DNA of 44,827 nucleotides from the NCBI GenBank assembly GCA_944391315.1, contig CALXTD010000013.1, positions 1-44,827 on the forward strand, in the 5' to 3' direction. The translations under genes and the position numbers were made by a program. Position 1 is the stretch's first letter. Each line of letters begins with the position of its first letter. Under the pieces are notes generated by a model that worked only from the letters and a program-made list of their open reading frames with translations, ran no database searches and was not told where the DNA came from. Positions 1-44,827 of this stretch are shown here, in pieces. This stretch comes from an uncultured Alphaproteobacteria bacterium. GTDB lineage: Bacteria > Pseudomonadota > Alphaproteobacteria > RF32 > CAG-239.

Positions 1-249
1 CTACAAAAAGATATGGATAAATACCTTGAGATTGATGCTGAAACTGATGAAATACTAGCAAATATCGCAGAAATAGCAGCAAATGTAGGAAAATTCTTAA
101 AAAGTCCGATTATTTCTGAAAAAAGAGACATTTTGAAATTAATATTATCGGACTGCAAAACTGAAGGAAAAAATATAGCGTTTTCAATAGTTAAGCCATT
201 CAATGAACTACTAAAAACGCCAGAAACTGATAAATGGTGCCGCCGATAA
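1..249 (+). CDS. C-terminal end of a site-specific (probably serine) recombinase, 5' truncated by window
   Basis: The frame is open from base 1 to the TAA at 247-249, so the gene starts to the left of the window; about 82 residues are visible. The stretch 'SEKRDILKLILSDCKTEGKNI' followed by 'FSIVKPFNELL' resembles the tail of large serine recombinases, where an Arg/Leu-rich helix leads to a 'FSLRKPFD'-like ending. The catalytic domain is not visible, so the class (serine or tyrosine) is inferred from this tail alone. The last five codons lie inside the 3' end of the tRNA-Thr gene on the other strand. That is the arrangement expected when an integrative element has entered a tRNA 3' end and its integrase gene borders the attachment site. 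The element would extend leftwards. Confidence 0.55.
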   Translation, partial: LQKDMDKYLEIDAETDEILANIAEIAANVGKFLKSPIISEKRDILKLILSDCKTEGKNIAFSIVKPFNELLKTPETDKWCRR

Positions 250-309
250 GAATCGGACTTACGACCCCGTCATTACCAATGACGTGCTCTACCACTGAGC
301 TACGGCGGC
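235..309 (-). tRNA. tRNA-Thr (anticodon GGU)
   Basis: Read on the minus strand this 75-nt sequence folds as a complete cloverleaf. The 7-bp acceptor stem is perfect (GCCGCCG with CGGCGGC). The D arm is GCTC-AGTGGTA-GAGC. The anticodon stem CGTCA/TGACG carries the 7-nt loop TTGGTAA, giving anticodon GGT (Thr, ACC/ACT codons). The variable loop has five bases and the T arm is GTAAG-TCCGATT-CTTAT. Discriminator A is followed by an encoded CCA (bases 237-235 with A at 238). The recombinase gene on the opposite strand ends inside its 3' end, so the tRNA gene is a candidate attachment site that has been kept intact. Confidence 0.96.
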
Positions 310-384
310 GCATTGCAGATGAAACATACAAAACTCCGAAACAAAAATCAAGCATAATTTTGCAAAATTCATAACTTTTTTTGA

Positions 385-413
385 CTGACAATTCAAAAAT
401 TAGGGAATAGAAT
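385..413 (+). promoter_or_regulatory. Probable sigma-70 promoter for the META lipoprotein gene
   Basis: CTGACA (385-390) and TAGAAT (408-413) are separated by 17 bp; the -10 matches the consensus at five of six positions. Transcription would start near 420, leaving a short leader with the strong ribosome binding site GGAGGAAGG just before the ATG at 447. Confidence 0.5.
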
Positions 414-446
414 AGCTCTATCACATAATTATTAGGAGGAAGGACT

Positions 447-842
447 ATGAAAAAACTTTTTGCATTCTTTTTTGTTTTGGCCGCTTTGACAGGCTGCACC
501 AAGGCCGAAGCCGACTTAACCGGAAAGAATTATAAACTTGTTGACGCTGATTCAAAAGTTGAAATTACTTTAGGATTCGCAAAGGATGAAAATCGCTATT
601 ACGGTAAGGCCGTTAATAATTATTTCGGAACCTATAAAGTTCAGGGCGCAGAAATCAGTTTTAGCCCGGCCGGTTCAACCATGATGGCCGCTCCGGAAGA
701 TATGATGATGGCTGAGGCTGCATATTTCCAGTTTTTGCCGCAGGTACAGGTTTTCAAGCTTGAAGGAAAACTCTTGACCTTAACGGCTGAAAACGGCAAG
801 ACCATGGTCTTTGAAGAGACCGCTGCTCCGGCAGAAGAATAA
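447..842 (+). CDS. META-domain (HslJ-like) lipoprotein
   Basis: 131 residues. A lipoprotein signal peptide with the lipobox LTGC (Cys at about residue 17) predicts lipid anchoring in the envelope. The mature part resembles the META/HslJ fold: an opening 'LTGKNYKL' strand, 'KVEITLGF', a G-K/N-Y segment, then 'STMMAAPEDMMMAEAAYFQFL', which parallels the 'TrMACp..lm..E..fl..L' signature of the family, and a closing 'GKTMVFEE' strand. META proteins are linked to stress and antibiotic tolerance in some bacteria, but the molecular role here is unknown. The start is fixed by the ribosome binding site GGAGGAAGG. The next gene begins 16 bp after the stop and probably shares the transcript. Confidence 0.75.
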   Translation: MKKLFAFFFVLAALTGCTKAEADLTGKNYKLVDADSKVEITLGFAKDENRYYGKAVNNYFGTYKVQGAEISFSPAGSTMMAAPEDMMMAEAAYFQFLPQVQVFKLEGKLLTLTAENGKTMVFEETAAPAEE

Positions 843-858
843 GGAAAAGGACTGAATT

Positions 859-1215
859 ATGGCTGAGCCACTACCCCCGCAAGAACAATTTTTTCCGCTA
901 TTGGTAGAAAGTTATATTCGCCTTGAAACGGTTATAACTTGTATAAAAAATGAAGACGCCGGCAATGAATATAAAGCCTTGCCGACAAAGTTCAAAATTG
1001 CGGAAGAATACTATAAGCAGATTGTCGATAATGAGATCCAGTCGCCGCTTTTGGGCCTAAAGCTTGATTACGATTCGGCAAGCTCAATTTTAACCGTTGA
1101 GCCTGATAATTTTGTTTTGGAACTTTATAAAAACAAGATTATGCGCGAGGTAGCACTCAAACAGTCCATAGATTTTCAGCAACGATATTCAAAATTCATT
1201 ACGTTGGTTGAATAA
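859..1215 (+). CDS. Conserved-looking small protein of unknown function
   Basis: 118 residues, no signal peptide or membrane segment, so probably cytoplasmic. It is mostly helical-looking with a mix of acidic and basic residues ('YKALPTKFKIAEEYYKQIVD', then 'FVLELYKNKIMREVALKQSI'). No family is recognised. It has its own purine-rich ribosome binding site (AAGGAAAAGG upstream of 859), follows the META lipoprotein with a 16-bp gap and is closed by a strong terminator at 1221-1260, so the two genes probably form a small operon. Codon use matches the neighbours, which supports it being a real gene. Confidence 0.7.
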   Translation: MAEPLPPQEQFFPLLVESYIRLETVITCIKNEDAGNEYKALPTKFKIAEEYYKQIVDNEIQSPLLGLKLDYDSASSILTVEPDNFVLELYKNKIMREVALKQSIDFQQRYSKFITLVE

Positions 1216-1220
1216 GAAAA

Positions 1221-1260
1221 ACGGCCGAGAAGAAAAACTTCAAGGCCGTATTTTTTTTTT
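1221..1260. terminator. Bidirectional intrinsic terminator
   Basis: ACGGCC (1221-1226) pairs with GGCCGT (1244-1249), and inside it GAAG (1229-1232) pairs with CTTC (1238-1241). The plus strand continues into ten T's (1251-1260). Read on the minus strand the hairpin is followed by TTTTTCTTATT, so it can end both the 859-1215 gene and trpS, which converge on it. Confidence 0.85.
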
Positions 1261-1287
1261 ACGAGTTGCACCGATTCGCTGTCTGGT

Positions 1288-2304
1288 TTATCTGCTGAAC
1301 ACAGCATCTTTCAAGCGTTTTAGCGTGGCTTGTGCAGCCGGACGAGCTTTTTCAGCACCTTTTTGCAGCATATCTTCAACCTCGTTAAAGTTTGCCATAT
1401 AGTAATTGTACTTTTCGCGAGCTTCTTTAATCTCGGCAATCACAGCGTCAAGCAACATATTTTTGATGTGACCATAGCCGAGTTTTCCCTGCCGCAAACC
1501 ATCGCCCATTTCTTTAAGCTGCTCAGGCGTTGCGATTGATTTATAAATTTCATAAACCAAAATCTCATCAGGATTCTTTGGCTCTTCCATTGGGCGAGAG
1601 TCGGTTTTAATCGAGAAAATGGCTTTTTTAATCGACTTATCATCTTCAAATAAGGGAATAACATTGCCATAAGATTTGCTCATCTTACGTCCGTCAACAC
1701 CGGGGACAACGGCAACATTGTCGTCAAAATAATAAGTTGGCAGTTTCAAAAGCTCTTTGTTGTAATGAGCGTTAATGGCGCCGGCAATATCACGAGCGAT
1801 TTCAACATGCTGAACCTGATCTTTGCCGACAGGGACAATGTCGGAATCATAAGCCAAGATATCAGCAGCCATGAGGGTTGGATAGGTATAAAGCCCCATG
1901 TTGATGCCGTCATCATCAGGCTTTCCTGCTTCCCGATTCTTATCGACCGCAGCTTTGTAGGCATGAGCCTTGTTCATAAACCCTTTAGGGGTATAAGCAT
2001 AAAGAATGGTTGTGATTTCAGGAATTTCAGGAATATCTGACTGGCGGAAGAAAAAAGACTTTTCGGGATTAAGCCCGCTGGCCAAATAGATACAAGCAAT
2101 CTCTTTGGTTTTAGCATTAAGCACTTCAGGATTTTTCTCAGCATTAATAGCGTGATAATCCGCAATAAACATATAATGTTTTCCGCCCTGTTCAAGAGCA
2201 TTGTTGCCAAGGGCAACCGCAGGTTTTATTGCGCCGAGATAATTGCCCAAATGCGGCGTTCCGGTCGGTTTAACACCGGTTAAAATCGTTTTTCCTTCAA
2301 ACAT
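1288..2304 (-). CDS. trpS: Tryptophan-tRNA ligase
   Basis: 338 residues, normal for bacterial TrpRS, a class I aminoacyl-tRNA synthetase that charges tRNA-Trp in the cytoplasm. The N-terminus 'ILTGVKPTGTPHLGNYLGAI' carries the HIGH-type signature (PHLGN). The second class I motif appears as 'GRKMSKSYGN' (KMSKS). 'DQVQHVEIARDIA' matches the tryptophan-binding helix region of the family. The gene is divergent from serS, with about 97 bp between the two ATGs that must hold both promoters. No Trp-rich leader peptide is visible upstream. It ends in the shared terminator at 1221-1260. Confidence 0.97.
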   Translation of the reverse strand: MFEGKTILTGVKPTGTPHLGNYLGAIKPAVALGNNALEQGGKHYMFIADYHAINAEKNPEVLNAKTKEIACIYLASGLNPEKSFFFRQSDIPEIPEITTILYAYTPKGFMNKAHAYKAAVDKNREAGKPDDDGINMGLYTYPTLMAADILAYDSDIVPVGKDQVQHVEIARDIAGAINAHYNKELLKLPTYYFDDNVAVVPGVDGRKMSKSYGNVIPLFEDDKSIKKAIFSIKTDSRPMEEPKNPDEILVYEIYKSIATPEQLKEMGDGLRQGKLGYGHIKNMLLDAVIAEIKEAREKYNYYMANFNEVEDMLQKGAEKARPAAQATLKRLKDAVFSR

Positions 2305-2401
2305 TTTATTACATTTCCTAAATTTTGTATTGAAATTATCTGTAAAATTGGTACTCTAAACAACGGTTAAAATCAACAAAAAAACAAATAGGACAATAAA
2401 A

Positions 2402-3685
2402 ATGTTGGATATTAAATACATTATTGAGAATAAAGAACTCGTACAAGAAGGACTTAATAAAAAAGGTTACGCGAATATCATAAGCTTAGACGATTTAATA
2501 TCCCTTCATTCCTCGATTACAAAGTTAAAAACCTCATCTCAGGCCAAGGCGGAAGAAAAAAATAAATTAAGTAATTCCATAAAATCAGCCTCGGCTGAGG
2601 AGCGTCCGGCTATTATTGCTAAGAGCAAAGAACTGGGAGAAGCCTTAAAGCAAGAGCTGGAAGAGCTTGATGCTGAACAGAAAAAATTTGATGAAATCAT
2701 GCTGCGCATGCCAAATATGCCGAGCCCAGACTGTCCGGTTGGCCCTGATGAAAGCGGCAATGTTGTGATTCGCAAAGTTGGCGAGATCCCGCAGTTTAAC
2801 TTCAAACCGCGTGATCATGTTGAGTTAATGGAACTCAATGATTGGGGCGAGATGGAAAGAATAGCCAAAGTCAGCGGCTCCAGAACCTATGCCATCAAAA
2901 ATGACTTGGCTCAGTTGGAATTAGCAATGCACATGATGGTGCTCGACAAGTTACGTGCTCATGGCTTTACGGTGATTACCGTTCCATCAATTTCAAAGGA
3001 AAAGCCATTGTATGGTCAGGGCTACCTGCCATTTTCAAGAGATGAAATTTATTATATGCCGGCCGATGATGTCTATTTGTCGGGTACCGCAGAGCTGATA
3101 TTGAACTCTCTCCGCGCGGATGAAATCATAAACGAGGCTGAATTGCCGATTCTCTATGCCGGATTTTCTCCTTGCTTCCGCCGCGAGGCCGGAGCCGCCG
3201 GAAAAGATACCAGAGGCTTGGTCCGTGTTCACCAGTTTATGAAAACCGAACAATTTGTCATTTGCAAAAATGATATTAATGAGAGCGAAAAATGGCATCA
3301 AACTCTGCTGAAAATATCAGAAGAAGTTTTGCAGGATTTAGAATTGCCTTATCAGGTTTTGGATATCTGCACCGGCGACATGGGCGCACCGAAATATCGT
3401 CAGTATGATTTGGAGGCTTGGGTTCCGTCACAAAATTGCTATCGTGAAACCCATTCTTGCTCCAACATTACCGAATGGCAAGCACGCCGTACAAATTTGC
3501 GTTATCGTGATAATGCCGATGGCAAAGTAAAATATGTCCATACCTTAAACAATACCGGTATCGCCACACCGCGTGCTTTGGTACCGTTTATTGAATGCCA
3601 CCAAAATGAAGACGGTAGCGTCAATATTCCGCAAAAGCTTCGTCCGTATTTGAGTGGAAAAACAAAAATCGGTAAAAATGTATAG
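2402..3685 (+). CDS. serS: Serine-tRNA ligase
   Basis: 427 residues, standard length. The N-terminal ~100 residues form the long charged coiled coil that grips the extra arm of tRNA-Ser ('LKTSSQAKAEEKNKLSNSIK' onward). The class II catalytic core follows, with motif 2 'FRREAGAAGKDTRGLVRVHQF' and motif 3 'NNTGIATPRALVPFIECHQ'. 'TAELILNSLRADEI' and 'DICTGDMGAPKYRQYDLEAW' are typical of SerRS. It charges tRNA-Ser, and also tRNA-Sec where that exists. The ATG at 2402 is preceded by AGGACAATAAAA, an acceptable ribosome binding site. The HD-domain gene starts 27 bp after the stop and may be cotranscribed. Confidence 0.97.
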   Translation: MLDIKYIIENKELVQEGLNKKGYANIISLDDLISLHSSITKLKTSSQAKAEEKNKLSNSIKSASAEERPAIIAKSKELGEALKQELEELDAEQKKFDEIMLRMPNMPSPDCPVGPDESGNVVIRKVGEIPQFNFKPRDHVELMELNDWGEMERIAKVSGSRTYAIKNDLAQLELAMHMMVLDKLRAHGFTVITVPSISKEKPLYGQGYLPFSRDEIYYMPADDVYLSGTAELILNSLRADEIINEAELPILYAGFSPCFRREAGAAGKDTRGLVRVHQFMKTEQFVICKNDINESEKWHQTLLKISEEVLQDLELPYQVLDICTGDMGAPKYRQYDLEAWVPSQNCYRETHSCSNITEWQARRTNLRYRDNADGKVKYVHTLNNTGIATPRALVPFIECHQNEDGSVNIPQKLRPYLSGKTKIGKNV

Positions 3686-3712
3686 ATAATAACTAATAAA
3701 AAAGGAAAGTGC

Positions 3713-4951
3713 ATGAAAAACGTTGTATCAAACCTTCTCGGATTTATGACCAAAATAGAAAATTATTATGGACAGGAGATTTCATCAACGAACAAAGCCG
3801 GAGAAAAGGAGTACCAGTCCTCACAGGCTTTGAAATTGTGCTTTCTTGGGTATTTGGTTCATCCTTACCTGAAACAAAAAATAAATTTAAGCAAGCTGAT
3901 AAGGCTCTCTTTGGTTGCCAGCCGCTTTATCTCCGACACGCTTTATGATGCCGGCAAAAAGAAGCTTGGCGCCAAAGAGCGCGCTTATGTTTTAGACCGC
4001 GCCGAACAAGCCGATGCTGTTCTGGAAAGAAAGACTGAAACATTAAGCGAGGCACTGACGGACATTCTTGAGCAAAAAAGCCTTGAGAGCCGCCTGATAA
4101 TGTTTTTTGGGCGCTGGATTAACCGCTGGGAAGAAATTGCTTCTAAGAAAAATTGGGAACATAAAACCGATTTCAGAGAAAAGCCTTATGAGAGCTTGAC
4201 CTCGGTCAAAAAGCTTGAAGAACCTTTTGTTGAGGAGGCGTTTTCTTACCTAAATAAAAGAATATACGAGGTTTTATCGGCCGAAGGCATAGAGTTGGCT
4301 GCGCCCAAAATCAAACATTCTCCATTTACGGAAAATCTGCTCGACTTCATGACACATATTGATGATTTGAGCCAAACCCAGCGTGATAATCTTATGGCTG
4401 ATGGCCGCAGAGAAACCGATGCCGATCATATCATCAAACTTATGTGGTGGATAATGGTAGCTTTGCCACATCTGCAAAAGAAGTATGATGAAGACAAGTT
4501 GTTTGAATTAGCCTTGGTGCATGATATTGTAGAAGCACGCTGCGGAGACATTCCGTTGTCTTTGCAACACAGCGATGCCGGAATAAAGCTGCAAAAAATT
4601 CAAAACGAGTGGGAGGCGATTATGTACTTCCGTGCGATATTGCCGCCACCGTTAAACAACCTGACTTATAACTTGTTTGAAGAATATGAAACCAAGGAAA
4701 CGCCGGAGAGCAAAGTCGTTTGGGCACTGGACAAGCTAGACGCCAACTGGCAGGCCAATCTCTATAATGGCGGTGACGTCACTTATTGGGGCAAATACCC
4801 GAACGGTGAGGTTTACTATCAACTGGCCTTAACGCGCAAACCTTTGGTCACTGAAATGGGCGAACCTTTGTTGAAGGAGCTTGAGGATGAAACCATCAGC
4901 ACTTCGCAGAAAAATATGGAATCCTGCGGCATAAAGGTTGCTAATTTATAA
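3713..4951 (+). CDS. HD-domain metal-dependent phosphohydrolase (YfbR/HDDC2-like C-terminal domain)
   Basis: 412 residues. The N-terminal ~190 residues are charged and unrecognised. The C-terminal half is an HD domain: a first His in 'RETDADHIIKLMWW' (about residues 230-243), the HD pair with downstream Glu in 'LVHDIVEARCGDIP', and a last Asp in 'VVWALDKLDANWQ'. This order (H...HD...D) and the 'HDiaEa..GDi' wording are those of the YfbR/HDDC2 5'-deoxynucleotidase-like subfamily, so hydrolysis of a nucleotide monophosphate is plausible but not shown. Full-length enzymes of that subfamily have only about 200 residues, so the N-terminal extension is unusual. The ribosome binding site AGGAAAG precedes the ATG. 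It lies 27 bp downstream of serS and converges on pntB. Confidence 0.75.
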   Translation: MKNVVSNLLGFMTKIENYYGQEISSTNKAGEKEYQSSQALKLCFLGYLVHPYLKQKINLSKLIRLSLVASRFISDTLYDAGKKKLGAKERAYVLDRAEQADAVLERKTETLSEALTDILEQKSLESRLIMFFGRWINRWEEIASKKNWEHKTDFREKPYESLTSVKKLEEPFVEEAFSYLNKRIYEVLSAEGIELAAPKIKHSPFTENLLDFMTHIDDLSQTQRDNLMADGRRETDADHIIKLMWWIMVALPHLQKKYDEDKLFELALVHDIVEARCGDIPLSLQHSDAGIKLQKIQNEWEAIMYFRAILPPPLNNLTYNLFEEYETKETPESKVVWALDKLDANWQANLYNGGDVTYWGKYPNGEVYYQLALTRKPLVTEMGEPLLKELEDETISTSQKNMESCGIKVANL

Positions 4952-4958
4952 TAAGAAT

Positions 4959-6314
4959 CTATTGTTCAAGAACCGAGGTAATTTCCTCGGTTACTTTTTT
5001 GGCATCGCCATAAAGCATAAAAGTATTCGATGCATAAAACAGCGGGTTGTCCACACCGGAATAGCCTGTTGCCAAAGAGCGTTTAACAAAAAAGACGGTT
5101 TTTGCTTTACCGACCTCAAGCACCGGCATTCCGAAAATGGGTGAAGAGCTATCCGTTTTTGCCAATGGATTGGTCACATCATTTGCGCCGATAACATAGG
5201 CCACGTCAGCCGTAGCAAACTCGCGGTTTATGGCTTCTAGCTCAAACACATCTTCATAAGGGACATTAGCTTCGGCCAGCAAAACATTCATATGCCCCGG
5301 CATACGACCGGCCACCGGATGAATGGCAAATTTAACCTCAACATTATATTTTGAGACAAGAACTTCGGCCATCTCTTTCAGAATATGCTGTGCCTGAGCA
5401 ACCGCCATACCATACCCCGGAACAATAATCACTTTCGAGGCATTTTCCATGATAAAAGCGGCATCTTGCGGATCACCGGCTTTGGCTTGCTGATTTGCTT
5501 CTTGAACAGAAGTGGCTGAATTTTCACCAAGAGAGCCAAAGATAACAGACATCAAAGAGCGATTCATGGCCTTTGTCATGATATAAGAGAGAATAGCGCC
5601 ACTCGCACCGACAATAGCCCCGACAATAATCAGCAAGATATTATTAAGCGAGAAGCCGATGCCAACGGCCGCCCAACCGGAATAAGAATTAAGGATAGAT
5701 ATAACAATCGGCATATCCGCACCGCCAATCGGCAAAACAAGAGTAACCCCGAGCACCAGAGAGGCAACGGCAAGCAGATAAAAAGGCTCAATCTGACCGG
5801 TAATTACAAAATGAGCGCAGGAGGCAATCACCAAAAGCGCCAACATCAGATTAAACGTCCGTTGCAGCGGAAAATGTAAAGGCTTGGCTGAAATGAGTCC
5901 TTGCAGCTTTGCAAAAGCAAGGATTGAACCGGAAAAAGCAATAGCGCCGATAAGCAAGCCGATAGCATTTTCGACATAGAGCGCTGAACCGGATAAGATT
6001 TCGGCAAGAGAGATGAGTACGGCTGACAAGCCGCCCAAACCATTAAATGCCGCAATCATTTGGGGCAGGGCCGTCATTTTAACTTTGAGCGCAAAATAAG
6101 AGCCGATAAGCGCACCGACAATCAGAGCCAATCCCACCCATAGCGTATCGCTGACAAGGGATGAAAATAGTGTTGCGCCAATGGCAAGAAGCATGCCAAA
6201 TATACCGAGCAAATTACCTTTTCTGGCCGTATCAGGCGCGGCCAAGCTGCGAATAGAGAGAATGAACAACACCGCCGATAAAAGATAAGAAATGAGTAAC
6301 AAAGAATTAGTCAT
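4959..6314 (-). CDS. pntB: NAD(P) transhydrogenase, subunit beta
   Basis: 451 residues. This is the membrane plus NADP(H)-binding subunit of the proton-translocating transhydrogenase, which uses the proton gradient to reduce NADP+ with NADH. The N-terminal ~270 residues are a run of hydrophobic helices (domain II). The C-terminal ~180 residues are domain III, with the Rossmann motif '[15 protein letters not shown]', then '[20 protein letters not shown]' and '[13 protein letters not shown]', all characteristic of PntB. Its start overlaps the end of pntAB by 8 bp, indicating translational coupling. It is the last gene of the operon and converges on the HD-domain gene with a gap of only 7 bp; no separate terminator is obvious in that gap. 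Confidence 0.96.
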
Positions 6315-6621
6315 GCTGTTTTACCTCCTGCGGCAAAGTTTTTTCTTTTTTCTTAAACATAAGGAGCATGCGTTGCGAGACGATAAATCCGCCAAAAATA
6401 TTGATTGACGCTAAAACCACGGCAATGAGGCCCAAAATTTTTGCCGAACTAAATTCGGTAGCACCGGCAGTAATGAGCGCTCCGAGAACAACCACGCCGG
6501 AAATCGCGTTAGACACACTCATCAAAGGTGAATGCAAAGCCGGTGTCACGCCCCACACCACAAAATAACCGACAAAGCAGGCCAAAACCAGAATAGTCCA
6601 AAGTAAAAAACTGTCTGTCAT
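6307..6621 (-). CDS. pntAB: NAD(P) transhydrogenase, subunit alpha part 2 (membrane segment)
   Basis: 104 residues from the ATG at 6621. This is the small membrane piece that in E. coli is fused to the end of PntA. Three hydrophobic helices are visible: '[19 protein letters not shown]', '[15 protein letters not shown]', and '[20 protein letters not shown]'. '[17 protein letters not shown]' is the family signature. The start at 6621 is preferred because it makes an ATGA overlap with the pntAA stop and has GGAG upstream; an in-frame ATG nine codons further up would lie inside pntAA. Splitting into pntAA, pntAB and pntB is the usual arrangement in Alphaproteobacteria. Confidence 0.94.
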
Positions 6622-7655
6622 AGCAATTCTCCGTTTTTCATAAAACATACGGCTTTCAAAATATCGTCGTTAAAATCGGTTGGATTTTGCGCCGTCGGCT
6701 TAAAAAAGGTTTGAACAAAGTTATAAATATTGCGGGCAAAAAGTTCGCTGGCCGAATAAGGCAACAGAGCCGCCCCGTTAGAAAGACCGATAATCGAAAC
6801 ATCAAACAATCTAACGATTTTGCTGGCATCAGAGCCTTCAATATTGCCGCCGCTGTCAACCGCCATATCAACCAGAACCGAATTCTTTTTCATTTGTTTT
6901 ATCATGTCTTTGGAGATAAGGCGCGGTGCTTTTTTATCAGGAATTTGCGCTGTTGTAATCACGATATCCGATTGCTTGAGTTGGTTTATAAAATCTTGCG
7001 GATTTTCGTTTTTCAAATATTTTCCACCTAGAGATTCGACCTGTTCTTTGACCTCCAGTCGAACATCTGAAGCCACAACCTGCGCCCCCAGACGTTTGGC
7101 TGTGGCAATGGCTTGCAAACCGGCCACTCCGACCCCAACCACAAAAACTTTTGCCGGAGGTATAGTTCCGGCTGCCGTAATCATAAACGGCACGGCACGA
7201 TTAAAACTGTTTATGGCAACAAGGGCAGCTTTATAACCGGCCAAATTACTTTGAGATGAAAGAACGTCCATATTCTGCGCCCGAGAGATTCTCGGAATAA
7301 GGTTGAGAGCAAAACAAGTGGCTTGCTTTTTGGCTAAATCTGATTTTGAGGCCGTGCGCGATTCGCTCGGAAAAAGAGCAACGATGGCGCAGCCGTTTTT
7401 CATAAGCGAAATTTCTTTAGGCTGCGGGGCATTGATTTTAAGGATGATATCAGCTGATTTGTAGACTTCTTTGGCTGAAGATATGATTTTGGCACCGGCT
7501 TGACGGTAGTCATCATCATTAAAGCCGGATTCGCTCCCTGCGTCAGATTGAATATGAACCTCAAATCCGAGGGAGGTAAATTTTTTGACGGTTTCGGGCG
7601 TTGCGGCCACGCGGGTTTCATTAGTTAAAATTTCTTTAGGAACGGCAATAATCAT
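6618..7655 (-). CDS. pntAA: NAD(P) transhydrogenase, subunit alpha part 1 (NAD(H)-binding)
   Basis: 345 residues from the ATG at 7655. This soluble domain I binds NAD(H) and passes hydride to domain III on PntB. The start '[20 protein letters not shown]' is the standard PntA/alanine dehydrogenase opening and has GAGG upstream; the frame is open 38 codons further but that part has no family character. The NAD site is visible as '[21 protein letters not shown]' followed by '[10 protein letters not shown]'. '[16 protein letters not shown]' is also conserved. It is first in the pntAA-pntAB-pntB operon and divergent from the chromate-type transporter genes. Confidence 0.95.
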
Positions 7656-7740
7656 CTTGACCTCAGCAAAGCATGATACTAAATTCGAACAAGATATTAT
7701 ATAATGCAATAAGTTAATAAAAATAGTAGGATAAGCAAAA

Positions 7741-8286
7741 ATGCTGCAATTATTTTTAACATTTTTCAAAATCGGACTATTTACCTTTGGCGGTGGCTAT
7801 GCGATGTTGCCACTGTTACAAGATGAAATTGTGCGCCGCCACAAATGGGCCACGGAGGATGAACTTTTGGACTATTACGCGGTTGGGCAAAGCACGCCGG
7901 GGATAATCTCGGTGAATGTGGCAACCTTTATCGGCTATCGTCAATATGGCGTGTTGGGCGGAATTTTAACCACGCTGGCCATAATCATGCCTTCTTTCAT
8001 CATTATTACCTTGATTGCAACCATCTTAGACAAATTCATGGACAACAAATATTTGACTCACGCCTTTGCCGGAATTCGCTTGGCCGTGAGCGCCTTGATA
8101 TTAGACACGGTCATCGGCTTATGGAAAAAGAGCGTTAATAACCGCTTGGGCTATGTGATATTTGCCCTTGCCGCGATTAGTGTCTTGTTTTTGAATGTTT
8201 CGGCGGTGCTGGTTGTCATTGTCGCCGGAGCTGCTGGCTATATCACCCATCGGGTAAAATCTTCTGCTAAAAAGGAGAAAGCCTGA
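7741..8286 (+). CDS. CHR-family (chromate-type) transporter, first half-size subunit
   Basis: 181 residues, one CHR domain. The opening 'FKIGLFTFGGGYAMLPLLQ' and 'VGQSTPGIISVNVATFIGYR' are signatures of the chromate ion transporter family. About five to six hydrophobic helices are present. Half-size CHR proteins usually occur as tandem pairs that together make one transporter, and the stop of this gene overlaps the ATG of a second CHR gene (TGATG at 8284-8288), so the two are probably translated and assembled together. Family members export chromate or transport other oxyanions; the substrate here cannot be told from sequence. Confidence 0.88.
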   Translation: MLQLFLTFFKIGLFTFGGGYAMLPLLQDEIVRRHKWATEDELLDYYAVGQSTPGIISVNVATFIGYRQYGVLGGILTTLAIIMPSFIIITLIATILDKFMDNKYLTHAFAGIRLAVSALILDTVIGLWKKSVNNRLGYVIFALAAISVLFLNVSAVLVVIVAGAAGYITHRVKSSAKKEKA

Positions 8287-8804
8287 TGATATACGCCATT
8301 TTGTTTGTTCAGTTTTTTAAGATAGGGCTGTTTGCGATTGGCGGCGGCTTGGTTACCGTCCCGTTTTTGTTTGATTTGGCCGAGCATTATCCCTGGTTTA
8401 CGGCGGCCGAATTAGCCGATATGATAGCCATTTCCGAGTCCACTCCGGGGCCTTTGGGGGTAAATATGGCAACTTATGCTGGTTTTAAGGCCGCAGGCGT
8501 TTTCGGTGGAGCTATTGCGACCATAGGTCTGACTTTTCCTTCAGTCGTGATTATCATCTTAATTGCCAAGCTATTAAAAAAATTCAAGGACAACCCAAAT
8601 GTTCGGAGCATTTTAACCGGTATCCGACCGGCGGTAATTGCGCTCATATGCTTTGCCGGCTGGGAGATATTAAAAATATCGGTCAGAAATTGGCAAGACG
8701 GCATAATTTTTGTTTTATTTTTAGCGGCAATACATTATTATAAAAGAAGCCCGATTCTTTATATCATCATAGCAGCAATTATCGGGGTTGCGCTCAAACT
8801 TTAA
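8286..8804 (+). CDS. CHR-family (chromate-type) transporter, second half-size subunit
   Basis: 172 residues with the same CHR domain as its neighbour: 'FKIGLFAIGGGLVTVPFLF', then 'IAISESTPGPLGVNMATYAG' and 'GLTFPSVVIIILIAKLLKK'. The P-G-P-x-G-V-N-M-A-T motif is the classic CHR hallmark. It starts on the last base of the preceding CHR gene, the layout of a two-gene antiparallel transporter. An AAGGAG ribosome binding site for the next gene overlaps its stop, so the three genes are likely one transcript. The substrate is unknown. Confidence 0.88.
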   Translation: MIYAILFVQFFKIGLFAIGGGLVTVPFLFDLAEHYPWFTAAELADMIAISESTPGPLGVNMATYAGFKAAGVFGGAIATIGLTFPSVVIIILIAKLLKKFKDNPNVRSILTGIRPAVIALICFAGWEILKISVRNWQDGIIFVLFLAAIHYYKRSPILYIIIAAIIGVALKL

Positions 8805-8814
8805 GGAGAACAGC

Positions 8815-9282
8815 ATGAAAAAAGGACTATACATAGCAGCAGTTCTGGTCTTGGTTATTATCGGATTATATGTTGTAAGTTTAGGCGTATACGGAACTTG
8901 GGTAAATACCAACCCCCAACCCGGAAACATTTTCTCAGGTGATATAAAAATTGAGAAAATTAAAAACGAAGAAGGCGCACAGCACAAATATTTAATGATA
9001 ATCTCTGATAAAGAAAATCATGCTTTGTCCTGCACGCCGACAGATGAAGAAGAAATATATACTTGCTTACCGTTTCTCAAAACCGCCGGCAGCAATACGC
9101 TGAAAGACATTGCCCTGCAAACAGCCATGACCCCGCTGCATGTAAAGTTGAAAGTCCAAAATTATATGATTTATCATGTTTTGGATATTGAGATGAGCTA
9201 TGTTACGCCCAAATGCCAAAAGCCTGGAGAGGAAGGCTGCCAGCTTATCAAGCTCCCGCAATATACCAAAAAAGGCATATAG
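8815..9282 (+). CDS. Single-span membrane-anchored or exported protein, unknown function
   Basis: 155 residues from the ATG at 8815. An N-terminal hydrophobic stretch (about residues 4-24, 'LYIAAVLVLVIIGLYVVSLG') should anchor it in the inner membrane or act as an uncleaved signal. The remaining ~130 residues would be periplasmic, with five cysteines that could form disulfides ('LSCTPTDEEEIYTCLPFL' and the CQKPGEEGCQ region near the end). The start is chosen because AAGGAG lies 7 bp upstream; a frame extension nine codons upstream lacks such a site and overlaps the CHR gene. No family is recognised. Confidence 0.75.
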   Translation: MKKGLYIAAVLVLVIIGLYVVSLGVYGTWVNTNPQPGNIFSGDIKIEKIKNEEGAQHKYLMIISDKENHALSCTPTDEEEIYTCLPFLKTAGSNTLKDIALQTAMTPLHVKLKVQNYMIYHVLDIEMSYVTPKCQKPGEEGCQLIKLPQYTKKGI

Positions 9283-9352
9283 TGGCATAAACAAAAATAT
9301 TAACAAATTAGAGTAAAACGACTAAATTCATGTTCCATAAGAAGTAAAGAAC

Positions 9353-10623
9353 ATGAAGATAGCAAATTTTAGAGAATATACCGGCGTTTTGCGCGAGATA
9401 TATACCGGAGAGGCCATGGCCGAAACCGGAAGCTATTACTATGCGTTGATGTCTTCGGGAAAAAAGCTTAATCAGAAGAAAAACGAGCTCCGTCAAAAGA
9501 TAGCCGGATTAAGTCAAAAAATTCAGACCCAAGCGGAGATAGTGCGCCAAGCCACAGACAAACGCCGTGCCGGATTAGAGGTTAATAAGCTTAAAAAAGA
9601 AAAACAAGCTTTGGTCAAAACCTTAAAAGACTTGCAGTCAAGCGACCATTTTAATTCCTTGAGCAATGACGCCAAAATCTGCGTTTGCAGCGGTTTTTTG
9701 TTCCAAAAATATCTGACCAATGAAATACTCAAAAACAATCCTCTTCATTTTCAAAAAAAACAGCCATGGTGATTTGATTGTTGACGCGTCTCAATTAAGA
9801 CACTCTGATTTGTTTACTCAAGCCGCCCATGTGAAGGACTTTATCGCGGCTTATATGGCGCGCTATCCTGAAAAAGTCAAGACCGCCGGTTATTTCAAAA
9901 CCTTACTGAACAAGGTAGACGATTGGCAAGGGATAATGACCTTTGTTGATGAAAATTTTGACAAGCTGAACCGCCAATCCAAAGAACAGCAAGATGACAT
10001 TCAATCCAGTCATCAAGGCACGGAAGTTGTTTTAACCTTTCCTGAAGAAAAGCTTTTCTTACTGCGACTATGCAATCCGGACGCGTTGGATTATGAGAGC
10101 AGAAAAATGGAGCATTGCGTCGGCAAAGGCGGATACGATAGCGATGTCTCCGAAGGCAAAACACAAATTTATTCTTTACGCTCGGAAGCAGAGGACGGCG
10201 AATGGATTCCTCACGCCACAATCGAGTTTAAGGACGGCGCGGTAAAGCAAATAAGCGGCCATAAAAATCAAGAGGTAAAAGACGAATATATTTCGGCCAC
10301 CAGAGAAAGCATTTATCACCTTTGCCAGAGTCGGTGTCGTTTTGCCGTCAAATAAAGTTTTGTATTACGATGGTAGCGAAAACAAAGGAACCCGATCGCA
10401 AGCTCTTTATTATATGATTGCAAAGCTTAAACTACCCAAAGGCTATAGGTGGCGTATGATGAACAGCGAAGACTTAGAAGAGATTCGTGCTTATGAAAAA
10501 GAGGTCGATAAGTTGCTTCATGAACTTCACGGCGTTACCATGTTTGCTGACGATGATGAATATATTCTTGAGGATAATGATTTAGATCGTGGCTATGTTC
10601 GTTTCCTTGCCGATTTGCGGTAA
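9353..10623 (+). pseudogene. PcfJ-like protein gene split across three reading frames
   Basis: Three successive frames read like parts of one ~420-residue protein. Part 1 (9353-9772) is a charged coiled-coil-like N-terminus. Part 2 (frame of 9720-10355) contains 'KMEHCVGKGGYDSDV', 'KTQIYSLRSEAEDGEW' and 'HATIEFKDGAVKQISGHKN', which match the PcfJ-like core found in proteins of plasmid and mobile-element origin. Part 3 (open from 10279 to 10623) continues with 'LPSNKVLYYDGSENKG' to the TAA at 10621-10623. Part 1 would join part 2 if one A were missing from the run of eight A's at 9753-9760. Part 2 would join part 3 by a further +1 step between 10279 and 10353, for example at GTTTT (10339-10343). 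Either the gene is decayed, or the homopolymers hide assembly errors or slippage. It has no strong ribosome binding site at 9353 and ends at a clear terminator. Confidence 0.7.
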
Positions 10624-10630
10624 ATACAAA

Positions 10631-10660
10631 AAAACAGCAGGATTTTCCTGCTGTTTTTTG
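10631..10660. terminator. Bidirectional intrinsic terminator
   Basis: A perfect 12-bp stem (10631-10642 with 10646-10657) and a three-base T loop, ending in a run of T's on the plus strand and of A's on its other arm. It separates the PcfJ-like gene from the convergent gapR gene and can serve both strands. Confidence 0.9.
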
Positions 10661-10676
10661 TAAATAAATCTTCTGC

Positions 10677-10919
10677 TTAAATATCCAAAGCCTTGCGATA
10701 TGTTTCAAGCAAAATTTCTTGTTCGTCGCGGTCAGCCGCATTCATCTTGCGCAATTTCAAAACCGCACGCATGATTTTAACATCAAAACCGGCCGACTTC
10801 GCTTCAGCAAAAATATCACGAATATCCGAAGCAATCGCTGCTTTTTCTTCTTCTAAGTGTTCGATTCTTTCAATTAACGAAGCCAGTCTAGATCCGTCAA
10901 TTCCCCCAACATCACTCAT
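10677..10919 (-). CDS. gapR: GapR / DUF2312 family DNA-binding protein
   Basis: 80 residues. 'RIEHLEEEKAAIASDIRDIF' followed by 'AEAKSAGFDVKIMRAVLKLR' is the DUF2312 signature. In Caulobacter the family member GapR binds overtwisted AT-rich DNA ahead of replication and transcription machinery and stimulates topoisomerases; the same role is inferred here. The length is close to the ~89 residues of Caulobacter GapR, with a shorter C-terminus. The family is almost confined to Alphaproteobacteria and their phages, so it is a good taxonomic pointer. AAGGAG lies just upstream of the ATG at 10919. It is a single-gene unit. Confidence 0.92.
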   Translation of the reverse strand: MSDVGGIDGSRLASLIERIEHLEEEKAAIASDIRDIFAEAKSAGFDVKIMRAVLKLRKMNAADRDEQEILLETYRKALDI

Positions 10920-11082
10920 AATAAAGCTCCTTAAAAAAATAAGTTAACATTGGCATAGACTGTAACAAAAAGAGAATTAATTTACAAGCAATAAATTTAG
11001 GGGATTAATTGCTTAATGTAATACATTGTTAAATTTTTGCGGATAATATAGAGACAAATTGAATTAATATAAGGAGCAAAGA

Positions 11083-12507
11083 ATGCCAGAAAAAACAAAG
11101 ACACATATTCTTGCCACAATCGGCCCGTCTTCCGCCAGCAAGGAAGTTATTGAACAGTTAATCGATTCGGGCGCAGATGCCTTCCGTTTTAACTTCAGTC
11201 ACGGCACGCATGCCGAACACAAAGAGCGCTTTGAAATTGTCCGTAAATTATCTGAGAAAAAAGGCCGCCATATTACCTTAATTGCAGATATGCAGGGCCC
11301 AAAATTGCGTGTTGGAGAGTTCAAAGACGGTGCAATTGATCTCAAAGAAGGCCAAGAATTTGTTTTGGATCTGGATAAAAAACTCGGTGACGAACAACGC
11401 GTAACCTTGCCGCACCCTGAGATTTTTAAGGCCGTAAAGCCTAAAGATATGCTCTTGCTAAATGATGGCAACATCCGCTTAAAAGTCACCAAATGCGATT
11501 CGACCCATATCTGGACCAAGGTTGTGGTTGGTGGAAAATTATCAAGCCATAAAGGCGTCAATCTGCCTAATATTACTTTGCCGATATCCGCCATTACCGA
11601 AAAAGATAAAGAAGATTTGAAATTTGCCTTAAAATTAGGCTTTGACTGGATTTCGCTGTCATTTATTCAAAAGGCGGAAGATGTTCGCCAAGCGCGCAAA
11701 TTAATCGGCGATAAAGCTTGGATAATTTCAAAACTTGAAAAACCAAGTGCTATAACTGAGCTGGATGAAATCATTAAATTATCAGACGGGATTATGGTTG
11801 CCCGCGGTGATTTAGGCGTTGAATGCCCGATTCAACAAGTTCCGGTTCTGCAAAAAAGAATTGTGTCCGCGTGCCGCAAATACAGCCGTCCGGTAATTAT
11901 TGCCACCCAAATGCTGGAGTCGATGATAAATAATCCATCACCGACCAGAGCTGAGGCGTCCGATGTTGCAACCGCTGTTTATGATGGGGCAGACACGGTT
12001 ATGTTGTCGGCTGAGAGTGCCGCCGGCAAATATCCGGTTGAAGCGGTTAAGATGATGAAGGACATTATCACAGAGGTTGAATCCGATCCTTTATTTTATC
12101 GCATGATGGATAGCCAAAGGAATCATCAAAATTGTGTCGGCGAGTCCGATTCGATAACAATAGCTGCGAGTGATATATCAACTTGCCTAAAAAATGTTTC
12201 GGCAATTGTAACTTATACATCATCGGGATTGACCACCTTTTTGACCGCTAGAGAGCGCCCGAATCTTCCGATTTTGGCGATTACACCGGACATTACGGTT
12301 GCTCGCCGCTTAGGTATTGTCTGGGGCGCAAAGAGCTTTGTGAACAAAAAGAGCTTTAGCAGCTATGACAAGATTGAAGAGATTGCAGTAAAAATTGCGG
12401 TTGAGAATGGCTTTGCCAAAAGCGGCGACCATATCATCATTACTGCCGGCTTCCCGCTTGGCAAAAAAGGTCGCACCAATATGCTGCATACGGTCTATAT
12501 TCCGTAA
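11083..12507 (+). CDS. pyk: Pyruvate kinase
   Basis: 474 residues, typical length. It transfers phosphate from phosphoenolpyruvate to ADP, the last ATP-yielding step of glycolysis. Visible motifs: the N-terminal 'KTHILATIGPSSASKEVIEQ', 'DAFRFNFSHGTHAEH', the Mg/substrate segment 'WISLSFIQKAEDVRQARKLI', the catalytic lysine region 'IISKLEKPSAITELDEII', and 'GIMVARGDLGVECPIQQVP', 'IIATQMLESMINNPSPTRAE' and 'DVATAVYDGADTVMLSAESA'. The C-terminal domain is complete. The ATG follows AAGGAGCAAAGA. Single-gene unit with its own strong terminator. Confidence 0.97.
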   Translation: MPEKTKTHILATIGPSSASKEVIEQLIDSGADAFRFNFSHGTHAEHKERFEIVRKLSEKKGRHITLIADMQGPKLRVGEFKDGAIDLKEGQEFVLDLDKKLGDEQRVTLPHPEIFKAVKPKDMLLLNDGNIRLKVTKCDSTHIWTKVVVGGKLSSHKGVNLPNITLPISAITEKDKEDLKFALKLGFDWISLSFIQKAEDVRQARKLIGDKAWIISKLEKPSAITELDEIIKLSDGIMVARGDLGVECPIQQVPVLQKRIVSACRKYSRPVIIATQMLESMINNPSPTRAEASDVATAVYDGADTVMLSAESAAGKYPVEAVKMMKDIITEVESDPLFYRMMDSQRNHQNCVGESDSITIAASDISTCLKNVSAIVTYTSSGLTTFLTARERPNLPILAITPDITVARRLGIVWGAKSFVNKKSFSSYDKIEEIAVKIAVENGFAKSGDHIIITAGFPLGKKGRTNMLHTVYIP

Positions 12508-12513
12508 AATAAC

Positions 12514-12546
12514 AAAGAAAGGCTTCCTTCGGGAAGCCTTTCTTTT
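12514..12546 (+). terminator. Intrinsic terminator of pyk
   Basis: A perfect 14-bp stem (12514-12527 with 12532-12545) capped by the very stable TTCG tetraloop (12528-12531). The distal arm ends in a T-rich stretch. Confidence 0.9.
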
Positions 12547-12552
12547 GGGTAA

Positions 12553-12581
12553 CAAAAAAGCCTGCATAAAAACCGCAGGCT
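12553..12581 (-). terminator. Intrinsic terminator of rpmJ
   Basis: On the minus strand AGCCTGC pairs with GCAGGCT across an eight-base loop and is followed by six T's. It lies 23 bp beyond the rpmJ stop and back-to-back with the pyk terminator. Confidence 0.85.
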
Positions 12582-12603
12582 CAAAAAAGATAAATCTTAA
12601 AGA

Positions 12604-12729
12604 TTAACCCTGACGAGCTTTGAGCTTCGGGTTCTTCTTATTAATAACATAAACGCGACCTTTACGGCGAACAATTTTGCAGTCCTTATCGCGAACTTTT
12701 TTAGATTTCAAAGAGCTGTAAACTTTCAT
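12604..12729 (-). CDS. rpmJ: 50S ribosomal protein L36
   Basis: 41 residues, beginning [20 protein letters not shown] and ending in 'KLKARQG', with the central '[11 protein letters not shown]'. These are the landmarks of bacterial L36. The protein is one of the smallest in the large ribosomal subunit. The version here has a single cysteine and lacks the C-x2-C...C...H zinc site, matching the 'C-minus' form usual in Alphaproteobacteria. AAGGA lies just upstream of the ATG at 12729. An overlapping upstream ATG (12736) is out of frame. Single-gene unit with its own terminator. Confidence 0.95.
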
Positions 12730-12868
12730 TTTTCATTCCTTCACAAATATTTGCCTGCACCATAAGTTAAAAACCGAGCTTTGTCAACCATAATTTTAAC
12801 AAAAGAGCAAAAAACTTGCTATTTTTGCTCAAATAAGTATAATTCCAGAGCAAAATGAGGAGAAAAAG

Positions 12869-13477
12869 ATGAAACGATTCTTTTTAGGCTTAGGGTTAGG
12901 AACAATATTATTACCAACGATTGCATTAGCCCAGATGAGCTATTTGGACGAGGTGAGGGCTCTGGGCGCAGTTTCAGGCCAAGGGCTAGCTTGCGGTGCT
13001 TCAAAATACGACAGTTTTGAGCTTTTGGCGCGTGCGATATTAATCTCAAAGGCCCCGAGTGATTCTTTTCAGGCCCAAGGAATGTATGCTTATAATGAAG
13101 AAAAAGCTAATGCCTATATCTCAAAGCAAATGGATGGTATGTATAATTGCGCCGAGATAAACCGCCGCTTTGATAATCAAGAGATATTTAACGCAACACT
13201 TTACGCCGATGGTACCATAAAAATGCCTGACGGAAAGATAATCACCCCGCGCCAGCCTTATGACGCAAGCGTTATTTATAAAAAAGATGATGAACAAAAA
13301 ATTCGGGCTCAGGCCATCTATGACAAAGGAGACAATGTCAAAGTCGGAGAAGTAAAACTAAAAACCGATGATGGTCATGAAGTCATAACAAGACAAAAAG
13401 AACAAACCACAGAGACTGCGCCGGAAATACCTGCCGAAACAGAAAATAGTATCGGTCATATAAAATCAAAATGGTAA
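12869..13477 (+). CDS. Exported protein of unknown function
   Basis: 202 residues. A clear signal peptide (residues 1-21, ending TIALAQ) predicts export to the periplasm. The mature part has three cysteines: one in 'GQGLACGASKYDSFELLARA' and another in 'MYNCAEINRRF'. A charged, low-complexity tail is rich in Glu, Thr and Lys. No known family is recognised. The N-terminal mature segment (a Cys, a helix with 'LLARAILISKAP', then 'MDGMYNCAE') looks like a small disulfide-linked helical domain. AGGAG lies just upstream of the ATG. The next gene, ettA, has its own probable promoter. Confidence 0.78.
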   Translation: MKRFFLGLGLGTILLPTIALAQMSYLDEVRALGAVSGQGLACGASKYDSFELLARAILISKAPSDSFQAQGMYAYNEEKANAYISKQMDGMYNCAEINRRFDNQEIFNATLYADGTIKMPDGKIITPRQPYDASVIYKKDDEQKIRAQAIYDKGDNVKVGEVKLKTDDGHEVITRQKEQTTETAPEIPAETENSIGHIKSKW

Positions 13478-13489
13478 AAGATAAAAAGA

Positions 13490-13517
13490 TTGCAAGTTGA
13501 AAAATATCGTATATACT
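13490..13517 (+). promoter_or_regulatory. Probable promoter of ettA
   Basis: TTGCAA (13490-13495) and TATACT (13512-13517) are 16 bp apart. Transcription would begin near 13525, with AAGGAGAAAGG as the ribosome binding site ahead of the ATG at 13564. Confidence 0.5.
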
Positions 13518-13563
13518 CGGCGGCAGATAAATAAAATATAGAAAATAAAGGAGAAAGGTCGAT

Positions 13564-15243
13564 ATGGCGTCCTACCAGTATGTTTTTGTAATGCAAAATT
13601 TAACCAAAGTTTTTCCGAACGGCAGAGAACTGTTTAAGGGGATAACCCTGTCATTTCTCCCCGGCGCAAAAATCGGTGTTTTGGGTGTAAACGGCGCCGG
13701 AAAATCAACCTTGCTAAAAATTATGGCCGGTGTTGATAAAGAGTTCAACGGAGAAGCTTGGGCCGCCGAAGGCGTAAAAGTTGGTTATTTGGAGCAAGAA
13801 CCGCAGCTTGACCCCAGCAAAAACGTTATGGAAAACATTATGGACGGTCTGAGCGAAACCAGAGATTTGTTGAAAAAGTTTGAGGAAATTTCGCTTAAAT
13901 TTGCTGAGCCGATGTCTGATGACGAGATGAATGCCCTCATTGAAGAACAAGCAGCTCTGCAAGAAAAAATTGATGCTTGCAATGGCTGGGATTTTGAAAG
14001 AACCATTCAAATTGCAATGGATGCCTTGCGTTGTCCGCCGGCTGATGCCGATGTAACCAAGCTCTCAGGTGGTGAAAAAAGACGTGTTGCTTTGTGCCGT
14101 TTGTTGTTGCAACAGCCGGACATGCTCTTACTCGATGAACCGACCAACCACTTGGATGCTGAATCGGTAGCTTGGCTGGAAAAGCATTTGCGTGATTACA
14201 AAGGTACGGTTGTCATGGTAACCCACGACCGTTACTTCTTGGATAATGTCACCGGCTGGATTCTTGAGTTAGACCGCGGACAAGGCATTCCTTATGAAGG
14301 CAATTACAGCTCATGGCTGGAGCAAAAAGAAAAACGCTTAGCTCAGGAAGAAAAAGAAGAAAGTGCTCGTCAGAGAACCTTGGCAAACGAGTTAGAGTGG
14401 ATAAGAAAGAACCCCAAAGCCCGACAAGCAAAATCAAAGGCACGTATTAATGCTTATGACGAGTTGTTGTCTGAGGCAAGCAAAGAAAAAATCACTCAAG
14501 CCCATATTAACATTCCAATGACCGAAAGACTTGGTGATTTGGTAATTGAGGCCAACCATATCAGCAAAGGTTATGGCGATAAATTGTTGATAGACGACTT
14601 ATCCTTTAAGATTCCGAAGGGCGCAATTGTTGGAATCATCGGTCCGAACGGCGCCGGAAAAACAACCTTATTCCGCATGATTACCGGACAAGAAAAACCC
14701 GATTCGGGAGAGATAAGAATAGGCGAGACGGTTGACTTGGGCTATGTTGACCAAACCCGTGATGAGCTAAATCCGGATAAAAATGTTTGGGAAGAAATTT
14801 CTGACGGGCTGGATATCATTAAGCTCGGCAAAAAAGAAATGCCTTCACGCGCTTACGTTGGCCAATTTAACTTCAAAGGCGGTGACCAACAGAAAAAAGT
14901 CGGACAGTTGTCCGGCGGTGAGCGAAATCGCGTTCACTTGGCTAAAATGCTGCGCAAAGGCGCAAATGTCATTATGCTTGACGAGCCGACCAATGACTTG
15001 GATGTAGACACCCTTCGTTCTTTGGAAGAAGGTATTATGGCTTACCCCGGATGTGTCTTGGTAACCTCCCACGACCGCTGGTTCCTAGATCGCTTAGCAA
15101 CCCATATTTTGGCTTATGAAGGCAACAGTCAGGTCGTTTGGTTTGAAGGCAATTTTGAGGAATATGAAAAAGACAAGAAGCGCCGTTTGGGTGAAGAAGC
15201 TTGCAATCCTCACGCCATCAAATATAAACCGTTGATGAGATAA
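13564..15243 (+). CDS. ettA: Energy-dependent translational throttle protein EttA (ABC-F ATPase)
   Basis: 559 residues, the usual EttA length. This soluble ABC-F protein binds the ribosomal E site and gates the first elongation steps according to the ATP/ADP ratio. Two ABC cassettes are present: Walker A 'GVNGAGKST' (about residue 42) and 'GPNGAGKTT' (about 360), signatures '[16 protein letters not shown]' and '[15 protein letters not shown]', and Walker B '[14 protein letters not shown]' and '[14 protein letters not shown]'. The charged linker between them ('[20 protein letters not shown]') is the P-site-tRNA interaction motif. The opening '[20 protein letters not shown]' and the closing 'PHAIKYKPL' are specific to EttA among ABC-F proteins. 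The HAD gene follows after 11 bp. Confidence 0.96.
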
Positions 15244-15254
15244 AGAAAACCACA

Positions 15255-15932
15255 ATGGAAAGGCTTGATATAAGCAAACTGCAATATGTCCTTTTCGACT
15301 GGGACAATACTTTGGCCGAAAGCCGCAGCTCTTTAACGACTGCCGTTAATCAGGTTTTAGCGGCTTATGGCCTGCCGGAATGGGAAATCTCAAAACAAAA
15401 GAGAAACAAGGATTTATCGTTTAAAGATAATTTTCCTTATGTCTTTGGTGAGAATAAAGCCCAAAAAGCTTATGAAGAATATCGTGAGATATATAAAAAA
15501 ATCGTACCGAGTAAAATAAGCTCTTTTCCTTATGCTCAAGAGGTCATAGATTTTTTTCTGACACAAGGAAAAAAGCTGATGATTGTCACCAATAAAGAAC
15601 GCCAGTTGCTTGAATACGAGCTCCCGTTTTTATATAAGCCGGAGTGCTTTTGTAATATTACCTGTGGGCACGAAGCCCCCGCGGATAAGCCGAGTGGCGA
15701 GCAAATAAACTTTGCCTTAAAAGGATATCTATCTCCTGAAGAAATAAATCCTCAAACAGTTTGGATGATAGGCGATAGCCATCAAGATAGTCGTGCAGCC
15801 AAAGCCGCCGGCGTGCAGGCCATAAGAGTAAATCAGTCAATATGGGGTGAGGTTGAAACAAAAGAACCGGACGTCTTTTATTTCAAAAATTTTGAAGAGC
15901 TTTATGCAGCCCTGAAATTAGCGAAAAATTAA
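15255..15932 (+). CDS. HAD-superfamily phosphatase (phosphoglycolate phosphatase-like)
   Basis: 225 residues. HAD motif I is 'VLFDWDNTLAES', with nucleophile Asp15 and acid/base Asp17. Motif II is 'KLMIVTNKERQLLE' (the T of VTN). Motif III/IV is 'VWMIGDSHQDSRAAKAAGVQ' with the GDSxxD acidic pair. A helical cap domain lies between motifs I and II, as in subfamily IA enzymes such as Gph. The substrate cannot be read from the sequence; a small phosphate monoester is likely. It starts 11 bp after ettA and is probably cotranscribed with it. Confidence 0.85.
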   Translation: MERLDISKLQYVLFDWDNTLAESRSSLTTAVNQVLAAYGLPEWEISKQKRNKDLSFKDNFPYVFGENKAQKAYEEYREIYKKIVPSKISSFPYAQEVIDFFLTQGKKLMIVTNKERQLLEYELPFLYKPECFCNITCGHEAPADKPSGEQINFALKGYLSPEEINPQTVWMIGDSHQDSRAAKAAGVQAIRVNQSIWGEVETKEPDVFYFKNFEELYAALKLAKN

Positions 15933-15979
15933 GGGATAAGCGCTTATTCTTAAACAATAGGATAAGGATTAAAAACAGC

Positions 15980-17443
15980 ATGAACAGCAGCAATATCGAT
16001 GTCTCAAAAATAATAAAATATATGCTGATGGCCGCCGCCATTGTGTTTGTGATAATATTAAATTATTGCAGCATAAACGAGCATATGAGTTCAAACAGCC
16101 GTAAAATTACAGCATATAAAATTCCAGAAGATTACAAAGAAAGAACACGTCCAGCAGTTGTTGCCGGAATTTTTTATCCGGCAGAAAAAACACCGGATAA
16201 TTCAGTAAAAAAACGCCCGGAGTTGTTAATTATTCCACACGCCGGCTACAAATATTCAACAGCAGTTGCAGCCAAGGCTTATCAAGCTCTCAAGCCTTAT
16301 GCTTCAAAAATAAAAAATGTCATTTTTGTTGTTCCACAACACAAAAAACAGCTTAAAGGTGCCGCTATATATGCGGGAGAAAAAGTCAGCATATCTGGCA
16401 AGGTTTATAAAATAAATGAAAAAATTTCAGAAGAGCTAAGCCGGCAAAAAGGTTTCTCTTTTTCCTCTCAGGCCTTTGCCTCAGAAGAAATCATGTCTGA
16501 GCAGTTGCCCTTATTGCAGCAAGTTGTGCCTAGTTTTCTCTTAGTACCTTTGGTCTATGGGGATATTGCCGCCGCAGATTTGGCCGCCGCTTTAGAAAAA
16601 TATGCAGCAGCACCAGATACTCTGATCATCATCTCTTCAGATTTGGCAAATTATTATTCCGAGCTGCAAAATCCGCTCTCAAAAGGCGAAGAGGAGCATT
16701 CTGATTGTGGCAATATCGGCATCGAAGCCGCGCAAGAAATAGCAAAGAACCAGAACTTAACGCCTGAAATGCTGGATTTAGTAAATGCACAAGATATCAT
16801 GGCACAACTAAAACGCTATGATGAGGAAAACAAAACCGAAGAAAAACGTTTAGAAAAAGAGCGCCAGTCTTTAAAAGAATTTAAGAGCCTATATGGCAAA
16901 GATTTGTTAAAAATCGCCCGTATATCGCTTGAAGAAAAATTTTTACATGACAAAGAGTATCGCCCGTCCAGAAAAGACTATAACAATACTATTTTTGACA
17001 AAGGCGCTTCTTATGTGAAGCTGCAACAAAATGGGCAAAATATCGGCCAGTCCGGTACATTACTGCCCAAAAAAGCCATTGCCCATAATGTTGCACACAA
17101 TACTTATGAGGCTGTCGAAAATAATGATGAACGCACAAAAATAACCCCCGAAAATCTGCCGGAGATAAAAATAACCATAGCTTTGCTGACAGGCTATGAG
17201 CGTGTCCGCTATAATGACGAGCAAGACTTGTTAAACAAACTGGATGAAACGCAAGACGGCGTAATTTTACGCTCAGGCGACAGACAGGCCGCCTTTTTGC
17301 CCGAAGAATGGAAAAATTATAAGAGCAAGCAAGAATTTCTCAATGCTTTGAAGTTCAAAGCCGGACTAAGCCCAAGCTATTGGTCAAACAAAATAAAGAT
17401 ATTCAAGTTTTATACAGAGGAGATAACGGAAGATGAAAATTAA
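15980..17443 (+). CDS. Membrane-anchored Memo-AMMECR1 fusion protein
   Basis: 487 residues. One N-terminal transmembrane helix (about residues 11-31) is followed by a Memo-like domain (about 50-270) and an AMMECR1-like domain (about 305-485). Memo features: 'RPAVVAGIFYPAE', 'LLIIPHAGYKYSTAVAAKAY' (His87), 'VPQHKKQ' (His121) and 'LIIISSDLANYYSE'. AMMECR1 features: 'GASYVKLQQNGQN', 'LPEIKITIALLTGYERV', 'DGVILRSGDRQAAFLPEEWK' and 'FLNALKFKAGLSPSYW'. In bacteria these are usually two separate soluble proteins beside a radical SAM enzyme (AmmeMemoRadiSam system). Two hallmarks are lost: the His of SSDxxH is Asn224, and the AMMECR1 Cys of RGCIG is Gln357. No radical SAM gene is nearby. Its end overlaps the M49 peptidase gene by 11 bp, so the two are translationally coupled. 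Confidence 0.82.
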   Translation: MNSSNIDVSKIIKYMLMAAAIVFVIILNYCSINEHMSSNSRKITAYKIPEDYKERTRPAVVAGIFYPAEKTPDNSVKKRPELLIIPHAGYKYSTAVAAKAYQALKPYASKIKNVIFVVPQHKKQLKGAAIYAGEKVSISGKVYKINEKISEELSRQKGFSFSSQAFASEEIMSEQLPLLQQVVPSFLLVPLVYGDIAAADLAAALEKYAAAPDTLIIISSDLANYYSELQNPLSKGEEEHSDCGNIGIEAAQEIAKNQNLTPEMLDLVNAQDIMAQLKRYDEENKTEEKRLEKERQSLKEFKSLYGKDLLKIARISLEEKFLHDKEYRPSRKDYNNTIFDKGASYVKLQQNGQNIGQSGTLLPKKAIAHNVAHNTYEAVENNDERTKITPENLPEIKITIALLTGYERVRYNDEQDLLNKLDETQDGVILRSGDRQAAFLPEEWKNYKSKQEFLNALKFKAGLSPSYWSNKIKIFKFYTEEITEDEN

Positions 17444-19145
17444 CGGATACGAGATAGCCTTAAGTGAAGAAGAACTAGATAAAATCATAAACGAACAAAC
17501 CCAGCCGATAGAGTTAATCAGCAAAGACTTCAAGGGCTATGAAGAGCTAAGTGAAGGCGATAAAAAGGCTTTACAACATTTGGTAAATGCCGGAAAGATG
17601 ATGACCGACGTCGCCCAAGAGCAAGACCATCCGCTAAACAGAACAATGAGAAAAGCTTTGGAAGAGGCAGCAAAAACCAGCAGTCATGCGGCAAAAGCCT
17701 TAAAACTGTTTACGTCTTTTAGCGGTGTTGAAGGCCTAAACGGTATTGATCCGAAGCCCATAGAAATTTTCAAGGGCATACATGGCAGCAAGGGGCGCAA
17801 TTTTTACCCGCAGGATTTGAGTGTTGAAGAGTTTCATCAGATAATTGAGAAAATGCTCAATCGAGGCAAAGATGACGAAGTCCGCAAAATTTTAAGCGTC
17901 AGAACCATGGTCAGACGCTCCGGCGACGAGTTAAAAGCCATTGATTATACCGAATATTTTGCCAAAGAATTTTCAGAGATAGCCAATCAGCTGGAGCTGG
18001 CCGCTCATTATACAACCGACGCAGCTTTGAAGGATTATTTGGGCTGGCAGGTTCAGGCCTTGCTGCAAAATGACGAAGAGATGGACGCTTTGGCAGATAG
18101 ACATTGGGCCGTTTTGCAAGACACACCGCTTGAGTTTACCTTAAGCCGAGAAAATTATGATGACGAGATGAGCGGCACGATTTGTGAAAATCCAAAATTA
18201 TCCGAGATGTTAGCCGCCCGCGGAATTGAGGTCTTGTCAAAAGACATGCTTGGCGTTCGTGTCGGCATTGTCAATAAGGAAGGAACCCAATTACTTCTTA
18301 AGTTTAAGGAGCACATGAAAAAGCTGGCAAAATTAATGCCTTTTGCCGATAGATATGAGCAAAACGTTGCTTCCGGCGGCGAGCTGAAACAAACCATGGT
18401 TGATGTTGACTTGGCAGCCTTGTGCGGCGATTATGCTCAGTGCCGCGGCGCTATTACGACGGCACAAAACCTGCCGAATAATGATAAACTGTCGGTAAAG
18501 CGCGGAGGCGGCCGACGCAATGTTTACCACCGTCAGGTCAGACAAAGCGGTGATGCCAAGAGAGAAAAGGCTCTGTTAAATGCGCTTCTCAGAGAAGATT
18601 TTCACAAATATTTCAATCGCGAAGCTGAGCATATTTTTGTTATCGGGCACGAAAACGGCCATTCTTTAGGCCCCGACAGCAGCTATCAAAATGCTCTGGG
18701 ACTTTATAAACATACAATCGAAGAAAACAAAGCCGATGTTGTGTCCATAACTTTTATGCCGGAATATGTAAAGGCCGGAATCATTAATGAACGACAGTTA
18801 AAAGAAATATATACAACATGGATTGTTCGCTTGTTGTTAAAGTCAAAGCCACAGGCTTCTCAGCCGCACAGAACCGGCGATTTGATTCATTTCAACTATT
18901 TGCTGGAGCATGGCGCAATTGAATTTGACGCCGACAATAAGCTGGTCATTCATTTTGATAAAATGCCCGAGGTCATGCACAAGATTTTGGCCGAGACGAT
19001 AGAGGTTCAGCTCTCCAAGTCACCGGAACAGGCAAAAGCCTTCATCGAGCGCAACAGCAACTGGGGTGATTTGCATGAATATATCGCCAAGGTCCAAAAA
19101 GACTTGGGCTTGAAGCCTTATAAAGACATCAGAATGCATTTTTAG
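17433..19145 (+). CDS. M49-type (dipeptidyl-peptidase III-like) zinc metallopeptidase
   Basis: 570 residues. The zinc site is visible: 'HIFVIGHENGHSLGPDS' gives HExxH (His406, Glu407, His410), and 'HTIEENKADVVSI' gives the EExxAD third-ligand motif (Glu430-Asp435). Classical DPP III has a longer HExxxH motif, whereas the shorter HExxH with EExxAD occurs in DPP III-like relatives, including the C-terminal domain of some plant Nudix proteins. DPP III enzymes remove dipeptides from peptide N-termini. No signal peptide is seen, so it should be cytoplasmic. It overlaps the upstream Memo-AMMECR1 gene by 11 bp, which suggests linked function. A ribosome binding site (GGAAG) lies within the end of that gene. 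Confidence 0.8.
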   Translation: MKINGYEIALSEEELDKIINEQTQPIELISKDFKGYEELSEGDKKALQHLVNAGKMMTDVAQEQDHPLNRTMRKALEEAAKTSSHAAKALKLFTSFSGVEGLNGIDPKPIEIFKGIHGSKGRNFYPQDLSVEEFHQIIEKMLNRGKDDEVRKILSVRTMVRRSGDELKAIDYTEYFAKEFSEIANQLELAAHYTTDAALKDYLGWQVQALLQNDEEMDALADRHWAVLQDTPLEFTLSRENYDDEMSGTICENPKLSEMLAARGIEVLSKDMLGVRVGIVNKEGTQLLLKFKEHMKKLAKLMPFADRYEQNVASGGELKQTMVDVDLAALCGDYAQCRGAITTAQNLPNNDKLSVKRGGGRRNVYHRQVRQSGDAKREKALLNALLREDFHKYFNREAEHIFVIGHENGHSLGPDSSYQNALGLYKHTIEENKADVVSITFMPEYVKAGIINERQLKEIYTTWIVRLLLKSKPQASQPHRTGDLIHFNYLLEHGAIEFDADNKLVIHFDKMPEVMHKILAETIEVQLSKSPEQAKAFIERNSNWGDLHEYIAKVQKDLGLKPYKDIRMHF

Positions 19146-19232
19146 GAAAGGGCTGTTGAATTCACCAAAATTTTGCTTGCCAAGAAGAACAAGAAAAGTC
19201 AAAATAAACTTAAATAAATAAGGGGGTAAGAT

Positions 19233-19601
19233 ATGATTAAAAAACTTATTGCCGGAGATTTGAGTTTAAGTGACACCTTTTGGAAGTTTGGTGTACTGGG
19301 CATGGCGCTGGTAATATTTGTCGTCCGCCTTTTCGGCAGCTTTCTTGCCGGAAAATTAAAGGGCATCAGCCTTTATACCTATTACAGCAAATACTTTAAT
19401 CCGCTGAATATGGATACAGCCATTGTTGCCAACACCTGCCTTTACCTTGGAAGTTTGGTTATATTTGTTTGGTATAGTGTCGTTGTCTTGTCTGGAATAT
19501 GGAAGAGTACGGATAAATACGACAAGAGCACATGGATTAAACAAATGGTAAGAATAGTGACGGTGATTTTGGTCATCATGAGTTACAAAATAGTTTTTTA
19601 A
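19233..19601 (+). CDS. Small integral membrane protein, unknown function
   Basis: 122 residues with three hydrophobic segments: 'FWKFGVLGMALVIFVVRLFG' (about 16-35), 'IVANTCLYLGSLVIFVWYSV' (about 63-84) and 'MVRIVTVILVIMSYKIVF' at the C-terminus. The N-terminus 'GDLSLSDTFWKFGVLG' recalls small inner-membrane proteins of proteobacteria that have no assigned role. GGGGG lies 8 bp before the ATG, an unusually strong ribosome binding site. It follows the M49 gene after 87 bp and precedes a tiny lipoprotein gene after 10 bp. Confidence 0.75.
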   Translation: MIKKLIAGDLSLSDTFWKFGVLGMALVIFVVRLFGSFLAGKLKGISLYTYYSKYFNPLNMDTAIVANTCLYLGSLVIFVWYSVVVLSGIWKSTDKYDKSTWIKQMVRIVTVILVIMSYKIVF

Positions 19602-19611
19602 GGAACAAGAT

Positions 19612-19770
19612 ATGAAAAAATTTATAATGTTAGTCATGGTTCTGGTTCTCTCAGGGTGCTTTACGGCCGGTGACTTTCCCGAAAAAAGATTAAAATTGCA
19701 CGAAATGGGCCATGAAGACGACTATTGCCAAAGAAAACCCGATCGCTGCATAAACGGAGTTCCTTGGTAA
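19612..19770 (+). CDS. Small lipoprotein (52 residues)
   Basis: A short gene beginning MKKFIMLVMVLVLSGCF and ending '...NGVPW', 52 residues. The signal peptide with lipobox LSGC predicts lipidation at Cys16. The mature peptide of ~37 residues has two further cysteines that could form one disulfide ('DDYCQRKPDRCINGVPW'). AAGGA precedes the ATG, and the gene starts 10 bp after the stop of the membrane protein, so they form one unit closed by the terminator at 19792. Function is unknown; the size recalls entericidin-like or other small envelope lipoproteins, but no family match is claimed. Confidence 0.75.
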   Translation: MKKFIMLVMVLVLSGCFTAGDFPEKRLKLHEMGHEDDYCQRKPDRCINGVPW

Positions 19771-19791
19771 TTATCAAAATTTTATAAAAGT

Positions 19792-19824
19792 TGGAGCGAG
19801 CTAAACCCTCGCTCCATTTTTTTT
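19792..19824 (+). terminator. Intrinsic terminator
   Basis: TGGAGCGAG (19792-19800) pairs with CTCGCTCCA (19808-19816), a perfect 9-bp stem with a 7-base loop, followed by a run of eight T's. It ends the unit that finishes with the small lipoprotein. Confidence 0.92.
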
Positions 19825-19856
19825 CACTACTCTCCCATCTCAAAATAAAAATTATA

Positions 19857-19885
19857 TTGAAAACTTTGCAAAATTATGATATATT
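19857..19885 (+). promoter_or_regulatory. Probable promoter of the Cys-rich secreted protein genes
   Basis: TTGAAA (19857-19862) and TATATT (19880-19885) are separated by 17 bp. The start would fall near 19892, ahead of the GGAGAAG ribosome binding site and the ATG at 19921. Confidence 0.6.
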
Positions 19886-19920
19886 AGAGTCGTGAAGGCA
19901 AACGAGATAGGAGAAGTATT

Positions 19921-20727
19921 ATGTTTATCTCACGACAAAAGGCGGTTCTGACCGCGGCGCTTTGTTTGGCGACAGGACTTTTGCCAAGCAACGCCAAAGC
20001 TGATATTTCTTTTATCATAGATGAAACACACCTTGCCGACACACTTCACACGCACCTTTATTCTTCTCCGCGTTTACCTTCACGTTCTGAAATTCAATTA
20101 GCTGCCGTCTGCTTTGTAACCGATATGTCCGAATGCGAAGATAATATCTTTGGTAACTCCAGTAATCCGCCGGACTATGATTTTAATCCCCGTGACCGTT
20201 GCTTTAATGAAGGCTTTATTTATGCTTCTTGCCCTGATGGCTATAAACTCGGCGGCAAGAAATGTCCTTATGGTCCGTATTATTCCGAATGCATTTCTGT
20301 TTGTCCGTCAGGTTATGTAACTTGTGAAGCACCTTATTATGGTGTTGGTGAAGCTTGCGGTGGAAAATATGCGTCTTGTACTTGCACGCCTTGCGGCGAA
20401 GGCTATGACGCAACCTCTATTCCCGAAGGTTATATCCAAGACGGCGAAGCCTGCCTCGATTGCGATGGTATCAAGAAATATAAAGTCAAACCTAATCCTT
20501 GTGACGGCTTTCAAGATTGCGGCTCAATGGGCGGGGAAACAGGTGCCGCAATTTGCCAATCCGGCGATGTAATCAAATATGATAACTGCAAACCTTGTCC
20601 GAATTTAGGCACTTATACAAGTTGCCCAAGCGGTTCAGTCTGTGAATATGAAGACTGTTCAGGCTTGTGGTATGCAACCGGCTGTCAAAGCGGTTATACG
20701 GATTATTGCGACTATTGCGCAATGTAA
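19921..20727 (+). CDS. Secreted cysteine-rich repeat protein
   Basis: 268 residues. The signal peptide (about residues 1-27, ending NAKA) predicts export. The mature chain carries 25 cysteines, arranged in irregular repeats with the recurring unit C-P-x-G-Y/S ('YASCPDGYKLGGKKCPYG', 'ISVCPSGYVTCEAPYYG', 'YTSCPSGSVCEYEDC'). Such disulfide-dense modules usually form stable extracellular or surface proteins. No catalytic motif is seen. The next gene, another Cys-rich exported protein, starts 20 bp after the stop and probably shares the transcript. Together they look like an envelope or surface-display pair. Function unknown. Confidence 0.82.
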   Translation: MFISRQKAVLTAALCLATGLLPSNAKADISFIIDETHLADTLHTHLYSSPRLPSRSEIQLAAVCFVTDMSECEDNIFGNSSNPPDYDFNPRDRCFNEGFIYASCPDGYKLGGKKCPYGPYYSECISVCPSGYVTCEAPYYGVGEACGGKYASCTCTPCGEGYDATSIPEGYIQDGEACLDCDGIKKYKVKPNPCDGFQDCGSMGGETGAAICQSGDVIKYDNCKPCPNLGTYTSCPSGSVCEYEDCSGLWYATGCQSGYTDYCDYCAM

Positions 20728-20747
20728 GAAAACAAAGGAGAAAGAAG

Positions 20748-21533
20748 ATGAAAAAATTACTCTATACAACAACAGCATTTGTTCTTTGTGGCGGCATTGT
20801 GCAAGCAAATGCGGCCTGTATTGCTACCCCAAGCTGTACGGCAATGGGTTATACCAGCACATCAAGTTGTACAAACGGCATTAAATGTCCGTTTGGCAAT
20901 TATTGGAATTGTGATTTAGCGAATAAAATAGCTGAGTTGGAAAAGAAGATTGATCAACAGCAACAACAAGAGAGCTGCGTTGTAGGAAGTATATTATATT
21001 CAGATATGACATGTTCAGTGACAGTTATTGCCGGTAAAACTCCGATAGGAATAGTAGTTTATATTGATGGAGCAGGCGGCGGACAGGCACTAGCGCTGAA
21101 TTCGATAGGCAACTATGCGTGGGGCGGATACGGTACAGATATCTCGACGTTACCGAACTTATCGCAATCTCAAGCCTCACAAGACGTCGCAAGTTGTGAG
21201 AATAGTAAAAAAATAATGGCGGCGGGAAATAAGAGTAAGTATCCGGCGGCCTGGGCGGCACATGAATATAAAACGGAAGGAACAGAAGCGGGGGATTGGT
21301 GCCTACCGGCAGCAGGAATAATTACCTCAGTATATAATAACCAAGACGCGATAAACACAGGTTTTAGCCGAGCAAATGGGACACAATTCTCATCAGGCGC
21401 TTGGTCGTCGTCCGAGACCAGTAGTTACAACGCGTGGTACTCAAACTTTAACTACGGTTACGGTTTGCACGGCAGCGACCACTACGCCACTAAGTACATG
21501 AGCTACGAGGTCCGCCCCGTTATTGAGTTCTAA
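20748..21533 (+). CDS. Secreted protein with DUF1566/C-type-lectin-like C-terminal domain and hypervariable-looking end
   Basis: 261 residues from the ATG at 20748 (AAAGGAGAAAGAAG upstream). A signal peptide (ending QANAA) is followed by a short Cys-rich segment, a coiled coil ('NKIAELEKKIDQQQQQ', about 60-80), and a domain with 'GDWCLPAAGIITSVYNNQ', 'GAWSSSETSSYNAWYSNF' and the ending 'YEVRPVIEF'. That order (G-W/D-W-C-L-P, W-S-S-S-E, V-R-P-V) is typical of DUF1566/Fib_succ_major-type C-type-lectin-like domains, the usual targets of diversity-generating retroelements. From about 21417 to 21506 the codons change character: 18 of 30 end in C and every Tyr is TAC, whereas TAT dominates nearby genes. 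A surface ligand-binding role is inferred. Confidence 0.8.
   Translation: MKKLLYTTTAFVLCGGIVQANAACIATPSCTAMGYTSTSSCTNGIKCPFGNYWNCDLANKIAELEKKIDQQQQQESCVVGSILYSDMTCSVTVIAGKTPIGIVVYIDGAGGGQALALNSIGNYAWGGYGTDISTLPNLSQSQASQDVASCENSKKIMAAGNKSKYPAAWAAHEYKTEGTEAGDWCLPAAGIITSVYNNQDAINTGFSRANGTQFSSGAWSSSETSSYNAWYSNFNYGYGLHGSDHYATKYMSYEVRPVIEF
21402..21521 (+). other. Candidate diversity-generating-retroelement variable region (no template or RT in window)
   Basis: This is the 3' end of the 20748-21533 gene. Between 21417 and 21506 the residues T, Y, N, Y, N, N, Y, Y, H, G, S, D, H, Y, A, Y, S and Y are all encoded by NNC codons (ACC, TAC, AAC, CAC, GAC, GGC, AGC, GCC). That is the set produced when adenines of AAC codons in a template repeat are randomised. 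The flanks are fixed-looking: TGG-TCG-TCG-TCC-GAG upstream and a GC-rich GAG-GTC-CGC-CCC downstream, where an initiation site of mutagenic homing would lie. No reverse transcriptase, accessory Avd gene or template repeat was found in the window. If real, the retroelement acts from elsewhere. Confidence 0.45.
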
Positions 21534-21606
21534 CTTTTTCTTTCTTGACTCATTTTTGAAACATATGATAAAAACAGCTTAGCATTTTATTTTTATTATA
21601 TTCATT

Positions 21607-21894
21607 ATGGTGGAACATATTATTTTTTCGGCGGTATTGATTTTACTTGCCGCAGGCGTATTGTTTTATGACATTCGTCGAAGTAAGAGGCGTTCCGTTT
21701 GGAACGGTATTCGCATTATGGCGGCCTGCTGTTTGCTGTTTATTGCATTCAGCATTTCCGGCGTTAGTTTGTGGATTGCAAAGTTTTCGGGAGCGTGGTT
21801 TCCTCTGTTTTATCTTTTAATTATCTGCGCTTTTTATGCTGCGGTTTTTGCAGCGGCAGTTGCATACATAAAGTATAAAAACAAAAGGCGCTGA
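21607..21894 (+). CDS. Small three-span membrane protein, unknown function
   Basis: 95 residues with three hydrophobic segments ('IIFSAVLILLAAGVLFYDI', 'IMAACCLLFIAFSISGVSLW', 'FPLFYLLIICAFYAAVFAAA') and a basic tail KYKNKRR, predicting an inner-membrane protein with a cytoplasmic C-terminus. No recognised family. No good ribosome binding site precedes the ATG at 21607, so expression level or the exact start is uncertain. It sits between the DUF1566-like gene and a strong terminator. Confidence 0.6.
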   Translation: MVEHIIFSAVLILLAAGVLFYDIRRSKRRSVWNGIRIMAACCLLFIAFSISGVSLWIAKFSGAWFPLFYLLIICAFYAAVFAAAVAYIKYKNKRR

Positions 21895-21903
21895 TCCATT
21901 ACC

Positions 21904-21938
21904 AAAAAAAGCTTCCGATTTGCTCGGAAGCTTTTTTT
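21904..21938. terminator. Bidirectional intrinsic terminator
   Basis: GCTTCCGA (21911-21918) pairs with TCGGAAGC (21924-21931), flanked by seven A's and seven T's that extend the stem to 15 bp. It lies between the convergent genes at 21607-21894 and 21940-22389 and works on both strands. Confidence 0.93.
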
Positions 21939-21939
21939 G

Positions 21940-22389
21940 CTATTTCTTTTTCTGAACCATGTATATCCTATACTGGCGACACTTTTTGTTTTTGTCTTTG
22001 TAATCGACAATAACCGTTTTGCCGACATTACGATAGAAGACATAATAGCCGTTCAGTTCATTTCTGGCCTTACCTTCCGGAATGTCGCGACTACAGGAAA
22101 TTTCACATTTTTCATTTTTGACATTACGTCTTATTTTGATAAATTCGCCATCATTTAAGCTGAATATCAAAATATGGACGTTTTCACTCTCGGGATAAAA
22201 GAAAATCTGGTTCTTAAACCCGACATTCAGTTGATTTTCAAAGGTGAACTCTTCAGCAATACCTTTGTCCAGCATAATGGCATAAGGCTTTGTTTCACGT
22301 TTGATTAAATAACTGGTGGTCTGTGCCTTAAGCCCGAGGCTCAAAAAAAGTCCCAAGCTCAACATAATCATAATAATTCTTGTTTTCAT
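21940..22389 (-). CDS. Exported protein of unknown function
   Basis: 149 residues. The signal peptide (about residues 1-22, ending LGLKAQ) predicts export. The mature part reads as alternating beta strands ('YAIMLDKGIAEEFTFENQL', 'QIFFYPESENVHILIFSLND', 'GYYVFYRNVGKTVIVDYKDK') with three cysteines, suggesting a small beta-sandwich or barrel-like periplasmic protein. No family is recognised. It ends at the shared terminator 21904-21938, lies downstream of anmK on the same strand with a 74-bp gap, and may have its own promoter there. Confidence 0.72.
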   Translation of the reverse strand: MKTRIIMIMLSLGLFLSLGLKAQTTSYLIKRETKPYAIMLDKGIAEEFTFENQLNVGFKNQIFFYPESENVHILIFSLNDGEFIKIRRNVKNEKCEISCSRDIPEGKARNELNGYYVFYRNVGKTVIVDYKDKNKKCRQYRIYMVQKKK

Positions 22390-22463
22390 ACACTAAATAA
22401 TTTAAGGGTTAATAATACATTGGCCCTTTTATTTATTCACTAAAAAGTTGATTTGTCAAGCTT

Positions 22464-23585
22464 TTATACTTTGCGCGGCAGATGTAGTTCACCACCGGAT
22501 AAAGGTTCTCTTACGCCGGTTGTTCCGGGGAAGGTTATCGGCAATCCAAAATAGCTCCTTACTGCCAAATAAGCAAAAGCTTGCGCCTCGATTGCATCCA
22601 AGTTCCAACCGACTTCTTTGGCGGTTTCTATTTCTATTTTTGGCAGCCGCTGGCGGATAAATCTGATTAAGGTCGGATTATTTGCTCCTCCGCCGCTGAC
22701 AATGATTTTTTTCGGTGGTTCAGGCAAGAAAAAGCTGACCGAATAGCTGATGGCTTCAGCAGCAAACGCTGTCGCCGTAGCCGCTCCGTCTTCGAGTGAC
22801 AATCCTTCCAGATGTTCCAGTTTTTCATTAAAGATATTGCGGTCGATAGATTTGGGCGGATATTTAGCAAAATATTTGTGCTTCATCAAAGAGTTTAAAA
22901 TAGATTCGTTTATCTTACCGCTTATCGCCAATTTGCCGTTATAATCCATGTGCATTCCGGCATGTTTGAGCACCCAGTCGTTTACCGGCGCGTTTCCGGG
23001 ACCGGTGTCAAAGGCAATCATCTCTCCGGTTGCACCAATCCATGTGATGTTAGAAACCCCACCGATATTCAATACGGCAATCGGCTTTTCATATTCTGCG
23101 CACAGAGCTTCATGAAAAACCGGCACCAGCGGCGCACCTTGGCCACCGGCCAAAACATCGGCATTACGAAAACGGTTGACCACTTTTATGCCGGTTAAAT
23201 CAGCCAAAAGCTGCCCGTCACCGATTTGATGGGTATAGTGATGTTCGGGTTCGTGATGAATTGTATGCCCATGAAAGCCGATAATATCAACAGGCTCTTC
23301 TTCTCCTTCCAAAAACTCTTTAACCACACCGGCATGAAAGGCTGTTAAAGAATTTTCGACCAGACTTATTTTGGCAGCATTTTCCGCCGTGTCGGGTTTA
23401 AGTCCCAAAATTGAGCGTATTTGCTCCTGCAAGTTTTCGTCATAAGGAACGGTATAAGCCCGACCAAAGTCATAGACATCAATCCCGTCTGTTTCAATCA
23501 GCGCAATATCTACCCCATCCAGCGAGGTTCCGCTCATCAAACCTATTGCGCGAAGCTTTTTGATATTATCCATAAAAAAGTTCAT
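22464..23585 (-). CDS. anmK: Anhydro-N-acetylmuramic acid kinase
   Basis: 373 residues, standard length. It phosphorylates and opens 1,6-anhydro-MurNAc to MurNAc-6-phosphate during peptidoglycan recycling in the cytoplasm. Signatures: 'AIGLMSGTSLDGVDIALIET' (phosphate-binding loop), 'IGFHGHTIHHEPEHH', 'VLNIGGVSNITWIG', 'FDTGPGNAPVNDWV' and 'IIVSGGGANNPTLIRFI'. The start is ambiguous. The ATG at 23585 sits directly against GGGAG, while the ATG at 23573 has that site about 12 bp upstream and a more typical N-terminus. None of its usual recycling partners is next to it. Confidence 0.95.
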   Translation of the reverse strand: MNFFMDNIKKLRAIGLMSGTSLDGVDIALIETDGIDVYDFGRAYTVPYDENLQEQIRSILGLKPDTAENAAKISLVENSLTAFHAGVVKEFLEGEEEPVDIIGFHGHTIHHEPEHHYTHQIGDGQLLADLTGIKVVNRFRNADVLAGGQGAPLVPVFHEALCAEYEKPIAVLNIGGVSNITWIGATGEMIAFDTGPGNAPVNDWVLKHAGMHMDYNGKLAISGKINESILNSLMKHKYFAKYPPKSIDRNIFNEKLEHLEGLSLEDGAATATAFAAEAISYSVSFFLPEPPKKIIVSGGGANNPTLIRFIRQRLPKIEIETAKEVGWNLDAIEAQAFAYLAVRSYFGLPITFPGTTGVREPLSGGELHLPRKV

Positions 23586-23663
23586 CTCCCTTATTGCGTT
23601 ATTTTATTTATATGTTATTATCCTTAAGACTTGTTTAATTAAATCATTTTAAGGAAAGGAAAA

Positions 23664-24923
23664 ATGAGCAATTTTAAATCCCTTTTTCTCAACATTATGC
23701 TTGAGCGCGGCTTTTATAATCAATGTACGAATGACGACGGGTTCGATGCCTATTTGTACGAATGCGAAAAATCAGGAAAGCCGGCAGTAGGGTATTTGGG
23801 CTCTGACCCGACCGGTGACAGCCTGCATGTTGGGCATATCGTTCCTTTGATGATGATGCGCTGGTTCCAAAAATGCGGTCACAAACCTTTAACGCTTGTC
23901 GGTGGCGCAACAGCCAGAATCGGCGATCCTTCGGGCAAAGATAAACTTCGTCCTTTTCTTGATGAAGAAACACTTCAGCATAATATCAAAGGCTTGAAAA
24001 AGTCTTTCTCAAAGTTCTTAAAATTTGGCGACGGCGCAACGGATGCCCAGATGGTTGATAACTGGGATTGGTTCAAAGACATTAACTATCTGTCTTTTTT
24101 GCGCGATATCGGAACTTATTATTCCGTCAATCGCATGTTGACCATGGACAGCGTTAAAACCCGTCTGGAACGCGAACAACCGATGAGCTTTTTGGAATTT
24201 AACTATATGTTGCTCCAAGGCTATGATTTTTGCCAGCTTTACAATACTTATGGCTGCCGCGCGCAAATTGCCGGCTCTGACCAATGGGGCAATATTACTT
24301 CCGGAACAGAGCTTGGCCGTCGTAAATATGATGTTGAGCTTTTTGGCTTTACCAGCCCGATTATCACCGATTCAAACGGTAAAAAAATGGGCAAATCCGA
24401 AGGCAACGCCGTTTGGATTAATGAAGAAAAACTCTCATCTTATGACTATTATCAATACTTCCGCAATATCGGTGACGCCGAGGTAGGAAAATGCTTGCGG
24501 ATTTATACAGACTTACCGATGGACGAGGTTCGCCGTCTTGAGGCCTTGAAAGATAAAGAAATCAACGAGGCGAAGAAAATTCTTGCCTTTGAAGCCACTA
24601 AGATTTGCCGTGGTGAGGCTGAGGCTATTGCCGCACAAAACACCGCGATTCAAACTTTTGAACAAGGTGAGGCCGGCGGCAATTTACCGACGATAGATGT
24701 GCCCTCTATTGAAGGCCTGCCGGTAATTGACGCATTTTTACAACTTGGCTTTGTTGCAAGTAAAGGCGAAGCCCGCCGCCTTATCAAACAGGCCGGATTA
24801 AAGCTTAATGACGCACCGATCGTTGATGAAAACTACAAACTTTCGGCTGCGGATATTGTCAATGGACAAGTCAAGCTTTCTCAGGGCAAAAAGAAACACG
24901 GCTTGATTAAGCAAGCTTCTTAA
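23664..24923 (+). CDS. tyrS: Tyrosine-tRNA ligase
   Basis: 419 residues, standard length for bacterial TyrRS. It is class I, with the HIGH motif in 'PTGDSLHVGHIVPLMMMRWF' and the KMSKS motif in 'SNGKKMGKSEGNAVW'. The tyrosine pocket segment 'LLQGYDFCQLYNTYGCRAQI' and 'GSDQWGNITSG' are typical. The C-terminal ~80 residues form the S4 RNA-binding domain ('VASKGEARRLIKQAGLKLND'). AAGGAAAGG precedes the ATG at 23664. It is divergent from anmK and has its own terminator at 24950. No Tyr-rich leader peptide is seen upstream. Confidence 0.97.
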   Translation: MSNFKSLFLNIMLERGFYNQCTNDDGFDAYLYECEKSGKPAVGYLGSDPTGDSLHVGHIVPLMMMRWFQKCGHKPLTLVGGATARIGDPSGKDKLRPFLDEETLQHNIKGLKKSFSKFLKFGDGATDAQMVDNWDWFKDINYLSFLRDIGTYYSVNRMLTMDSVKTRLEREQPMSFLEFNYMLLQGYDFCQLYNTYGCRAQIAGSDQWGNITSGTELGRRKYDVELFGFTSPIITDSNGKKMGKSEGNAVWINEEKLSSYDYYQYFRNIGDAEVGKCLRIYTDLPMDEVRRLEALKDKEINEAKKILAFEATKICRGEAEAIAAQNTAIQTFEQGEAGGNLPTIDVPSIEGLPVIDAFLQLGFVASKGEARRLIKQAGLKLNDAPIVDENYKLSAADIVNGQVKLSQGKKKHGLIKQAS

Positions 24924-24949
24924 TTTGGCTTTGATTCTTTATATTTACG

Positions 24950-24977
24950 CACGGTTCTTTGTGAACCGTGTTTTTTT
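24950..24977 (+). terminator. Intrinsic terminator of tyrS
   Basis: CACGGTTC (24950-24957) pairs perfectly with GAACCGTG (24963-24970) across a 5-base loop and is followed by seven T's. Confidence 0.9.
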
Positions 24978-25054
24978 GTTTTGGCTTATCTCATTCCGGT
25001 GTTGATATTTGTTCAAAAAAGTCTTAAATTTATTTTCAGGGTTTTATTTGGAGA

Positions 25055-25513
25055 ATGACTATGCCGGATAATCTGCCGGAATTAAGAGATATTCATTTGC
25101 CGAGCGAAGGTGTTTCCTCTTTTCCACCGGCTTATGGATGGTATGTGATTATTCTTGCCCTTATCGGGCTTTGGCTTTTGTGGCGTGGCTTTTTAGTTTT
25201 GCGCCGCAAGAGCAAAAAACGCTATGCCTTTCGCCTGCTGAGCGCTTATCCGCAAAATAATATCGATTCGGCGGTCCAGATGTCTAATCTGTTGCGGCGA
25301 ATTTGCGTGCTTAAATTTCCGCAGGCAACCGCTTTGTTTGGTCAAGAGTGGATTGACTTTCTTAATCAGCACGGTAAGAAAAAAATCTTGGGACAACCGG
25401 CCAAACTCCTTATAAATGTGCCATATATCAAGCCAACCTCTTCGGAGTATGGTGCTGAAGATGTGGCTCAACTTCGTGATTTTTGCCGTGAATGGATAGG
25501 AGAAAATCTATGA
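25055..25513 (+). CDS. DUF4381 membrane protein of the Bat operon
   Basis: 152 residues. The N-terminus 'LPELRDIHLPSEGVSSFPPA' leads into one transmembrane helix ('WYVIILALIGLWLLWRGFLVL', about residues 29-49) and a cytoplasmic helical domain ('FRLLSAYPQNNIDSAVQMSN', 'ALFGQEWIDFLNQ', ending in 'LRDFCREWIG'). This is the DUF4381 layout usually found between a DUF58 gene and batA. It is the first gene of this operon: neither MoxR nor DUF58 precedes it, and tyrS with a terminator lies upstream. Two in-frame ATGs (25055 and 25061) are possible, with GGAG upstream. The stop overlaps the batA ATG (ATGA). Confidence 0.88.
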   Translation: MTMPDNLPELRDIHLPSEGVSSFPPAYGWYVIILALIGLWLLWRGFLVLRRKSKKRYAFRLLSAYPQNNIDSAVQMSNLLRRICVLKFPQATALFGQEWIDFLNQHGKKKILGQPAKLLINVPYIKPTSSEYGAEDVAQLRDFCREWIGENL

Positions 25514-26517
25514 ACCATTTCGCTTATCCTCAAATGTTTTGGCTGTTGTTGTTGCCTTTTGTTTTTCGGGCGATTCTGCCTGCCGTGCGCGGCCTGCATG
25601 GCGACGCTTTGCGTGTTCCGTTTCTAAAAGATATTGAGCGTATTAATCTTAAGGCCGGCGGGGTATGGAACACCGCAGCCCCCACCATCAAAAAAAGCCC
25701 GCTGAATAAAATCGTGCTGTTTTTAATTTGGGCTTTGCTGGTCACGGCGGTTGCACGTCCGCTGTGGGTCGGAAAGCCGGTACGCTTACCAGCCATGAGC
25801 CGCGATATTCTTCTCGTGGTTGATATTTCAACCTCAATGTTAGAGCAAGATTTTGTGTTAGGAAATAACCGCGTTGACCGCTTAACTGCCGTTAAAAAAA
25901 CGGCCACGGACTTTATCCGCAAACGTGTTGATGACCGCATAGGCTTGGTTTTGTTCGGCTCGCTCGCTTATGTTCAGGCTCCAATTACTTATGATAAAAA
26001 ATCCGTTGAAGAAATTTTGCTTGCCACAGATGCCGGTATGGCCGGAAATTCAACCTCTATCGGTGATGCGATTGGGGCATCGCTTAAATCACTGCGTTCC
26101 AGCTCAAACCTTGATAAAAAAGTCATCATCCTTTTGACCGATGGCGAAAACAACAGCGGCCGTCTCTCTTTAGCTCAGGCCATTAAGCTCGCAAAAGATG
26201 AAAATGTAAAAATCTATACCATTGGCGTCGGCGCTGAAAAAAGCCTGATAAACTCTATCTTTGGGATTAATTTAAGCATGCCCTCCGGCCTTGATGAAGA
26301 AAGCCTCGCGCAAATCGCCAAAGAAACTCAAGGCTCATATTTCAGAGCCAAAAATACTCAAAGCCTTGAAAAAATTTATGCCGAAATTGATAAGCTCGAA
26401 GCCAATGAAAATGAGGCAAAATTTGTACGAGATGTGCAAGAGCGTTTTTATATTCCGCTTTCTGCAGCCTTGTTGTTGAGCCTGTTCTTGTTCTTTTGGC
26501 AAAGACGGAGGGTTTAA
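25510..26517 (+). CDS. batA: BatA-like von Willebrand factor A domain membrane protein
   Basis: 335 residues from the ATG at 25510, which overlaps the previous stop (ATGA) and follows TAGGAG. The N-terminal region has hydrophobic segments around residues 9-24 and 66-80. A VWA domain follows with an intact metal (MIDAS) site: 'LLVVDISTSML' (D105-x-S-x-S), Thr in 'AGNSTSIGDAIG', and Asp in 'VIILLTDGENNSG'. A last transmembrane helix lies near the C-terminus ('FYIPLSAALLLSLFLFFWQR'). Bat proteins were named for oxygen tolerance in Bacteroides; their precise envelope role is unsettled. It starts the bat core, with batBC 3 bp downstream. Confidence 0.92.
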   Translation: MNHFAYPQMFWLLLLPFVFRAILPAVRGLHGDALRVPFLKDIERINLKAGGVWNTAAPTIKKSPLNKIVLFLIWALLVTAVARPLWVGKPVRLPAMSRDILLVVDISTSMLEQDFVLGNNRVDRLTAVKKTATDFIRKRVDDRIGLVLFGSLAYVQAPITYDKKSVEEILLATDAGMAGNSTSIGDAIGASLKSLRSSSNLDKKVIILLTDGENNSGRLSLAQAIKLAKDENVKIYTIGVGAEKSLINSIFGINLSMPSGLDEESLAQIAKETQGSYFRAKNTQSLEKIYAEIDKLEANENEAKFVRDVQERFYIPLSAALLLSLFLFFWQRRRV

Positions 26518-26520
26518 GTC

Positions 26521-28233
26521 ATGAATGAATTTTTGAATAATTTTCATTTTCTGCGCCCATGGTGGTTGCTGGCTCTTATCCTGCCACTGATTTTGATGTT
26601 TAAGTTTTCTCATGGCGGACAGTCCTTATCCAGTTGGGTAAAAGTTTGCGATAAAAAGCTGCTTAACTTCTTGCTGATTAAAGGCAGTTCCAAGCAGCGC
26701 CGTTTTGTTTCCGTTTTGGCGTTTATTGGTTCGGTTGCGGCGATTTTAGCCCTTGCCGGTCCCTCATGGAACAAAATCGAGATTCCTTCTTTAGCGCCGC
26801 AAAATCCGGTAATGCTGGTTTTGGATTTGTCTTCTGATATTAGCAAAAACGACATCACCCCCAATCGTTTGGCGCGTGCAAAATTTAAAATTACGGACCT
26901 GTTGGAACAGCTTAAAACCCAGCAGGTAGGCTTGATTGTTTACAGCGGCGAGCCCTTTATGATTACGCCGATTACCGATGACGCCCAACTTATTATCAAT
27001 CTTTTACCTGAGGTCGACCGCAAGATTATGCCCATCAACGGCAGCCGCCTTGACCGAGCCATAGCTTTTGCCTCCCAAAAACTGTCCGAAGCCGGCTTCG
27101 CGCAAGGAAATATCATAATCTTTGCCGGAAGCGGCGGGCAAGACAGCGCTTTGGCCCTTAAGGCCGCAGAAAAAGCCAAAACCGAAGGTTATAAGATTTC
27201 AGCCTTGGCCATTAGCGCCGATAATATTTCTATTCTTAAAGAGCTTGCGCAAAGAGGCGGCGGCATTTATCAAAAAATCTCGGCTAATGACCGTGATATT
27301 TCCGCCTTTATATCTTTGTTTGAGGGCGAGCGCTCTGATGAATTAAAAACATCGGACAACAAGCGTGCCATTTGGCTGGATTATGGTTATTATCTGTGCT
27401 TTATCCCGTTGTTATGTTGTTTATACTTTTTCCGCAAAGGCGTGCTGATTCTAGTCTTTATGCTTTCTTGCGGAGCGCCTGCTTATGCCGGTTTTTTCTT
27501 AAATGACAATCAAGAGGGGATGAAGGCTTTTAACCGGCAAGACTATGCAACCGCCGCACAAAAGTTTAAAGATATCGACTGGAAGGCATCAAGTCTTTAT
27601 AAATCCGGAGATTATCAAAAAGCTCTTGCCGCCTTTAATCAAAGTAAAAGCCCAGAGGCTCTTTATAATCAGGGCAACGCACTGGCCAAAAGCGGCAAAA
27701 TCGAAGAGGCTATCAAAAAATATGAAGAAGTCTTGAAAAACAATCCGAATCATGAAGACGCAAAGTTTAATCTTGAATATCTGAAGCAACAACAGCAAAA
27801 TCAACAACAGCAACAGAACCAAAATCAAGATCAGAATCAGGACAAACAAGACCAACAGCAGAACCAGCAACAGCAAGAACAAAATCAGCAGCAAAATAAT
27901 TCTGACCAAAATCAGGAACAAAACCAAGACCAACAGCAGCAGAACCAACAAAATCAAAATCAGGATTCTCAAGAAGATAAACCGCAAGATTCTGAAGAAC
28001 AACAGAACCAACAGCAACAACCTCTTGATAATCAAAAAGCTGATGATGCCGAGCAACAGGCGCAGCAACAACCAAAGCCGCAGCCTTTGCCGCAAAATCA
28101 AGATGATGAAAAAGAATATAACGAACAAATTCAAGCGCGCGAACAGCAATATCGTGAGATTCCCGAAGATCCGGGAGGGTTATTACGCGCCTTTATATTT
28201 AAAGAATATCAAAAAAACAGATATGGAGATTAG
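26521..28233 (+). CDS. BatB-BatC fusion: VWA domain, TPR repeats and Gln/Asn-rich tail
   Basis: 570 residues. Order: two hydrophobic segments (about 14-30 and 62-80), a VWA-like domain (about 95-270), one or two further membrane spans (about 285-325), a TPR region ('EALYNQGNALAKSGKIEEAI' and 'YEEVLKNNPNHEDAKFNLEY', about 330-420), then a ~110-residue Gln/Asn tract and a short conserved end 'REIPEDPGGLLRAFIFKEYQ', typical of BatC. BatB and BatC are often separate; here they are one chain. The VWA metal site looks degenerate: D102-L-S-S-D instead of DxSxS, and 'IIFAGSGGQDS' where an acidic residue is expected. It lies between batA (3 bp) and batD (3 bp). Confidence 0.88.
   Translation: MNEFLNNFHFLRPWWLLALILPLILMFKFSHGGQSLSSWVKVCDKKLLNFLLIKGSSKQRRFVSVLAFIGSVAAILALAGPSWNKIEIPSLAPQNPVMLVLDLSSDISKNDITPNRLARAKFKITDLLEQLKTQQVGLIVYSGEPFMITPITDDAQLIINLLPEVDRKIMPINGSRLDRAIAFASQKLSEAGFAQGNIIIFAGSGGQDSALALKAAEKAKTEGYKISALAISADNISILKELAQRGGGIYQKISANDRDISAFISLFEGERSDELKTSDNKRAIWLDYGYYLCFIPLLCCLYFFRKGVLILVFMLSCGAPAYAGFFLNDNQEGMKAFNRQDYATAAQKFKDIDWKASSLYKSGDYQKALAAFNQSKSPEALYNQGNALAKSGKIEEAIKKYEEVLKNNPNHEDAKFNLEYLKQQQQNQQQQQNQNQDQNQDKQDQQQNQQQQEQNQQQNNSDQNQEQNQDQQQQNQQNQNQDSQEDKPQDSEEQQNQQQQPLDNQKADDAEQQAQQQPKPQPLPQNQDDEKEYNEQIQAREQQYREIPEDPGGLLRAFIFKEYQKNRYGD
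27784..28110 (+). repeat. CAA/CAG/AAT low-complexity tract encoding poly-Gln/Asn
   Basis: About 325 bp made almost entirely of Gln, Asn, Asp and Glu codons (CAA, CAG, AAT, AAC, GAT, GAA) inside the batBC gene, encoding residues about 422-530. The frame is kept open throughout. It is not a uniform tandem unit but a mixture of short QQ, NQ, DQ and EQ words. The long minus-strand frame opposite it is a by-product of this composition. Confidence 0.85.
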
Positions 28234-28236
28234 CAA

Positions 28237-30012
28237 ATGAAAAAACTTGTCCTTTTGCTTATTGTCTTACTTGTCGGCTTGTGCTCTTTAGCCGAAGCTG
28301 CAGAGCTTAAAGCCACGCTTAATAAAAATCAGATTATACAAGGCGAGGCCGTAACCCTTACTTTGAGTTATGATGGCGCTCAAACCAATGAACAGCCGGA
28401 TTTTGCGCCGCTGGATAAAGATTTTAACATTTTTTCGGTCAGCAACGCCTATCAGCATAACTATATTAACGGAAAAATCTCGCAAATGCGTGAGTGGAAA
28501 GTTCAGCTTATGCCGAAATCATCCGGCAAGGTGACTATTCCGGCTTTGGCGCTCGGTTCACTCAAAAGTCAGCCTCTAAGCTTGGATGTTTTGGCCGCCA
28601 GCCCCGAAAATATCAAAAAACAAAATGAGCAAAATGCTCAAGCTGCTAATGCCCCGCGCTATGCGGTTGAAGCCGAGATTGATAACAAAAATCCCTTTGT
28701 GCAGCAAGAAGTTAATCTAACACTTAAGATTTATGATACCGGCGGTTTGCAAATTGATAGAATTGTGCCTTTAGTTAATGACGAAAACAACTGGGTAATT
28801 CAGTCTTTGGGCGAGCCAGAGCTCGAAACGGTCAAAATCGGGGGCCAAGATGTTCGCGTCATTAATATAAAAATGGCTCTTTTTCCGCAAAAAAGCGGAG
28901 AGCTGGATGTGCCCGAGATTGCGGTTGAAGGATATTATTTATCTCAAGGCGGCGATCCAATGCAAAAAATTTTTGAAAGTTTCGGTGCTTTCAAAATCAG
29001 CGCGCTCGATCCTGACTTAGCAGACATTTTTGCCACAAAAAATGTTGTTTCTTTGCGAACGGATCCTATGAAAATTTCGGTTAAACCTATTCCGGCAGCG
29101 GCACAAGGCGGCTGGTGGGTTCCGGCTGAAAGCTTAGAGCTCTATTCTGAATGGAAGCCTAATCCGCCGAAATTTAAGGTCGGAGAAGCCGTTACCCGCA
29201 ATATATATATAAAAGCCGTCGGCGTTATGGATGCCCAACTGCCAAACATCAAATTCATCGACAGTGGTTCACTTAAGCAATATCCTGAAAAGCCGCTCAG
29301 CGAGGTTAAAGTCGAAAACGGCAAAATCGTGTCTTATCGCCTGATTTCAAATGTTTATATTCCGTCAAAAAGCGGCAATGTAACCATTCCGGAAGTCAGT
29401 GTCAAATGGTTTAATATCAAGACCCAACAAGTCGAAACGGCGTCTTTGCCGGAGATGACGATTTCAGTTGCCGCAGACCCCAGTGCTATCCCACAGGAAG
29501 AAGAAATTGTTGAACAACCGAGAATTCCTGCTCCAACAACCGCGGCTGTTAATGATACTCCGGCTAAAAACGCCCCGGTTGCTAACGATCAGCCGGATTG
29601 GCGTGTTGCGGCATTAACCGCCTTTGGCGCCGGTTTGTTCCTCGGGGTTTTGATTTTTGCCTTTTTCCGTGCGAAGAAAACCTATCAGCAAAGCGGCGAA
29701 AGTTTGAAAAACTTTGATAAAGCCGTCATCAAATATGCCAAGGAAAAAGACCTTAAAAACCTTCGTGATAGCCTCATTGTTTGGGCTAAAGAAACTTATC
29801 AAAATCCGGCAATTTCAAACCTCAACGACATTGCCGCCTATAGTCATGATGCAGCATTTAAGGTCGAACTTGATAAGCTGTCTTCTTGCTTGTATGGCAA
29901 AGAAACCTTGATTTGGGATAACGGCGGGTTCTTGGCGGCTTTTGAAAAAATTCGCAAGACAAAGCCTCATTCCCACCAAGAGGAAAAACCTCTTCCCGAG
30001 CTGTATAAATAA
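28237..30012 (+). CDS. batD: BatD-like periplasmic/membrane protein
   Basis: 591 residues. The signal peptide (about residues 1-20, ending LAEA) is followed by beta-sandwich domains typical of BatD: 'ATLNKNQIIQGEAVTLTLSY', 'DFNIFSVSNAYQHNYINGKI', 'REWKVQLMPKSSGKVTIPAL', and repeated 'KSGNVTIPEVSVKWFN'-type units. A transmembrane helix near residues 452-474 ('AALTAFGAGLFLGVLIFAFF') leads to a C-terminal cytoplasmic helical domain. It is the last gene of the DUF4381-batA-batBC-batD operon. It starts 3 bp after the batBC stop, with GGAG overlapping that stop, and is followed by a strong terminator. Confidence 0.9.
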   Translation: MKKLVLLLIVLLVGLCSLAEAAELKATLNKNQIIQGEAVTLTLSYDGAQTNEQPDFAPLDKDFNIFSVSNAYQHNYINGKISQMREWKVQLMPKSSGKVTIPALALGSLKSQPLSLDVLAASPENIKKQNEQNAQAANAPRYAVEAEIDNKNPFVQQEVNLTLKIYDTGGLQIDRIVPLVNDENNWVIQSLGEPELETVKIGGQDVRVINIKMALFPQKSGELDVPEIAVEGYYLSQGGDPMQKIFESFGAFKISALDPDLADIFATKNVVSLRTDPMKISVKPIPAAAQGGWWVPAESLELYSEWKPNPPKFKVGEAVTRNIYIKAVGVMDAQLPNIKFIDSGSLKQYPEKPLSEVKVENGKIVSYRLISNVYIPSKSGNVTIPEVSVKWFNIKTQQVETASLPEMTISVAADPSAIPQEEEIVEQPRIPAPTTAAVNDTPAKNAPVANDQPDWRVAALTAFGAGLFLGVLIFAFFRAKKTYQQSGESLKNFDKAVIKYAKEKDLKNLRDSLIVWAKETYQNPAISNLNDIAAYSHDAAFKVELDKLSSCLYGKETLIWDNGGFLAAFEKIRKTKPHSHQEEKPLPELYK

Positions 30013-30018
30013 TAAAAA

Positions 30019-30044
30019 AGCCGCGGTCACCCCGCGGCTGTTTT
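30019..30044 (+). terminator. Intrinsic terminator of the bat operon
   Basis: AGCCGCGG (30019-30026) pairs perfectly with CCGCGGCT (30032-30039) across a 5-base loop, then GTTTT follows. It lies 7 bp after the batD stop. Confidence 0.85.
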
Positions 30045-30115
30045 ATAAGATGATTACCACCACAACGTATAAAATTCTATTCTGGTATTGGATAAGATAT
30101 TTTCGGAAAATATAT

Positions 30116-30144
30116 TTGACTCACAAAAATTGTTGTATTAAACT
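30116..30144 (+). promoter_or_regulatory. Probable promoter of the ileS leader
   Basis: TTGACT (30116-30121) and TAAACT (30139-30144) are 17 bp apart; TATTAA at 30136-30141 is an alternative -10 with a short spacer. Transcription would start near 30151, giving an untranslated leader of about 150 nt before ileS, much longer than for other genes in the window. Confidence 0.5.
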
Positions 30145-30171
30145 ACTCCCAGTTTTTAAGGAAGACCAAAT

Positions 30172-30219
30172 ATGATGCAAGATTTTTACATATCTCAAAT
30201 TTTCATTATTATCCCTTAG
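30172..30219 (+). CDS. Candidate isoleucine-rich leader peptide of ileS
   Basis: A 15-codon reading frame, MMQDFYISQIFIIIP, then TAG. It contains five isoleucine codons (ATA, ATT, ATT, ATT, ATC), three of them in a row just before the Pro and the stop. A strong ribosome binding site, AAGGAAG (30158-30164), sits 7 bp before the ATG at 30172; a second ATG follows at 30175. It lies in the long leader upstream of ileS, so its codons sense the very tRNA that IleRS charges. This is the logic of ribosome-mediated attenuation. Expression of the peptide is inferred, not shown. Confidence 0.6.
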   Translation: MMQDFYISQIFIIIP

Positions 30220-30272
30220 GGGATAGATTTTCTTGCATATATAATATAAATTTTTCACGACAGTTTTTTTTT
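30175..30272 (+). promoter_or_regulatory. Possible attenuator region between leader peptide and ileS
   Basis: Two pairings are visible. TATCCC (30210-30215) pairs with GGGATA (30220-30225), with the leader stop codon in its loop, and is followed by GATTTTCTTG. ATGCAAGA at the leader start (30175-30182) pairs perfectly with TCTTGCAT (30231-30238). A run of nine T's lies further on at 30264-30272, but no convincing GC-rich hairpin stands directly before it. A ribosome pausing at the Ile codons would affect these pairings, but which fold is 'on' or 'off' cannot be decided by eye. Confidence 0.4.
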
Positions 30273-30304
30273 ATTTAATCAATAAGTTATAGGATGTTTT
30301 ATAG

Positions 30305-33300
30305 ATGACAAAACATTATGCAGAGGTTAAGGCAAAGCCTGACTTTGTCGAGCTTGAAAAAGAAGTTTTGAAATTTTGGGAAGAAGATAAAACTTTTGAA
30401 AAATCCGTTCACAACCGTGACGGCGCTGCCGAATTTGTGTTTTATGACGGCCCTCCGTTTGCGAACGGCACCCCGCACTATGGACACATTATGGTGTCTT
30501 ATGTCAAAGACGTTGTCGCGCGTTTTCAGACAATGAACGGCAAAAAAGTTGAACGTCGCCTTGGCTGGGACTGTCACGGTCTTCCGGCCGAAATGTCGGC
30601 TGAAAAACAGCTTGGCGTCTCGGGACGTAAACAAATTGAAGAATATGGGGTTGAAAAGTTTAACAACTTCTGCCGCTCTGATGTTTTGAAATATTCTGGC
30701 ATTTGGGTAAATATGTTTAAGCGTATCGGCCGCTGGGTTGACTTCAACCACGATTATAAGACCATGGACTTGCCGTTTATGGAAAGCGTTATCCATAACT
30801 TCAAGGAACTCTATGATAAGGGTTTGGTTTATGAAGATTACCGCGTTTTGCCTTATTCTTGGGCCGCAGAAACGCCTTTGTCAAACTTTGAGGTAAATTT
30901 AGGGTATCAGGAAAAGACCGATAACGCCATCACCGTTATGTTTAAGCTCGAAAACGGGATGAATATTCTGGTCTGGACAACCACACCATGGACCTTGCCG
31001 TCAAACTTAATGCTGGCTGTTGGTAAAGATATTGATTACGCCGTTATGGAAGAAAACGGCCAAAAATATGTTTTGGCACAGGCTCTTCTCGGACGTTACA
31101 AAAAACAGTTGGAACATGCCACCCAAGTTGCCACGATTAAGGGCAGCGAGTTATTGGGCATGAGCTATGAGCCGATGTTCCCTTACTTTAAGGACTTAAA
31201 ATCCAAAGGTGCGTTTAAGGTCTTGAGCGGTGACTTTGTATCGACTGAAGACGGAACCGGCATTGTTCACATCGCCCCCGGATTCGGACAAGACGACTTT
31301 GATGCTTGCCGCGCTTATGATAAAGACTTTCCGGTTGTTTGCCCGGTTGATGAGGCTGGCAAATTTACTGCCGAAGTTCCTGACTACGAGGGTAAACAGG
31401 TTTTTGAGACCAATGAACCGATTATGCAGTTGTTGAAAGAAAAGGGAATCTTGGTCAAAAAAGAGCAATATACTCACTCTTATCCATTCTGCTGGCGCAC
31501 CGACACGCCGTTAATTTATAAAGCAATGTCAAGCTGGTTTGTTAAGGTAACGGATTTCCGCGATGAAATGGTTAAGAACAATCAGCAGATCAACTGGATT
31601 CCGGAGCATATTAAAGACGGCCGCTTCGGCAAATGGCTTGAAGGCGCAAGAGATTGGTCGATTTCTCGTAACCGTTTTTGGGGAACGCCGATTCCGGTCT
31701 GGAAGTCTGATAATCCAAAATTCCCGAGAATAGATGTTTTTGGCTCAATTGAGGAGATACAAGCCAAAACTGGACACAAGGTGACCGACTTGCACAAACC
31801 TTATATTGACGATGTTGTTTATCCCAATCCGGATGATCCGTCGGGCCAAACCATGATGCGCCGCGTGAGTGATGTTTTTGACTGCTGGTTTGAATCTGGC
31901 TCAATGCCTTACGCTCAAGTTCATTATCCGTTTGAAAATAAAGAATGGTTTGAAAGCCATTTTCCGGCTGACTTTATTGTTGAGGCGATGGATCAAACCC
32001 GTGGTTGGTTCTATACCTTGACGGTACTTTCAACCGCTTTGCACAACCGTCCGGCCTTTAAGAATTGTATCTGCACCGGTCTGTTGATGGCCGAAGGAGG
32101 GCAAAAGCTTTCAAAACGCTTAAAGAACTATCCGGACCCGAACGAGATTTTGGAAAATATTGGTTCAGACGCGCTGCGTTGGTTCTTGGTATCTTCTCCG
32201 GTATTAAAGGGCGGAAACTTAGCCGTTGATAAAGAGGGCAAAGAAATTGCCAAAGCCTCAAGAATTGCTCAAATCCCACTGTGGAACGCCTTTTATTTCT
32301 TCACGCTTTATGCGAATGCCGAAGAATATCAGGCTAAGGAGATATCTTATTCTTCTGAGGCGATTGACAATTACATCTTGTCAAAACTCAAGAGATTAAG
32401 AGATGTCGTTAAATCTGGGCTTGAAAGCTATGATGTTGCACAGGCCACGAACGAAACCGCAACCTTCATGGAGATTTTGAACAACTGGTATATTCGCCGC
32501 ACTCGTGACCGCTTCTGGGAAGGCGATTCTCAGGCCTTTGATACGCTGTATACGGTTTTGGTAAATGTTGCCAAGATAATTGCACCGCTTATGCCTTTTG
32601 TCAGCGAATATGTATACAAAACCCTAACCGGCGGCGAGTCTGTACATCTGACCGATTATCCGACTTTGAGCGAGATTACGGAAGACAAAGACCTTGTTGA
32701 GAAGATGGACTTTGTCCAAGACCTCTGCTCAACCGGTAAGTTTATTCGTGAGGAAAAGAACCTCCGCAACCGCTTGCCGTTAAGAAGCTTGACAGTTGTT
32801 GGTGCTGAATTGTCTCCGGCCTATCAAGAGATTGTCAAAGACGAATTAAACGTCAAAGAAGTCTTGTTTGATAGCGCCTTAGAGAACTATGCCGAGAAGA
32901 AAGTTTATCTTTATACGCCGCTTTTAGGTAAAACTTTGGGCAAAGATATGGGCGCCGTTATGGCAGCCTACAAGCAAGGCCAGTGGCAGCTTAAAGAAGA
33001 CGGTACCTTGCAAATCGCCGGCAAAGAACTCGGAACAGATTTGTTTGAAGTTCGCTTGGAGATGAAGCAAGGCGTCGCCGGCAAGGCTTTTGCTGATAAT
33101 AAAGCTGTTGTCACGCTGGACACGGTTGTAACCGATGACCTCAAACGTGAAGGTATGGCGCGTGACTTCGTCCGCATGGTACAAACCTTGAGAAAAGACA
33201 AAGACTTTAACATCTCAGACAGAATAGAGCTCTGCTATGAAACCTCTGACACTGAGTTGGCAAAAGCTTTGGAAGAAAACAAGGATTATATAGCCGAGCA

Positions 33301-33409
33301 GGTTTTGGCCTTGAAGGTTGAAAAAGGCTGCCCGAACGGTACCGAGGCGGATATTGAAGGAGCCAAGCTCAAATATGACGCCAAAGTCTGCAACGCTAAG
33401 GTTGCGTAA
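30305..33409 (+). CDS. ileS: Isoleucine-tRNA ligase, type 2 (eukaryote/Rickettsia-like)
   Basis: 1034 residues. Class I motifs: HIGH variant HYGH (residues 58-61, in 'GTPHYGHIMVSYVKDVVARF') and KLSKR (601-605, in 'GGQKLSKRLKNYPDPNEI'). 'RRLGWDCHGLPAEMSAEKQLG' and the KMSKR-type motif with 'LKNYPDP' place it with the type 2 IleRS enzymes of eukaryotes, archaea and some bacteria such as Rickettsia, rather than the common type 1. Type 2 enzymes are usually insensitive to mupirocin (family knowledge). The editing domain is present ('TGIVHIAPGFGQDDFDACRA'). The ATG has TAGGA about 10 bp upstream. It is preceded by the candidate Ile leader and ends at a strong terminator; single-gene unit. Confidence 0.96.
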   Translation: MTKHYAEVKAKPDFVELEKEVLKFWEEDKTFEKSVHNRDGAAEFVFYDGPPFANGTPHYGHIMVSYVKDVVARFQTMNGKKVERRLGWDCHGLPAEMSAEKQLGVSGRKQIEEYGVEKFNNFCRSDVLKYSGIWVNMFKRIGRWVDFNHDYKTMDLPFMESVIHNFKELYDKGLVYEDYRVLPYSWAAETPLSNFEVNLGYQEKTDNAITVMFKLENGMNILVWTTTPWTLPSNLMLAVGKDIDYAVMEENGQKYVLAQALLGRYKKQLEHATQVATIKGSELLGMSYEPMFPYFKDLKSKGAFKVLSGDFVSTEDGTGIVHIAPGFGQDDFDACRAYDKDFPVVCPVDEAGKFTAEVPDYEGKQVFETNEPIMQLLKEKGILVKKEQYTHSYPFCWRTDTPLIYKAMSSWFVKVTDFRDEMVKNNQQINWIPEHIKDGRFGKWLEGARDWSISRNRFWGTPIPVWKSDNPKFPRIDVFGSIEEIQAKTGHKVTDLHKPYIDDVVYPNPDDPSGQTMMRRVSDVFDCWFESGSMPYAQVHYPFENKEWFESHFPADFIVEAMDQTRGWFYTLTVLSTALHNRPAFKNCICTGLLMAEGGQKLSKRLKNYPDPNEILENIGSDALRWFLVSSPVLKGGNLAVDKEGKEIAKASRIAQIPLWNAFYFFTLYANAEEYQAKEISYSSEAIDNYILSKLKRLRDVVKSGLESYDVAQATNETATFMEILNNWYIRRTRDRFWEGDSQAFDTLYTVLVNVAKIIAPLMPFVSEYVYKTLTGGESVHLTDYPTLSEITEDKDLVEKMDFVQDLCSTGKFIREEKNLRNRLPLRSLTVVGAELSPAYQEIVKDELNVKEVLFDSALENYAEKKVYLYTPLLGKTLGKDMGAVMAAYKQGQWQLKEDGTLQIAGKELGTDLFEVRLEMKQGVAGKAFADNKAVVTLDTVVTDDLKREGMARDFVRMVQTLRKDKDFNISDRIELCYETSDTELAKALEENKDYIAEQVLALKVEKGCPNGTEADIEGAKLKYDAKVCNAKVA

Positions 33410-33428
33410 ATAAGGCACAAGGAAAACA

Positions 33429-33458
33429 AACGGGGAGGACAAAACCTCTCCGTTTTTT
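33429..33458 (+). terminator. Intrinsic terminator of ileS
   Basis: AACGGGGAGG (33429-33438) pairs with CCTCTCCGTT (33445-33454) with one G-U pair and a 6-base loop, followed by T's. Confidence 0.9.
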
Positions 33459-33519
33459 GTTTTAAATCAAAAAATTAAGAAAAAATTATAATGATTAAAC
33501 TAAAATATAAAAATAAAAT

Positions 33520-33548
33520 TAGACAAAACCAAAAAAATATGATATATT
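33520..33548 (+). promoter_or_regulatory. Probable promoter of the 33579 gene
   Basis: TAGACA (33520-33525) and TATATT (33543-33548) are separated by 17 bp. The start would be near 33555, just upstream of the ribosome binding site CGGAGAACGAC before the ATG at 33579. Confidence 0.5.
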
Positions 33549-33578
33549 GTCTATAAATAAAGTTTTCGGAGAACGACA

Positions 33579-34859
33579 ATGGCTGATATAAAAGATTATG
33601 AAGACCAAATCAAAGAAATCGCTAAAGACAAAAAGTGGTCAGATGAAAGATTGAAAAAAGAGCTTGCAAAGCTTCAAAGAATGCCAGAGGATAAAAGAGA
33701 CGGCTATATCGAAAAATTAAAAAAAGAAGATTCTGATAAAGAAAATCAAAATGGAGATAAACAAAAAGATAAAAATAAATCAGCCGCAGCCGATAATGGC
33801 AATCAGGGAGAAAACAAGCCCAAGGACAATAATCAGGTTGTGATTGATGAGCCTGTGGCCGAAGGTGAAGAAAACAAAAAAGAAGTGAACGTCAGCGAAA
33901 ATAGCGACGACAAACCTCAGCCAAACGCAGAAAATACAAACCAAGACTGGAAAGCTTTGCGCCGTGAAGAATGGAAAAAGTTTGCGGAGAAAAAAGGCAA
34001 AGAGTTTGCCGAAACCACAGAAGCCCAAGCACCTGACTTAGGCCTAAAGGTTGGCGCTGATAATATTCATTACCAAGACAGTTCTAACGTTAATATGAGC
34101 AATGGAGAATATGATCAGTTCTTGACCCTTGTTCAGATTGAAAAAAAGGATAAAACCGAAGTTATAAATTTTGGTGATATAAAGAGCGATGACTATAAAG
34201 CCAAACTAGCCGCTGCCTGCGTTCAAGAGGATATGAAGTTCAAAAAAGGCCCGCGTTATATTGATTTGAACATGGAATGTTTTAAGAATTTGGACGATGC
34301 AACCAAGGCCAAGATTAATGACTTTAATGAAAAGAACAAAATCGAAGATAAGTATAAAGCCAAGGTTGAGGAATTAAAAAAACTCAAAGAGAGCAAGGGA
34401 GAACTTGATTTCGCTCAGATTAAAGATCCGACAGAAAGATTAATTGCCTATACGGCAGCCAAAGAAACCGGCGTAAAAATAAACAACCTTGCCAATGATG
34501 AGTTGATATATGATGAGCAGAAAAATCCTGAAAAGAAGCAAGAGATTGAAAGAGCGCGCAAGGTTATAGACGGCGTAAGAGATAAAACCGCAGTTAAGGA
34601 AGATGCCTTTGATATGCATGAAAGAAGAGTAAAATCTTTGCAAAAAATGCACCAAGAAGTCAAAGACGGCACCCGCCATCGTGGTGAATTTACCAAAGAC
34701 GGAAAAAAACAGGAAGCAAGCTTAAGACAAACCATAAACGGCACAACTTACCATGTTGATCGCAAAGATGTTAAAACCGAGGTCGTTGACGGCAAAGAAA
34801 AGTATGTTAAGAACAACTTAGGGAAATACGTTTTGAAAGAGCGCAACAACAGCAGATAA
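33579..34859 (+). CDS. Large highly charged cytoplasmic protein, unknown function
   Basis: 426 residues, very rich in Lys, Glu, Asp and Asn, without signal peptide or membrane span. Residues ~1-50 form a helical region ('DYEDQIKEIAKDKKWSDERL'). Residues ~50-125 are a low-complexity acidic/basic linker ('DKQKDKNKSAAADNGNQG'). The rest alternates charged helices with a few folded-looking parts ('YIDLNMECFKNLDDATKAK', 'DPTERLIAYTAAKETGVKIN'). No family is recognised. It has its own promoter and terminator. The next gene also codes a long, charged, unrecognised protein with a repeat region, and the two could be functionally linked, but nothing proves it. Confidence 0.75.
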   Translation: MADIKDYEDQIKEIAKDKKWSDERLKKELAKLQRMPEDKRDGYIEKLKKEDSDKENQNGDKQKDKNKSAAADNGNQGENKPKDNNQVVIDEPVAEGEENKKEVNVSENSDDKPQPNAENTNQDWKALRREEWKKFAEKKGKEFAETTEAQAPDLGLKVGADNIHYQDSSNVNMSNGEYDQFLTLVQIEKKDKTEVINFGDIKSDDYKAKLAAACVQEDMKFKKGPRYIDLNMECFKNLDDATKAKINDFNEKNKIEDKYKAKVEELKKLKESKGELDFAQIKDPTERLIAYTAAKETGVKINNLANDELIYDEQKNPEKKQEIERARKVIDGVRDKTAVKEDAFDMHERRVKSLQKMHQEVKDGTRHRGEFTKDGKKQEASLRQTINGTTYHVDRKDVKTEVVDGKEKYVKNNLGKYVLKERNNSR

Positions 34860-34876
34860 AATAAATTAAAAAGAAA

Positions 34877-34903
34877 AAAGCCCATTTGTAAAAATGGGCT
34901 TTT
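34877..34903 (+). terminator. Intrinsic terminator of the 33579 gene
   Basis: An AAAGCCCATTT arm (34877-34887) pairs with AAATGGGCTTT (34892-34902) across a 4-base loop, followed by further T. It lies 18 bp after the stop codon. Confidence 0.85.
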
Positions 34904-34988
34904 GTAGAAAAAACAATGCAATACGCCTACAATTATACAAAAACAACAAAATAATGCCAGAAAAATACAAAATTTGTCAAAATAACAC

Positions 34989-35017
34989 TTGCAACGATTC
35001 TTTTTTTGTGCTATATT
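34989..35017 (+). promoter_or_regulatory. Probable promoter of the PVKPE-repeat gene
   Basis: TTGCAA (34989-34994) and TATATT (35012-35017) are 17 bp apart; the start would be near 35024. ACAGGAG precedes the ATG at 35051. Confidence 0.6.
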
Positions 35018-35050
35018 ACTGAAAGTTAAACAAACAGGAGTATCCAAATT

Positions 35051-37156
35051 ATGGAAAATTTAGAAGCAATCAAACTCGTTCAGTCAGGCAAAGAAATGAG
35101 CTTTGCAGAAATCAAAGATGTGCTTGATGTATTTAAAGAACACAAAAATACAAACAGTGCCGAGTTTATAAGATTAAAACAACAAGCGCGCAAAAAAATC
35201 AGTGGCTTAAAAGAAAAAATGCCGGAGATGGATTTGCAAGAATCTATGGCTGCTGTTTATGCCATGAAGGAATTCAGCACACCGGAAGAGCGCAAAAGCG
35301 AAGATTTTGAAAAAGTTTTGGGCAGCATTGAAGACCGCATTGTTGAACTTAAAAAAGAAAACCCGACCAATATTGCCCCGAACCAAGAGCAATATGAACA
35401 TCCGGTAGAAATAAAAGAAGAAACCAACGCCAGCGAAATCAACCGCAACTATATAGCGCTTGAAAATTTTGATAATGCCGAAAATCCGCTTGATGAAAAA
35501 GATGAGTTCTTCAAGCAGAGCCGTGCCGGACTGGAAATGCTGGACATTCGTGATGAAAACGGCAATCCGGTCGATATGAATTCTGAAATTGTAGAATCTG
35601 CCAGACTCCAAACCATCTCAGAGTTAGTAACCTCCAAAGAAAAAGTAACACCGGAAGAATTTCGCGCACGCTTAAGAGATAATATTGATAAAGCTGTTTT
35701 CAGCATTTTGAACGTTGATAATGCCGCCAAAATGGCACAAAAGAAAGACATGAAGTCTGTTCGCCAAGAACTGGACACCATGTTGACCCAATATAACGAA
35801 GGCGGCAAGAAGAACAAAAGACAAGTCAGCGTGAACAACGCGATTGCCGTTATTACCGATGCTTCTCAGCAGGTTGATAAGTTTGCCAACAAGCTGAAAG
35901 CCAAATTCGGTGAAATTCCGGCAGTAAAAGGCTTAAAGAGTCGCTTGAGCAAGTTAGATGACAAATTAACCAAGAAATATGGCAAGACCTACACCAAAAC
36001 CAAAGCTGTTGTTCAAGGTGTCAGCGGTGTTGTCACTGACTTAGGCTTGGTTATGGTTGCCGGTGCTTGCGGACCTGTCGGCTTGGGTGTATATTCACTT
36101 TATACCTTTAAGAAGAACGTTGTGCCTCACTTGAGCGCATATCAAAAAGCCAACCAAGAAACAGGTATCAGCTTTAGTGACTATAACAAAGCGCACAAAA
36201 AAGACGCATTCCTTGCCGGATTATATACGGTAACATCAGGTTTAACCGCCGTAAGTGCTGGTTTAATGGCTGCACACAATGTTGTAACCAACGCCGGAGC
36301 CACAACGGTTGACGCTGTTACCAAATATGCCTCAACCGGAAAAATCATTGCCGGTGGAACAGCTGTTGCGGTTAAGCAAAGTGCTGACGTTAAGAAAGCC
36401 TTTGATAATAACGAAAATGTTGGACAAGCCGTCGGCAAAGCCGCATTATCATTGGCCTTGTTTGGTCTTATGGCCGGCGCACGCGAAAATTATGACATTG
36501 TCGAACACGGCGATCATGGTAATATTGCCGGCGGAAATGAAGGCCACGGCGGAATCACGATTAACGGTGATGTAAATATTCATAACGGCGACAATATCTA
36601 TATTGATAACTGTTGCGATTGTGAAGAGGTTGTTTATGACAATCCGAATGTTCCTGAAGAGCCGGTTAAACCCGAACCGGTTAAACCCGAACCGGTTAAA
36701 CCAGAGCCGGTTAAACCAGAGCCTGTTAAACCAGAGCCTGTTAAACCAGAGCCTGTTAAACCAGAGCCTGTTAAACCCGAACCTGTAAAACCCGAACCGG
36801 TTAAACCCGAACCTGTTAAACCAGAGCCTGTAAAACCGACAACCCCGATAGCGCCGGCAGAACCGGAAGTAAAAGTACCGGCCAATGGTGTTCGTGATTT
36901 TGATGATATTTATGAATTAATGAATGATAATGCCGAAAAAGGTATTGTTCACGATAATCAAGATGGTTTGTGGTACGACCAACAAAAGTCAAACAGCAAA
37001 GAACTTGATGCTTTGGCTAAGGATTTATGGAACACGGTAAAAGGCGAGAATAATTGCCTTGATACACCGGCCGAACCGACCAATCCGAAGGAAGGTGCCC
37101 GTGAATATAGCTCTGTTCTCGAAAAAATAAAATCCGAGATGAGCCATAATAGATAA
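35051..37156 (+). CDS. Large repeat protein with hydrophobic core and PVKPE tract, unknown function
   Basis: 701 residues. Residues 1-~310 are charged and helical ('EIKDVLDVFKEHKNTNSAEF' near the start). Residues ~315-475 hold several Gly/Ala-rich hydrophobic stretches ('VSGVVTDLGLVMVAGACGPV', 'LYTVTSGLTAVSAGLMAAHN', 'KAALSLALFGLMAGA') that could insert into or act on a membrane. A Gly/His/Asp-rich segment follows ('DHGNIAGGNEGHGGITINGD'), then a CCDCEE motif (Cys521, 522, 524) that could bind metal. Next come twelve PVKPE repeats, and a C-terminal ~100-residue charged domain. No signal peptide. No family is recognised. Single-gene unit with promoter and terminator. Confidence 0.78.
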   Translation: MENLEAIKLVQSGKEMSFAEIKDVLDVFKEHKNTNSAEFIRLKQQARKKISGLKEKMPEMDLQESMAAVYAMKEFSTPEERKSEDFEKVLGSIEDRIVELKKENPTNIAPNQEQYEHPVEIKEETNASEINRNYIALENFDNAENPLDEKDEFFKQSRAGLEMLDIRDENGNPVDMNSEIVESARLQTISELVTSKEKVTPEEFRARLRDNIDKAVFSILNVDNAAKMAQKKDMKSVRQELDTMLTQYNEGGKKNKRQVSVNNAIAVITDASQQVDKFANKLKAKFGEIPAVKGLKSRLSKLDDKLTKKYGKTYTKTKAVVQGVSGVVTDLGLVMVAGACGPVGLGVYSLYTFKKNVVPHLSAYQKANQETGISFSDYNKAHKKDAFLAGLYTVTSGLTAVSAGLMAAHNVVTNAGATTVDAVTKYASTGKIIAGGTAVAVKQSADVKKAFDNNENVGQAVGKAALSLALFGLMAGARENYDIVEHGDHGNIAGGNEGHGGITINGDVNIHNGDNIYIDNCCDCEEVVYDNPNVPEEPVKPEPVKPEPVKPEPVKPEPVKPEPVKPEPVKPEPVKPEPVKPEPVKPEPVKPEPVKPTTPIAPAEPEVKVPANGVRDFDDIYELMNDNAEKGIVHDNQDGLWYDQQKSNSKELDALAKDLWNTVKGENNCLDTPAEPTNPKEGAREYSSVLEKIKSEMSHNR
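36662..36841 (+). repeat. Twelve 15-bp tandem repeats encoding PVKP(E/T)
   Basis: Twelve in-frame copies of CC(G/T)-GT(T/A)-AAA-CC(C/A/G)-GA(A/G), the last ending in Thr. Silent changes at third positions come in blocks (CCG/CCC/GAA copies against CCT/CCA/GAG copies), showing growth by duplication of multi-unit blocks. The encoded Pro/Lys/Glu stretch should form a stiff extended spacer between the hydrophobic core and the C-terminal domain. Copy number may vary between strains. Confidence 0.95.
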
Positions 37157-37184
37157 AATAATAAAAAAAGCTCCTTGTTTAACT

Positions 37185-37218
37185 AAGGGCCGGAAAGAAT
37201 TTCCGGTCCTTTCTTTTT
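37185..37218 (+). terminator. Intrinsic terminator of the PVKPE-repeat gene
   Basis: A 12-bp stem (37185-37196 with 37200-37211, one G-U pair) and a 3-base loop, followed by TCTTTTT. Confidence 0.88.
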
Positions 37219-37233
37219 GCGTGGGAAGAATAA

Positions 37234-39365
<2,132 letters not shown>

Positions 39366-39370
39366 AAATA

Positions 39371-39435
39371 AAAAAATCCCCTTTCAATGTGAACTGTCCC
39401 CCGAAAGTTGGACAGTTCATCAAAGGGGATTTTTT
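39371..39435. terminator. Bidirectional terminator with a second palindrome nested in its loop
   Basis: Outer stem: 14 bp (39371-39384 with 39422-39435) of A6-TCCCCTTT against AAAGGGGAT6. Inner stem: TGAACTGTCC (39390-39399) with GGACAGTTCA (39410-39419), 10 bp, loop CCCGAAAGTT. It separates the convergent LOG gene and the CxxC exported protein gene; the A and T flanks let it act on both strands. The inner palindrome resembles the terminal repeats of some IS3-family elements, and no transposase is present. Confidence 0.85.
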
Positions 39436-39919
39436 AGTAAGGAGCGTAAGGGTCATTATAATCGGTAAAGAAGGTTGACACTTCGGTCATAAACACTTCT
39501 TGATAGGTATAAGGGTTAAAGTTTTCATCATAAGGGATTTTCAGAAACTTTGTTTTTAACCCGTTTTCATTAACATCTTGCAAGACGATGGAAAGAGGTT
39601 GATAGAGATTATAGTTATCAACATTGGCATAATTTCCGGCAGCTTCTTCTTCCTCATAATTAATCATCGAGAAGTTATATTGCCCTTGCCAGCCGTTGTT
39701 ATTATAAGATTGCTCAATGTTTTGAATAGCCTCAAGGCAGGAATCACAAGGCTCGTTATTAAAAAAGACATAAATAATCGGCTGACCGTTAGGAGAATAG
39801 GGCTCATTATCTTGCCCCGTCTGCCCGTAATAGCCGCTATCATAAGGATTATATTGAGCCAAAGCCACCGATGTCAAAAAAACAAAAGCCGCTGCAATAA
39901 AAAGAAATGACTTACGCAT
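39434..39919 (-). CDS. Exported thioredoxin-fold-like protein with CxxC motif
   Basis: 161 residues from the ATG at 39919, with GAGGT 6 bp upstream (an in-frame GTG four codons earlier is less likely). The signal peptide (about residues 1-22, ending SVALAQ) predicts export. The mature start is Tyr/Gly/Asn-rich, followed by 'QPIIYVFFNNEPCDSCLEAI', a beta strand leading into a C-x-x-C helix as in thioredoxin folds, and 'YNLYQPLSIVLQDVNENGLK', consistent with the cis-Pro strand. A periplasmic redox or disulfide role is plausible, but the fold assignment is by eye. The stop overlaps the shared terminator. Confidence 0.7.
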   Translation of the reverse strand: MRKSFLFIAAAFVFLTSVALAQYNPYDSGYYGQTGQDNEPYSPNGQPIIYVFFNNEPCDSCLEAIQNIEQSYNNNGWQGQYNFSMINYEEEEAAGNYANVDNYNLYQPLSIVLQDVNENGLKTKFLKIPYDENFNPYTYQEVFMTEVSTFFTDYNDPYAPY

Positions 39920-39976
39920 AAAATACCTCACGGAAAAGATAAGCTTAAAGAAGAAATAATCCGTAAAACAAAATAA

Positions 39977-41068
39977 TCAAGAGTCGATAATATTCAAAAT
40001 TTTGCGTGGATTTTTTCCAATTCGAGACAGAATTTCATAAGAGATAGTATCGGCATCACGCCCCATATCATCAAGAGTATAAAAGTCATTGAGCAAATAG
40101 GCATATTCGCCAACACTCACATCAGGAATATCGGTAATATCGCAAATAATATTGTCCATGGAAACACGACCGAGAATACGCGCTTCATAGAGTTTTTTCC
40201 CACGTGGGAAAAACAGTTTTCCAACGTTTGACAAGGCACGAGGAACACCGTCGCCATAGCCGATGGAAACAATAGCAATTTTGCGTTCCGAAGCGGCACG
40301 GTATGTGGCCGAATAGCCGACAAATTCACCTTTAGGTAGCGGCTCAACCTGCAAAACTGGCGCTTTAAGCGTAACCACGGGCTTCATCTGATTTTGACGG
40401 TAAGGCGCGGTGTTAATGCCATAAAGAGCCGCCCCGAGACGAACAATATCGAACTGAAATTTTTCACCGAGAAATGTTCCGTCCGAAGCCGAGAGCGACG
40501 CCGGAAGCGATGGAAAATATTTTTCTTTGAGACGTGTAAAATTCTCAAGCTGATGCTGATTCATAAAATGGTCTTTTTCATCGCCACAGGCCAAATGCGA
40601 CATAACGGCACCAAAAATTTGTCGGTCTACAGTTGATAATGCCTCAAGCTCATGTTCACGAAATCCAAGACGGTTAAGGCCGGTTTCAATATTAATCATT
40701 GGTTTGAGAGAATTAGGCTTATGCGCTTTCCAAAAGGCCAGCATTTGCGGCGAGCTGATAACCGGAATCAAGTTCGCGGATTTGAACAGAGAAAGACTGT
40801 CTTCACCGATTCCCTGCAACACATAAATATCCGCATCGGGAACAACCGGGCGGATTTTTTCGCCTTCCACGGCATGAGCCACAAAGAAAATACGGCATTT
40901 CCCGTCTTGATAGAGTTTTTTTGCCACAATAGCGGCGCCCAAGCCATAAGCATCATCTTTAACCACGGCCGCCGCCTGAGCATGAGGGGCAATTTTTTTG
41001 AGAGTAAGGTAGTTATCTAACAGATTTTTAAGGTTGATTTCAAAGATAGGTCTTGTCAAAACGCTCAT
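39977..41068 (-). CDS. alr: Alanine racemase
   Basis: 363 residues from the ATG at 41068. It makes D-alanine for peptidoglycan, with pyridoxal phosphate. The PLP lysine is in 'AAAVVKDDAYGLGAAIVAKK' (Lys37). Other family segments are 'NIETGLNRLGFREHELE', 'DIVRLGAALYGINTAP', 'GEFVGYSATYRAASERKIAI' (catalytic Tyr region), 'VSIGYGDGVPRALSNVG' and 'LGRVSMDNIICDITDIP'. The start is weakly marked: no good ribosome binding site, and the open frame reaches a TTG at 41104. 'MSVLTRPIFEINLKNLLDNY' is the natural N-terminus. Divergent from tatD. Confidence 0.95.
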   Translation of the reverse strand: MSVLTRPIFEINLKNLLDNYLTLKKIAPHAQAAAVVKDDAYGLGAAIVAKKLYQDGKCRIFFVAHAVEGEKIRPVVPDADIYVLQGIGEDSLSLFKSANLIPVISSPQMLAFWKAHKPNSLKPMINIETGLNRLGFREHELEALSTVDRQIFGAVMSHLACGDEKDHFMNQHQLENFTRLKEKYFPSLPASLSASDGTFLGEKFQFDIVRLGAALYGINTAPYRQNQMKPVVTLKAPVLQVEPLPKGEFVGYSATYRAASERKIAIVSIGYGDGVPRALSNVGKLFFPRGKKLYEARILGRVSMDNIICDITDIPDVSVGEYAYLLNDFYTLDDMGRDADTISYEILSRIGKNPRKILNIIDS

Positions 41069-41111
41069 CACGACATACACTTTCAAACAATAAATAAGGA
41101 GCAATAATTAA

Positions 41112-41858
41112 ATGAATTTTATCGACACCCACGTCCATTTGCAAGCCTATAATTCAAACTATACCCCTGAGCTTTTAGCCATGGCAGAAAAAGCAGGGAT
41201 AAAAAAGATGATATGCGCGGGCATAAATCTTGCTGATTGGGCCAAGATAGCGGCGCTCAAAAAACAATATGAAGGGAAGATTATTGCGGCTTATGGCTTT
41301 CACCCATGGGAGGCAAAAAACACAGAAGCCGGATGGTTGGGCAAGCTTGAAACAAAGTTACAACAAGATAAAACCGCACTCGTCGGAGAATGTGGATTAG
41401 ATGGCATAAAAGACAAGGAAGAAGAGCCCCAAAACAGCGTGTTTGCGGCGCAGATAGAACTGGCGCAAAAATACGAGCGCGCTTTGCTTGTCCATAGCGT
41501 TCATTGCGGCAAATGGCTGGAAAAACATTGGAAGGAGCTGGCTAAAACCAGATTTGTGCTTCATTCATATAACGGCAAGCAAGAGATATTGAAACAAGCC
41601 ATAAAAATAGGTGGATATATTTCTTTTTCATTATCAATTTTGCGTAACAAAGATGCTGCCGAATTGCTAAAGCAAATCCCGCAAGACCGCTTGCTGATTG
41701 AAACCGACAGCCCGTGGCAAGGACTGGAAAAAGGCCAAGAAAACACGCCGTTAAATTTGCCGTTTTTAGCATCAGAATTGGCAAATTTAACAGGAGAAAA
41801 GCTTGAAGATTTTGCCGCGCGGGTGTACAAAAATTCAGAGGAGTTTATAAATGGCTGA
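41112..41858 (+). CDS. TatD-family metal-dependent hydrolase
   Basis: 248 residues. Metal ligands expected for TatD are visible: 'FIDTHVHLQAY' (two His), the Glu of 'VGECGLDGI', His in 'LLVHSVHCGKW' and 'VLHSYNGKQE', and the Asp of 'LIETDSPWQG'. 'AAYGFHPWEAKN' is typical too. Family members are DNases or D-aminoacyl-tRNA deacylase-like enzymes; the role here is unproven. TAAGGAG precedes the ATG at 41112. The end overlaps the next gene by 8 bp, starting the tatD-tcdA-hydF operon. Confidence 0.9.
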   Translation: MNFIDTHVHLQAYNSNYTPELLAMAEKAGIKKMICAGINLADWAKIAALKKQYEGKIIAAYGFHPWEAKNTEAGWLGKLETKLQQDKTALVGECGLDGIKDKEEEPQNSVFAAQIELAQKYERALLVHSVHCGKWLEKHWKELAKTRFVLHSYNGKQEILKQAIKIGGYISFSLSILRNKDAAELLKQIPQDRLLIETDSPWQGLEKGQENTPLNLPFLASELANLTGEKLEDFAARVYKNSEEFING

Positions 41859-42567
41859 ACCACAAAATAATGATGACCGCTTTCAACGAACAAGAGCCTT
41901 AATCGGCGCCGAAAAACTGCAAAAATTAAAAAACGCGCGCGTGATGGTTGTCGGTTTGGGGGCTGTTGGGGGCTATGCCTTAGAGGGCTTGGCCCGCGCG
42001 GGAATAGGGCGCTTGGTTTTGGTTGATTTTGACAGCTTTGAATTAAGCAACATCAATCGTCAAATTTTAGCCTTGAGCTCAACACTTGGGCAGAAAAAAA
42101 CAGTTATTGCCGCACAAAGAGTAAAGGAGATAAACCCCGCTTGCCAAGTAATGCCAAAGGATATGTTTGTATCTCCTGAAAACATCAATGAGCTGCCGTT
42201 TGATGAGGTTGATTATGTGGTTGACGCGATAGATTCGCTTGATTCAAAAGCCAGCTTGATTGCCGAATTAGTCAAGAGAAACAAAAAGTTTATATCATCA
42301 ATGGGCGCAGCACTCAAAACAGACCCGAGCAAGATAAAAATTTGCCGCTTAAATCAAACAAGCGTTGACGGCCTGGCAAAACAACTAAGACATCGCTTAA
42401 AAGACAAAGGCGTTGATTTAGCTCAGGTCAAGTGCGTTTCCTCAACCGAAGAGGCACAGAGGATAAATAGCACCGAGCGTCAGCCTTTAGGCTCATTGCC
42501 AACAATCACGGCGATTTTTGGTCTTACAATTGCCAATGAGGTTATCAGAGAAATTATTGAGGAGTAG
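41851..42567 (+). CDS. tcdA: tRNA threonylcarbamoyladenosine dehydratase (TcdA/CsdL), ThiF/E1-like
   Basis: 238 residues. It uses ATP to cyclise t6A37 of ANN-decoding tRNAs to ct6A. Visible: the nucleotide loop 'VMVVGLGAVGGYALEGLARA', the acidic end of strand 2 'RLVLVDFDSFELSNINRQIL' (Arg of INRQ), Lys in 'LGQKKTVIA', Asp in 'VVDAIDSLDSKASLIAEL', and 'VSSTEEAQRINSTERQPLGS' with 'SLPTITAIFGLTIANEVI'. The latter is the TcdA-type C-terminus. It is somewhat shorter than the E. coli protein (~268). It overlaps tatD by 8 bp and precedes hydF by 8 bp. Confidence 0.93.
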   Translation: MAEPQNNDDRFQRTRALIGAEKLQKLKNARVMVVGLGAVGGYALEGLARAGIGRLVLVDFDSFELSNINRQILALSSTLGQKKTVIAAQRVKEINPACQVMPKDMFVSPENINELPFDEVDYVVDAIDSLDSKASLIAELVKRNKKFISSMGAALKTDPSKIKICRLNQTSVDGLAKQLRHRLKDKGVDLAQVKCVSSTEEAQRINSTERQPLGSLPTITAIFGLTIANEVIREIIEE

Positions 42568-42575
42568 TAAGAAAA

Positions 42576-43775
42576 ATGGAAAAAGTGCAAAAGTCTTTAA
42601 GGCTGCATATTGCTCTAGTTGGACGTGTTAATTCGGGCAAATCAAGTTTTTTGAATCTTGTTAGCGGTCAAGATGTTGCGATAACTTCGCCATTGGCCGG
42701 CACTACGACCGATACGGTAGAAAAGACGCAAGAGCTGATACCCTTGGGACCGGTTGTTTGGTTGGATACGGCAGGCTTTGGCGATGACACCGAACTTGGG
42801 CAAAAACGCATGTCAAAGAGCCTAAAAGCGCTGGATAAGGCCGACATCATTGTGCTGGTTTGCGAAGGTGATAAAATCGAAGACGTTGAGCAACAAATCA
42901 TCAATGAGGCAGAGGCCAGAAATCTGCCGCTGATAAAGATATTTAACAAAGCCGATAAATACCCGAATATTAAGCCCGAAGAAGGTGCAATAATTGCAAA
43001 TTCGAGTGATTTAAGCTCTCGTGACAAAGTTTTGACAGCCTTTAAGGCTGAGCTGATAAAAAAAGCACCGGAAGAAATAATTAATACGCCGACTTTGATT
43101 GGTGATTTAGTAAAACAAAATTCAAGCGTTGTTTTAGTCATTCCTTTGGACGACCAAGCTCCCAAGGCAAGATTATTGCCTCTTCAAGTCCATGTCATAA
43201 GAGACTGTTTGGATAACGCCTGCAGCGTGATTGAAACCAAAGAAACCGAATATCTGCAAACTTTGAACCTTTTAAAAAATAAGCCGGATTTAGTCATAAC
43301 CGATTCCAGCGTGATAAAGCAGATAGCAGAGCAAACACCGGCAGATGTCAAATTAACCACATTTTCAATCATTTTTGCTCGCTTGAAAGGTGATTTGCAA
43401 AAGCTGGTTGAAGGTGTAGAACAGATTGCAAAATTACAAGACGGGGATAAGATTTTGGTAGCTGAGTCTTGCACCCATCATGCGGATAAAAACGATATTG
43501 GCCGTGTTAAAATCCCAAATTTAATCCGCCAAAAGACCGGAAAACAACTTGAGTTTGTGCATATTGCCGGTTGTGATTTTCCGAGTGATTTATCAAGCTA
43601 TAAATTAGTCATTCAGTGCGGCGGCTGCATGAGCCCCAGACGTCTGATTTTAGGCCGCATAAACCGCTGCGAACAGGCAGGTGTGCCGATAACCAATTAT
43701 GGTGTATGTCTATCGGCCCTAAACGGAGCTTTGCCGCGTGTAATCGCGCCGTTTCCGGAAGTTAAAAAAATATAA
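42576..43775 (+). CDS. hydF: [FeFe]-hydrogenase maturation GTPase HydF
   Basis: 399 residues. HydF is the GTPase scaffold that receives the 2Fe subcluster built by HydE and HydG and loads it into [FeFe] hydrogenase. GTPase motifs: G1 'ALVGRVNSGKSSFLNLVSGQ' (Gly16-Ser23), the 'AGTTTDTVEKT' switch, G3 'VWLDTAGFGDDTELG' and G4 'IKIFNKADKYP'. The dimerisation domain follows. The cluster domain has 'ESCTHHADKNDIGRVKIPNL' (Cys299) and 'LVIQCGGCMSPRRLI' (Cys348, Cys351), then 'GVPITNYGVCLSALNG'. The residue before the last CxxC is Gln347 where most HydF have His. Last gene of the operon; hydE, hydG and the hydrogenase are not in the window. Confidence 0.94.
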   Translation: MEKVQKSLRLHIALVGRVNSGKSSFLNLVSGQDVAITSPLAGTTTDTVEKTQELIPLGPVVWLDTAGFGDDTELGQKRMSKSLKALDKADIIVLVCEGDKIEDVEQQIINEAEARNLPLIKIFNKADKYPNIKPEEGAIIANSSDLSSRDKVLTAFKAELIKKAPEEIINTPTLIGDLVKQNSSVVLVIPLDDQAPKARLLPLQVHVIRDCLDNACSVIETKETEYLQTLNLLKNKPDLVITDSSVIKQIAEQTPADVKLTTFSIIFARLKGDLQKLVEGVEQIAKLQDGDKILVAESCTHHADKNDIGRVKIPNLIRQKTGKQLEFVHIAGCDFPSDLSSYKLVIQCGGCMSPRRLILGRINRCEQAGVPITNYGVCLSALNGALPRVIAPFPEVKKI

Positions 43776-43782
43776 CAAACAC

Positions 43783-43811
43783 AAAAAAGAGAGCCGCGAC
43801 AAGCGGCTCTC
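43783..43811 (-). terminator. Intrinsic terminator of the flagellin gene
   Basis: Read on the minus strand, GAGAGCCGC (43811-43803) pairs with GCGGCTCTC (43797-43789) across a 5-base loop and is followed by six T's. The plus strand has no T-run after the hairpin, so it serves the flagellin gene. Confidence 0.88.
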
Positions 43812-43834
43812 CGGCAAATAAAGCCAAGTTCCTC

Positions 43835-44827
43835 CTAGAACAAGCTCAAAACAGATTGAGCAGCCTGAGAAGCCAAAGACAAAGAGTTAGTAGCCAATTG
43901 CTGTCTGGTCTGCAGAGCAAGCATATTAGCAGATTCTTCGTTCATGTCGGCCAAGGTCAGGTCATCAGCACCTTCTTCAAGAACGTTAATCAAGTTCTCG
44001 GTGAAGTCTTGACGCGTCTGGACAATAGAATAGTTATTACCAAACTTGGTAGCCATGTCACGCAACTTGTTGATAGCGCCGTCAATGGAGGTGATAGCAC
44101 CATCAAGACCCGTATTGTCGTTCCAAATGGTTGCGGTTGCTTCGACCAAGCCAAGATGGCTAGCGTCGGCATGGTCTCCTTCAACTTCCAAGAAAGAAGA
44201 GCGGTCTTCGTTGAAGACAACTTTCAGGTTTTCACCCTTCAAGAGGTTGACACCTTTATAAGAAGCATCAGAAGCCAACTGGTCAATCTGAGTCAAGATA
44301 GAGTTAAATTGCTCAACATAAGTGTCACGAGCATTCGGGTTAATCGTACCACTCATTTCTATTCCTGAACCAGAAACACTGATAACAGTTTTATCAACGG
44401 GTTTTTTAGAATCTTTTGCCTTCAGAACAAGATTTCCGTCATCATCAGCAGCAAATTCTAAGTTTGCATCAGTCAATGCAGCAGCTAGACCATCTGTAGT
44501 ATCTCCATTCATATCAGAAGCAAGTCCAGCAACAGTATCAAGCTCACCACCTGAGTCATTTGTATAGGTATAAGTTTTATCACCGATTTTAACTTCAATA
44601 GTTGCATCATCGGCAACAGAGACAGTGTTTGTACCAGATGAAACAGTTTCAGTAACAGAAGTATCGCGAGCAGAGTTCGCAATAGCTTTAGCCTGTTCAA
44701 CGAAAGAGGTAATAGACTCGATACCCTCGTTAGCGGCTTTAATGGTCTGGACAGCCTGTCCCATACTATCCAACAAAGCCTCCAAGTCGCCTGCGCGGTT
44801 GGTCAAGCTCTGTGCAGTATAGTAAGA
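43835..44827 (-). CDS. Flagellin, 5' end beyond the window
   Basis: About 330 residues visible; the frame is open to the right edge, where 'SYYTAQSLTNRAGDLEALLD' continues the conserved flagellin N-terminal helix ('NPSSYYTAQSLNNRA' in alphaproteobacterial flagellins). The first ~45 residues and last ~100 form the coiled-coil D0/D1 core, ending 'NMLALQTRQQLATNSLSLAS' then 'QAAQSVLSLF'. The central ~150 residues (Asp/Thr/Gly-rich) form the variable surface domain. It builds the flagellar filament after export, so the organism is or was motile. Convergent with hydF. Confidence 0.93.
   Translation of the reverse strand, partial: SYYTAQSLTNRAGDLEALLDSMGQAVQTIKAANEGIESITSFVEQAKAIANSARDTSVTETVSSGTNTVSVADDATIEVKIGDKTYTYTNDSGGELDTVAGLASDMNGDTTDGLAAALTDANLEFAADDDGNLVLKAKDSKKPVDKTVISVSGSGIEMSGTINPNARDTYVEQFNSILTQIDQLASDASYKGVNLLKGENLKVVFNEDRSSFLEVEGDHADASHLGLVEATATIWNDNTGLDGAITSIDGAINKLRDMATKFGNNYSIVQTRQDFTENLINVLEEGADDLTLADMNEESANMLALQTRQQLATNSLSLASQAAQSVLSLF

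Follow-up and report, generated by a model that had tools for sequence, protein, structure and literature searches.

Is the short, isoleucine-rich reading frame that lies upstream of ileS in an uncultured alphaproteobacterium (GTDB lineage RF32; CAG-239) the sensing part of a device that adjusts the synthetase gene to the supply of charged tRNA-Ile? The locus belongs to a stretch of 44,827 nucleotides (contig CALXTD010000013.1), hereafter the window, in which a first-pass annotation had described a 15-codon leader frame, two pairings that overlap it, and a possible autoregulation of ileS by Ile-tRNA supply. The coordinates given there for the frame and for both pairings all matched the sequence (Table 1). 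The leader reads M M Q D F Y I S Q I F I I I P and stops at TAG (30217-30219), and its five Ile codons are ATA (30190), ATT (30199), ATT (30205), ATT (30208) and ATC (30211). In the long-range stem P1, the core ATGCAAGA (30175-30182) pairs with TCTTGCAT (30231-30238), and the arms of the hairpin P2 are TATCCC (30210-30215) and GGGATA (30220-30225). The predicted fold of the window leader (-16.9 kcal/mol) contains both stems, with pairing probabilities of 0.96 for P2 and 0.99 for P1.

Table 1. Features of the ileS leader region in the window
Feature	Position	Strand	Basis or remark
Likely promoter of the ileS transcript: TTGACT 30116-30121, spacer 17, TAAACT 30139-30144	30116-30144	+	Inferred
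SD-like AAGGAAG of the leader frame	30158-30164	+	Sequence; 7 nt 5' of the leader ATG
P1 5' arm, covering the start codon and first codons of the leader	30171-30182	+	Own versus swapped pairing, z -9.7
Leader peptide MMQDFYISQIFIIIP-stop	30172-30219	+	ATG 30172, 15 codons; conserved frame and in-frame Ile enrichment
Inner Ile codon ATA (codon 7; position -10, stop = -1)	30190-30192	+	Ile there in 35/52 leaders
Terminal Ile codons ATT ATT ATC, running into P2	30205-30213	+	ATT at -4 in 51/52 and ATC at -3 in 52/52 distinct leaders
P2 hairpin TATCCC-TTAG-GGGATA, leader stop codon in loop	30210-30225	+	Matching lengths of the C run in the Pro codon and the G run after the stop
U-rich tract after P2, weak in the window (GATTTTCTT)	30226-30234	+	T enrichment in relatives
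P1 3' arm	30231-30242	+	Swap test and predicted fold
SD-like TAGGATG of ileS	30290-30296	+	Sequence; no covarying pairing to tested leader segments
ileS, isoleucine--tRNA ligase, 1034 aa	30305-33409	+	TIGR00392, 886 bits, over cut-off

In profile comparison, the next-best resemblance of the window ileS was to the mupirocin-resistant MupA/MupB kind. The genes on either side (28237-30012, 591 aa, and 33579-34859, 426 aa) had no NCBIfam match. By inspection, a strong terminator-like hairpin, GCCGCGG-TCACC-CCGCGGC followed by TGTTTTAT (about 30018-30043), stands at the end of the preceding gene, so ileS is probably on its own transcript. The TTGACT box lies 56 nt 5' of the leader ATG; among 52 relatives, 47 have a TTGAC shortly before the leader, usually at a distance of 57-70 nt from its ATG.

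Conservation of the leader frame and its two pairings

We located ileS in 11 genomes of the window's genus and 82 of its family and took the upstream DNA, which gave 81 usable loci. Persistence of the Ile-rich frame in relatives, on which the first-pass annotation had staked its proposal, was found at 72 of the 81 family loci, in 15 of 16 genera. The conserved frame has 13-18 codons, ends in IIP-stop or IIIP-stop (in one case IP), and stops about 70-120 nt 5' of ileS. Those relatives that bear names are MAGs, many of them recovered from animal guts, under the labels Alphaproteobacteria, Azospirillum sp. or Rhodospirillaceae. All nine leaderless family loci belong to a single genus, g4, and two further g4 genomes also lack the leader; since a second family of the order has it in one genome (L184, MKSTKTIISIISIIIP), the simplest reading of these sequences is loss in g4. 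The 5' region of the g4 ileS genes (L089-L097, L185, L186) is short and has a conserved upstream block of its own, GTTTAAAAATTCGGTTAAGATTC ... CTTGATTTTG.

In a count over 52 distinct leaders, 117 of the 435 inner codons in frame (27%) specify Ile, as against 57/383 (15%) and 35/383 (9%) in the other two frames of the same leaders and 12% expected from composition, these being counts from related sequences with no formal P-value. Ile occurs among codons 2-9 in 51 of the 52. Where position -10 is Ile, it is spelled ATA in 32 of 35 leaders, and ATA accounts for 66 of the 117 inner leader Ile codons compared with 21.6% of the Ile codons in the window's genes; the two codons before the Pro are ATT and ATC almost throughout (Table 1). 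The sensor part of the proposal, a leader built on Ile codons, is strongly supported by this comparative evidence.

Both pairings first noted in the window proved to be kept in relatives with compensatory changes. P1 joins the start region of the leader to the segment after P2; its position drifts over the SD, the AUG or the first codons, and the partners match in each genome, with a mean of -11.0 kcal/mol for a genome's own pairing against -8.1 when partners were swapped between genomes (z -9.7). What this comparison shows to be kept in P1 is a pairing that covers the ribosome-binding site and start of the leader itself. For P2, length was compensated in 95 of 98 distinct elements, an extra C in the Pro codon going with an extra G after the stop: a CCT codon is accompanied by 3 G (60/62) and a CCC codon by 4 or 5 G (35/36). 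No antiterminator emerged from the selected segment pairs that were put through swap tests, none of which covaried besides P1.

Downstream of P2, the G run is followed by A (50/52), T (52/52), four free positions and then T in 63-81% at +6 to +12, the enrichment in relatives spanning about +6 to +13. A run of at least 4 T within the first 15 nt after the G run is present in 39 of 52, compared with a mean of 12 and a maximum of 21 in shuffles. In many relatives the inner pairs of P1 close the gap, and the 3' side then runs without a break through P2, P1 and the U-tract (in L079, GGGGATGCATCTTTTT); the tract is weak in the window and in UGCACAU-type relatives. The earlier annotation had seen its weak point in the lack of a GC-rich terminator before a T9 run. 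The run is real (30264-30272), and we rejected it as a conserved terminator tail because it lies outside the conserved element, a shortened form being shared only with the 99%-identical neighbour L003; the U-rich tract that matters directly follows P2. A further GC-rich hairpin, sometimes with a few T after it, lies between P1 and ileS at L006-L009, L041, L051, L055 and L057; absent from other relatives, it was not counted as part of the element.

Translating ribosomes were represented in folding by a mask with an assumed footprint of -17 to +14 around the A-site codon. Placed at the window's inner ATA, the mask abolished P1 and left P2, and placed at the terminal Ile codons, the Pro codon or the stop, it abolished P2. 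An Ile pause at either cluster would thus break the full structure.

Related leaders before thrS and in other Alphaproteobacteria

In the window's genome, the pattern of P2 and U-tract has a single match, at ileS; matches to it at L219 and L223 in other genomes were unrelated. A covariance-model search of 398 genomes of the phylum, run with strict filters and a model blind to the GC-rich leaders described below, returned only the window's own element. Further genomes were searched with R1, a covariance model of the ileS leader. In a different family of the class, this search found MSDIRSISIIISIIIP-stop before ileS with P1, P2 and GCUUUUUAUU (G161, L199). It also gave one further convincing place, upstream of thrS in a genome of the second family of the order (G085:C114; L209, about 1500-1600). 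The frame there, MLILFKNYTTTTFTTTP-stop, is rich in Thr codons and ends TTTP, and the hairpin AACCCC-UUA-GGGGUU (AACCCCTTAGGGGTT) is supported by the predicted fold. Upstream of thrS in 11 other genomes (10 of the family and G161) no Thr leader was found, nor was a Val-rich leader found upstream of valS in congeners. This one case is informative, since the coded amino acid has changed with the gene and the hairpin and Pro-stop have been retained; read from its sequence, the thrS version is a natural codon swap, with one case so far.

The ileS upstream regions of 130 genomes of the class were surveyed, and at least 16 other, mostly GC-rich alphaproteobacterial genomes carried a cousin of the leader before ileS; most of the others had neither design. 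The cousin frame holds R-I-I-(G/N/T/V/D)-P, spelled CGA-AUU-AUY-NNC-CCG (one with AUC-AUC) and abutting a hairpin, and it ends in residues other than the invariant Ile-Pro-stop of the window's clade. The stop codon lies in or beside the hairpin loop in most of the 16 tabulated cousins (at L330, CCCGGCCCTC-TAGGC-GAGGGCCGGG). Own hairpin arms paired at -19.1 versus -16.0 for swapped ones (sd 0.55), better than all 200 shuffles, and most of these GC-rich cousins have no U-tract after the hairpin. AATTATC was found upstream of ileS in 19 genomes on the forward strand, some of the window's clade included, against one in the reverse-strand control. CGA is a rare Arg codon there: two ileS genes from the cousin group use it for 1 of 49 and 0 of 51 CGN codons. 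Cousin leader loci are L265, L266, L281, L302, L314, L319, L324, L326, L330, L354, L355, L357, L362, L365, L371, L375 and L376.

Judged by eye from their N-termini (for example FPMRGDLPKKEP), the cousin ileS genes look like the other kind of IleRS, and the stop-in-loop design would therefore precede both kinds. We regard as evenly balanced the case for an old, Alphaproteobacteria-wide family of stop-in-loop attenuators, standing before both the MupA/MupB-like ileS of the window and the other kind in GC-rich genomes, in which the 5' arm of the hairpin adjoins or overlaps codons for the cognate amino acid (AUU-AUC before ileS, Thr codons before thrS) and a paused ribosome alone would decide the fold; the near-fixed CGA-AUU-AUY may hint at an additional constraint of recognition or decoding.

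A candidate attenuator and competing readings

Ribosome-mediated attenuation, with charged tRNA-Ile as the signal sensed, is in our view the likely function of the ileS leader. A ribosome would work through the 15 codons as RNA polymerase transcribes the leader region. With ample Ile-tRNA it would reach the stop and leave, P2 would fold and P1 would close beneath it, and the two stems, together with the U-rich tract that most relatives carry on the 3' side, would act as a split terminator and leave little ileS mRNA. With scarce Ile-tRNA the ribosome would wait at the inner ATA, covering P1, or at the terminal AUU-AUC, covering P2; the full structure would be blocked, polymerase would read into ileS, and charging would be restored. 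Ribosome stalling at the leader Ile codons and the direction of control are what we infer from these sequences, and the autoregulation by Ile-tRNA supply proposed at the outset gains comparative support, the Thr-codon version before thrS included. A separate antiterminator would not be needed, the ribosome itself serving as one; that no separate, mutually exclusive one was found among the tested segment pairs counts against the attenuator, as does the fact that a ribosome at the stop would itself block P2, so that the outcome hinges on release timing.

As to the output step, we lean towards termination of transcription by the structure. The U-tract directly after P2 in most relatives argues against the same sensor having another output, a possible but less probable arrangement in which the leader ribosome and P1/P2 would act beyond the leader stop on Rho-dependent termination, on pausing of the polymerase or on decay of the mRNA, in the manner of TnaC- or mgtL-type leaders, rather than on intrinsic termination. 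The weakness of the tract in the window and in UGCACAU-type relatives weighs against the attenuator, and its absence after the hairpin in most GC-rich cousins both does so and favours the other output. The Pro-stop end of the leader, which resembles TnaC, also speaks for another output. Between P1 and the ileS SD, G is scarce and C commoner (7.4% against 15.7%), but this stretch is AT-rich overall, so that its low G is weak evidence for such an output.

The fixed ATT-ATC spelling goes beyond what Ile decoding alone requires and is a further point against the attenuator. Recognition at the RNA level without translation, in which IleRS or uncharged tRNA-Ile would bind AUUAUC beside the hairpin in a T-box-like or thrS-operator-like manner, could draw on the near-fixation of AUU-AUC in window-clade leaders and of CGA-AUU-AUY in the GC-rich cousins, and UUAUC could pair with a GAUAA anticodon loop. 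We hold it improbable, since the leader is an open frame that begins with a start codon and is enriched for Ile in frame at other places too, and since Thr codons precede thrS. Moreover, no Rfam family, T-box included, matched the window or 14 related loci at gathering score, and the ileS leader CDS of Caulobacter is reported to be translated (PMC4117421). Nor are we inclined to credit an arrest peptide, a nascent chain ending IIP that would stall at the stop on a ligand (free isoleucine), as TnaC does. The C-terminal Ile-Pro-stop is indeed invariant in the window's clade; against this, fixation there extends to the nucleotides and not to the residues alone, the remaining positions of the peptide vary freely apart from Ile, the GC-rich cousins end in other residues, and the Thr twin ends TTTP. 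Translational attenuation of the ermC kind, in which the leader structure would sequester the ileS ribosome-binding site until a stalled leader ribosome frees it, is permitted in principle by a leader followed by a gene but is very unlikely, as P1 and P2 sit 50-60 nt 5' of the ileS SD, and the sequestration was dropped after swap tests in which no tested leader segment preferred its own ileS SD region over a swapped one (z 0.2 to 4.0).

Comparison with known systems

To our knowledge, leader-peptide control has been described for few aminoacyl-tRNA synthetase genes (pheST, some trpS and leuS, and cysS by prediction), and the attenuator proposed here would add ileS across a whole order of gut-associated Alphaproteobacteria. 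In its compact design two Ile clusters would guard the two halves of one structure, which predicts codon, stem and direction, and the thrS twin suggests that the design can be re-aimed by codon change. Systems of this kind are known; for this gene, this clade and this compact design we found no earlier description: a literature search, thin on subscription journals, turned up no paper on an ileS attenuator in Alphaproteobacteria.

Ribosome profiling of Caulobacter crescentus yielded leader CDSs for ileS (CCNA_03934) and trpS (PMC4117421). Like the window's frame, CCNA_03934 is a translatable short CDS before ileS in an alphaproteobacterium, and in Caulobacter it is translated; the likeness is one of description only, as the text found says nothing of its sequence, structure, conservation or mechanism. 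In Rhodobacterales, ribosome-mediated attenuation has been predicted for the uORFC-8-2 motif, which precedes cysS and carries tandem Cys codons (PMC8632094). It resembles the window's element as a predicted synthetase attenuator in Alphaproteobacteria with tandem cognate codons in the first stem and a 3' U run, which is weak in the window. It differs in its Cys codons, its gene and its two prominent stems, whereas the window has one stop-in-loop hairpin with a long-range stem over the leader start, and belongs to another clade; the gene here is ileS, and the leader holds no Cys codons.

Attenuators of trpS and leuS in Streptomyces, and T-boxes of ileS, have been described in Actinobacteria (PMC1262725). 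T-box RNAs, known from Firmicutes and from actinobacterial ileS (PMC1262725), share with the proposed attenuator the control of ileS by tRNA-Ile charging, but they bind uncharged tRNA directly and have no translated leader, and the window gave no T-box match. The classical attenuators (enterobacterial trp, his, ilv, thr and pheST, and trpS and leuS of Streptomyces) share with it a short leader of cognate codons, hairpins that overlap the frame and, as most of the window's relatives have it, a terminator-like tail. In them a separate antiterminator competes with the terminator, whereas in the window's element, where none was found, the paused ribosome would itself disrupt the structure.
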